Of a stretch of 64,000 nt of DNA, positions 1-64,000 are shown in pieces. Made by a program: the position numbers and the translations under genes. Source of the stretch: Paramacrobiotus metropolitanus (taxonomy: Eukaryota > Tardigrada > Eutardigrada > Parachela > Macrobiotidae); assembly GCF_019649055.1 (NCBI RefSeq), contig NW_026570447.1, forward strand, positions 56,242 to 120,241, read 5' to 3'. Each line of letters starts with the position of its first letter. Position 1 is the stretch's first letter. Below the pieces are notes generated by a model that was given only the letters and a program-made list of their open reading frames with translations, was not told the DNA's origin and did no database searches.

Positions 1-251
1 AAGTAAATAGTAGGAATAAATCGAAATCGAAATGAATCGACCGAAAAACTGAAAAAATTGCAATTCAAAGAATATTTCCATTGAAAATAAATAATAATCT
101 GCTGTCGGTGTAATGATGGAAAACTAAATAACAAAAATAAATCGTTTAATGAAAAAATCGGTAGATATTGCAATATCTTTTTACAGTTGCGATTTTTGTT
201 GAATTTTGTAGTGGTATGGATACATTGGATAGTGTAATAAATAGGTGTTAG

Positions 252-371
252 AAAGCCGTTGAGAAGCTGACAAAACACTCGGGAAAAACAAAGCCCATGG
301 AGGATCTGCTGGAGTGGCTGAACATCGTGAACAATGGCCACTCAGCGCTTTTTCTTAACAACTACCGTTAA
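252..371 (+). CDS. Terminal exon of an unidentified gene entering from the left
   Basis: Following a likely acceptor (GTGTTAG, ending at 251) there are 39 sense codons and a TAA at 369-371. The reading is rich in Lys, Leu, Glu and Asn and includes MEDLLEWLNIVNNGHSALF. Codon choice (GAG, CTG, AAC, ATC, GTG) resembles the GC-rich exons elsewhere in the window and not the surrounding AT-rich DNA. A TAG sits immediately upstream in this frame, so the frame must be entered by splicing. I do not recognise the family. The rest of the gene would lie left of the window. A short spurious ORF is the alternative. Confidence 0.45.
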   Translation, partial: KAVEKLTKHSGKTKPMEDLLEWLNIVNNGHSALFLNNYR

Positions 372-783
372 CACCGCCGCGTCAGCACCGACAGCTGACA
401 ATTTAATTTCTCAAGAAAATGGCCAACGAAAAATTCGCTATTAACTGCCGGCAAACGGCCCTCCACATAAATTATGCGCAATCGGTGTCCGTGTTGGCCC
501 AACCGATTTTCAAACTGATCATCCATTAACAGTCAATTCACTGTGATTTGCATTCGTCACTCCGGCTGCCAAGTGGCCGCATGTTAATTGTTGCAACTTG
601 CACACACGGTGACACAATCGCCGCATTTTCTCGCCACTGATTCCACTTCCGGCGGCGCCGTGCCAGCCCGGACTATACAAGCCGCATCGGCACTGACCAG
701 TGCAAAACACCATTCATTTTTCAGTGTAAATTACCGGCACTCACATTTTTGTTTGTCGTGTTTGATTTTTATTCGGTAAAAAA
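372..783. other. Intergenic spacer / promoter region of the mucin-like gene
   Basis: No supported exon. Short overlapping ORFs on both strands (519-713 minus, 588-779 plus) have no family resemblance. The stretch should contain the 5' UTR and promoter of the gene starting at 784. A CTATACAAG at about 671 is a weak TATA-like candidate. Confidence 0.4.
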
Positions 784-5495
<4,712 letters not shown>

Positions 5496-7125
5496 ACACC
5501 TGTCTTTTCAGTGGTTTTGTGATGTAGTTGGGTTTTTGTGTGTCATAATTAGAAAAAAATCAAAACAATACGAAAACGCGAAAAAATATAATAAATCGAA
5601 TTTTATTGGCACTTCCGGTCGCACTTACATCGAGCTCACGCGGTTAACCCTCCAGCGGGCGGTACCCGACGGAGTGCGGGTTTCCTTTTGAAAATCGGGA
5701 TTTCCCGATGAAAAAAATCAATTAAGAAAGGGAATTTTTTGTAAGCTTGTGCTGACCATAGGTCAGCCGTGGTGACTAGGGTGTTTGCCAACGCCAATGC
5801 CCACGGACAGTCTACAGCATAAAAACGTTTAATTTTGTAATACTTAGACGAACGGAAATTACCTAAAAGCAATAACTGTACCAAATAGAACAAAAAAAGC
5901 ACTTTAAAACAAGAGTATAGTAGTGGTCAACAAGGTGACCACTGGTCAGCAAAAAATTAAAAACTTCCAGATTCCGTTACCATGTATTTTGACCACTATT
6001 ACAGATAGAATATAGGAAATAAAAATGCTAACAATTTTTCTCTCCCAAAACTTTCATTATACTCTCATAATTATGAGACTGCACGAAGCATTATTCTGCA
6101 TTTCTGGCACGCATAGCCGCCTTTATACTGCCGCGCTTGCATTTTTCTTGGTGTGGCCGCAAGTGCCAGTGTCTAAAATGCGGCGCGGATAGTCCAGCTG
6201 CAGTGGTCATTGGCGTAAACTGAGAGTTAGTGGTCACTAGCACTTTTTCGAACGCATTAGCGACCGGAAGAAACTAGTTAGGCTGCCGCAAAGGTCAAAA
6301 TCACCAACGTCACGTGCACGTACAGTGTACAGTTACTGTAGTTTTCAACCGCCCGAGACAGATCAAAACTCATCTTTTCTGCAAAGCTGCGCGCTCTCGC
6401 ATGTCCAAACGATCCATCAATATGTAGAAACGCGGTAAAGCGCACGGTGTTGTACCGCCATTTTACAACTATTGTTATTGCAGTGACGGTAGATTTACAA
6501 TCAGGACTACCGTGTTCGGTTTCCCTAAGCGTTCTGTTTTCCTGAAGCAGCCAAATTTAGAGGCGATTTTGGTATTCGCCGACCGCCCGTGGTGTTGATA
6601 CGCGAAAGCGTTTTTCACAAGCTTCCGATCAACAGAATCGCGTGACGCATGTTTTGCGTACGAACCGACAGTACTTAACTTGATCTGCCTACGTGATATA
6701 GAGAAGCAGTCGAAATTGCACCCGCCCGTGTATCTGAGACACTTCATGGGCAATGGTGTTGGCACGCAACACAAGTTTTTGACGGACTGTGGTCTTCCAC
6801 TGTTCAACTAACAGAACCCGTGTTAGTCAATTTTCGATAGAACGTTGTTAATTGTACCTTGTTGATTTATCTGCGGTTTAATTATTCATCCACTAATTAG
6901 TTAATTAGCAAGACGTACGAGAGCTTGGAAAGTCCGAAATTAGCCATTTTCGGGCAACGGTCATTTGTGATTGGCTTGAGATGCAAGTTTGAATTATGTT
7001 TTTACTGCTACTTTAAGGTCTCTAATTGCTAATTATGCTAATTAATATTCATTAACTGTTCGCAATCACTGGGGAAAAAATTCAGAAAACCATGTTGCGC
7101 CCTGACGCCAATGCCCGTCAACGGG
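5496..7125. other. Intergenic spacer
   Basis: Holds the 3' UTR of the mucin-like gene (AATAAA at 5590). I see no supported gene. A stop-free plus-strand stretch at about 6605-6811 and a minus-strand ORF at 6475-6807 overlap each other and match nothing I know. One AAAGGTCA lies at 6290. Confidence 0.5.
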
Positions 7126-7710
7126 TTAATACTCAAACACAAATATACACTGAAAAAGGTCACGGAGACCCTCGGACATCGAAATCTCGGCTTCGGAGGT
7201 GGCTTTGAATACTTCCAGAGGCACAGACCCTCCGTAATAGACTTCCGGGGGCGGAGGCCCTCCGTAATGACCTCCGGGCTCAGCACTTGCAATTGCAGGT
7301 CCCGGAGGGTGCGGCGACCGAGCTGGCGTTGACGGCGGGGTTCTCGGCGCGAGGTTCCGCTGCCTGGTTAGACGCGGAGGCCGCCGCCGAGCTCCCGAGG
7401 CTCCGGCGTCGGCGACCGCTGGACTGGACGCGGAGGCGGCCGCCGGTTGGCTGGACGCCGCTCCCGCTGCGCTGGTAGCGTTCCCGGAGGCTCCGGCCTC
7501 CGCAGCCGGTGGGCTGGACGCCGAGGCGTTGGAGGCTCCACCTCCGAGGTTCTCCGGGATGGGGGCGCCGGCGACGGAGGCGTTCTTGGTGATGGGCGAG
7601 ATTAGGGTGTTGTTGGAAAGGTCATGGGCTAGGGAGGGCTCCACGGGCGAGTGCTGGCTGCGGACGGTGAGGACGACGCAGCCGGCGAGGAAAATCAAGG
7701 ACCAGTGCAT
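7126..7710 (-). CDS. Small secreted Ala/Ser/Pro-rich protein
   Basis: Single-exon reading of 194 aa. It starts with a clear signal peptide (MHWSLIFLAGCVVLTVRSQ), followed by a low-complexity Ala/Ser/Pro/Gly tract with NAS and NAT sequons, then a basic RR-rich patch and a Gly/Pro/Tyr tail (GGHYGGPPPPEVYYGG). Composition suggests an extracellular-matrix or cuticle-type protein, which is inference only. TATA-like TTATATATAAAA and TATATAAAT elements lie 50-100 nt upstream, supporting a real promoter. The last 25-30 residues lose the compositional bias, so the true 3' end may be spliced to another exon. No family recognised. Confidence 0.5.
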   Translation of the reverse strand: MHWSLIFLAGCVVLTVRSQHSPVEPSLAHDLSNNTLISPITKNASVAGAPIPENLGGGASNASASSPPAAEAGASGNATSAAGAASSQPAAASASSPAVADAGASGARRRPPRLTRQRNLAPRTPPSTPARSPHPPGPAIASAEPGGHYGGPPPPEVYYGGSVPLEVFKATSEAEISMSEGLRDLFQCIFVFEY

Positions 7711-7754
7711 TTTGTAGCGGATTTATATATACGCGAAAATATATATACGGGAAA

Positions 7755-7812
7755 ATTTATATAAGGCGGATTTAAGTTGTTGTAGTGTAGAGAATGCCGG
7801 TAGTTTTATATA
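7755..7812 (-). promoter_or_regulatory. Candidate TATA boxes upstream of the 7710 start
   Basis: On the minus strand, TATATAAAA (7804-7812) and TATATAAAT (7755-7763) lie 94 and 45 nt upstream of the ATG at 7710. The first has the same spacing class as the TATA-like box of the AKH-like gene. Confidence 0.35.
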
Positions 7813-9046
7813 TAAGAGTTTGCCGCGGAAATGCCGGCGGCCGGTCGCATTATCCGGGGTTCCTTATTGTCCGCCCCGGTGTTCTTGGCAATGCGGTGTT
7901 GTCGTTTCACATCAGGGTGTTGGCGGGCCGAAACACGCCGTACAAATGCCAGTGGTAATTTTTAAATCAACATTTAATAAATCTACTTGCATAATTCGTC
8001 GTTGACACGCCGCTGCATCGCTGCAACGGTGAAAATGCGCCCGCCGGCTGTTGTTTCTAGGCCGGCAAATTTATTTCGGACGACATTATGCCGGCTTCGA
8101 TTCAACATTATGAGCCAATAAAATCAACAGCGCGTTGTTAATTAAATGGCCGGCATTACTAGGTGCGAAACGGCGAATCACAACGGCCAGCGTTACGCAA
8201 TTTTATTGCAGCAGTTTTATATACAGAGTACAAATGACAAATGGCACACATCGTTTCCGACCCAGGATATTACACATCCCACTGATCACAGTAATCCGCC
8301 GCATCATCACAAAGAATCAACGGTAAAAATGTCGAATAATCCGAGAATTTATTACACTTTTGTCGAAGTTAATTTAGCAGAAACGTTTTTTTAAATAGAT
8401 TCCACTGTGCAGTATTTACTCGTTTGTAGATGTGCAAAGGTCATCCAACACCGGCGCCGGTGGCCGCCCCGAACAGCTCACCTGCAAATGAACGAATTAT
8501 CATCACAATTCAATGACCTCTTAAAACGCAATAATATGGTCGATGATATTACGTATTATTGTACAATTAATAAAATATTATTATTATAAATAATATCAAA
8601 AATATGTGCGTGGCCTCCGCCGTTTATTCCACATACAGGTGTCAGCGGCGGTTGGATCCGGGAGGTCATCATTGCCGGTCAACAAAGGATCAACTGCAAA
8701 AAGCGATACATACATACAGTACAAAATGTAATAATAATAATTGTTTAAATGCTTGTTAATTTATTTAGATTTAACTACATTCATGTATTATTAAGTTGAT
8801 ATTGTACTGTTAACAACATACTTATTACATCGTGCGAATTGAATGGGCATTTATTAGTATTATTAATAGCATCATATATATGTACTAGATTTTTTATATA
8901 CGAGTATATACAAGTAACATATTTTTATTTTATATAGCGATGTAACGTACTTTTTATTTTTGTTTACTGTATATAAGTCCTTTTTTTCATGTTAATATTT
9001 TATTTTATATCGTATTTGTGCAACTATTGTCGTAAACAGCATGTTG
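7813..9046. other. Intergenic spacer
   Basis: AT-rich below about 8700. No exon is supported. Contains AAAGGTCA at 8436. Plus-strand ORFs of 60-80 codons at 8135-8589 look random. TTTATT motifs near 8950 could be the minus-strand poly(A) signal of the astacin gene. Confidence 0.45.
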
Positions 9047-12000
9047 TTACTTCCGGCTGATATACAGCTTTGTGGCTATGTCTGACGTACCGCAGGAGAC
9101 GGTGGTGTTGACCGGCGCAACGGTGGTCGTCCCGCCGCTAACATGCGGCCGCGGCGTACAGCCGTACAGCTCGTTGATGCGCTGAATGTCCAGCTCGCTC
9201 AAGGCCAGCGCCGGCGCGATGAGCAGCGTGGTCACATTGACGGTGGTGGCGTTGATGGGCTGCACGATGGTGATGACGGGCAGGGTCAAGTTGAGGGCGA
9301 AGGTGGCGCTGCTGTAGTGCATCACCGAGTGCACGTCGTACGGGATGATGCTGACGAACTGCCGCGCGTACTTGCCGAACTGCTCGCGGTCTAAACAGAA
9401 CAAAATATATCGTATATAAATATTTAATAAAAATAATTATTAAAATTAAAGAATATAATGGATTGATCAATAAATAATACAATTTTGTCAACGTACACAG
9501 TGGCTCGACGTTGTCCAGGTCGATTTTGATGTAGGTGTCGCGGTCGAGGCGAGTGTGCTCGTGTACAAAACCTGGTGCATATATAAATATCTATATATAC
9601 ACTAAAGGTCATGCATGGGATCCGCCTACCTAATGCGTGTAAGAGCTCGTGTTCTGTAAAAAATTAATCAGAGGAACTTAGTGATGAGATGTACGTACTA
9701 TTAAAGGGAATATGTTTCCGGTTCGCATAAATGCGACCTGATAATTATCAAATTCCTTTACCGACAATAGTCCCGTTGAGGCAGCTCTGGCCGTTTTTAT
9801 TAAGGATCTGCAGCGACAGGAGCTGCTTGCCGCCTTGGCGTCCCACGAACGACCAACACCTTCATATATCAATGATGCAAAGGTCACTGTTATAAATTCC
9901 ATCATTGCGTATACACATATACACGTACAGCATAAACACATATCTATACACATAGGTACGTATACGCACATTATATCTTCCATGTATATAGATATACGCA
10001 TACATACCATATGCACATACACCCATATACTTGCACATATATGCACATATTTACGTATATACACATATATACATACACGCACATATATATGCATTAATAT
10101 TCGTACATATATATACACACAAACATATATATCGCATAATATATACATATATATACACATATACAGATATATACACATACATAATATAGTATATACATAT
10201 ATGTATACATAATATACACATAAACACACATATTTGCGCATAAATGCAAACATACTGCAGGATCATACACACATACATTTGTATAATTCTAGCATATGTG
10301 CAAGGTCGTACATAAATGCAATATAAGTGCCTATATTGTATTGGCTATACATGCCACCATCGTGGCCTTTTTGTTAAAAAGGAGGTAGTTTTTGCGTACC
10401 CGGTGTGGCTAACAATGGCCAGGTAGTCGCGCTCGTTGGTGCGCGGGAAGAAGCGCACGCAGGTGCGCGCCGTAATGTTACACATACGCGCGGTTATGTA
10501 GTCCATCTGCTCTTGCGCTACAACGCCGAAGCCAATACAATTTAACCACACCGGCCCTTGAGCGGACGCGCCTACTGAACAACTGCACCGGAAATGCGCG
10601 TTTTACAGTGCTACCACCTACAGAAGGTCTTGTTGTCGATGGTGTAAGGGACGCCACCCGCCCACAATCCTTTATTCCCGCAAATCTACAGGTGGCAAGA
10701 CGAAAGGTCACGGCCAGTTAATGTCATTGAACTTGGATATAAATACCTTTATTTACATCTGATATTGATATGATTTAATTTAATATTTTAATTTAATTGC
10801 ATTTACTGACGTGGCGTATCCCGAGGAGATCCTTGGTGGAGGGCGTGCGCATGTCGCCCTCCACCAGCTGGCCCGATTGCTGTAAATCCGCGTTGACGAA
10901 GACGTCCTTAATGGGCGCGTATCCGATCACTGCATGTACCAATTTATTTTACACCGCAGCACAACGTTGTGATGCATTATAAATAAACGTTATCCCATAC
11001 TGGATGACGCTTACCGCGGTTAAAAGAGAGATCGAAGGGCAGTTCCAGTGGACAGCCGACATAATCGCGCAGACCTTCCGGCAGCTGCGCACAGGAAACT
11101 ATATATATACAACCCAAAGGTCATCCTGTTTATATATTTTTGTTCAATTTTGCTACTGTATATATTTTTTTATTTTTGTTCAAGGCGCGTACAAAGAATA
11201 ATTAATTTTTAATCAAGTATTTGATAATTTGGTGGATCTGTACTACAAATAATAATTACTTAAACGTCATAAAAGAAATAAAATAATTTTAATTAACTGT
11301 ATATTTGAGAAAGTTTAATTGAAAATTAAAATAAAATATAACAATAAATTTCCCTTTTTAGGTACGTTGATTGTATTCGTACACATGTAGATCTGGCGTT
11401 CCTTCTCGGTGCGGGCGGACCGGCTGCCACTGCAGGCGCCAGGTACGGAGGCGGCACTGGACGAGCTCTGGAAGTTCTCGTTGACCGCCGTCAGCTGCGT
11501 ATCGCTACTGCTAACGCTGGCCGTACTTTTCGCCGTAATATCGTTGATTTTCCTATACAAAAAAATAAAATTAATGAAGTTGAAATTAAAAAACTTAAAC
11601 TAATAATCTAGAGTATAGACGCAATGTAGCTGCATTGTGTAGTAAATCACGTACGTGAATGCAGCAGATTGTGTGACGGATTGGAGGTTATTCGCAGGGG
11701 GCGGGGCGCCGCTCAAAGCGCGTCCCTGATTGGCGGCCGCCGCGGTGGCGGACAGCGTGGAGATCGGCGGGACGTTGAGATCATCGTAATAAGCACCTGC
11801 GATGCCCTGGCCGGCGCCGGCGCCCCAGCCCAGCGCCGAACCCGCCGGCAGCCAGGCCGAGTAGTTCGGCGGGTAATAGGCGAACCAGGGAGGATACAGC
11901 TGGCCGCGGCATACACCGTTCCAGGGAACAGCAATGCCTACAAGTTAGATAAACCGTCTTTCTAAGCTGTGGATTATACGAGTACATGGTATTGTACATA

Positions 12001-12560
12001 CGACTGACATTTCCTCACATTCTGTAGCTAAATGATTTGTATACATGGGCGTGAAAACCGTTTGTGCGCGCAACTTCCGGTTGGGTGAAAATTACACTCC
12101 AAAAGTCAGGTGCATCAACAGTCTTATTGCGGGCTAACTCCTTCAAATCATGCACGGAAATACGTTTAAGTAAGAAGATCGCTTTCACCCCGAACCGAGA
12201 TTCCAGTATTTGGTTTTATTGTAACATAAATATTATTGAAACATTTAAGCTGTATTCTCCTTTAGTTTTAAAATGCGCTTTAAATTTAATCAAATTAAAC
12301 GTATTTTAAAATTTAAAAAAAACCGGTAGAATTCGAATTCGGATGTGATGGTTTGAATGGTTTCACGCCAGGTTATACAAATTATCTCGCTTATACAGTA
12401 TTTCCCCGCGAAAGCGAAACTTCCCATGCACACTTCATTATGCACAAATCTGGTACCATGTACGTATACTTTATTTCCGGTTACACAGTCGGTACACGTC
12501 GTGCATAAACTTACCGAGGAACAGCGATAAAAAGCGGAATAAAAAGCCGGTTACACCCAT
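9047..12560 (-). CDS. Astacin-family (M12A) zinc metalloprotease, secreted zymogen
   Basis: Eleven exons in gene order: 12515-12560, 11655-11937, 11383-11552, 11015-11098, 10811-10929, 10622-10685, 10400-10517, 9762-9859, 9630-9653, 9497-9571, 9047-9390. The total of 1425 nt encodes 474 aa with all phases consistent. Exon 1 gives a signal peptide (MGVTGFLFRFLSLFLG). A Gly/Tyr/Ala-rich and Ser-rich pro-region follows, then LVEGDMR (about 216-222), whose Asp220 corresponds to the astacin aspartate switch. The catalytic domain starts near 235 (GLWAGGVPYTID). The zinc signature HELLHALGFVHEH (His329, His333, His339; Glu330 catalytic) is followed by RLDRD and the Met-turn SVMHY (382-386). CWSFVGRQGG and LSELDIQRINELYGC are also typical of the family. 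A Thr-rich tail replaces EGF/CUB domains. Several donors are GTACGT-like. Intron 1 carries a MITE copy and intron 7 a microsatellite. Confidence 0.93.
9905..10310. repeat. Imperfect (CA/TA)n microsatellite in an astacin intron
   Basis: About 400 bp of ATACAC/ATATAC-type repeats within intron 9860-10399. Long Tyr/Ile/His ORFs on both strands here are artefacts of the repeat. Confidence 0.9.
12000..12470. mobile_element. Degenerate copy of the TTAA-type MITE, inside astacin intron 1
   Basis: The stretch around 12030-12080 (ATGATTTGTATACATGGGCG, then CGTTTGTGCGCGCAACTTCC) matches the interior of the 25961-26432 element in the opposite orientation. The end at 12400-12470 (GCGAAAGCGAAAC, TGCACAAATCTGGTAC) resembles its terminal repeat. 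The boundaries are approximate. Confidence 0.5.
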
Positions 12561-13045
12561 ATTCGATGCGGTGTACATGACATATATGCAGAGTACAACG
12601 GTTGTCGTACGGGCTCACTTCCGCCGGATGCACGCAGGCATTTCGCAGCGTTATCACATTCCAGTCAGGGAGAAGCTCGGCGCATTCATTACGGATAACG
12701 TATCCAGCCAATTATAGCAATTTACGCGTAATTAAAAATTAATAATAAAATTAAAGTACGTAATGAAAATACACATATCGCTGTTGTAATACAGTAGTAT
12801 CGGTATATTCCCCAAATTTTCGAAATAACCGGCAGTTTAAATTTATTAGGATAATTTTGTTGTTGCGCAGATCGGGTGCAGCGATTAGAAACCTAAACGC
12901 TCACGTTCTTCTGCATCACGAATAAGTGCATTTTGGCCGCCGGCTGGTTTCCGTATACAATATTATATACTGTACATATATATAAAAGTGTCATATATGC
13001 GAAAAGTGTAACACTGGTCAAGAAGGTGCAATCAAATCGCAATTG

Positions 13046-13261
13046 TCATTTATTTACAAGCAGCATCTTTCGCTTCCTCGAATGTATGAAATAGTCACGG
13101 AGAAAGTGAAGATGGTCAGCAGCATCGTGGCTGATTATAAAAGCAGCGAGCAGCCACTTATTGCCTTCGTTGGCCTCGTTGCGCCGCGACAATTGCTCCT
13201 CGAACTCTGTTACTCCACTCAGTCCACTGTATATTACACAGCGCAGACCTTCCACGTACAA
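13046..13261 (-). CDS. Possible exon or small ORF, unknown function
   Basis: A 71-codon minus-strand ORF whose middle (FEEQLSRRNEANEGNKWLLA) has protein-like composition. It could instead be a terminal exon entered at the acceptor-like TAACAG near 13208. It has no recognisable domain and the plus strand is open over the same interval. Low confidence. Confidence 0.22.
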   Translation of the reverse strand: MYVEGLRCVIYSGLSGVTEFEEQLSRRNEANEGNKWLLAAFIISHDAADHLHFLRDYFIHSRKRKMLLVNK

Positions 13262-13528
13262 CCGTAAACAACCACAGCATTACTTTTACCGTTAAATTTT
13301 CTTATTGGCAATTGGCATTTTTTGTTGCTTACGCTTTCCTAGGTTTTTATTGCGCACCGAATATCCTCGAGTAATTAAAAGCAAAATTCGGTACCGCAGT
13401 CAAAAATATAAGCAGTCATTTACAAATATTGTGTCTGACAGTTTCTTATGTACTCTTATGTTTTCTTAGGTTTTCTTACGTTCTAGTCTTACGTTTTTTA
13501 TTGCACACCGAATGTCTTCGTCTAATTA

Positions 13529-13715
13529 AAATGGCCCGGTACATAGCGTCAAAAATGGGATACATACACTAAAACTTTCGCTTTCGCGCACTCCGAATCG
13601 GATTTTTGCAATACTTCTTGTCATTCTAGACTGAATGATTTGTGTATACATTGTTCTGAGAAACGTTTTCGCGCGCAACATCCGGTTGCCGAGATATGGG
13701 CGAAAAGTTTAAATG
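13529..13715 (+). mobile_element. Second copy (left part) of the TTAA-type MITE family
   Basis: GGCCCGGTACATAGCGTC, ACTTTCGCTTTCGCGCACTC and CGCGCAACATCCGGTTG occur in the same order and spacing as in the terminal repeat and interior of the 25961-26432 element. The left end follows TTAAAAT. The right boundary was not resolved and could extend past 13900. Confidence 0.6.
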
Positions 13716-14673
13716 CATTGATGTGTACCAAAAGTTTGGTTATTATCCAATCTTATGGAAACTTTGCTGTAAAAGACACATGCCCATGAAGTCGAAAGTG
13801 AACCAACTTCAGATTCAAAGCATATTTTTCGATTTTTGAATTTCAAAAATCTTAATATTAATTTTAAAATTAAGTTCCGATAGATTTTCAAAACAGAGCC
13901 AGAATAAATTATTTATACGCATCACAGAAATATTTCGCAGGCAGCAGGACTTTAATTTTCTCAACCACAGGCATCCAATAATATTGTGAAAACATTGACT
14001 ATGCAGTAACATAAACCATTCGATACTGTCAGCGCAAAGTTGCCGGCCGGAAATGAGGATTAAATACAGTTATTAACTGCGATTAATTGCAGTACGTACT
14101 TCCTGATACACTTCGTACATATACAAGTATCGTACTAAAAATTGAAAAAAAACAAGCACTAGACATTTCTCGTACCGAACAGGAACGAACTAGCATCCGA
14201 CAATAAAAAAATTAGCGAATAATAAAAAAAAATAACTGCGACTGGCTGAAAATTCCAAACCAGTTAACAGTTATTAACCGTAATAATTAAGTATTGTTAT
14301 GCTGCTGTACATGCTTCCACTGAACCGCTTTCGTGGCCGGCGCAGAACACATTCACTGGCGTCCAACGAATTACAAGGAATAATTAAATACGCTTTTATA
14401 CGCTTTAAACGCTTTATACGCTATATAAATGGGCGTATAATTATAATATTTTATACAGAAATTCTTTGACGCTCGCGAGTTGTGAAACATTACCGTCTCC
14501 GTGTTCTGGATTATAAAATTTTCATATATTATAATTATCATATTACAATTATAATCACAAATTGGAGGAAATTAAATCAGCAGCTGATATATATGTCAGT
14601 GCCGGTATAAATATCCAACAACGCTGAAGCGAGAAGCAGTTTCCGTTGGCGTACTCTGTATATATTCGATGCG

Positions 14674-15622
14674 TTATTTGGTAGATGCAGCGCGGATACG
14701 GTCAGCACAGACCTGTTCCCACAAGGCGTGTAACTGCGCCACTACGACATCTTTCTTCGGCTGCAAATTAAAAAGGCAACAATAAAACATTTATATCACA
14801 ACTGATTAAGTCACCGTATTCAATTTTACAAACCACATTTAAGCGAGATAATTTGCAGATTATACGTACAACGCAGCCATAATTATATATGAAAGGTCAC
14901 CTTTCAGTATATATGTGTATTAATATGCTGGATTCAAAAATGATTATTTTCTGAATTTCCTAATGAAAAATTGACGAGTAAAGTACAGTATTATAATTAT
15001 TGGCATTTTATTACGTACAAAAACTTAACTTATAATATAACTTATTACGTACAACACTCTGTAGGTTAACTTACAAATAAATCATTCGCAAAATAAAATA
15101 TTCGTTAACCGGCACCATCATTAAATTTATTAGAAGCAAAATTTGAAAAGAAGAAATAAAGTAATACAGTTTCAAAGTAAAAAAATGGAAATAAAAATAA
15201 ATACACGTATAAAAGCAACAATTACGTACCGGTAAAAGCAGCATCCGGGTGAGGTGATCGCGCAGCAGCGCACACGCCCGGGCCAGCTCGTTCTCCCCGT
15301 TATCCCAGGCGTCGGCCGCGCGGTCCGGTACGTGCATCGTCCCGGAATGGGTCATCCAGGGATCGTGCTCGGCAGCGGACAGGATGTGACCGCTCAGCAC
15401 CATCTCGTCGTTCAACTTCGACCCGAAACCCTCCCCGTTCTGCCGTTTACTCATCGGACTCAATGCCAGCCCCCCGGAGCGGGCGCTGCGCTCCTTCACC
15501 AAGATACGCGTACGCCAGCCCGGCGTAAAGGTCAACTGCGAACGACTGCACTCCGTTAGGAGCAGGAGACACACGACGACACTAGCCGCCAGCGCTTTTA
15601 TCAAAAACTCCGCGGTGGTCAT
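14674..15622 (-). CDS. AKH/RPCH-like neuropeptide precursor (non-canonical processing site)
   Basis: Two exons, 15230-15622 and 14674-14760, give 159 aa, phase 0, with a GTACGT donor and TTTGCAG acceptor. Residues 1-28 form a signal peptide ending TECSRS. Immediately after it comes QLTFTPGW (29-36), which fits the adipokinetic hormone / red-pigment-concentrating hormone octapeptide pattern: N-terminal Gln able to form pyroglutamate, Phe4, Trp8. The rest of the precursor ends with two cysteines, Cys117 and Cys149, like the disulfide-forming associated peptides of the GnRH/AKH/corazonin group. The odd point is that Trp36 is followed by Arg-Thr-Arg with no Gly for C-terminal amidation. A KR site lies at 59-60. 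The expected receptor would be an AKH/GnRH-type GPCR. A chance match in an unrelated secreted protein remains possible. Confidence 0.72.
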
Positions 15623-15635
15623 TGTAATTATGGGA

Positions 15636-15754
15636 AAAGGTCACCGGAAGTTCGGGTCTTATAAAAAGGAAGAGCGAAAAGATGGAATATGGAAACGCTC
15701 TTCTGTTTGAAAATCTCGATGATTTTTATCTGCAGAGTGCTCGCTTTTTATATA
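15636..15754 (-). promoter_or_regulatory. Upstream region of the AKH-like gene: TATA-like box and AAAGGTCA site
   Basis: On the minus strand TATATAAAA lies at 15746-15754, about 125 nt upstream of the ATG, inside a short palindrome (CTCGCTT...AAGCGAG). A weaker TTTATAAG lies near 15660. TGACCTTT (15636-15643) is 14 nt upstream of the ATG. The transcription start is unknown. Confidence 0.35.
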
Positions 15755-18112
15755 AGCGAGGAATGTTCAACGCACGAACAGCGGGACGGGAGATTGGCCT
15801 GGAATAAAAATAGCCACGGCTGTAATTTAACGCGAAACATGCGCAACTGGCAGCTTAATATTAATGCGGACAATTAAGGCAAACGGTGGATTGATCCCGT
15901 TGTGTCGTTTGCCTAATGTGTTGGGGCGCGCGTTGTCGTCGTTTGATTAGTGGTATGACGAGCCGTTGGTCTGGATATGACGCGGCTGCTCTCTGGGCGC
16001 TGTTCGTCATTGGTCGGCCATTTTGAAAGTGACGTGCATGCCACTGAATGGGCATTGGGCAGCGTGGACAAAGAGCGATACGGGTGTACAGAGCGACCGC
16101 CCATGTGCGACAGATACTTGATTAACCTAACAAACGGACGACGGTCATGCGACGGCGGTAGGACCAGCGACGCATACCAGTTGCAGTTTTCCAAAATGCT
16201 TCTGAACATGAAAAAACATGTTTTTGGTTTCTTGAAAGTTTGAAACGTTTCAGTTTCTAAACTTTTTCATCAGTTTTATTTTGTCTTTTCTATAACATTT
16301 TTTATGCTTTGAATAAATTGGGTTTCGGATTTTGCGGAATTGAGGTAGCGAGAGGAGAGCTGGAATGAACGTTGTGGCTGATTACGTTGTTGAACGTCGC
16401 ATCTTCGCGTTGGACGTTGCGAATGTTTCTCGTTGGTTCGCTGTTTTTTTGTGGACGATATAGATTTGTGCATGCGTGGCTATCTGGGATAATGTGCTAG
16501 GAATCTTTCTGGATTGATCTGAGTAAACGGCACCGCAGGTGGGTGATGAGGAAGTCCGTTAGCGCGGAGACTTAGCAGTCTTAGCTGGTTCTTGAAACAT
16601 GCTTAAACATGTTTTGACTCTGCTTGTTAAAGCAGTTTGCAGGGTACCCAGTTCAGGAGTTTGCAGTTTTTTACCTTTTCGCACGCGAGTTTCTTGTTGG
16701 GTTCATGGTTTTAAGATGAGCCAGGAAGATGGTAGTCATTTTTGTCAGTCAGTCTATTTTTGCATAACATACTCGTTTTTTGAAATCATTCTTTACAGTA
16801 TGTATACGAGTACAGATACTACGTTGACACGTTGTATTCATCAGCGTGTTTGATTTGAGGAAGTTATGGTTCCTTCAGTTTTCTGTTAATTTATTTCTAA
16901 ATTTTTTAAATGAAGTAGTGTAGAGAGAGACGCAGAAAAAATTTTTTGTGTGGCGAAAAACGGAAGAGAGGCATTTTGTGAAGCTTGCCAAATAAAACGG
17001 GCATTACGCTGCCGCATCGGGCGGTGGCAACTGCGTCAAGCGCCGGAAGTCCTCACATTCCCCTCATTTGACATGCTCAGCTGCGAGGTTGTCGTGCGAC
17101 ACGAATGGTGTAAGGGAGGAAAGTGATTTCCGCAGGAATTCATTCTGCATTGAAGGAAATCGCGTTTGTGCGTGAGGAACTGTGCGTCTTGGCAGTCAAA
17201 ATATTTCGAGTCCAGGCGCATATACTGGTCGGGAAACATTTTTCACAACCATTCTGAGAACGAGCTGGTTTTTTTTTGGTTTTTAAACACGTTTTATTAA
17301 TTTATTACTACTGGGCTGTTTTCCTTTCGGGAGTAATTAAACTGTGAATTTACTGCGAAATATATGTGAGTTTTTTAAATAATTATAAGGAAGTGAAAAA
17401 GCTCCTCAGTTAAGTTTGCTGTTATAAGAATTGCAAAATTATTACTGTACCTTTGAGAAATAAAAGCAAACAAACAAACTTTGAATAAACAGCGAACAGA
17501 ACAGCTGGAAGCCGTATTAGTGCTGCTAGTAATAAAATAATTATATTAATATTATAAGAACCGTTTCGAATTTTTGAAATTTCAGTAGGAGTCGACGAGA
17601 AATGTCAATCAGTCCCTTCCTTACTGACGTTAATGTTGTTTTGGTAATTTAAAATAAATATTAAACTAATAAACTGAGAAGTACATAGTTTTTCCGCTTA
17701 ATGACAATTTTTGTGGAATTAATCGCAGCGTTTTGATTGTTAGTTGGTAACTTGATGGATAAAAATATTTATTAAGATCGTCGAGGTAAAAATTGAGTAC
17801 CTGCGTGATTTGTTGAATTTCTCGATAAAGCGGCGTTGAGCGCGTGGCCATGGCGGAAGTTCACGCGCCAGCGTAATTGTCCACATACTGCGCGTGCGCC
17901 GTGAAAAAGACAGAAAAGTGAAGAGTTACGAAAACACGACAGTTTTATTGGCCTGACATAGGAAAAACCGGCCGAACCGTGCCACTACGAAACACCCTCG
18001 GGCCTTTTTCTGTCCATCAGCGCGCACAATTGACCAGCACAGCGCTGTTTTGTTAGGTGGCGAATACAACTGAACAATCCGTCTAATTAAGAGGAATTCT
18101 CTTGCGCAAGGA
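15755..18112. other. Intergenic region, no supported gene
   Basis: Several 60-100 codon ORFs on both strands (15913-16243, 16599-16853, 17036-17239) overlap antisense partners and match no family. Composition is mixed. The part near 17930-18110 is the 5' flank of the orphan exon at 18113. Confidence 0.45.
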
Positions 18113-18249
18113 ATGCCGGTTGCCACGTCGCCGCTGGCCGAGAGCTTCCGCTCGGACATCACCTCGCCGGGGACGGGCGGCACGCAGACGCCCAACAGCA
18201 TGCACTCCGTACACGAGGAGGGGTTCGGGGGACCGCCGGCCCCGCGCCG
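18113..18249 (+). CDS. Orphan coding-like first exon (possibly LDB1 alternative 5' exon or separate gene)
   Basis: ATG at 18113 opens 45 GC-rich codons (MPVATSPLAESFRSDITSPG, then a Gly/Thr/Pro-rich stretch ending PPAPR). They run into a strong donor CCG|GTAAGTGG at 18250, phase 2. None of the LDB1 exons downstream starts in phase 2, and I see no intermediate exon, so it cannot be joined to the LDB1 reading as it stands. It may belong to an isoform with an unseen exon, to a 5' UTR, or to another gene. Confidence 0.4.
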
Positions 18250-20520
18250 GTAAGTGGTTGCGTGATTTGATCGTTGGTGGTGGTTGTGGGGAGGGTGGCG
18301 GGCATGAAAGGGCGCTTCGTTAGCCGCCCGCACGGGTGGTCCGCTAATCGCGCCAAATAACGTGTAAACACCGCGTCAAGCGCCGCTTGATTGATGGTAG
18401 CCGCGATTTAGTTGGGTTGCGCATTTTATTGGCGATTATTCTGGGAGAAAGGCAAGGTTGAATTTATTCTGGATTTTTTTGTCGGATTGCGCATTTTGTT
18501 GGCGATTTTTCTGGGAGAAAGGCACGGTTGAATTTATTCGGGATTTTTTTTGTGGGTGAAGTTAAGGACAAACGCGCCGGTTTGATTTTTTTTCGGGATT
18601 TTCTTTCGAGGAATTTTAATGGGATTTTTTTTCCGGGTTATTCGTTTTATTTTGCTGTTTTTTTTCCCCGGTGGATTTTAGCAGTATCGCGTTCTCTGAT
18701 TTTTCGCTGTTTTGTTTCCGGTGAGATATTAGTATTATTATTTATTCGCGTGTTCTGATGCTGTTTGGTAATTTTTTTGGAGAATTTCGCGCGTTCTGAA
18801 TTTATTCCGTATTTTTTTTGGAGATTTTGTTCGCTTTGATTTTATTTAGTATTTGTTTTTCGGGTGATATTTCGGGAGAATTCGAGCGTTCTGATTTAAT
18901 TTAATATTTTTTTCTGAGTGGAATTTTTTTTGGAAGATTCACGCGTTTAACTTTAGTTGTTATTTTATTCCTTGTGAAATTTTGGAAGATTTTGCGCTTT
19001 GATTTCTTACCGGTATTTTTATTCCGGGAAATCGAGTGTTTTTAAAAAATTAATTTGCCGGAAAATTCGTTGTATTTTTTTGCATCGCGGGATATCTGTT
19101 TTGCGGGTGAATTTCGTTCGGTATCGGTTTGAGTTTCGTTTTATTCGTTAGTATTTTTCCGGTTGAGATTTTCCGAAGAAATCACTCGCCCCGATTTTAT
19201 CCCGTTTTTTCGGGGAATTCTCGGTTTAAATTTTTCATCGCGGGATTTATTGTCTACAAATTGGCGCTGATTTTCCGGGAGAAAGACAGTGCGTAGGCGC
19301 TGCCCACTCCCGTTTTGTTCCGAGCGGAAACCGAGGAAAAGGACTGTGTGACTGTATCGAGAGAGAGTAGCGCCGTCATACATAAACCGACCAATGAGCG
19401 CATTCTGCCGCTGTGTTATGCGCATATACAAGCGCGGGGTTCATTGGAAAATGTGGCGTTTGTGTTAGTGTAAAATATCTCTGCGCAGCCTACTTTCCAA
19501 CCAACATCAAGCTGACGCTGTTGGCCGGTCGTGTGTGTGTTCCCTTTTTCCAGTTTGCGCTGGGATGCAGTTAGAGACGAGAGAGAGTTGAAAGAGAGAA
19601 CAGAGCGGAGGGCAGCCGAGCGGAACATGATCGTGCGCAAGAGATGCGTCGAATGCAGTAGCATCCAGTTGAGAATTTGCGGGGAGAGACGAGAGAGAGC
19701 AGCCAGTATCTTTTATTCTGTCGTCCGGCGCATCGGCTTCATTGACAAGCAGTAGCCGGAGTATCGCTTGTTTATATATACAAATACAGGCGTGTGCGTG
19801 TGCCGCTGTTCTACAATTTCTCGCGAAAATTCGCCATTTATTAACGGTATAAATAGCGGTGTGCGTGTGCCACTGTTCTACGGTTTTCTGGTGAATGCGC
19901 CGTTTATTTTATATATAAACAGGGCGTCGTGTGCCACTGTTCTACGGTTTATCCGGAAAATTCGCATTTTATTTGGCGCGCGTATTCTACGTATGTGCCA
20001 CTGTTCTACAGTTTGTCCAGATATTCGCAAATTTTATTTATATAAACAGGGCGTGTGCGTGCCACTGTTCTACGATTTATCTACGAAAATTCGACGTTCA
20101 TATATACAAACAGGGCGTTCTGTGCCACTGTTCTACACTTTCTTCGGAAAATTCGCGGGTTTTTATAATAAACAAGGCGCGCGTGTGCCACTGTTCTACG
20201 AATTTTCGGGAAATTCGCAGTTTATTTGGCATATTCTCCGTGTGTGCCACTGTTCTACGATTTCTACCCGGAAAATTGTCGAATTGATTTTGTTTGGCGC
20301 GCGTATATGATAAAACACTGGGTTGGGCGCGTCGTGGCCGGGGGTGACTCGCGATGCGTTTGGAATTGTCGGCACTGCTCGGCCGCTCCTCTATGACTGA
20401 CGACCACCCGCCGCCCCCGTCGCCCCCCTCCCGCCCCTCACCTCCTCCGCCACCGCCACCACCTCCAAACTGGACGACCTCAACCGCACCTCCGTGGCGC
20501 GCGTCCTCTCCGCCACCCTC
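18250..20520. other. 5' flank or first intron of LDB1
   Basis: Low-complexity T/G-rich DNA (18400-19200) with repeated TTTTTTCGGG-type phrases, then a GAGA-rich patch (19560-19700), the 8-unit minisatellite (19780-20300), and a polypyrimidine, Pro-coding stretch (20390-20470). No splice acceptor AG exists between about 20216 and 20537, so the first LDB1 coding exon cannot be entered by splicing in that interval. It is therefore probably transcribed from a local promoter. Confidence 0.5.
19780..20300 (+). repeat. Minisatellite, eight ~63-bp units
   Basis: TGCC(A/G)CTGTTCTAC recurs at about 19803, 19870, 19934, 19997, 20062, 20125, 20188 and 20247. Most units continue with GGAAAATTCGC-like and TTTATAT(A)AACA(G)GGCG segments. 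Because the period is close to 63 bp, one frame stays open for 180 codons (19768-20310), but the reading is repetitive and has no coding character. Confidence 0.93.
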
Positions 20521-23500
20521 ATGCCCACCGCCCTCGAGCCGGCCCCCTACGAGGAGGGGCCCGGCGAGCCCACCTTCTATAAACCGCCCCCGCCCGACCA
20601 GCCGCCACACCCGGGGGTCTATGACCCGGACCTCCTGGGCTTCCCCTACGAGGCCGGCGGCCCGCCGCAGTACCACCACCCCGCCCCCATGATGGGCCCG
20701 CCGCCGTCCCCGGGGGGCTCCTTCCCCGGGGGCGGGCAGGGGGGCTTTCATCCCGGGATGGTGCCGGCGCACCATCTCCCGCCCGGTGTTAACCAGACTG
20801 CGGTCTTTACTAGGCGTCCCGGACCGCCGCCGCCGCCCGGACACCATGGCGGCCCCTTGCCGCCGCCCGGGATGCCCATGGGACCGCCCTCGAACGGCGG
20901 CCCGCCCCTCATGGGGGTCATGGGATTTGGGATGGCGCTGGAGTCCCGCGTGCACCTCCTCAATAAACGCCTGCTACAGAGACCGGAGGTAGGTCGGCAC
21001 GGAATTTATTTATGGATTAATTTGTATTTTCCAAACGAATTATTTTACCAATTATCAAAACTGTTATTTCGAATTAATTGGTAATTTTGGATTTAATTTC
21101 AGGATTAAATTACCGTCACAGAATTTACTCGTTAAATATTGATATTGATTCTTGTAAAGGATTATTTTTTTAATTATTTTGCTGCTTAAACATTTTTATA
21201 GTATTTGGTGATTTGAAAAATTGTTATTGGTTTTGTCAAAATTTGCGGATTAATTCGGAATTTAAAAATGCGTATTTTGTTTGTAAATGTGAAAATTTTG
21301 GCTTATCCGGCAATTTAAAAATAATCATCGATTTAAAATTATGTTGTTCGTTTCAGTGGGAAAATGGCTAATTAACCGGTAATTTGCAGTTAATTGCGTG
21401 TATTAAATTACCGTCTGGCGGCGGCCGTGTAGACATGAATGTTTCGACGGTTATTGATTGCGAAAATGTCCCGATAGGTAGTTGACGATATTGCCAATAA
21501 TAATTATCGGATTTTCTATTGATTGGCGCAGCGGCGACGAAGCTGAAGTCAAGCTGTCAAAAGCGTTCAGATTTTCTTCTAATCTTCACCAGAAAATCCA
21601 CCCTATTTTTTAAAAATCGATTTTATATTTTTGAACAGCTTAAAATTTATTTAGCGCTTTTAATTTCGAAAAATCTGAATTAAAAAAATGAGGAATAATC
21701 GTAGTGTCATTCCCCCTTTTTTAAAAAATTAATTTTATTATTTTTGAACAGTTGAAAATTTATCTAACGCTTTTAATTTTGAAAAATCTGATTTTTAAAA
21801 AAAATTAATTTTATTATAAACTTATTTAGCGCTTGTAATTTCGAAAAATCTGGTTAAAAAAATGATGAATAATCGTCCTGTCAATGGGAATTTGTTTGAT
21901 TTTTATTACACAGATTAGAGAAAAGCTGAGTGAAGACTATACGTGTTTGTGGATAGTAGGGCAAATTTAACGGATACGAAAATAGCCGGGTGTTTAGTGT
22001 GCCAAATGTGCGCGATTGCCGGGCGGTTAAAAATAAACGGCCGCGCTTGGGTTATTTTAGTGTGTTGGCGGGGATGTTTTATTGTTGTTGTGTTGCAGCA
22101 ACCGGATAATATCTGGTGGGATCAGTTTGCCAGTGAATTCTTCGAGGATGACGCGCGCATGGTCATCCGACTGGAGCCGCCCAGCGAGCAGGATCCCGCC
22201 GCGCAGCCCAAACAGTACTGTGAGTGACCGATCAAAAACAATTATTTTTATTGTGGAAAAATTATTTTTAAATTAATTACGGATTTTCTCCTGTAATGAA
22301 TTTATCGCGTAATTTTTATTAATTTATTTTTGAAGTAATTTATCGTTTTTCGAGAATGCGGTGACGTGACCGCTTATAAAATAGTTTTTGGGAAAATTAT
22401 TTCTTAATTTATTACGATTTTTCGTGCAAAATTAAGCTGAGTCATTTTTATTAATTTATTTATGAATTAATTTATCGCTTTTCGAAAATACGGCGAAGTG
22501 ACCGCTTAGAAAATAATTTTAGAAAATAATTTTGAATTAATCACTGATTCTGTGTCGAATAGAATGAAAGATTAGTAATTTTTCTGAAATAATTTAATCT
22601 GATACTGTAAAAATGTACTGTAAATGACCTCTGCGAAAATAAATCTGGAAAAGCATTTTTTAAATTATTTGTGCTTTTTAATCGAGAAAAATAAATTTTA
22701 TTGATTTTCTGGAAATAATTGATCGTTTTTCGAGAATGTATACCTAAATCACTCCGAAAATAAATATGGAAAGTTATTTTCGGATTAATTGCGGGCTTTT
22801 TTTATTGAACAGAATACAACCTGATAATTTTCTGAATTAATGTATGGTTTTTTTGGGATAAATTGCGCGGTAGCCGTGGATTTAAGGAAGGCTGATTTCG
22901 GTGGAAAATGCCGGCTGGAGGTGTAATGTAATTTGTGCAAGTGAATTGCCAGTGCAGCGGCGGTTTGGCGGGGTGGTCCGGCGTCAGGCGATAATGATGG
23001 GTGATGTGTTTGTTTGGCGCGGGCAACGTCGCATCGATCTACAGATTCTAGACGTTATAGATTTTCCTCCACCGCGCTGGCCATTGCGCAGCGCGCCAGC
23101 CTCTCACCGCGCTATAAAAACCATCAAAAACGCTGTGATTATTTTTGTTTGGAATTAATTTTCGGCTTTCCATTTTTTTAAAATTATTTTGTAGCTTCGG
23201 TTTATTTTTTAATATTTTTTAAAATTATTCTCCTATTTGCTAATGTTTGAGTAATTTTTAAATTATTTTTTAGCCTCGGTTTATTTTTTAATACTTTTTT
23301 AAAAATTATTCTCCTATTTGTTAATGTTTGAATATTTTTTAAAATTATTTTTTAGCCTCGGTTTATTTTTTAATATTTTTTAAAATTATATTCTCCTATT
23401 TGGTGATGTTTGAGTATTTTTTAAAATTATTTTTGATTACTTATTATAGCTTTAATTTTTTTTGGTTTGGAAGGCTTTGATTTAAATATATGTATTGTTA

Positions 23501-26500
23501 AAAATTATTTTTTGACTAGGATTATTATTGAATATTTTTTTAAATTATTTATTGACTTCGCTTATGTTGGAATAAATATTTTTTAAAATTATTTGTTGGC
23601 TTTGGTATTTTTTGTTTATCTTTTGTTATTTTTGTTTAAATCAGTTTTCGGCTTTGCGGATTTTTAAATATTTTTGCTGGGGAATATTTTGGAATATTTT
23701 TTAAATATTTTTCGGCTTTAATAATCTTTTTTCGACACGCATTCATTCTCAAGAATATTGTTTTACCGGTGAGCGGCGCGAATATTCGCAAATTGGGTCA
23801 GTTTGTGTGGGACGGGGAGAGCGCGAGGTGCGAGAGGGTTTTTTCTTCACCAAAATTGTACGGGACTGTGTGTTGTGTTGGTTTTGGGTTAACGGGAGAG
23901 CGGATCGATACGCGCGCTCGCCGGCCGCATATTCCGCGCGCATGACGCCCCGCTCTGACATTGCCTCGCTCTGCGTGTTGATATTACCCGTTTAGGGCTT
24001 TTTTATCGGCTTGTTAACTTTTTCCCCGAATAAACACCCGCGCTACCGCTGACGTCAGGCCCGGTGATACAGAATATGCTTTCCGGTGGCCTTACCTTGG
24101 GGAATCGGTGCCGGTTGTGTCGTTTACACCGTAGAATTGCAACGGAAATGCGCCGGTATTCCTGTAATTAATTTAATTGATTTTTTCCACATTTTTCTTG
24201 AATTTTTTTTATAATTTTTGTGAGGGCTTTGATTGGGTGAATTGCTAGTGGAAATCAATGTGCGCAGTGCGATCAGTATTTACAGATACCTGTGTTGAAA
24301 AGATTTGTAAAATATCAAAAAAATTAAGATAAGCGGCGGATCCGAATAAATACCGATTTAAAAAGAAGGGTTAAATAACTGTAGAAAAATTAGCAGTGTA
24401 CCTTTGACTTAACGATTAACATTTCATTAAAATAATTTCTCTGTATACCTATAACAGAAAAAATTATTCGGAAAATCCATTTTGGAAATTTATTAGATCA
24501 TTTCAAAATTACACCGGTTTAAAATAAAATAAAGGTAATTTTTAGAATTATTATATAAATAATTTTATGCGGAAAAATTATCAGAAAAAAATGTCTTTTT
24601 AATAAAATTCAGTGGAATAATTTTCAAAATTGGATTTTTCATTTCTGGAATTTTATTTTCATTTCAAATCATCTGAAAAGCAGGCGAAAATTGCTGGCCT
24701 ATGATGCCGAAAAAAATTTTTGAAAAATACGATATACTTTTGAAAATACTTTTGAAAAAAAATAATTATATATAACCGGAAAAATATTTTGGAAAAAAAT
24801 TTTCAAAATTTGATTTTTTTAATTCTCAAAATTTCCTTTTAATTTCGTATCTTTTGAAAAACGGAGGAAAATCGTTGGGCGATAAAGCCGGGTGCATAAC
24901 AAATATCCGCGGCAGCTGGTCATCGCCCGGCTGGCGCTGCTCCCGACCGGAAACGGCGAAAATTCCAGCGCAGTGGGCAGCTGTGTTATGTGACTGTTGA
25001 CGTGGCCGTCCCGTTGCCTGTCGCCGGCGCCACCTTTGACCCGGGCTGGTCTGCCTATTCCTGCTTAAAGGCCGCTTCCCCGCGCCGGGGAAAACAAGCA
25101 GGAATCCGCTGTTTTGCCAAGCCGGTATTGATTCGGCGCGCTGTGTGCTGTGTATATCGGTTTAGCCCGGATCTCCTCGATCGATCGATGCGGGGGATAC
25201 AGCGCTTTTATTCCCCCATTCCCGATCGATTTGCCGAGTGTTGCGGCCCGGATTACGAAGCCGTTGGCTTTGTTCGTCGTCGTATATTTTTATTTTTGAC
25301 GACATTGTCCGCGGCGGGCTGCGGTGTGTGCTTGGCTGACGTTGAATTAAAAATACGTAGCGATTTTCCCGTGAAAATTAGTAACGCATTTTTCTGGATT
25401 TAATTAACCTCGTTACCTGAAAAATCGGATGAGATTTTTATTCATTTTTCAGTGGTAGTGTCATGGAAAAATTCCTTGGTATTTATTGTTAAATTGCCGG
25501 TAAATTGTTTCGCTGTAAAATGGAAGGATTTTGAACATTTTAGGTAGTGTCTAATTCTGCCGGCTGTTGGCAACGCGACGTAATATAAAATAAATTAAAA
25601 TCGCTGGAGAATAGTACAATAAAGATTATTCAAGTAAATAAAAGGAATAATACGTTTTCTTGTTAGGTTACAAAAAAAATTTATTAAAAATTGAAGATGC
25701 AAATGCCTGCGTGAATTTTTGTGTGAATATTTGTAGCGCGGAAATGAGGCTCCCGAAATTGTACAGCTGTTGGTTGTTTTAAAAAGCTTGAAAAACGATT
25801 TTCGTCCTGCGATCCATTTATTCGTTCGATTTATTGGCTCTACAGTTGCATATAAATGGTAGTGCTTGTACACATTAAAAATGAGAAAAACACAGAATGT
25901 ATCCAATCAAAAATCCAGTTTAATTCCTTGTAAAAATTCCCGTGATTTACTTTGACCTTTTTAAGGGATTAGGCCCGTAGATAGCACCAAATTTGTATAC
26001 ATCCACGGCAACTTTCGCTGTCGCGCACTCCCAAACACTTTTTTGCATTGCTTTACGATATTCGATAAAGAACCGTTTATATTTGGAATTCATTTTAAAA
26101 TTTGAAAAAAATGGTAGAAAGTTGGTTCAGTACCAAAACGCTCTTGATAGTAGTGTGTGTTTTCGTGCAAAATTTGAAGAGTATCGGTTCATAATGAGAC
26201 TTTTGATACAACCTCCGCGCGTTTAAACTTTCGGAATTATATTTCGCTAATATCTCCCGAACCGGAATAATCGGATGTTGCACGCACAAACGGCTTTTTC
26301 GCCTATGTACACGAATGCTTTGGCTACAAAGTACCATAAAGCAATGCAAAAAAGTGTTTAGGAGTGCGCGACAGCGAAAGTCCCCGTGTATGTACCCGAG
26401 TTGGGTACTATGTACCGGGCCGAGTCCCTTAATCCCGTATTTGGTAATTTATTAATCACAATTAATTTCGTGATAATTTTAATACGGGAGGAAATGGTGT

Positions 26501-29500
26501 GGTTGAACCGCCGGCGCGGCGGTAAAAGGGCATTGTTTCGGGAGTGTATTAATTTCATTGAACGGTGCCTGTCGGGTTGCGCGATCCGGTTTCCGGGCCG
26601 CGCGCGTCCCGTTTTCCTCCCGTTTTGCCTGCACTACCTCCATTTGGACTCATTTCCCGTTTCCGCCGGCAGCCGGGCCTGACAGGTTACCCTGCTCGCG
26701 TTGGATAATTAACACCGGTGTGTGCCGGTACGAGCGAGTGATTGACAGAAACGCCGCCCGTCTACTGTTTCAACGGCGAACGGGGATTAATGGCAACGGG
26801 CCAAGTAGAGCAGGGGAGCGCTGCCGGCTGTTGTTGCCAGGGAAGCCGGTGAGAGCGGCCGCTGCGGAATTAGCTTGTTGTTTTGCGCGCAAAAGCCGGA
26901 TTAGGATCGGCGCGGAATGTGTAGGGCTGCAGGTTGAGAGAGAGACGGGAAGTGAGAGAGAGAGAGAAAAAAGGAGAAACAAATAGCGGAATGCAGCGCC
27001 CGGGGGATTACTCCCGTTCCCTTTTAATACGGCCTAGATGCGCGGCCGCGCGGAGATATTATCTCGGGCGCGGTGTATAAATGTTGTTACATTTTTATTT
27101 TTTATTCTTTCCATTTGTTACTATTTTTATTTATTTTTTACTGTATTTTTTTAATCATTATTGAGTATTATTATTTTTTATTTATTTTTACTATATTATT
27201 TTTTATTTTTATCATTTATTACGATTTTTTATTTATTTATTATTTCAAACGAAAAGAAATTTAGGGATTTCCGGTGCTTGACGCAGGTGCCACCGCCCGG
27301 TGCGGCAGCGTAGTGGCAATTTTATTTCGACAATTTACGAAAACTCCCATTCTTTTGCTTTTTTGTTTTCGTCAAAAAAATGAACTCTCTCGACACTTCT
27401 TTTACTAAAAAAATAGGACTAGATTATAGGTAAAACTAGAAATAAATTCCGACGCTATTCGAACGGAAAATAGGCCTAATGCCTAAGAAATTTTTGAAAT
27501 TTTCCTTTCTGTGAAAAACTAACCGGCAAATGCAGTAAAATGTGGAATAATGAAGGATTGTATTGTAGCGATCGGGCGCAGTATCATTCCGCGTTTCTTC
27601 CGCACTTTCTTCGACAACGGCGTCGTGGAGCTGCAGTACGAGCTGAAGTTGCCGCGTGAGTCGCAGCTGAGCCCCAACCTGCTGGTGCTGGACTGCGACA
27701 ACGCCGTGCAGACCACCACGCACGTCAAACCCTCCTTCGGCAAGGTCAGGCCGAAACATTCCCCGAAAAACTGACGTGGCCGGAATTTTTTTATATTTTA
27801 TCCTGGTTGCAGGTGACGACGGATGGCCGGTTGATCCTGCACATCGTGGTAAGCATCTTTTATTCTATTAATAAAATAACATAAATAAGTACAAGATACG
27901 GCAGACAAATTACCGAAAACCCGGCTGAATTAATTAAGTAGATAGACGTTAAATAATTAGATTTTAAAAAAATAAAATAGGTAGATAAATTACCTATTTT
28001 ATAATTACAAGAAAAAAATTACAAAAAAATTGGCTGAATAAATTTAATAGATAAATAAGCCCCACATCGGGTTAAAATAAAAAGCATTCTACTTTTAATA
28101 AATTCCTAAATAAACGAGTTGGGTTGATTAAATTTTAAAAAAAAGTCTAAACAGTCAACAAAATATGTGAGTTTCATTTCGACAACAAGCAGAATAATAA
28201 AATACAATAAATAAATTAACAAATCTGGATAAATTAAATGGATGAATCGACGCCGAAATTACACTGAAATAAACCGTGAAAAATAAATTACATAAACAGA
28301 GTAATAAATTATTGTTAATTAAATGAACAAAATAGGTGACGTAGCAGGAAAAGTAGAAGAGTCTCATTCCGACAGCATCGCGGTAAGAAAATACGATACA
28401 TAAATTAACAGAAATTCGGATAAAATAAATAAGTAAAGAAATAAAGCAAATTAATTGGAATACACATGAATGTGCGTAATTTCGTAGGAGGAGACGCTGC
28501 GGTTCCGTGCGTGGATCTTCAGTATCCGGGCGCACATGGAGTTGATCCAGCGGCAGGTGCTGCTCATGCAGCTGGAGCAGGCGCACAGCGGCCTGCCGCC
28601 CCCCGGCCCGGCCGGCCCCGGCGGCCCCCTGGAGCCCTTCACCAAGAATCTCACGCTCTCCGGCCTCCCCAACGCCATCATCCACTTCCTCAGGGTCAGT
28701 ATTGCTTTTTTATATTTTTAATTTATTTATTGGAATTTTATCTTCAATTTCAAAATTTTTAATCAATTTCTCAAGCATTTTATACAGTTGTGCTGGGTAT
28801 TTTGTGAATAATCATATGCAATTTTTATTCGGCGATTTTATTTTAATTTTTCAGGGTCAGTCGCACATCTTTTTAAATTTTTTTAATTTTTTTGCAGTTT
28901 TATCTTCAATTTCCAAATTTTTAATCCATTTTTCAGGCATTTTATACAGTTGTGCTGGGTATTTTGGGAATAATCTATGCAGTTTTTTTTTCGGCGATTT
29001 TATTTTTATTTACTCAGACTCAGTCGCACATCTTTTTAATTTTATTTAATTTTTTTGCAATTTTATCTTCAATTTCCAAATTTTTAATCCATTTTTCAGG
29101 CATTTTATACAGTTGTGCTGGGTATTTTGGGAATAATCATATGCAGTTTTTTTTCGGCGATTTTATTTTTATTTACTCAGACTCAGTCGCACATCTTTTT
29201 AATTTTATTTAATTTTTTTGTAATTTTGTCTTCAATTCTCAAATTTTTAATCAATTTTTCAGGCATTTTATACAGTTGTGCTGGGTATTTTGGGAATAAT
29301 CATATGCAGTTTTTTTTCAGCGATTTTATTTTAATTTCACAGGGTCAGTCGCACATCTTTTGTATTTTTTTCAATTTTTATTTTCGATTTTTAATTTTTT
29401 ATTTAATGTTTCCAAGCATTTATACAAGGTAGTCTGCAAATAATCACATGCGATTTTTATTTTGGCATAAAACGGTGTCAGTCATCCGCGAGCGATTAAA

Positions 29501-32115
29501 AATGCTGCTCACCGGCGCCGAAAAATGCCAGCCAGTGTAATGTCGGTGAAAGGGTCGTTAATTCGCTGGCCCGCTGTGAAATGGCGGTTTTATGGTCGGA
29601 CGATTAAACGCCGGCTTGGCGCGCATATTTGGCAGTAAACGGCGGACAAAACAACGAAATTAACTGGAAATAATACTGCGTACTGATATATCCTTGTTTT
29701 CAACAGTTATTTGTAATCTCTTTATATAATTATTTACCATAGTTATTATTTTTTTATAATTATAAAATTTATTTTATATTTTAAATATTCATTTTTTATT
29801 TATCTATGATTCGGGCATTTAATTGGGTGATTTTCTCCCCTAAAATTAATTGAACAATAATTTTAAAAAATCCTTTCTTATGTTGAATAATTTTAAAAAA
29901 ATCTTTTCTTATGTTGAATAATTTTTAAAACTCTTTTCTTATTTTAAATAATTTCTAAAAATCTTTTTTTATTGTGAATAAATACGGTGATTTGTTTGGA
30001 TAGTTGTGCGAGATCCTGGAGCCGATGCAGGAGGTGATGTCGCGGCACAAGGCCTTCCGCGAGATGCCGCCGGCCGACTGCCTGACGCACCTGCTGTACA
30101 GCAAATGGCAGAACGTCACGCAGCCGCAAGGTGAGGGTGGTGGCCCGCGTGACAGCGGTGTGTTTTTTATTTTCATTTTGCGTTTGCGTGCCGTGACCCG
30201 TCGTCAATGTGCTCGTGTACAGGCATGCTCAAAAACCATCCCCTGGCCGCCCAGCATGCGCCGGCCTCGCTGCCTGACTCCAGTAAGCCCTTAACAGTTT
30301 TTTCCCTATTTTTTATGTATATTCTTAATTTTTTATATTTGTCTTTAATTTTTATATTGACATGTTATGCATATATTTTAATTTTTTAATGTCCTATTGG
30401 GTTTATTTTCTGTTTATATACTTACTCATATTTTTATGTATACATTTTTATGTATTCATATATTTTTATGTATATATTTACATTTTTTCCACGTGTGCCT
30501 GTATTTTTATTTAAATATTTTCCTAAATTTGCAGTTTTTTTTAATTAAATTTATTCCATATATTTTTTGTATTTATTATTTTGTTCTAATTTTTGTACTA
30601 ATATTTTTTTTATATATTTTAAATTTTTTATGCAGTTATTGTGTATTGTTTTTTGTATATATTTCTGTACGATGTGGTGACCTTTGAAATGACGCTGGGT
30701 TGCTTGGCAGCGGACGGCGCCAAAGCCAGTAATAAGCGGCGGAAACGCAAGACCTCGGCGTCCTCCAGCACCGGAGGCCGCGCCGGCGCCGGCACCCCCC
30801 TCAGCGCCCAGAACGGGCCCAGCGCCGCGGCCCCCGCCGCCCCCGGGGTGGTGCCCATGCCGCCCTCCAGCAAGAAGAGCAAGGCGGGACAGGCTGCCGC
30901 CGCCGCGGCGGCGGCAGCGGCCGCGGTGGCGCACTGTATGCCCCTCGCGTCGCAGGTCAGTGCAGCACATTAATGCCAGGAATAATTCCGTCAATAATTC
31001 GACTGTTCGATGTACAAGTAATTTCAATTATTGCAGAGTTAATTTCAGTAATTCCAGGGCTAATTTCAAAACGTAATTGGCGTTATTAATTCAAATAATT
31101 TCCAAAAATTAGAATAATTATTTCGGTAATCGGGAATAATACATTTGCATAATTATGTAATCGGGAATAATACATTTGCATTTTCGGAATAATTATTTTG
31201 GTAATCAGGAATAATGCACTTGCATTAGTTAAAATATTCTCAATAATATTACGATAAAAAATAGCAATAACTCCAGTGCAGTGAATAATTATTCAAAATT
31301 AGTAATACTAAAATTTTGACAAAATAGTACAAATAATTGTAATAATTAACTACGAGTAGGAAATAATTTTAATAATCTGAAATTTGAAGAATCATCCGAA
31401 TTGTAAAGAATAATATTGTCAACTTCGGATTAAGTCATTTAAAATAAATTCCGGTAACTAGTACCAAAAAAAATGTTTAGTTAGATTAAGCAGTTATAAT
31501 TCTGCAGTAATTATGTACTACTAATCTCAGTTAATAGTCATAATAATTCCAGTAATTCCATTTCCGGTAGATTTTATTCCGGTAGATTTTATATTTTTTT
31601 TTTTGCGGTTAATCGACGGAAAAATTTAAAATAATTTTTTTAATAACCGTTTTTATTAAGAATAATAATAATGATTATTAATAATTTTTTCCTCGTTAAC
31701 CGGCGCATTTTTTCCGTCGCAGGACGTGATGATCGTCGGGGAGCCGACACTGATGGGCGGGGATTTCGGGGACGAGGACGAGCGGCTGATCTCGCGTCTA
31801 GAGAACAACCAGTACGACCCGGCGCTGGCCGCCCAACTGGGCCCGCCCCCGCCGCCCCTCCCGGGGATCCGGGCGCGCAGCAGCAGCCAGGAGGAAGGGG
31901 GCCTGCCGCCCCCCGCGGGGCCGGGGCCCCAACGCACCCCCTCCACCATCCAGCACACCTCCGACGCCGCCCACTTCACGGCGCCGTCGCCGCGCGGCCG
32001 CCCGCCCAGCGCGGGGGCGTGGCCGGGAGGGGCGGGGTCAGGGGCCCCGCCCAACCGCCCCAGTTCCACGGCCTCCAGCGGCAACGGCAGCGAGAAGCGC
32101 TCGCCCAATCATTAA
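20521..32115 (+). CDS. LDB1: LIM domain-binding protein (LDB1/CLIM/Chip homologue)
   Basis: Nine exons: 20521-20988, 22099-22219, 27569-27744, 27813-27848, 28488-28694, 30004-30130, 30223-30282, 30711-30955, 31723-32115 (1833 nt, 610 aa, phases consistent). The protein is a nuclear co-regulator. It self-associates through a conserved N-terminal dimerisation domain and bridges LIM-homeodomain, LMO and SSBP-type partners. Family landmarks: NIWWDQFASEFFEDDA, IGRSIIPRFFRTFF, WIFSIRAHMELI, LCEILEPMQEVMSRHK, a basic KRRKRK nuclear localisation signal (about 407-412), and the LIM-interaction domain DVMIVGEPTLMGGDFGDEDE at 481-500. Unlike vertebrate LDB1 it has a long Pro/Gly-rich N-terminal extension and an Ala-rich run before the LID. 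The start is uncertain: ATG 20521 is the first in the conserved frame, but protein-like codons continue upstream to about 20460 in the same frame, and an MTDDHPPPP reading (20393) lies in another frame. An indel in the CCGCC-rich tract would unite them. Confidence 0.95.
22330..22780. repeat. Diverged tandem repeat in LDB1 intron 2
   Basis: Segments around 22345, 22475 and 22720 share TTTATCG(T/C)TTTTCGA(G/A)AAT and, in the first two, CGG(T/C)GA(C/A)GTGACCGCTTA. Spacing is about 130 bp for the first pair. The array is degenerate and AT-rich. Confidence 0.5.
23170..23450. repeat. ~80-bp tandem repeat, three units, in LDB1 intron 2
   Basis: CTCGGTTTATTTTTTAATA (or CTTCGG...) occurs near 23195, 23275 and 23357. 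Each is followed by TTCTCCTATTTG(C/T/G)T(A/G)ATGTTTGA. Confidence 0.8.
23750..25330. other. GC-rich islands within LDB1 intron 2
   Basis: Two islands (about 23765-24110 and 24870-25330) break the AT-rich intron. The second gives a 137-codon plus-strand ORF, but it starts with GTG, is preceded in frame by a stop, and matches no family. The islands may be regulatory sequence or an unrecognised nested exon. I see nothing decisive. Confidence 0.3.
25961..26432. mobile_element. MITE with ~100-bp inverted repeats and TTAA flanks (piggyBac-like)
   Basis: Left end TTAA|GGGATTAGGCCC and right end GGGCCGAGTCCC|TTAA are inverted. Further in, ACTTTCGCTGTCGCGCACTC and AAACACTTTTTTGCATTGCT are repeated inverted at about 26009-26053 and 26341-26385, nearly exact. 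The total of 472 bp has no coding capacity. TTAA target duplications point to the piggyBac superfamily, but no transposase is present to confirm it. Related copies lie near 12.0-12.5 kb and 13.5 kb. Confidence 0.8.
28686..29460 (+). repeat. 163-bp tandem array at the start of LDB1 intron 5, copying the exon's donor site
   Basis: GCATTTTATACAGTTGTGCT occurs at 28775, 28937, 29100 and 29263 (periods 162, 163, 163), with a degraded fifth copy at about 29416. The unit starts at the exon/intron junction: the true donor context CAGGGTCAGT (28692) is repeated exactly near 28853 and 29341 and as CAGACTCAGT in the other units. Confidence 0.92.
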
Positions 32116-33681
32116 GCAGCGAATTTATGTTTCGGACGGACGCAGTATTATGTGTGTTGGGATGAAAATTTGAAAATAGGCCGCGTTAATTTTGTATTTT
32201 TCTTGGGTTTTATTTTCGGGTCGATTGTCGGTGGCGGTGGTGTTTATTAATGAGGGCAGCGTTGCGCGGATGTGCGCCGAAAAATGGGCGGTTGTAATAA
32301 TTGTGTACATATTTAATTCTGCTAGACTGGCCAGCCGATATAACAATAAAATTGCAAACAAAATTCAAACAATTTTAAAACAGGAATAGAGCAATATAGA
32401 ATATTTGTTATTATTCTATTTATAGTGGTAAATAAAAAAATGTACTGATAAAAAATAAATCAATAATAAACAAAAATAATAATAAATGGGCGGTCGTAAT
32501 AATTGTGTACAATAATGTACATACTGTATCATTATCATATAATTCTGGCAACTGACCAGCAAAATTAATAATGAAACTGCAAACAAAATCCAAAAAAACG
32601 GCACGGTAAAGAGAAAGGTTGAAAAAACAGTAAAACATTCGTCATTCTGTCTGTATTACTGAACAGAAACTGACGACAAAAACATTAATTATCAGTATAA
32701 GATTGTGCCAATACACATTTGCCAAATAGGAATAGCAATAGAAGTAATTTCTTATACCAGGCCTACGCCCTACAGATTACTAATACAGTAAACCGATTTT
32801 CAAGTAATCCAACTACGTGCAGCACGAATAAAATCTGGATGCTGTTCTTGTCCAGACAAAATTAATGTTACTACCGGTAGGTACAACCCGTTGATGTTTT
32901 CGCTGTTAGAAGAGACACGATCGAGCGCTCATAACATTTATTAGTTTTTATTTTGCAAATGCAGTTCCCATCAAAATTTCAGTCATGACGTGAGAAACCT
33001 TTAATAAGTATCATGTCACCAAGTGCAAACTTAGTACTAGAAAACATTTACAAAAGTAACACCTGCTCTATGCTATCCTGATCGGGGATCGTACCCATTA
33101 CACAGAATCAATTAGTCAAAGACTAATTTCTCTCCAGAAAACTGAAGGCGCAACACACAAACCATCAGTTGGGAAGCAAAGAACATTTCTATGCAGGTAC
33201 AGAACATTTCTCTGTACTCGTATTATAACCCGTTAGTAAATTAAAGCCGTTAGCCGTACATTATATCTGTACATGGAATGTTACGATTAATATCTACGAG
33301 TATTACTAGTATAAGTACTTATTTATATTATCCTAATTGTAACAGTTGATAAATAATCGATACTGATCATGACAAATCAACGATCTTTCGAGCTAGTGCG
33401 TCGCGTAAGTGGACGTTGGAAGTTGGACGTGATGATAAAGCGAGATAAACATTTGCTGCGATTGGAATCAGTCGGCAGGAAACAGCGTCTAGTGTTGAAA
33501 CCGCAAGTTTCTGTATCGACAACGTTATTTGCGAAGGCCGATTGTTTCACCAGTTGACAGTGCACTGCTGGAATAACCACTTAACAGTAGTGTTTATTGA
33601 TAGTTTTGTGGTGATCGATCACAAGCTTCTTCGAAGGCATTTAAGCTAATCATCCTTTCTGTGATTATACGATTATTCGCA
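32116..33681. other. Spacer between LDB1 and the three-finger gene
   Basis: LDB1 3' UTR, then AT-rich DNA. A 62-codon ORF at 33369-33557 (MTNQRSFELVRRVSGRWKLD...) begins with ATG and has plausible composition, but it overlaps an antisense ORF and matches nothing. It could be an upstream ORF of the next gene. Nothing else is supported. Confidence 0.4.
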
Positions 33682-35480
33682 ATGAAAGCCGTCGTGGTGC
33701 TGCTACTGGTGAGCTGCATAGGCTGGACGCTCGCCGCTCGTTCGGATGGTAGGTCTTATATAACGAGTCGTAACGACCGTCTTAAGATCAGCGGAAATCA
33801 GTAGCTTGGCGCACATCGCGGTAACATGGAAACAAGCGGGCGCGCGCAGAACAGGATAAAGTGGCGAAGTATCGTGACATCACACCAGACTACATGTTCC
33901 GTGCAGTTGGCATCGAAACACTCGGACCTTTGGAATCAGACGCCTCTCGCATGGTCGCCGAACTCGGGCAGATGATACGCGGGATACGGGCGATCGCGTA
34001 TTAGCGACAGCGATTCAGCATCGAAATCCAACGCGCGAATGCAGCGCCAGCATCGGCTAATTTAGATGAAGTGTTCGGTATAATGAGGCCGTCTATTTCT
34101 GCTGTCGGCTGAGGCTGTGGAATTCGTACATGTTTTCTATGCTAGAAAAACTGTGACCTTTGTATACCGCCAATTAATAAAAATTGCATCGGTAGGCGTG
34201 CCGCGGTGTTATCAGTGCCGGAGCGCCGTGGACCGGGACTGTCCGCCGGACGGCCCGGTGCAGGCCAAATGGGCCCGTGAATGCGATCCAGGTGTGGTGG
34301 GATGCACGAAAATCACCGCCGAGAACGGTCAGTACTGAAGACTTGGGCCTTGTCCGGAATTCGCAGCGAATCTCGTTGCGATACAGCAACTCCACCTCGC
34401 GAGGTGGCTTCACGCGTACCGTATCTGTAGGCGAGGCCACTGCATACAGCCACCTCGTGCGGTTGAGCAACCATACCAAAGCTAGATTCGCTTCGAATTC
34501 GGGACGAGGCCTTGAAGTATTCCGATTCATGTACTTATAATAATTCAGGGTATAGCTTTAATTGGGTTATTCACATTTAATTTAATTTAATTTAATTTAA
34601 TTTGAGTCAGTGCAGGTAGCCCATATCCGGCTAGGATGACATCTAGCCTGGGATTTTAAACCTGGCTGGCGAGACGCTAATTAGAAAACATCAATGAGTG
34701 GGAAACTGACCTGAAGACTCCATACACATACACCAAAACAGCGATACATCATACACCAAAAAGCGATTCATTAAAACAGATTAACAGAATTTAGTTGTGT
34801 ACAGAGCGGTTCTAAAACAGCTAAGTGTAGGTAAATTAACATAGGTTACAAGCAAAATTACGCAGTTCATCACTTCAACACATAATACACTTCGTCCAGT
34901 CTCTTACCGATACAAAACGTTTCGTGAGCACAAGAGCGTTACCTCGCATTAAAGCAACACTGATTCTCTCCTCTCACACACTTTAATATAATTCATAATG
35001 AATATAACGCTAGCAGCGGGCAGACTATTAATTTTAGTACTTGTATCTACCATCTGTACGGATCTGTGCAGCTGCATCACAGCTGATTGGCTGGCTTTAA
35101 GTATGTACGCGCAGTGCATTGACATTAAATTAATCATTTTAATGTGAATGCACTGCGCGTACTTATTGACCGTATCGGTACCGTGTACGAATACGCGATG
35201 GGCCAATCAAATGAGCGTACGTGGTCTGTATTGTACGAAGCAGTGGACGGTATTCTTTATGATAAGTCTGATACGGTGATACCTACAGTAATTCGTATTG
35301 CTTTGAATTATCTGAGAAACAAGTCAATTGAATGTTGATTGGATCCGTGTCGGTCTGTTTACAGGCGATGTGGAGCGCGTCTGCGGCAATCCGCAGCATC
35401 TGAAGATGCCGGGGACCGCGCGGCGAGCCGGCGTCGGCTTCGTGACCTACTGCACCGGGGCCGAGCTGTGCAACGCTTGA
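33682..35480 (+). CDS. Secreted Ly6/uPAR-type three-finger protein
   Basis: Three exons, 33682-33748, 34196-34327, 35365-35480, all in phase 1, 104 aa. The signal peptide is MKAVVVLLLVSCIGWTLAA. The mature part starts CYQC and has eight cysteines ending in the family hallmark C-N (ELCNA). The order CxxC, C, C, C, C, C, CN fits the LU three-finger fold with its disulfide core. There is no hydrophobic GPI-attachment tail after CN, so a soluble secreted form is predicted. Known LU proteins modulate channels, receptors or septate junctions; the target here is unknown. An AATAAA poly(A) signal is at 35578-35583. Intron 2 contains a possible alternative signal-peptide exon (34998-35100). Confidence 0.85.
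34998..35100 (+). CDS. Possible alternative first exon (signal peptide) of the three-finger gene
   Basis: ATG at 34998 opens 34 codons with a strong hydrophobic core (LLILVLVSTICTDLCSCI). They reach a GTATGT donor at 35101 in phase 1, the phase needed for the third exon at 35365. The product would lack the CYQC exon, so function is doubtful. An unrelated chance ORF is possible. A long hairpin follows the donor directly. Confidence 0.3.
35105..35162. repeat. Near-perfect hairpin, 25-nt arms
   Basis: Arms 35105-35129 and 35138-35162 (GTACGCGCAGTGCATT...) pair with one mismatch around an 8-nt loop. The DNA flanking it is only weakly inverted, so it is not clearly the centre of a larger element. 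Confidence 0.9.
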
Positions 35481-36577
35481 CATGCGCCATACGGGGCCGG
35501 ACCGTGGAAATGGATAACGCTAGCCATGTTCTTTGTCGATTTAATCACCTGATTTTGCGATATAAAGCAACCCACTGAATAAAGCCACAACTAACGGTCA
35601 TGATTGTGTGGTTCGTGACTCTTTTCGTGACGCTGTGTACTCAACGAGAAGAAGTATATATACCGACAAAAACAACTGCGACTAGCGCGGCAGTTCTCTG
35701 ACCTTCGGTTTTGCTGTCCGAATTTGCGGGCCGACGTATTGCTGATGAACACACCGTGCTGACCGTCACATTCGTTACCGACCATTTGTTTTTCTTCAGT
35801 TTTACTGCTGTCTCACTTCTTGCTGTAAGCCATTCTGCAAAGCTCCTTGAAACTCAACAACGCCATAAATTATGATTACCATGAACATTAGTTGACACCA
35901 TGAATGAATTAGGTTCAAATTTACCGGAAATTGAGTGTGAATGGTAGCATGAAGTCCAGCAAGACGCTGCATTTCCGTATAATGTAGAGCATATTAAGCG
36001 TGTCAGTTTTTATACTATGTAGTTGAACAGCACAGCGCTGGCCCTAGGAACTGAAATCCTTAGAGAGAGGTTTAGAGGAGCCTCAGCGTACCGATGCTAT
36101 TCAGCACAGATGTCTGCTACATTCCTCAGAGCCAAATTATCAGGTATACCGTCTTCAAATCAGAACACTCTTGTTTATCTGAGCACTGTATTTCCGGTAT
36201 TCTCCAAAACTTATTGTCCGGTAGCTTTCGCAAAGTAGTAGATATACACAGATTACAAATGCACAAGTAAACCATATCGACAGTCACTGCAAATATACGC
36301 ACACTAAGCCAATTCTCCTCCGATGGTAAACCAACAATTTGACATCACTTATAAAAAGCAATTTTTCTTAAATTTGAGTGAATTTTTCTTTTGAACACGT
36401 ACGAAAGTGGCATATTCCGAAAAAGGAAACTTCAATCCTCACAGCCAGGTGAAAGAAAGCCTTAAGACGAATACCCGTTGGAAATCGTGCCTTAAGGCAA
36501 CCTTAAAGACGGTCTTAATGACACAACACAGTGTACCACAATGCAACCAAATAAAAAAAACAGCAAAGTTTCATTGA
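35481..36577. other. Intergenic DNA, no supported gene
   Basis: Contains the poly(A) signal of the three-finger gene. ORFs of 60-70 codons at 35591-35785 (minus) and 36023-36238 (plus) are not convincing. CTTAAG-rich phrases recur at 36450-36520. Confidence 0.4.
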
Positions 36578-36958
36578 CTACCACAGCAGTGGACCTACTT
36601 ACGAGACCGCGCCGCTGACTGGCGAATCAGAGACGACTGGTACGTAAAAGTGCGGCACCATTTCGCATATTACTCGGCATTTGCTCCTTACAGAACTGAC
36701 AACCTTATAATTCTTCGAAGAGTAAACAACCGTACTCCAGCTTCACGATTTATACTGCGTTACAGATATGGCCTAGCCAATATCAATGATGTATTTCTAA
36801 CGCTGATTGAATGTCAGCGTGATCCAAATGTTCGCTGAAATGTGCCGACAACGAAAGGAATGCACCTGTTAATTCGGCCTCAGCGGATGTTCCATGAACA
36901 ACGGCAAGAACGACTGAACGAAGATATGCTTGATCCAGACTATAATACTATGATGTAA
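36578..36958 (+). pseudogene. Decayed coding fragment with in-frame TGA
   Basis: An open plus-strand frame (RDRAADWRIRDDWYVKVRHH..., YRYGLANINDVFLTLIECQR) is interrupted by TGA at 36836-36838. It then continues in the same frame with protein-like sequence (MHLLIRPQRMFHEQRQERLN...) to a TAA at 36956-36958. A CAG acceptor near 36586 could open it. Composition is that of a real protein, but I recognise no family. A unitary pseudogene or degraded transposon gene is the likeliest reading. Confidence 0.4.
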
Positions 36959-37431
36959 AAGCTTTGATAATATGTACTTCTTGTACTGTACTAGTATGGA
37001 GCTCTGGTGCAACCGTGCAATTACTACGTATTTCTGTGAGCCATGAATATGCTGCGTATTCTTGTAGTTTGTTTTCGCTACGGTGTATGTTCGCGGAACT
37101 GTTACTATTTGCGCCTTTCTGTCATTTCTCATTTACTTGATCCAGTTCGACCTGATTTAAGTAATTATTGATGTCCAAAGTCAGTTTTAACTAGTCGTGG
37201 TTGACTGTTGCACTAGAGTAAGGGTGGTCACTATAGTCACTCAGCGGCATAAGGCTCGGCGAAAGCAGGGAAGATGAAATGTCGTGCGCACTGCCGTTGG
37301 GCTCATCATGTTAAGAGCAATTTCCAAGTTGAAAACCTCCTCGATGCCTTTTTAACTGGTAACTCCTGTACTCCTTGTTTGCTTTGCGATGCGCGCGCCA
37401 TTTTTATTCTCCGTACCATGTAGTACACAGA

Positions 37432-37740
37432 ATGATCTCCTACAACGCTTGCAGTGAAATGATACAGCTACAGGGTCATCTGAATAATATGACACGCAGC
37501 GGATGCGACTGCGAAAAACGTGACACTTTTTCCATCCCGCTACGCACTACAACGCTCCGTCCTTCGCGTACTGCCGTAGCTTTTCTGTTGTGCGCGAGCG
37601 ATCCTGCCATTGATTTACACATAAATGTTGACGCTGACGGATGTGATATTTCCCAGACTGAATTATACACACAACTCAATACACGTAAATTTATAGAATT
37701 GTTTGACTTTGTACTTCGCGAGCAAGTTGTGAAAGCATAA
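37432..37740 (+). CDS. Unidentified ORF / possible exon
   Basis: An ATG at 37432 starts 102 codons ending IELFDFVLREQVVKA. The C-terminal third (DLHINVDADGCDISQTELYT) looks protein-like and acidic. No family recognised and no clear promoter or splice structure. It lies among other coding fragments (36578-36958, 37950-38076), so it may be part of the same decayed locus. Confidence 0.3.
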   Translation: MISYNACSEMIQLQGHLNNMTRSGCDCEKRDTFSIPLRTTTLRPSRTAVAFLLCASDPAIDLHINVDADGCDISQTELYTQLNTRKFIELFDFVLREQVVKA

Positions 37741-37878
37741 GCTGTAAGTGCCACTCAGGTCTGTGCACTCCAGTACATACAGAATATACGACGTAAAAAG
37801 TAACAAATCACACGATACTTAAGGCGCAACCAAGTACATACTTAAGATGCAACCAAGTACAAGAAACAGCAAAGTTTC

Positions 37879-37925
37879 GTACAGCGTCGATGTCCTGGCC
37901 TACGGCCAGGTCATCGACGCTGTAC
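37879..37925. repeat. 47-bp hairpin with 22-nt arms, plus a direct repeat of its left arm
   Basis: GTACAGCGTCGATGTCCTGG (left) and its complement ending GACGCTGTAC pair with one mismatch around a 3-nt loop (TAC). The left arm with its flank (AAGTTTCGTACAGCGTC) recurs as a direct repeat at about 37951-37975. Confidence 0.9.
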
Positions 37926-37949
37926 CAGTATAAAAACTGACAAGTTTCG

Positions 37950-38076
37950 TACAGCGTCACTGTCCTGGCCTACGGTAAATGATACAGCTGCGGTGTGTGA
38001 CGCTAACCGCCGCATCGCCCGAAAGCTGTGGACCTTCGTATTCGGCCAATCGTTTCGCAGCAACTCCGACAACGTC
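37950..38076 (+). pseudogene. Coding-like fragment, possible exon ending at a GTAGGC donor
   Basis: A stop-free frame reads KFRTASLSWPTVNDTAAVCD then ANRRIARKLWTFVFGQSF and reaches AG|GTAGGC at 38076/38077. KFRTAS-SWPT is duplicated upstream at about 37873 (part of the hairpin repeat). Function unknown; low confidence. Confidence 0.25.
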
Positions 38077-38832
38077 AGGTAGGCCCTGGTGTTAAGAATG
38101 GTGCTAAATCGATCTTACATGTCGCAAGATATTTTCTCCTATGCTGCTGCTATGACGTAAAGGTTTTTTGGAGAATGGATTTCGCTTACGCATCTGACTG
38201 CGCTTTCAGAAAACCTCTGCTAACGAAAGCAGCGGAAGAAAAATAGTTAGACTGCTGCTGACCGACGAAAAGTGTGTCCGTCAATATCCGCAGCAGGGAC
38301 CATGTCACCATAGTGATTATTATCGAAAGGTCAAGTCTCTTTTCGTGGACATCTAGCTAGCTTTAGGATTTAAAGCTTCCCTTTGGATTTGCTGGGTTAG
38401 GCTTTCACTGGACATCCATTTAAGTAATCCACAGAAGGATCAACGGCGTCCTTCTCGATATCAGTAGGTTTTTGTGGAGGTACTTACCATAAGTGCCGTA
38501 GCGGAAAGTTTCACCCGAGTTCTGACGGCGACTGTCATAGGATTAGTCAAGAAAACTTACGATTAACCGGTGCAGTTGCGTAGCAATATGATAGCGTAGC
38601 AATGTGTCCAAGTTCTCAACACAAACAACCTTTTACCTAATAACCTGTGCTTATCTACATAAGTTTTGCTTCTGCTTGACCCCTTTGTATAGTCCGTCAT
38701 TTCTCATAATTTTGCAACTGTCGCATTACAGTATCTGCTCAGTTGATATCCCGCACATAAATTTACTAATTACTGCCGCCAGGCGTACTGTTACGTACAT
38801 AGGCATCACGTATCAACAACTGGGATTTGGGA
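38077..38832. other. Spacer upstream of the first Ig-like gene
   Basis: No exon supported. AAAGGTCA at 38326. The long plus-strand ORF from 38604 overlaps the first exon of the Ig-like gene in another frame and is a shadow. Confidence 0.4.
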
Positions 38833-40194
38833 ATGAAGACCAGTTATTATTCCCTCGCGCCACAATCCATCGTGCTGGTGTTGTGGGCGTGGCTGCTATC
38901 CCCGGAGCGCCGGTATGCCTGTCCGACGAGTGTGCAGCGCGAATGCGCCGATCCCGGATGCCAGTACACCATCACGCAACGTACGACCGATTTGTTGTTT
39001 TCTTAATGTTGCAAATTTCTTATGTGTGGAGCGGCGCGCTCGCGCTTGCACCGTTTATTAATCCGATGACCGTGAAGCCTAGATTTACTTTTTACTAGGC
39101 AACCGCCATCAAATTGACGTTAAGCGCAAACGCGGGCACACCATTTTACAGTTAAAATTTAAACATTAAAAAAACAACCAAATTCTTTATTCTTTCTAGA
39201 ATAAAAAGGTACCGTACGGTCCGTACTTGACACCGTTGTAGCATTTCCCTTCATGACAGCCAAACTAAAACGTTGCTTAAGAAAAGCAGTAGACCGCGTT
39301 TGTCCAGTCGGTTATCATTTAGTGAACTATTGATCATCTGTGCAGACTCCGTAAATAAATTGTAGTCGAGCAGCTCGTCCACGAGGCGACACGCAATTCC
39401 CCGCCGACACCCATTCGCCTGCCGTTTGACCGCGTCCCGCCCATCGAGCGGCTGACCGTGGAACGGCAAATCGTGCGTATTGAATCGGGTCAGCAGGCCC
39501 TTTTCGACTGCCCGCTGTACAACATCCCGGTTACGACATGCAGCACGACGTGCACTCCCTGCGCCCCATCCCGCACATGCCCGGTTTGATGATGGCCACC
39601 ATGTCGCTCTCCGTCCGCTACTTCCCCTGGAGCGCCACCGGCAGTCTGGTTGAGTGCGCGCAGGCGTGTGGTCGCCTGCAGGAGACGCCCACCACGCTGC
39701 GCGACAACTTCTGCACCTATAGCTACCAGATATTCCAGTTGGTGGTGCTGCCGACGGCCGGCCAGCTGTTTATCCACCCGCTGGCCAACGCCACGGTCCA
39801 GCGCCTCTCTGACGCCAGCTTCGAATGCGCGGCCAACACCTTGCCTAACCAGCCGGTGGCCTTCATCTGGCGCTTCAACGGCCACGTCATCAGCGCCCCG
39901 GCTGATCATCCCCTTTTCGCGCTGGCTCGCACCCGCCTGCTGCGTCGTCAGGAGCAGCCGCGGCTGGCGGCGCAGCGTTTCCCGCTCTTCGGCATCTCTT
40001 CAGCGGAGCAGTTCGTCTTCAGCGTCACCGCCAATATCTCGACCAACACGGCCAGCAGCACGCTGACCATCAGCCAGGTGGATCTCCACACGTCGGCACG
40101 CGTGGAGTGCTGGGTGCGGCCCAACGCCGACGCTGATACGTGGCGCGTGCAGGCTGCTTATCTGCACGTCTACAAAATCACGAGTACCGGGTAG
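38833..40194 (+). pseudogene. Secreted Ig-like protein, copy A, broken by a 97-bp deletion
   Basis: Exon 1 (38833-38980) encodes a signal peptide and a Cys-rich lead (CPTSVQRECADPGC). Exon 2 (39366-40194) encodes the Ig-like part. It is a paralogue of the gene at 51550-52718, with the same exon structure and phase-1 GTACG donor. Relative to that copy, 97 bp are missing between TACAACATC (39518) and GTGCACTCC (39550). This removes the VWYH core of the first Ig fold and shifts the frame, so the entering frame stops soon after. Downstream, the original frame is intact for 218 codons to TAG 40194, including the second Ig-like domain (FECAAN, FIWRFNG, VECWV). The locus is either a recent pseudogene or an assembly collapse. 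A shortened product from ATG 39538 would lack a signal peptide. Confidence 0.75.
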
Positions 40195-41098
40195 GAAATG
40201 GCAATGCCCGACGTGTATCCCGTTGCGACTGCGTTCAGCATATAACAGCCAACTCAGAACTGTTCAGCTTTATTCTCAGGATTACGCTACCGGCATCATT
40301 TTTGCAACTTTTGCCGGTAGTCATTAAATTGGATCTCCAAACGATTTTTACCAGTTTCAAGGTAACCGCGTCAACACCTTGGCCATTGATTTCCCTCATA
40401 AACTCAACTTGCACGTACGTTATTTTATCGCAGATAGTCCACGGACAATGATCCACTGCCGCTGGAACAAAATGGACATCACCGATGACCCGGTGTAGAG
40501 AAAACGAGAAAAGTGCAACACCTACGAAAACAGTCACAGATAATCTTTCCAATCCATTCGCATAACGTCTTCCACCGCTGATCGCGGCTGAGATGCCGCT
40601 ATCCAGCGCGTACATCCCCTCTTATTCCATACAATATCACCGCCAATTACGCGACTTTTCATTTACAAGGGCGTCCCAGTACTATATTCGGATGACCACC
40701 CTACAAATTCGACGGAACGCATCGGCATTAGAGATGTCAAAAACCGAACCGAATCGTTTGTAACCGCGGTTAAACCGGTTCGGTTTGGTTCCTCGTTATT
40801 TTGACCGCTACTTTTGTGCTCCAACCGAACCGTTGTAATCGGTTAGGGTTAATCGCCCGGGGTGCCCAATACCTGATAATGGCTTTTACATTTTACTATA
40901 GCAGAAGAAATGCTGCGTCAGTTTCTGTAAATTTTGTTCTCTGTACTTTGCCACGCCCATTATTTTGGCGCCCCCATGGCGTTAAACATGCTCAAAGTTC
41001 GTCGTAACTACTTCTGTTGTCACATGAATGAGTAAAACAAATAACCATCCTCAATCGAAAGCAAAAACTTTTAAAAACCCTACCATGGCGTTTAAGCA
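40195..41098. other. 3' flank of Ig copy A and spacer
   Basis: The first ~350 bp match the 3' flank of Ig copy B (for example GACTGCGTTCAGCA, AACAGCCAACTCAGAACTG, ACCGGTGTAGAGAAAAC), so the duplication extends beyond the coding part. The remainder has no supported gene. Near 40740-40850, CGGTTCGGTT and CCGAACCG phrases form short inverted repeats. Confidence 0.6.
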
Positions 41099-42087
41099 TT
41101 AAGGAGCTGGGGTGGGGTGTGCCGCTGGTTCACTCGCCACGAAATGAATCTGCTGACCCGGCGCAGCGGGATTAACCGGCACACCGGGCGGATAATTGTA
41201 ACCCGGCTGTACATACACCACGTGCGGGGCTTGACAATTGTTAAAGGGTTTCGGTATTCTGCACATGTTGATCCCCGCTGTGATCGCTTGACCCAAACTG
41301 CAAATCCACATAAGACAGTGCAGTCCCACGAAGCTCCCGTTAAACGCTTGGCCGTTGGGGATACGGCGGCACGCTGCCGCATTATACTCGTAATCAGCAT
41401 GCCAGCTGTTACACAGATCCCCGTAATAATAGTTAAAGGCAATATAACTGTTCAGGTTGATGCCCAGAACGACAACCAAGAACGCAGTCAAGATGGTCGT
41501 CAGGATGCTCAGCACCATGCTGGTGATGAGAAGACATCGGCGCGAACGCGGTGTTTGTCCAGCGGATAAACGGCGACCGGCGGCGATTCCGCAGGATCCG
41601 GTTATGGTGCTGAACACGCCGATGTATAATCCGGAAGCGAAGAAACTGAAGGAGAATGCGTAATCAATCGCATTGATGCTGACATCTGTAAAATGTGTTT
41701 TGAGATGTTGAACTTTCAACCAAAGCTCTTCGCAACTGATTTTACACTGACGTTCAGGCGCCTTATTAGCGACACATCAAAGTGAATTCAAAAATGCAAA
41801 ACGCACAAACACAAAACCACAACAAGATTAGGCAGTCAAAACACAATTATGCAATCATCAAAACTAAATTATATAAGCACTTGACATCATCGGAATGATG
41901 TCATAGCAACGTACCGCCACCAACCAACGAGATTTCCTAAATGTTTAAAAAAATTTCGAAAAACTAATTTTTACTTACTGATAATGTCGGTGATAAGCAT
42001 AGCTACTCCAAACAGCACCTGGAGTATGCCAAACGTCAGAAGCGGTTTACGATTATGTAGAGCGATTTGGCTGCGGTCTGGAGCCAT
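41099..42087 (-). CDS. Four-transmembrane protein (CD20/MS4A- or MARVEL-like topology)
   Basis: Two exons, 41979-42087 and 41099-41685 (231 aa, phase 1). Four hydrophobic segments: LLTFGILQVLFGVAMLITDI (exon 1), FSFFASGLYIGVFSTITGSC, CLLITSMVLSILTTILTAFL with VVVLGI, and, after a ~45-residue loop with two cysteines, FVGLHCLMWICSLGQAITAG. The cytosolic tail is Pro/Gly-rich (YPPGVPVNPAAPG). The short N-terminus, Lys-Pro-Leu before TM1 and Pro-rich tail resemble MS4A/CD20-like tetraspan proteins, but I cannot separate that from other tetraspan families. Role unknown, presumably plasma membrane. Confidence 0.82.
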
Positions 42088-43014
42088 TCTTGATTCGGTG
42101 CTTTCAAAGTTATGATTGCAGTCTGTAAACAGTATACACTGACAGCAATGGTTGCAAGAGAATCGTGAGACACTGGTTTCGCTACCAAGATTGTGCTTTA
42201 TATACTTGTCCTTGTAAACCAGTTAATCTTGGCTTATCAGTTGTACGGTATGGTATCATGCGACATTACCTTTGATAATGATGTGCCTTTTATTGTCGGA
42301 CAACGTCGGTTATTTGATTACGTTGGCTCTCTTACCGCACGCCTCGTTGTTACTTCTGACAATACAGTAACAGTTAACGTTAGTCCGTTAACCGTTTTCG
42401 CGTTGACGCCAGCTAGTCATTGACTGGGTTTACGTGCATAACTTACGATTAGTAGGTATCTACGGCATTTATTTCTCGGGTTTTCACCGCTATGACTCAT
42501 AAAATTAATCTTAATTAGGAGAATTCGGTTGTGATCAGTTTACACAACTATGCCACACGTTACTGCAGTAATGTAATGAAAGTTGAATTTACGAAACCTA
42601 ACTTTTCTGTAGCTGCAAATATAAATAGCCTGACTTAAAAGTTGAAACGAATAATTTTCCTTACCGGTATACTATCGGTGTCGTCAAGCGTGTCATGCTG
42701 TAGTAACGACTAATGTGTACATATAGGTATTATTATTATTATCCGATACTAATAACTACTAATGAGCAACAAGTACATTTAAAGTACAGTGCAAATAATG
42801 AATTACAGATGTAGAGGCTTACCGCCGATCGTAATATGCGCTTGTGCAACTGCTTTCGAGTTCTTTAATTTCACTTCGGTGTTTTCCTGTAAATTTATTG
42901 ACGATCTGCATACGTTATGGATTAATTTTCATGAGTGAAGTTCTTTAGTAATACAGAGCGTAGAAAGTAGAAACGATTACTTCTGAAAGCTCCGTTGGGT
43001 TTAGAAATTACATA
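42088..43014. other. Spacer
   Basis: A GTG-started ORF at 42193-42423 contains protein-like sequence (GMVSCDITFDNDVPFIVG...) after a possible acceptor CCAG at about 42223, but nothing joins to it. No other supported feature. Confidence 0.35.
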
Positions 43015-43340
43015 GTGAGTGACCGAGTGAAGGAAACATTCAGTCCATCCGGCAGTGTTGCGCTTTTGGCCGAAGACAGTAAACGTCATAAGTACAGATA
43101 CGCGTTTGTGGAAGAAATTGGATATCTTCTTTATCCCCTGGCGGTCGAGACCTTTGGACTTTTGGTCCGGCATTTGCGTAGATTATTCGTTTTGTTGGCA
43201 GAAGGATTCGCGACGCGACAGGGGAGCCTCGTTCTACCGCATTTTTAAAGCAGAGATTTAGCCTAGCTGTTGTAAAAGGAAACGCTGCTGCTGTTTTGGG
43301 CACTTTGGGTATGCGTTCTAAAATGACTGACAGCGCCAAC
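43015..43340 (+). mobile_element. Non-LTR retrotransposon remnant (reverse transcriptase C-terminus)
   Basis: Three frames must be combined to read the series PLAVETFG, LAEGFATRQGS, FYRIFKAE and QRFSLAVVKGNAAAVLGTLG. The last matches the QR-S-A-x-GNAA-VLGT ending seen in many LINE-type reverse-transcriptase ORFs. Frame breaks show it is dead. A related end fragment is at 50963-51130 on the other strand. Confidence 0.65.
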
Positions 43341-45025
43341 GATTTTGGTTGTTTTTTTAATGTTTAAATGTAAATCATTTTGCGTAGTATTCTGCGTATG
43401 CACTTTTTATTGTGTTGATGGCTTTTGCCCAATAAAAACAGAAAATATAGATATTCATATCTACGGTATATTATACATAACAATAACTGTCATGTTATAC
43501 ATGATCAAAATACAGGAGTTATATGAAAAAAATCCAAGGAATGCTTTGTATAGTAATTATTGTGATATACTGGTATGCAGGAATGCAGCTGTACATATGA
43601 AGATCAGTGTTGGAACTAGTGGGCATTGGACACTAGTCACGCTCTAAGTAGCGGTCAGCAAAGTGTAGCACTGTAGAACTTGATCGCTGTTGTAATGCTG
43701 TATTCACGTTTTTATTGTTCAGACTGTACTTTACTATCCGCTTGTCGTTTTGCTAGTTGGATAACTGGATTAGTCTGGTTTAAATTAACCAACAAAGTAT
43801 TTAAGTTAAGTGACCGGGTACATGTACCGGCACCTGTTAATTTGGTGCCAACCGAAATATGTGTACGTATCCGCTTCGTAACCGTAAGTTACGCATATGT
43901 ACATACAGATGCAATACTGATGCTTGCATACCGATGCAGTACTAGTGCTTATTAATCGTAATTTTAATACGGCAGAAGTGTTGGTAGGATTCAGATTTAC
44001 AGTATGTAAATAAGTACGTAGCTGCGATCATGTGACTTCCTATTACTGTATTATATTAAATTCTTATGTGCCTAATTAGCATGTACGGTACATTGTACAA
44101 GTAGTACTCACACTTCGTGCGTTGCAGCTCTTCACAGACACACCGGACTCGGTAACCAGACCACACCTGCGAACAAACAACAGTCGCATTCGCTGTGCAT
44201 GAGTGAGCATCTGCATATTCAGGTATGTGACCTATTGTAGCAATAACGATCCAGTCATCTCCGCAACGCATATTCATAGAAGTACTGTGCGAACCTCGTA
44301 CAATAATATAATGGCGAATCCCGCTTCGTCAACCTGGTCGTGGTGGAAAATATTTAGTGAATAATATTCGATAATCGATAATCGAATTTACGCCTGCATC
44401 CATTGTACAATACAGAGTATAATATAGTAGTATAGAATACATTATACAGTATATAGATATAATTTACGAATACTTCCTTCATTAATATTAACAAAACTGC
44501 TCTTCAAGTAGGCCCAATTAGCGTGAGACACAACCTAATACGTGCAGAACTTATACACCTGCACACTACATGCCTTTATACACATCCGGTCGCCCCTGCA
44601 AGCTGCGCCTTTTCTTGTGCATGAAAGATTAATATAAAAGGAAAAATGCCTGATGCCGGATGTTATCCGGCAGTGACTTGCCGTCAGTATTTCCGAATTA
44701 TCATGGTGTGCACTGTGCAGCACTGTTTTTTTTTTTATTTTCAGGAAGTGAGAACTTTGTTTCCCGGCCCGGAAGTTGTGTCGCCCCATGCCATTTGAAC
44801 TATTACAGTATGTACTTGTAGGTTTATACTTTATGCAGATATGGTTACTGCAAAAACTTCTAAAGTACTGACTAAACCCTATCGACCAGCAATTAGGATT
44901 AACGTGTAGATTTAACGTTAACGGATTCTTGTACAAAATGCAGGTGGATGCGGTTATAGCTGATAGTTGGTGTCACTGATTGTCAGTTGTGGCAGACTTA
45001 AATACTACAACGAAATTAATGTGCC
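43341..45025. other. Spacer, no supported gene
   Basis: AT-rich with scattered short ORFs in all frames (43345-43647, 43680-43955, 44535-44936). None has a recognisable domain or splice structure. Confidence 0.4.
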
Positions 45026-48000
45026 ATGGAGCATATTATACAGGTAGTACATTTAGTCCTTAACTTTTCAGCACTCTTAACACCCCCTAACCCTTTATCC
45101 ACGGCCTTCACCGCCAATCAACTGCCGAATGCCCAGGATGCGTTATCCGTTCTTCCACCTAGAAAGGTCACGGAAGGGGAACTAAACTGCAGCCGGTACG
45201 GGACACTTTCCCATCCCAAGGACTGTAACGCCACCGAGGTTCTCCTGCCACCGTTTGCCAATACGCCAACCGAAGATACGGATCTGATCGGCGACGACAC
45301 CAATCTTCTTCTGACCATATTATTTACTGGATTACCGATTGCTGCTCTCCTTCTTGGCGCCGGCAGGTTGGTGGCTAATTGGCCTGCCAAAGGGATTCAT
45401 GATCAAGGTACGCTGATATATAGTAGACCATCCCGTTCATGATCATTTTGTCTCTTTAACAATAAACAATGATTTGGAGTGTCATTTGTATGAAGCAACA
45501 GTATCGATTATCTAGATATAGGTAATTGCTCTGTGTAACTCAATAGTCAATACATAATTGCTTTTGCAAAATACAATGCAATATCAATAATAGCATCAGT
45601 ACCACCCTACGAGTGCAGTTACGGTTATCGCCTCGTGTTAACAATTTAAAAGTTCTATACCGGTCGGCGGTCGGTCACGCCAAGTTGTCACCAAAAGTTT
45701 TTAAAGTCCTGGAAACTGCAGATCAATTCCGCAACCATTATTTAATTTTTTTATGAGTGCCGTTGAGTATTTTGTATCGTTTGAACTTTAAATTCCCAGC
45801 ATACGAGCGTTTATCGAAATGTGGCAAGCGCAAATCTCACTTATTTTGCCATCGCGAAAACCGCTGTTTTTGGCTGTTGCTTTATATGCTTTTCTTACCA
45901 GTCGTCGAAATTGACAGTATGTCTGAGATGTTACGGATACTCCGGTTCCATCGAAAAGTGTTTAGGGTCATCTGTACCTTGCGTTTTCTAATGACTGTTT
46001 GAAGTTCAAAAGGTCACAGGAAAATTATAAAAAAGTTTTCCCGCTGGGACCGTTAGGATTTCTGGTTTTTTAACACGGCAGCGTGCGCGCTATATTTTTA
46101 TCGCCTTTAATTGACAATCCTTGCGGACAATATTATTTAACATACTTTCCAAAGTATCTAGTTTGTTTGCCAGCCGTGTTTTGGTGGGATGTATGGGGGT
46201 TTAAGCAATGCTTGCAGTGAACTTTCAGACCGGGGTGAGATTTCGGAAACCGGGCAATTTCCAAAAAAAATTTGTTTTGTTCAGTTTTAGGAATAGATTC
46301 CGTTGGCAATCATTTCAAACAATGATCCAAGTATTTCTTAACCTGTTTCTTTGATGCTTACTGACAGCTTTGACACGTGCGTGGTCTGAGGTAATCAGAA
46401 TTAGATTTTGGCGTTATTCGTGGACCGGAAATCCAATACCGATGCGATTTCGCCCCTGTGTGTTATAATTTCAGCTGTGTGACGTTTGAATGCTCTTCTA
46501 GTGACCGGCAGCGTTAACTGGGAAGTGTCCAGTATTCCCGCAGACGGTTTTTGATTATTTTCATGTACAGGTTCTGTATAGCTAAACGATTTGCTGCAGT
46601 CACAAGACGTATTATTGTGTTGCTGACCGGCGGTCATTTCGACGGCCACTAACATTATGCTCGAAGATAGCCCATTAGAAACTGTCTAGGTTAAAATGTT
46701 TGTTAGCCAAAAATACTTTATATTACATATTAGAACTGTAATAAACAAAATTAAATTTGTCACGCGTACCAGTCCGCCCGTTGTTGTCAGATTGATACCA
46801 TCCTGCTGTAGCATACCTATGGCTAGCAAAATTCTGAAAAAAATTTGATCTCTTAATTGAATTATTTTATCGACGATTCCTACTTTTCATGGTCTAATTC
46901 GAACGGGGTCGGGTATCGGGAAGTCCTGGGTTAACCTGATTGATACCATTCTCAGTCGCAGAAAACCCTTTCTTAATTTTCGGACAAATTCTTGATACCA
47001 GTCAAAGAGCGACCACTATGATTGTATAGATTTCACTTTCGTGTTGGTTTGTAACGGCATTTTTGGAACTACCGGATGGCTGAACAAAATGACGGGCTCC
47101 GTTTTTAGTTGCTTCTGGCAAACCGCTTGCCCCACCGTAAACTACTTAGACTTATTAAACAGACAGTTTTAGTGGCTACTAGAAACAACAAAACGCTGTA
47201 AAAAAATTCAACCGTGCTTGGGTTAAATGGTTCCAATCAAAGTCATGTCAAAATATACGGTGTGTTTTGGTCAGCTCGCAAAACTTAGAATATCGTGGCA
47301 TTTCTTTTCCGTACGGACTTTATTGACATTCTTCAGTGTTTTGTCTAGAGAACTACATCTTCTTTCACTAGTAAAATTCTCTGGATCTGCTGCATGCGAT
47401 GGACGAGTTATTCGCCAGCGCGCTGTTTGACTTTCCCAAAAAATGCCGATTTTTGATTTGATTCGTTTAAGCGGTTTTGGTGAAAATCTTCGGCTGCATG
47501 ACAGGTTGCAGCAAAAAACGCCGGTTTCAATTTTTCATGTAACTAACACATTGTCCTTGCAGAAATAAAATTTAACCATACAAGATTTGCAAACATTGGT
47601 CAGAAATTTGCTTCCAAAAACGCTGCTTGCGGATTTCACGAGAATTAATCGTGCGGACTTGCATTTCTTGTCTATATTGGCCAAACACGGTTGTTGGAAT
47701 CTTCCTGCTCCCAACAACAACAAAACTAAAAACAAACCCTGTATGCGAAAATTAGTAACGTGAACTACATGAATATCGTTAATTGAACAGGTGCAAATTT
47801 TTGTTTACAAAAGGATAACATCAAATTTTCGTTTCCTGGCCAACCGTCAAACCCACCTAGTCTTCCAAAACAATTCCTGAAAAGTCAAATCTTTGCTTAT
47901 TGCCGGTTACATTTAACTAACTTTCATTTGCTGAAAACGTTGCTCTTTCAAATGAGACTAAAACGATGTCAGTCAGGCTACGGATGGACCCAGCGCACTC

Positions 48001-50350
48001 GGATAAAACAGACCACCATTTTATTCAGCCACCCGGTAAAGGTCATTCATGGATTTCAGTAAACGCAGCATTCAGTGCTGTACAAGAAACCAACAACGAG
48101 ACTGGAGTAATTCGGCTCTTTTTAATTTGGAAAGAGGAAGAAACTTTGGTGACAACTTGGCGGGACCACCCGGTAGTACCAAGACTACCAACCAGACCTG
48201 GGCAGTTAATTTTAACTATTTAACTTAACGCGAGTTTTTTTCGAGTTAACGAGTTATAACTTAACTTTGAAGCTTAACTCGCCAGGACGAAAACTTAACT
48301 CTAGCGCAACTCAAAAATAATATAGCGCAACTCGAGTTTAACGTAACTCTGCGGGTTTCGGTTGAAAGCAAAAATGAAACTAAAATATAGAAAATATCAG
48401 AAAAAAGGCATTTTAACCGTGGATCGCATAAACTGCCATAATTACAAAAGTATGTGTACAAAATTTCTCGAGCCGACGTACACTACGACCGCCCAAGGCT
48501 TTGTCTAGATGAATATGCATCGGGAGTCCATGCTGACAGGGAGTGTGGTCGTACAATTTGAGCTCAATTAACAGCGTGCAGAGAACGTAATTTTTGCGCA
48601 GCAAAATTTTGCCAACGCGAGGACAAATCATGTTCCGCCCCAAAATAACACGGGAATTGATCGTCTGTGCGTCTTCGCTACCTGCACATTAGGGAAGCGT
48701 AATAACGCGGTCAACACTGTCAAACAGCTACACTAACTTCGGTAGCCATGTGAAGCGAAATGATAGTAAAAGTTCATCGTTGCCGGCGCTCGGCCCTAAA
48801 AAGCCAGGGTCAAAAGTGGGAGGAATTTTGAGAGGGAGGAGTTTTGTGTGGTTAAAAGAGGAGAAATTTTGTCAGATAAGGACTTTTCTTATGTTTGATT
48901 TTTTTCTTGAGGGAGAGAGAAAATAATAAGAACAAAAAAACACAAGAATGTTTTCTTGTGTTTCATTCTTTGTTTCTTTCTTATTCTTTCTTATGTTTCA
49001 TTTATATTTTATCTTCTTCCCTCAAGAAAATGCGTCTCTTGCTCTCTCCCTCAGGAGAAACATGAAAAACAAACATAAGAAAATGCATGAACTTTCCAAA
49101 TCAGTTTTAAGAAAAAAATTAATAATGGTCTGTCTCAAATCTGGTGAAAGTGATATCGGCATGCATAAAAGACTACTTGAAATTGATTAATAAAATTATG
49201 ATTTTTTTTTAATTAGAAGTTAACTCCAGTTAACTCTAGTTATTGCGGCTGACTTAACTCGTAGCGTAACTCGAGAGCTGCGATTAACTCTTAACTCTAA
49301 CTATGAGCCGAAATCTCATAACTGCCCAGGTCTGGACTAACAACCTATACATGAATGACGATGACCTACTCAGCTAGATGGTTAGGGAAAGGCAGGGCCG
49401 ATTTTGACGCGGCCAAGTGCGTTAGAATCGACGCTGCGGCGGTCGATTTGTCTAATCGAGAAAAATCATCGAATTTAAAGTAGTGCTTAATGGTTAAAGT
49501 AATGTACATAAGTAATGACAGTCAGAAGTAATGCTATTGATTTAATCCACAAGCTATCATCACAGGAAAACAACTGTACGATAGACTCAAATATGTAGTA
49601 AATAAAGAAAAAATTTATCAAGCACTCGTTCAAAACGTGCTTCGCTTTACTAGCGGTCGATTACATCCGCGCTCAAGACGTTAACAAATCCCCGCGGAGT
49701 GCACGCAATTCCAAATGTGATCCGGCGGATCTCAGTCCATTATTCCTGGTTGCAGGGATCTTTGTGCTGTTTATAATCGCGGCCACGGTCGTTGGAGTTA
49801 TTGCCACCCAACCTAATAAACAGCTGTATTTCACGAGGGCAAGTAAGTACTAACACCTGCCGTAGTAAGCAATCAAAGCCACTGTACCTGCTTCAATAAG
49901 TCAAAACCACGTAATTCGTCGGTTTCTTAGATTTCTTAGCTTCTCTTTGGTTTTCTGGGTTTTTTTTCGTCTTCGTAGACTTCTTAGAAAGTATGTGCTG
50001 AAAAATTATTAAGTACGAGTAACCCTAAAGAAATTCAGTTAGCGTAATTCTAAGGATTTTGAGTTTTCTTAGGTTTCTTAGTTTTCAAGCTTCCTAAAGA
50101 GCATTCACCGAAAATCAGTACTGTTCTCTGTGCTCGCAAACGAATTATTTGTATCTAAATTAACGCATGCCTTTCTGATCCTTGTTGAGCAGTGAGAATT
50201 TTTGCCGGCAAGCCAACGAAAGTTCTCCGAATGAGCGGCTCGGACAGTCTCGTCTATCTGTACCGGTCTGTGAATTCCAGCACCCGCATGGTTATGTCTT
50301 GGCATCTGCTGACGGCAATGTTCGTGTTGGCATTCCAGTCTGTTGTTTAG
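45026..50350 (+). CDS. Membrane protein of unknown function, three exons
   Basis: Exons 45026-45407, 49654-49842 and 50193-50350, 242 aa. Both joins are phase 1 with good sites: G|GTACGC to TACTAG, and A|GTAAGT to GAGCAG. The first ~18 residues are hydrophobic and may be a signal peptide. An extracellular region follows with NCS and NAT sequons and cysteines. TM1 is LLLTILFTGLPIAALLLGAG, then a basic loop, TM2 LFLVAGIFVLFIIAATVVGV, and a hydrophobic C-terminal segment (MSWHLLTAMFVLAFQSVV). No family recognised. If the second exon is not spliced, it reads four more residues to a TAA at 49851-49853. Intron 1 (4.2 kb) contains a hAT-like element. The true first exon may lie further upstream, since an acceptor-like TTTTCAG occurs at 45064-45070. 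Confidence 0.65.
48192..49335. mobile_element. Non-autonomous hAT-like element, 1144 bp
   Basis: Perfect 17-bp terminal inverted repeats (CCAGACCTGGGCAGTTA at 48192-48208 and its complement at 49319-49335) are flanked by a near-identical 8-bp duplication (ACTACCAA / ACTAACAA). The subterminal regions are full of TTAACTC/GAGTTA phrases in both orientations, as in hAT ends. The interior holds an AT-rich imperfect palindrome (48890-49070) and an 80-codon ORF (48948-49190) unlike a transposase. It sits in intron 1 of the membrane-protein gene. Confidence 0.82.
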
Positions 50351-51549
50351 CTGGCGGGTTGCCTACGTACGTATGGTGGCTTTAATATTGACATGGACTT
50401 ATTCTAATGTCATAATGTTTTTTAGTCTACATACTGTAATAATATCTATATGCTTATGCATTCTTGTCACCTTGTTTCTTACAATTTATGCACCATTGCG
50501 CCCGCTGGGTTTGTAGCTGGGATAAGTACATAACGTATGTGTCTCTGTTGGTACTTAATGCATGCCAAGATTTTGTTTATTCCTCTGCGTATGTACGTGG
50601 TTTGACGTTTGAACTGGTACTAGGAATGATGGTAGCGACTAGCGTTTGCGTCCCTCGATGTTCGTCAACAGATTTCTGATAACTTGAAAGACTGTGAACG
50701 GAGTCGTCAGTGGTCACCTTTAAAAACTATTAAAATTTATTAATTCGCAAAAAGAAACTGTGAATTAAAATTGAAACAAGTAATTAATACGCAAGAAGTT
50801 CAAAATTTGAAATGCAATCAATACTTTCATAAAAGAAAGTTAATGATTATTACGTATGTACTGTACGTTCTCATTACAAACTTGTTAAGTGTTTTTTTTA
50901 GACTTTTTTAATTATTCTAAGCCAGTTTAAACATCCAAAACACACACAAGCGTTACACAGCATCAAAAGACAGCGGAAACATGCGGCCGAATCACAGAGA
51001 ACATTTGATCTAAATTAGCCGAGGCTGGTGTCGTTCCCAGGATGGATGCCGCATTTCCACGTTGAATTTCGATGCTGAACCTCTGGCCTACTCCGTCGCG
51101 CGTATCTCGCCCGTTTCCTTTCCTAAGTGTTATTGGTTGCGCTAATAAAACAGTCACGCACATACTACTATTTCCACTAATAAAACATATGCTTTAATAG
51201 TACCAATAAATAGTCATATTCCAATGGACTGGTCGCTGTTGCGTAGTGACAGTGTCCTTGACGAATCAAATTGTCATTTACGGGATAATGATCATTATAA
51301 GGATTACGTTGTATACTTATGCGACAACAGCCAGTGGTAGTCTCTCAAAGGGCGACGCCGTGCACCCACAAGAACAACGATGTTGTCTGTATAAATATCA
51401 AAGTTCGTATTATGCTTCGCTTGTGAAGATATATTCTTATTTATTTTTTTATTATATTATGAACGTTATCGGCACAGACGTTATACGCAATTTCTGACAT
51501 AGTGTAGTGGTATACACTTTATTAGACTTTTTGTCGTTAACCACCGGAA
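50351..51549. other. Spacer upstream of Ig copy B
   Basis: Apart from the retroelement fragment at 50963-51130, only short unconvincing ORFs (50464-50679, 51246-51497) are present. Confidence 0.4.
50963..51130 (-). mobile_element. Non-LTR retrotransposon remnant (reverse transcriptase C-terminus)
   Basis: The minus-strand reading contains GVGQRFSIEIQRGNAASILG followed by TTPASANLDQMF. This is the same QRFS-GNAA-LGT ending as the fragment at 43015-43340, in a diverged copy. The upstream part of the ORF is lost. Confidence 0.6.
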
Positions 51550-52718
51550 ATGGACACTACAAACTGTCAGCTTGAGCCACGACTGCCACAATCATGGGCA
51601 TTTCTGCTGTGTGTCAGTGTCTGGCAGTTATCGGCGAGCTGCCGGCGTGCCACTGCCTGTCCGACGATGGTGCAGCGAGAATGCGCAGACCCCGCATGCG
51701 CATACTCCATCATAAAGCGTACGCACACGACAAATCCACTGCATGCACTATGTAAGGCGCACTGTATCAACACCATGTGTTGCATCCCATTGCAGTCCAG
51801 CAACTTGTCCAGGAGGCGGCCCATAATGCCACGACGACCTCCACCATCCGGCTGCCCTTTGACCGCGCTCCGCCCGTCGAACCCCTGACCGTGGAACGCC
51901 AAGTGGTCCGCATTGACGCGGGGGAGCCGGCCGTCTTCCACTGCCCATTGTACAACGTCACCAGCCTGACCCACCTCCCGGACATGGTGTGGTACCACAA
52001 CAGCAAGGTGCTGCGCATGCAACTGACCAATCAAGCGCCCACAGACTTGGCTGGCGCTCCCTACACCATGATGCAAACCGTGCACTCCCTGCGCCCCATC
52101 CCGCACATGCCCGGTTTAACTATGGCCACCATGTCCCTCTCCGTCCGCCACTTCCCTGGAGCGCCACCGGCCAGATCCGGTGCGCGCAGGGCTGCGGTCC
52201 CCTGGACGAGACGCCCACCACGCTACGCGGCCGCTTCTGCACCTACAGCTACCAGATATTCCAGTTAGTGGTGCTGCCGACGGCTGGCGAGCTCTTTATT
52301 CACCGGCTGGCCAACGCCACGGTCCAGCGCTTCTCTGACGCCCGTTTTGAGTGCGCGGCCAACACCTGCCTAACCAGCCGGTGGCCTTTATCTGGCGCTT
52401 CAACGGCCACATCATCAGCGCCCCGACTGACCATCCCCTCTCTGCGCTGGCCCGCAGCCGCCTGCTGCGGCGTCAGGAGCAGCCGCAGCTAGTGGCGCAG
52501 CGTTTCCCGCTCTTCGGGTCTCTTCCGCGGAGCAGTTCGCCTTCAGCGTCACCGCCAATATTTCCACCAACACGGCCAACAGCACGCTGACCATCAGCCA
52601 GGTGGACCTCCACACGTCGGCGCGGGTGGAGTGCTGGGTGCGGCCCAACGCCGACGCCGATACGTGGCGCGTGCAGACCGCCTATCTGCACGTCTCCAGG
52701 GTCACCAGCGCCGCGTAG
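51550..52718 (+). CDS. Secreted two-Ig-domain protein, copy B (three single-base frame breaks)
   Basis: Exon 1 (51550-51718) has a hydrophobic signal (SWAFLLCVSVWQLSASC) and a Cys-rich lead (CPTMVQRECADPAC). Exon 2 (51796-52718) enters in phase 1. The first Ig-like domain has FHCPLYN and DMVWYHNSKVL. The second has FECAANT, FIWRFNGH, LTISQVDLHTSARVECW. No transmembrane segment follows, so the product is secreted. Compared with copy A, one base is missing at each of three places: CCCC to CCC near 52155, CTTGCC to CTGCC near 52368, and GGCATC to GGGTC near 52519. Together they restore the original frame, and the TAG at 52716-52718 is in phase with exon 1. This pattern fits consensus indel errors better than decay, but either is possible. 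The gene is convergent with PLAA, with ends only ~300 bp apart. Confidence 0.75.
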
Positions 52719-53024
52719 AACATACCCGACGTTTATTCTGTTGTGACTGCGTTCAGCAAATAACAGCCAACTCAGAACTGACCCGGAGTCCCGGACCACC
52801 GGTTTATGCGCCACGAAACCGGAACTCCGCAGGTTTTTATTTGATGCCATTTAACCCCGTCATTCCATTTACCAGTTATAACCGCAATTTTACAATATTG
52901 TAGATAATCAGTGGACTGTCGCCGTTTGGAAACAAAATAACCATTTGCCGACGACCGGTGTAGAGAAAACCAGAAAAGCAACATCAACGCTCACAGATAA
53001 TCAATCCCATTTCCCTGGGCGCGT

Positions 53025-56000
53025 TCATCGCAGATCCCGGCGGAGATGGCGCAGCGCCGTCTGCACCCGTTCATCCGGGGACGCTCCCGCCACCGCCTCG
53101 CACACGCCGAGGACGTCCAGCACTTTGGCGTAACTACACGAAGCATGCGATCAACATCATCCCGAAAACACGCGATTTCTTATTATTATTCAGATGATCC
53201 CGACTTACTCCTTGACTTCCTGTCCGCCGCCGCCCACCAGCGTCCCGACGGCCACCATCCAGCGATACCGCGCCTCATCCTCCACCACCAACCCCGGGAC
53301 CTTGCCCAGCTCCGTCGCGGCGAACAGCAGCTGCAGCATCTCCTCGGCGTTCTTCTGCCGCCCGAGGAGGACAGCGTAGTTCAAGATAACGCTGGCGCGC
53401 GCCGTCTGCACGTTCTTCTCCACACCGGACGTCGATTCCGCCACGGCGGAGAGCAGCGCCTTCCGCTGATCCGTCACGAAGGCCAGCCCGGTGGCGCCGG
53501 CCACGAAGAGGTTGCAGACGATGCGCAGGGATAACTGCTGGTTGGCGCTGGACCGCGGAGAACGGATCAATGGGAGGAGGAAGTCCAGGAAGAAGCCGCA
53601 CCGTTCCGCGCCGCAAAAGTACTCGCTGACGGCCGGTTGGCGGATGGCTAGGCGCAGCAGGTCCAGGGCGGGGAACATCACACCTGCGACAGTAAGAAAA
53701 TAAATTGTCTGAGGAGCGTTCTACAAACAAAATTTCCACAGAATTATTTCCTAATTTGTTTTCATTTTTTTCTGAATTCTTTTCCAATTTGCTGACTTCT
53801 TTCCATTTTTTTTAAAATTCCTTTTTCATTTTTCTAATTATTAATTAATTATTACTGGTAATGTTTCTTTATAAAAACTGGAAAAATTCCGACTAATACA
53901 ATATTACGTATTAATATGAATTATTTCCTAATTTGTTTTCATTTTATCAAATTTCTTTCCCAATTTGCTGACTGATTTTCATTTTTTTAACATTCATTTT
54001 TCATTTTTAAATTCATTTCCATTTTCTTCGAATTTTTTTCTCAATTTGATAATTTATTTCTATTTTTTTTTTAATTTCTTCAAAACCGATTTTCCCAATT
54101 TACTTCCATTCGTTTTGATTTCTTTGTCATTTTTTATCATTTGTTTTCCTTATTTTAATTTCTTTTCGTTATTAATTCTTAATTCTTTCTGATTATTTCT
54201 GCTCGATTTCGGTTAACAAAAAAAACCCCATTGAATTAATTATTAGTTATATTTCTTTCTAAAAAACAGAAAAATTCCCATTAATAATGAATAACATTAT
54301 TACGTATTACGATATTAAATCATATTTAAATGCGATAAAAAATATTAATTGCAATAAACAGTACGTAATTCAGGCAAAACTAAATATCTATTTGCTTTTA
54401 ATGGCCTGGAAAATTTATTCCACACACTTTAAAGGATAACTTTGAAAAAATTTTCCCAAAAATATTCCCAGGAATTGGGCAAATATTTGTGAATACTTTT
54501 CTAGGATAAATTTGTCAGACTTAAGAAAACTTGAGGGAATGTTTTAGGAAAATTCGCCAACGGATACGTACCTTCGGGAAGGTCGAGCGTTTTGCCGAGG
54601 AAGTTGAGCAGGTCGGCGGAGGGCCGAATGGGCGACACGTCCTTCTGCATGTACGGCATCAACTGGGCGCCCGCGTCCTCCGGCCACTCCATGCCCTCGT
54701 TCTCGAACGTCTCCCGCAGTTTCTCTACAAAGTTATACAAAAATAATCAAAAATCCTTTTTTTTCCTTCATTTTTTCTTCGGTACTGACAATCCTTCATC
54801 ATTTTTTATACAGGCAAAAATTCTTAGGTTTCCCTTAGTCAAAATGTTTTCCTATTTTGGTGGTTAGTAAAAATGAAATGGTGTCATTTTCCCCCGTAGA
54901 TAAATGATCAAATAATCGAATAAATTCTTCTTCCATTTATTAATTAACGAACATGTTTATCCCACTTGCATTGTTTAATAAATAGACTCACACCACTGTT
55001 CTACGTAATCAACCAACAAAATGAGCGAATAAAAAGGAGCAATTTGCGCTGGCTTACTGAGCAGCCCGTCGACATTTCCCGCGTGAAATCCAACAAACTC
55101 CTTCACCGGATACAGATCATTAACTGCCGGGGTCGCCGGCTGAGCGCCCCGCGAGCCCAGCGCCGTGGAGTAGCTGGATGCGCCGGTGAAGGGATCGAAA
55201 TTCACTCCGCCACCACCACTAAAACGTCACACATTCAAAACACTTTAATTTCATTGCAAAATCAAAAGGTCAGAAGTTAAATTTAATGCCAATTTAGTTA
55301 ACTGTTACTTAATTAATTATTCAAATTTGAATAATGACTGAGAAAGCGATCAAATTAACTGCCGGCTGAATAAAAATATAAACTGAAAAAAACTGGCAAA
55401 AATATTCGGAAAATAAATTGACAAAAAAATTGATAAAATAAAAAAACAAATATAAAACATGAACTGACAAAAATAAATAAATGAAATAAATTGACAAAAC
55501 TAGAAACAACATTCTGGAAATAAACTGACAAAACAGACAGATAAATTTTCAAAAAATAAGCTGACAAAATAAATAAACGAAATAAACGGACAAAACTGGA
55601 AACGATATTCTGAAAGTAAATTGGCAAAATTCATTTTCTTAATTGTGAAATTTGATCATACCCGCCACCAGCCGCCGGGCGGGAGGGAACCGCTGCCTCC
55701 GCGCCGTTCCCCCGCGCTCCCGCCGGCATGTAGCGGCCGGCGCCGGTGAAGGGATCCTGATACTGGCTGCTGACGGCCTGCACGCTGGCCTCCGCCCCCG
55801 GGGCGTTCTTTAAAATAAACTTGGCCACCGTCTCCAAATACCCCGGCGGCAGTTCGTTGTCATCCAGGAATTTCTGCGCCACCGTCCACGGATCATCCGA
55901 TAAATTGTACGGGAGTTTCACCGGCGGTTTACTCTCGTCGAAATCCACCGTGAACACGTAATCGTACTCCTGCAAACGGCAATTAAATCCAATAAATTAA

Positions 56001-59000
56001 TTTTCCTTTATTTTTTAAATTTAATTATCGCTGTACGGGAGATTTATATTTAATTAATTTAACTTAAAAATCACAATTACTGTAATTTTGAATTCATACT
56101 TCTATAAATCTACAACAGCATCGACAACTTAACCTAATTTAATTATTACCTAATTTGATTGTTATTATTGAACTCATTTTTCATTTTTTTAATTATTTCC
56201 AATCGGAATTAATTTAGTATTATTATTATTTATTAAAATCTGCAGCAGCAACGCGCGTTTAATCCAAATTACGAGTAATTTCTAATAATTGATTTCACGA
56301 TCAGTTTAATTATTTTTAAAAAATGATTATTTTAAATTATAATAAATAAATTCGTTTAATTTAACGTTTTTATGAATTTGCAGCAACATGACAAATTTAA
56401 TCTGATAAATTTCCGATTAATTAATGCTAGTTAAACGAGGAATAGCCACTTTATAATACTGAAATTAATTTAATTTTTAATTCGACCTAATGGAAGTAAA
56501 TAGTTATTTAATTCCACTATTTAATTAACACTCACGCGTCCGTTGTGGATGGTCTTCTCGGCGGCGGCCTTATCCCCAGCCGACCCGATGACATCGCCCA
56601 CTTTCTGCCACTGCTGCTGGCCGGCGCTCCAGTTGTACACTTCGACGCTGGTGCCGCGCCGGATGATCTTCGTTTGGCCGTCCTTCACGCCCGGCGCCAG
56701 CAGCGCCGTCTCCGTCGGCAGATCCTCGTTCTTGATCCCCTCCAGCACCTCCTTCGAGGCGAACGCCGTCGCCGCCAATTCCTCCTCGTAGTGCTTCGCC
56801 TCGTCGGCGCCGGCGTACCGGTGGGCGTCGCGCGTGAAGATACGAATTTTACTATCACTACAATCAACGACGACAATATTTATTTACGATTATATTTCAT
56901 TTATTTTTATTCTTATTGAAAATACGCATTTTTCCATCAGTGTTTTTTAGGAGGACAAAATTTATTGATTCTCTACCTCGCTTATTTTATTGAGGATGTG
57001 ATTGTTACTCTAAAGCAAAAAATTATAGAGGAAAATATTTATTTATTATTTTTAATAAATTTGTACTGAGCTGAAAATCACGAATTTTCACCGACATTAG
57101 AAAATTATGTAGGAAACTAAACATACTATTTTCATGTATTCTGATTTATTGGAAAACACGCATTTACGAGGGTACCTAATCAAGTAATGTCGTTCGCATA
57201 TAACTTACGAAAAGAAAAATATGAAATCATTTTTAAAAAATAGGGCATTCATAACTGTATCAGTAGGCTGATGGCCGAGTCAATGCCCCCTCTCGGTGGC
57301 AGTCAGCATGAGTCAGCGTGCCATTCACTCGGGTGAAAATTTGATTCATTATTAAAATGGCGCATGACGAAACATGGGTTTCGCTATCATGTACGCAAAT
57401 TTTTTAAAAAACTCAATGCAACCGAATGCCATTCGGAAATGCAATTGCTGTTTGGAGGTCAGTGTCCTTCATTGCGCACAGTGGAGCGATGGTTCTGGCG
57501 GTTCCGTGCGGACAAATTTGATCTCGACGATGATCGGCGATCGGGAAGACCAGTTTCAGCGAGGACTCGGAAAAGATTGCCACCGTTAAGCGCCTGGTTG
57601 AGAAGGATCCCATATATCTATTAGAGATAGTGGACGAAACCGGGATTAACGAGGCCAGTGTGGACTGCATTTTGCGTGTTGATCTGAATTTGCGCAAAGT
57701 AGTGTCGCGTTGGGTACCTCATTTGCTGACTTCTGCCCAGAAGCGTTCGCGTGTGAATTTGGCCAAGTTAATGCTAGAAGATTTATCATCCAAGCGTCAG
57801 TATGAAATCTACACTGAAGATGAAAGTTGGTTTGCATACTACGAACCAAAGCGGAAGCAACAGAATAAAACTTGGATCACCAAAGGAAGCGGAAGACCGA
57901 CAATTGTCAAGCGATCCCGAAGTACCCGGAAAGTTATGTACGCCTTTGTATCGGGCAGGAACGGAATCATTCACAAACGAGCTCTACCTCCTAAAACTAC
58001 AGTGAATTCTGCGTGGTACTGTGAAAATGTACTTGAACCTTTCTTTGAGAAAATGCGAGAAAAACGACCCCAAAGTGGAACGACCCATGTGATTTGGCAT
58101 CACGATAACGCCCGTCCACACACCTCAAAATACACAAAAAATTATTTAGCTGCGTCTGGTATGAAAATTCTCCCGCATCCTGCCTACAGCCCTGATTTGG
58201 CCCCCCACGATTTCAAAATATTCCCCACTTTGAAAGATAAACTTCGCGGAAAAAAGTTTGGAAGTGATGAAGAACTCGAAGGAAATCTTGATAGTGCCAT
58301 CTCTTCTCTGGGTCGCCGTTTTTTTGTTTCGATGTTCGATGAGTGGAGGGATAGATGTAAAAAATGTATTAAGGCCAAGGGAGAGTATTTCGAAAAAATA
58401 AAGTGAATTGTGCGAACCAGTAAATAAATAAAAAATATACGACATGACTTGATTAGGTACCCTCGTACTAACGTATATCGCTGGAAAATTCAGGAGAAAC
58501 GTGATTTAATTCAGTTTTATTTTACTGAATTTCACTATCACTGGAAAATCGGTAATAATATATTAATTATTTTTTAATAATTAAATCTAATTACGGTATT
58601 CATTTATCGTTCATAATCAGTAAATTAACGAGCAGAAACAGCAATCAATAATAAAGTAAAAAAGCCCAAAAAAATGCTCAAAAATTCCCAATAAAAGTAA
58701 ATAAAATTCAGTGGCGTACCTGCCGCCCGCGACGATGTCGCCGTTGCTGAGCGCCGTCACCGCCCAGATGGAGCGCGCCGGCAGGCGGATGGTCTGCAAG
58801 GACTCGGCGTGGCCCAGGTCCCAGACGCGCAGCGAGGCGTCCTCGCTGGCGGTGACGAAGCCGCCGCTGCCGGGCAGCAGCGCGATGGCGTAGATGTAGT
58901 TGGTGTGGCCGAAGTGCGTGTGCAGGCAGACGCCGCTGGACACCTGCCAGTGCCGGATGGAGGCGTCGTTGGCGCAGGATAACAGCTGGTCGGGCCGCGG

Positions 59001-60998
59001 ACTCACCAGGCCGCGCACCACGTCCGTGTGACCTGTAAATTTTGGAATTACAAATAATAATAAAAAAAACATAGAAAAAAATAAAGGTGCGAATCAGCGG
59101 AAAACGCCGGAAAATTTGCCAATAAAATTCTAAATAAATTAGAAAACAGTCCAAAAATAGTTCCGCGTGACCTGCAATTTTCTGACTAAAATAATATTAA
59201 AAAATAGAGAAATAAAGGTGCGGACCAACGGAAAACGCTTGAAAAACTGCCAATAAAATTACAAATAAATGGAAAAAACACTCAAAATAATTTAAAAGCG
59301 GTACAGTTGCGAGATTTTTGACTTCATTATTAAAAAGTGAATAATTAAAAAAAACATTAGCAGAAAAACGCCACAGAAAACCACAATAAAAAAATTAGAA
59401 ATACATAAATAAAAAACAGTCAAAAATAATTTTGAAGCAGTATGGTAGTGTAGTGTAATATGCATCGAAATAAACCGTTATATTACAGTACTTTATTAAA
59501 AAATCCCAATTAAATCCTAATTAAACTACAATTACTCAAAATTTTTACCGATAAAATTGGGTATAAAATGGACAAGAAAATTGGAAAAATTTAAATATAG
59601 CAAACAAAATCAGGAGGCGGTCAGAAAAAGCTTGCCTTTGAGTGTGCGGAGGGCCCTGCCGTTTTTATCCCACAGCCGCACGGTCTTATCGGCGGATCCG
59701 CTGGCCAGCGTCACCGCGCCGTGTCCCTCGCCGCCCTGCACAAACTCCACGGCCCACACGGCCATCTCGTGGCCCTCCAGTGTCGCCACGCAGAAACTGT
59801 CCTGCCACACCTTCCCCGTGCCGTCCCACGAGCCCGTCACCACCGTCCCGTCGCTGTTCGCCGCGACGCTCACCACTACACAACGAGCAGAAGACTTCGC
59901 AAAATTAATCACCAATTATTGGTAAATTATTATACAACGGCTAGGATAATTTTTCACAATTAACCCGCAAGATATTTTCGTCAATTAACAATTATTGGTA
60001 ATCATATAACTGCCAGAAAATTTCCAAGACTAAACGGAAAAATCTTCTCAGCTGAATACTGTCAAAAATTAACCATTCGTTATTAACAGAATAATTCGAA
60101 AATTAGCCAGAAAATTTTCAAGACTAAACGGAAAAATCCTCTCAGCTGAATACTGCCCAAAATTAACCATTCATTATTTAACACTTAACAGAATAATTCG
60201 AAAATTAGCCAGAAAATTTCCATGTACGATACTTCTCCAAATTTTGCATTAATAATATAATTACTAAAATAACAGGAGTAAAAATAAATTCTAAACAGAA
60301 AATTTGCCAAAATTAACCATTACGGTCAGTTATATACTTAGTAAAAAAATAATAATTCAAAAAATATTTGTCACATTAGCCAAGAAATAACCAAGCAGAA
60401 TACCTAATACGCGAATAGCAGAAACTTTAAAAATCAACTTACCTTCAATTAGAAATAACAGAATATTTCCAAAGCAAAATAACCACCTATTTAACTGCCA
60501 CAATATTTCCGTTCCAAATAAAAAAAATATTTTCTGACAGAATATTTCCCAAATTATTCATGAGCCATTTAAGTAGCAGAATATTCAAAAGCAGTAGCTC
60601 ACCTGCGTCTTTATGTCCTGACAGCGTATACTCCGGCTGCGGGATTGTGCCCCAGCGGATTAAACACGCGGACGTGCGTGTCATGGCTCCCCGCGAGCAG
60701 GAGCCCTGGGGTACTTGGCGGACCCGGGGACCCAGGCGACACAGGAACATACTTCTCAGCGCCCTTCAGGCATGTCTTCATCACGAACTTCCTCTGCACA
60801 ACAAAACACCGTCAGATTACTTCAGGCAGCAATAATTCATACATCCACGCACCCCTCGGCGGACCACACGAGGACCGTCTTATCCCGCGAACCCGACACG
60901 ATCACCTCGTCGGACTGGCGCGGATGCGCGGTGCATAACGCCCGCACGTCGCCCGCGTGCCCGGTGAGCGTGGTGCGGAGCTTGTAGCCCGGGTTCAT
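53025..60998 (-). CDS. PLAA: Phospholipase A2-activating protein (PLAA/Ufd3/Doa1 homologue)
   Basis: Ten exons: 60843-60998, 60603-60793, 59636-59875, 58720-59032, 56536-56857, 55662-55969, 55058-55218, 54572-54724, 53209-53683, 53025-53133, about 808 aa. PLAA binds ubiquitin and the p97/Cdc48 ATPase in ubiquitin turnover, endolysosomal sorting and membrane repair. N-terminal WD40 propeller (1-~300): LTGHAGDVRALC, VTGSWDGTGKVW, LASGSADKTVRLWD, LSCANDASIRHWQ, GDIVAGG. PFU ubiquitin-binding domain (~340-450): YNWSAGQQQWQKVGDVIGSA, YDYVFTVDFDE, LPYNLSDDPW. Two DPFTGA linker motifs follow, then the C-terminal PUL p97-binding domain (~545-805): FPALDLLRLAIRQPAVSEYF. Exon 2 needs one G removed from a GGGG run near 60650 to keep the frame. 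Intron 3 has a GC donor (AAAG|GCAAGC). Intron 4 hosts a mariner element. ATG 60998 begins MNPGYKLRTTL; an in-frame upstream ATG at 61046 is less likely. Confidence 0.97.
57167..58465 (+). mobile_element. mariner-family transposon, near full length
   Basis: The 1299-bp element has 27-bp inverted repeats (57167-57193 and 58439-58465, one mismatch; CGAGGGTACCTAATCAAGTA...) and TA target duplications on both sides (57165-57166, 58466-58467). It sits in PLAA intron 4, antisense to PLAA. Both ends are intact, so it may be mobilisable in trans if an active transposase exists elsewhere. Confidence 0.97.
57364..58406 (+). pseudogene. mariner transposase, frame-broken
   Basis: The N-terminal helix-turn-helix region (NATECHSEMQLLFGGQCPS) reads from ATG 57364 to about 57555. 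The frame then shifts by one and continues (SEKIATVKRLVEKDP...) to TGA 58406. The catalytic D,D34D triad is present: Asp in TEDESWF, Asp in HHDNARPH, and, after 34 residues, Asp in LAPHDF. WVPHLLTSAQK also matches the family. The single frameshift between the DNA-binding and catalytic parts should inactivate this copy. Whether it is a real mutation or a sequencing indel cannot be told here. Confidence 0.93.
59020..59310. repeat. ~139-bp tandem duplication in PLAA intron 3 copying the acceptor region
   Basis: The end of intron 3 plus exon edge (GTGACCTGTAAATTTT on the plus strand, 59028) recurs at 59167 (GTGACCTGCAATTTT) with its downstream ATAAAGGTGCG...GGAAAACGC, and weakly near 59306. In gene sense this gives a second AATTGCAGGTCAC acceptor-like site within the intron. 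Confidence 0.7.
60010..60235. repeat. ~95-102-bp tandem duplication in PLAA intron 2
   Basis: CCAGAAAATTT(T/C)CAAGACTAAACGG and CTCAGCTGAATACTG are repeated with a period near 95 bp (60013, 60107), and the unit start occurs a third time at 60209. Confidence 0.85.
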
Positions 60999-61827
60999 CG
61001 TGGAGGAAGGCGAGTTAACGGGGAGAGTAGAAACACGTTCGAACACGTTTCAAACGCGACACGATCAGCGCATCGCCCACTTCACACTCGCTTCTGCTCG
61101 TTGGCGTTGTTGATTTTGATTCGATTAAGTAGAAAAAATGCTGGCGGAAGTTTTTAGAATTTTCGAGTTGGGAATTATTACACGACGGTTTGAAAATCTA
61201 GTGCAAAAATTGTGAAACGGCGTGGAATTTCACGAAGAAACAACGGCTCTCGAATTTCTGTCGTCTCATCGCGGAAATGCTGCTGTCAAGGAGGCGTGGT
61301 TTTCCCGTTCAACCGCACAAGGACGGCAGTTTACTGTACTCTTCTGTTAGCCAATAGCGTTTAACAGCGATTTGACATGCGTTTTTGTTACTGTACGAGT
61401 ACATTATTTTCTCTTAAAATGGAAAATTCGTTCACATTTCCTGAATAAATTTACTCAATAAATTTTATTTTTTAATCGGTAAAACTTGGAATTATGACCG
61501 TATGAAAAAGTAGAGATAATTAAACACACACAAGTCGGAAATAGTATTGGCTGCCGCTTTGGTACGGCAGTCTGCTGCAAAGTGAATTAATTTCCAGTTT
61601 CCAAAAATCAGTCAGTGGAATTTTCTTTGATTTTTGATCTTTTCACCTGTAAATCTGCACTACCATCCCCAGCCCGCGGCTTCCCGGTTCTTTCAACAGT
61701 ACGGGAATTTTCTGTAGTACCTAGCCAGTCTTGTAATACGCGGCAGAAACCCTAGTTCCACGAATTGATCAGCCAAATTCGACGTTGCGACGTCGTGGTA
61801 TCCTGTCGCAGCGCCGCCCGCCCGGCG
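60999..61827. promoter_or_regulatory. Divergent promoter region between PLAA and the aprataxin-like gene
   Basis: Only about 830 bp separate the two start codons, on opposite strands. No clear TATA box is visible near either start. The part next to PLAA (61000-61110) and the part next to the other gene (61660-61830) are more GC-rich than the middle. A shared bidirectional promoter is an inference from spacing. Confidence 0.5.
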
Positions 61828-63273
61828 ATGGAGACGCAAACCCCCGTGATCACCTCCATCAGTCTGCCCCCCGCCCCCGCCTCCCTCTCCGCCTACGACG
61901 CCGGGCCGGGCCGGCGGGTGACCGGACCCCCTCTGGAGACCCTCTGGGAGGTGTCCCCCCAGCAGCGCTGGCGGTTGGGGCTCCTACAATCCGCCCAGGA
62001 CCCCGCGCGCCAACTGTACCTCGATGAATCCATCGTCATCTTGTCCGACTCCATCCCCAAGTCCCGCCATCATTATTTAGTCCTTCCCCTGGAGCCCATC
62101 GACACCGTCCAGGATTTGACGGTGGAACATGTACCGTTGTTGCGGCATATGATCCGGCAGGCGCAGTGCTTTGCGGATGAACATATTCGGCCGAAAACGC
62201 ATTATCCGCTGGTGCTGGGGTTCCATACGATCCCGACGTTTATTCGCCTGCATATGCATATTATTACCGTGGATTTTCAGGGACCGGGTTAGTGCGCTGC
62301 TTGTCGGATTGAATATTAATTTTTTGAGAATTTCCTGGCATAATTAATTCTGTTATTTTTCTATGATTTCTTAAATTTTTTTTTCTTTAATTTTGTATTA
62401 ATTTTTCGTTGATTTATTTTATTACAGTAATTTCACTGTTTTTTGAATTTTTTCCCTTCGCTTTTTTTATTTACCGAACAAACTCTTTTATTTTTCTCTG
62501 ACTTTTTTCAGTTTTTTTAGTTATATTTTATAATATTTAGTTTAATTGCTGTTTTTTTGCGTATTTGTTCGATGATTTATTTGATTTGATTTTCTCGATG
62601 ATTTATTTAATTTATTTTTCAATTTAGTCTCTATTACGTTGAATAGTTTGCTGAGTTTTGCAGTATTTTGTTAGTTATTTTTTAAAATAATTTGTTTAAT
62701 TGCTAGTTTTTTTTTGCGTACTTGTTCTATGATTTTTTTGATTTATTTTTCAATTTAGTCTCCATTATTTGAATGTAGTTTGCTGATTTGTTCCTATTTT
62801 TTTAAGTTATTTTTTTCTAATAATTTGTTTAATTGCTAGTTTTTTTTACGGACTTGTGCGATGATTTATTTAATTTTTTTCTCAGTTTAATCTCTGTTAA
62901 GTTGAATGGTTTGCTGTTTTAAAAATATTACGTTGTAATTTTTTCCCGCATTTGTATAAATTTTTTATTTTTTCTAGGCACGGTTGTGCCGGCCGATTAC
63001 CGCTCCTTCAGCCACAGCGCGCTGTTCATGGAACCGGAGCGTGCCATCGCCATTCTAGAGGCGGAAGGGCAGATCGTGGTGGACAAGGAGCAGGCCAAAC
63101 TGGTGAAGACGGATTTAACGGAGCATCTGCAGTGCGTCTTCTGCCAGCAAGAATTTCCGGCCAACAAGATGGCCGATCTGAAGAAGCATCTCGCCGGCCA
63201 CGAGGCCGACCTGCACGCCGCTGAGAAAGAGGATGCCGATGCCGGCTACGTCTGCCGATTCCAGGCCGATTAA
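61828..63273 (+). CDS. APTX: Aprataxin-like HIT-domain / C2H2 zinc-finger protein
   Basis: Two exons, 61828-62287 and 62978-63273 (251 aa, phase 1; donor G|GTTAGT, acceptor TTTTCTAG). Aprataxin removes 5'-AMP from abortive DNA ligation intermediates in the nucleus. The HIT domain spans about 50-155: LYLDESIVILSDSIPKSRHH, YLVLPLEPIDTVQDL, LGFHTIPTFIRLHMHIITVD. The zinc finger is Cys206, Cys209, His224, His228 (CVFCQQEF...LKKHLAGH), spaced as in aprataxin. No FHA domain precedes the HIT domain, as in short aprataxins. The HIT triad reads Arg140-x-His142-x-His144: the nucleophile position (middle His) is kept but the first His is Arg. AATAAA is at 63510-63515. The start ATG is the first in frame after the divergent promoter. 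Confidence 0.9.
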
Positions 63274-64000
63274 ATTACAACTGCCGCGAAAAATTCGCAG
63301 TCAACTCATGATGGATTTTGATGGGTACAGTGTTGCGCCGATCTTGTAACAGTTAATTTAAATTGATAATTTAAATTAATCAGTTCATTTTTAAATTATT
63401 CGTTGTAGCAGTTTCTTTTTATTTATTATGGATTAATTATTGGTGTAATTATGGAACAAAAACCCGTGGTTAGAACTGTCGAGAAATTCCAGGAAAATCG
63501 CTAAAGAAAAATAAAATGCCGGTTTCTTGTTTTATTGCGCCATTTATCAGGCTGTTACAAATAAAAGGCCGTCGCCAATTTTTTTCGGCGTTCACAGGCG
63601 GACTGCAACTTGCAAGAAATAATATGTCCTAATATTATTAGGAACTAGAACAGAAAACTGCCATTATATTATAGCAAAATATAAATCAAATTAATTGGTA
63701 TAGAATAAATTAAGTTATGACTGCAAGTTTAAAAAAATTTACTGAATAAAGCCATCGCAAAGATTTTATGTACGAGTAGAATATCAAAAAAAATGTCGAA
63801 TAATTAATATTAATAATTTATGAATAAATAAGATTCATTGAATAACGTCACCGCAAAAAATCTTGTTGAATATTTAATAAAATAACTATGGAATATAAAA
63901 TTACTCCCAGCTGAGTACTACTTGTACTCGGCTGTATAGCCCGGCTGAGTCGTCATACTGTACGTGCAAACACCGCCAGCACGTGACGTGCTGCACTGTG
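63274..64000. other. 3' UTR and downstream AT-rich DNA
   Basis: Holds the poly(A) signal of the aprataxin-like gene and no other supported feature. The last 60 bases contain short inverted phrases (GTACTACTTGTACTC, AGCACGTGACGTGCT). Confidence 0.45.

Follow-up and report, generated by a model that had tools for sequence, protein, structure and literature searches.

The QLTFTPGW gene, on the minus strand at positions 14674-15622 of the window (the whole stretch of 64,000 nucleotides of Paramacrobiotus metropolitanus DNA analyzed here), raises the question of whether an adipokinetic hormone (AKH) core that has no amidation glycine behind it belongs to a working hormone gene or to a copy in decay. 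The window has a GC content of 42.3%, the figure published for the Paramacrobiotus genome assembly being 43.46% (PMC8277472), and is carried by a contig of 120,241 bp, C227. From splice consensus, the gene is predicted to encode a preprohormone of 159 amino acids in two exons. Exon 1 (15622-15230) begins with an ATG at 15622, with an in-frame stop 21 bases 5' of it, and continues for 131 open codons to the end CCG, followed by GTACGT. Codons 1-28 (15539-15622) specify a signal-peptide-like leader, MTTAEFLIKALAASVVVCLLLLTECSRS, with a best nine-residue mean of 3.29 on the Kyte-Doolittle hydropathy scale. As the preliminary description had it, in sequence and position alike, the leader is followed directly by the core octapeptide QLTFTPGW (15515-15538), and after its Trp codon, TGG, the codons CGT-ACG-CGT place Arg-Thr-Arg (15514-15506) where the amidation and cleavage site Gly-Lys/Arg-Arg would be expected. 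An extension, ILVKERSARSGGLALSPMS (15449-15505), which includes an R-S-A-R motif, leads to the first dibasic site, Lys-Arg at residues 59-60 (15443-15448), so that the precursor reads leader, QLTFTPGW, RTRILVKERSARSGGLALSPMS-KR and then a long propeptide.

The remainder of the exon 1 propeptide (15230-15442) contains the first post-leader cysteine, residue 117. A predicted phase-0 intron of 469 bp (14761-15229; GTACGT...TTTGCAG, 26% GC) separates it from a predicted exon 2, PKKDVVVAQLHALWEQVCADRIRAASTK (14674-14760), comprising 28 residues and a TAA stop, in which residue 149 is the second cysteine. The two cysteines toward the end of the precursor, also part of the preliminary description, thus flank the intron, one per side, and would be expected to form a disulphide. 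A motif scan located a TATA-like box, TATATAAAAA (15745-15754, minus strand), 130-132 bases upstream of the ATG; the background of this motif on the contig is 1.43 per kb per strand. We infer expression, splicing, processing, receptor and role of the gene.

Several other features were recognized in the window, all on the plus strand unless indicated. These include a long Ser/Thr/Gly-rich, mucin-like open frame with repeated ETTTW-like motifs (3912-5495), a LIM interaction domain (PF17916, 49.6 bits; 31675-32115) that probably marks one exon of a gene for a Chip/Ldb-type LIM-domain-binding protein, and a HIT-family exon (61756-62292; DcpS_C PF11969, 85.6 bits; HIT PF01230). Two diverged, coding-like repeat copies (39484-40194 and 51756-52903) lie about 12 kb apart and are roughly 60-96% identical in pieces. 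A 290-codon open frame with the transposase domains PF01359 and PF13358 (57534-58406), which we take to be mariner-type, adjoins the PFU-domain exon of a PLAA-like gene (56521-56883, minus strand).

Exon 1 is the sole stop-free frame among the six, and its GC content at the three codon positions (0.60/0.49/0.79) is close to that of a neighbouring AKH gene at 28.8 kb on the same contig (0.63/0.48/0.78). Its codon score, derived from a training set of 1,723 codons from receptor exons, is the highest of the six frames yet just under zero (-0.057 bits per codon), compared with +0.046 for the neighbouring gene and -0.183 for exon 2, so codon choice by itself is no proof of coding. That the gene is real is indicated by third-position GC, the consensus-like splice sites and the TATA-like box.

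How often such a core would arise without a gene around it was gauged across the 169.8-Mb genome with a loose AKH-core pattern, which gave 94 matches versus 46 for a reversed control pattern. We examined 85 of the 94 with their flanks, the nine left out having a stop in the motif (four), W or C at position 5 (three) or a repeat of an already examined 24-mer (two). A crude leader filter, requiring an in-frame Met that precedes the core by 14-45 residues and a nine-residue stretch of mean hydropathy above 2.2, was passed by five: the QLTFTPGW gene, the AKH-type genes on contig C22 and at 28.8 kb on C227, and one locus each on C26 and C70. The latter two, with the cores QLTFCLIW and QLKFTLRW (a member of a repeated family), were rejected on visual inspection, as the residue at position 5 or the leader did not fit. 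An AKH-type gene on contig C2 failed the filter because it has no in-frame ATG. Other matches comprised a clustered family (C70:173527-232710 and C162:156880) whose motifs include QLKFTLRWTIDG and QIKFTLRWTIEG, which fits the core pattern and is not AKH-like, and, close to the end of a contig, an open frame with ...QLNFSLRW-KKR (C456:212-235), where leader hydropathy (1.29) is too low for an AKH precursor. As the 46 control matches indicate, chance alone often produces the bare core pattern, and this, together with the codon score just under zero, would be the grounds for regarding the QLTFTPGW gene as a chance open reading frame. We consider this extremely improbable, since leader, core, cysteine pair, phase-0 intron, codon-position GC and TATA-like box occur jointly, and since a further AKH gene shares the contig and the strand.

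A search of the genome with the Pfam AKH profile (PF06377, Adipokin_hormo; gathering cut-off 22.9 bits; E up to 10) returned four matches, on C22 (204574; 28.5 bits) and C227 (28798-28854, minus strand; 25.1 bits) above the cut-off, and on C2 (2750181; 21.8 bits) and C30 (14.7 bits) below it. The QLTFTPGW gene was not among them, nor did the profile match the gene when compared with it directly at E up to 10. The preliminary description had proposed looking for a second AKH gene with W-G-K-R. Such genes are those on C22 and C2, which encode QFNFSPNWGKR; the C227 gene, which lies on the same strand as the QLTFTPGW gene at a distance of about 43 kb, encodes QLSFSTGWGHGKR. Glycine and a basic site are thus encoded in all three other AKH-type genes. 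The suggestion that this lineage generally uses a non-amidated AKH is therefore not supported, and the missing glycine is specific to the QLTFTPGW paralogue. A genome search with a short two-peptide query gave no match, the query being too short to be meaningful, and a corazonin pattern had no match in the genome, the pattern being so strict that it is uninformative on the absence of corazonin.

The gene at 28.8 kb on C227 resembles the QLTFTPGW gene in contig, strand, codon-position GC and build, having two coding exons, a phase-0 intron with one post-leader cysteine on each side, a short tail and a TATA-like box at a similar distance, 120 bases upstream of its ATG. It differs in keeping Gly and Lys-Arg, from which a decapeptide amide is predicted, in its shorter propeptide and in scoring above the Pfam cut-off. 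The C22 and C2 genes, as read by eye, likewise have a phase-0 intron ahead of the last cysteine. The C22 gene has a TATA-like box 138 bases upstream of its ATG, while the C2 gene has none within 250 bases upstream. In the latter (2750181-2750264, minus strand) the AKH frame has no in-frame ATG and the open stretch upstream is only 21 codons long; an ATG resembling that of C22 is present in another frame, so that the copy is either affected by an assembly error or damaged.

The two C227 precursors do not align above chance beyond the octapeptide, where 275 of 500 shuffles scored as high; for the whole precursors, including leader and core, the score exceeded all 500 shuffles. Among the 45 open-frame pairs listed out of 63, none points to a recent segmental duplication linking the two regions. 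The propeptide thus behaves like shuffled sequence, and yet the AKH core residues Q1, L2, F4, T5 and W8 are all kept, for which average composition gives a probability of about 1e-6. This suggests that the core stayed under selection once the two precursors had diverged, although it was by its core that the gene came to notice. The shared gene build bears out the view of the locus as a diverged paralogue within what looks like the AKH/GnRH type of precursor.

Whether the glycine is truly missing was addressed at the level of splicing and of sequence errors. The assembly was reportedly built from nanopore reads and polished with Illumina data (PMC8277472), which, together with the disturbed leader frame of the C2 paralogue, lends some substance to the idea that an assembly error or an unrecognized micro-intron hides a W-G-K/R. 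In a splice scan confined to the Trp codon, however, the sole GT or GC donor is a GC, which yields W-G with no AG acceptor up to 10 kb away. Deletions of one to three bases near the Trp that keep QLTFTPGW do not yield W-G either, and those of one or two bases leave a frame with a total length of 41 or 57 codons. Insertions were judged by eye only, and a whole missing glycine codon would be invisible to such scans. The genome also offers no second copy for comparison, as genome-wide searches by DNA (E up to 0.001) and protein (E up to 10) found neither another copy nor another haplotype of the gene. We regard an artefact as very unlikely. The animal itself does not seem to have lost amidation: Gly and the basic site are retained in the other AKH-type genes, and PF01082, a copper-monooxygenase family that includes the amidating enzyme among others, has 15 matches in the genome (best E 2.1e-29), a count in which amidating and other enzymes are not separated.

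In terms of class, true AKHs are described as having Gln or pGlu at position 1, an aliphatic or aromatic residue at position 2, FS, FT or YS at positions 4-5, Trp at position 8, a C terminus of Wamide, WGamide or WGXamide and a mature length of 8-10 residues (PMC5024129). QLTFTPGW has the residues required at positions 1, 2, 4-5 and 8, pyroglutamate formation itself being expected from the leading Gln, whereas its Trp is followed by Arg-Thr-Arg, and the candidate mature extended peptides would span 9 to 30 residues, depending on guessed cleavage sites. Because the amidation hallmark fails, we do not file the gene as a true AKH. At the superfamily level the precursor has a leader immediately before the peptide (judged by hydropathy only), a cysteine pair in its C-terminal part and a predicted coding intron that agrees in phase (0) with the one that most AKH genes are reported to share at a common place (PMC5024129). 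The PF06377 cut-off of 22.9 bits is not reached. Overall, the sequence points to a real-looking, diverged paralogue that belongs to the AKH/GnRH superfamily but lacks the amidation hallmark.

All eight residues of QLTFTPGW are the same as those of Tabat-AKH of a horse fly, pQLTFTPGWamide (PMC9573411), which, in contrast to the product of a gene with Arg after the Trp, is amidated. Since a tardigrade is far from flies, this identity presumably reflects convergence within a narrow sequence space. Closer in kind is nematode NLP-47 (pQMTFTDQWT), an ecdysozoan AKH-type peptide that likewise has no amidation Gly, shares T3-F4-T5 and W8 with QLTFTPGW, and is reported to activate GNRR-1a with an EC50 of 150 nM (PMC3527849, PMC7303124, PMC5024129). 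According to PMC5024129, all known nematode AKH-like peptides but one are without amidation, whereas in the tardigrade genome it is absent in one of the four AKH-type genes found. Vanca-AKH (pQLTFTSSWGGK-OH) provides a butterfly example of a non-amidated, C-terminally extended AKH-type peptide as proposed here; it is described as a form of the amidated Manse-AKH that was processed incompletely and is regarded as inactive, being inactive in Pieris brassicae and active in Vanessa cardui only under certain conditions (PMC7773649).

A fly AKH receptor used as query matched 28 exon-level places in the genome (E up to 1e-8), part of which surely belong to other receptor types. For one of these exons (C22:15702-16106) the best match among solved structures was a GnRH-receptor chain (E 2.9e-21), followed by a vasopressin receptor (4.9e-19). 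The GnRH/AKH-type exons constitute a set of candidate receptors for the QLTFTPGW peptide. The receptor exons resemble AKH, GnRH, corazonin and vasopressin receptors and fall by eye into several groups, suggesting an enlarged receptor set; GnRH/AKH-type exons at 15.7 and 24.1 kb (C22:15702-24301) lie about 180 kb from the AKH precursor at C22:204574, on a contig of 1.4 Mb. A 2018 study of tardigrade neuropeptide precursors by Koziol, which lies outside the literature covered here, reportedly describes duplication of the GnRH and corazonin precursors in other tardigrades; within the literature covered, by title and abstract start, no published account of the QLTFTPGW gene was found.

The explanation that we favour, with somewhat better than even confidence, is that the QLTFTPGW gene is a functional AKH paralogue whose product is extended at the C terminus and not amidated. 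An old duplication of an amidated AKH gene would have given rise to a fourth gene of the AKH/GnRH superfamily, in which the amidation signal was lost and the peptide core kept. The leader would be cleaved before the Gln, which would cyclize to pyroglutamate, and the precursor would be cut at Arg sites, in R-T-R or R-S-A-R, or at the downstream K-R, and trimmed by a carboxypeptidase; without a Gly, the peptide would end as a free acid after trimming. The shortest such product would be pQLTFTPGWRT-OH ([M+H]+ 1189.600) and the longest a 30-mer with the C terminus ...LSPMS-OH. Whichever is made may signal via one of the GnRH/AKH-type receptors of the genome, as nematode NLP-47 does through GNRR-1. 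This explanation is supported by the TATA-like boxes, which three of the four AKH-type genes have at comparable distances from the ATG. Counting against it are the lack of a PF06377 match, the codon score slightly below zero, albeit the best of six frames, the inactivity ascribed to non-amidated Vanca-AKH (PMC7773649), the need for the amide at the mosquito ACP receptor and its importance at some AKH receptors (PMC6838013), and the fact that R-T-R is not a canonical convertase site. This last point would favour a version of the same explanation in which the hormone is the long product, a peptide of 30 residues cut at Lys-Arg 59-60, the first dibasic site after the core, with the AKH core as its N-terminal head; the loss of the glycine would then follow from a shift of the C terminus to another place. 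Such a long hormone appears rather doubtful to us: R-S-A-R in the extension could be cut earlier, and AKH receptors recognize a short peptide ending at or near the Trp.

The main competitor of a functional paralogue is a redundant AKH copy that has recently lost its function, the codons after the Trp having drifted, so that the gene would be decaying or an inactive decoy while the amidated genes carry the role. With amidated paralogues in the same genome, one of them on the same contig, such a relaxation is possible, and the propeptide, not alignable above chance, would be in keeping with it. At the mosquito ACP receptor the amide is described as essential, the free acid not being tolerated and activity thus being abolished, and it matters at some AKH receptors, whereas loss of the blocked AKH C terminus is less critical in some cases (PMC6838013). 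The 159-codon open frame, the consensus-like splice sites, the neighbour-like codon-position GC and the TATA-like box give no sign of decay, however, and the core is unchanged at every AKH-defining position; we judge decay to be a minority prospect. Returning to a functional paralogue, its more specific form, a dedicated non-amidated AKH ligand in tardigrades that has its own GnRH/AKH-type receptor and acts alongside the amidated AKHs, is put forward tentatively, as slightly less probable than its opposite.

Amidation is treated as a hallmark of AKHs, with nematodes as the known exception, and the QLTFTPGW gene bears directly on this view. Three AKH-type genes that keep the amidation signal and one without it, two of them on a single 120-kb contig, form a natural comparison, in which the question is whether one ligand-receptor pair has lost its dependence on the amide or whether loss of the amide is how AKH copies die. 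If a dedicated non-amidated ligand does exist, amide-free AKH signaling would extend from nematodes to panarthropods, and the tolerance of receptors for a free or extended C terminus could be tested within one animal. The gene also has a bearing on AKH-type hormones in tardigrades, in which energy mobilization may matter for survival of desiccation.
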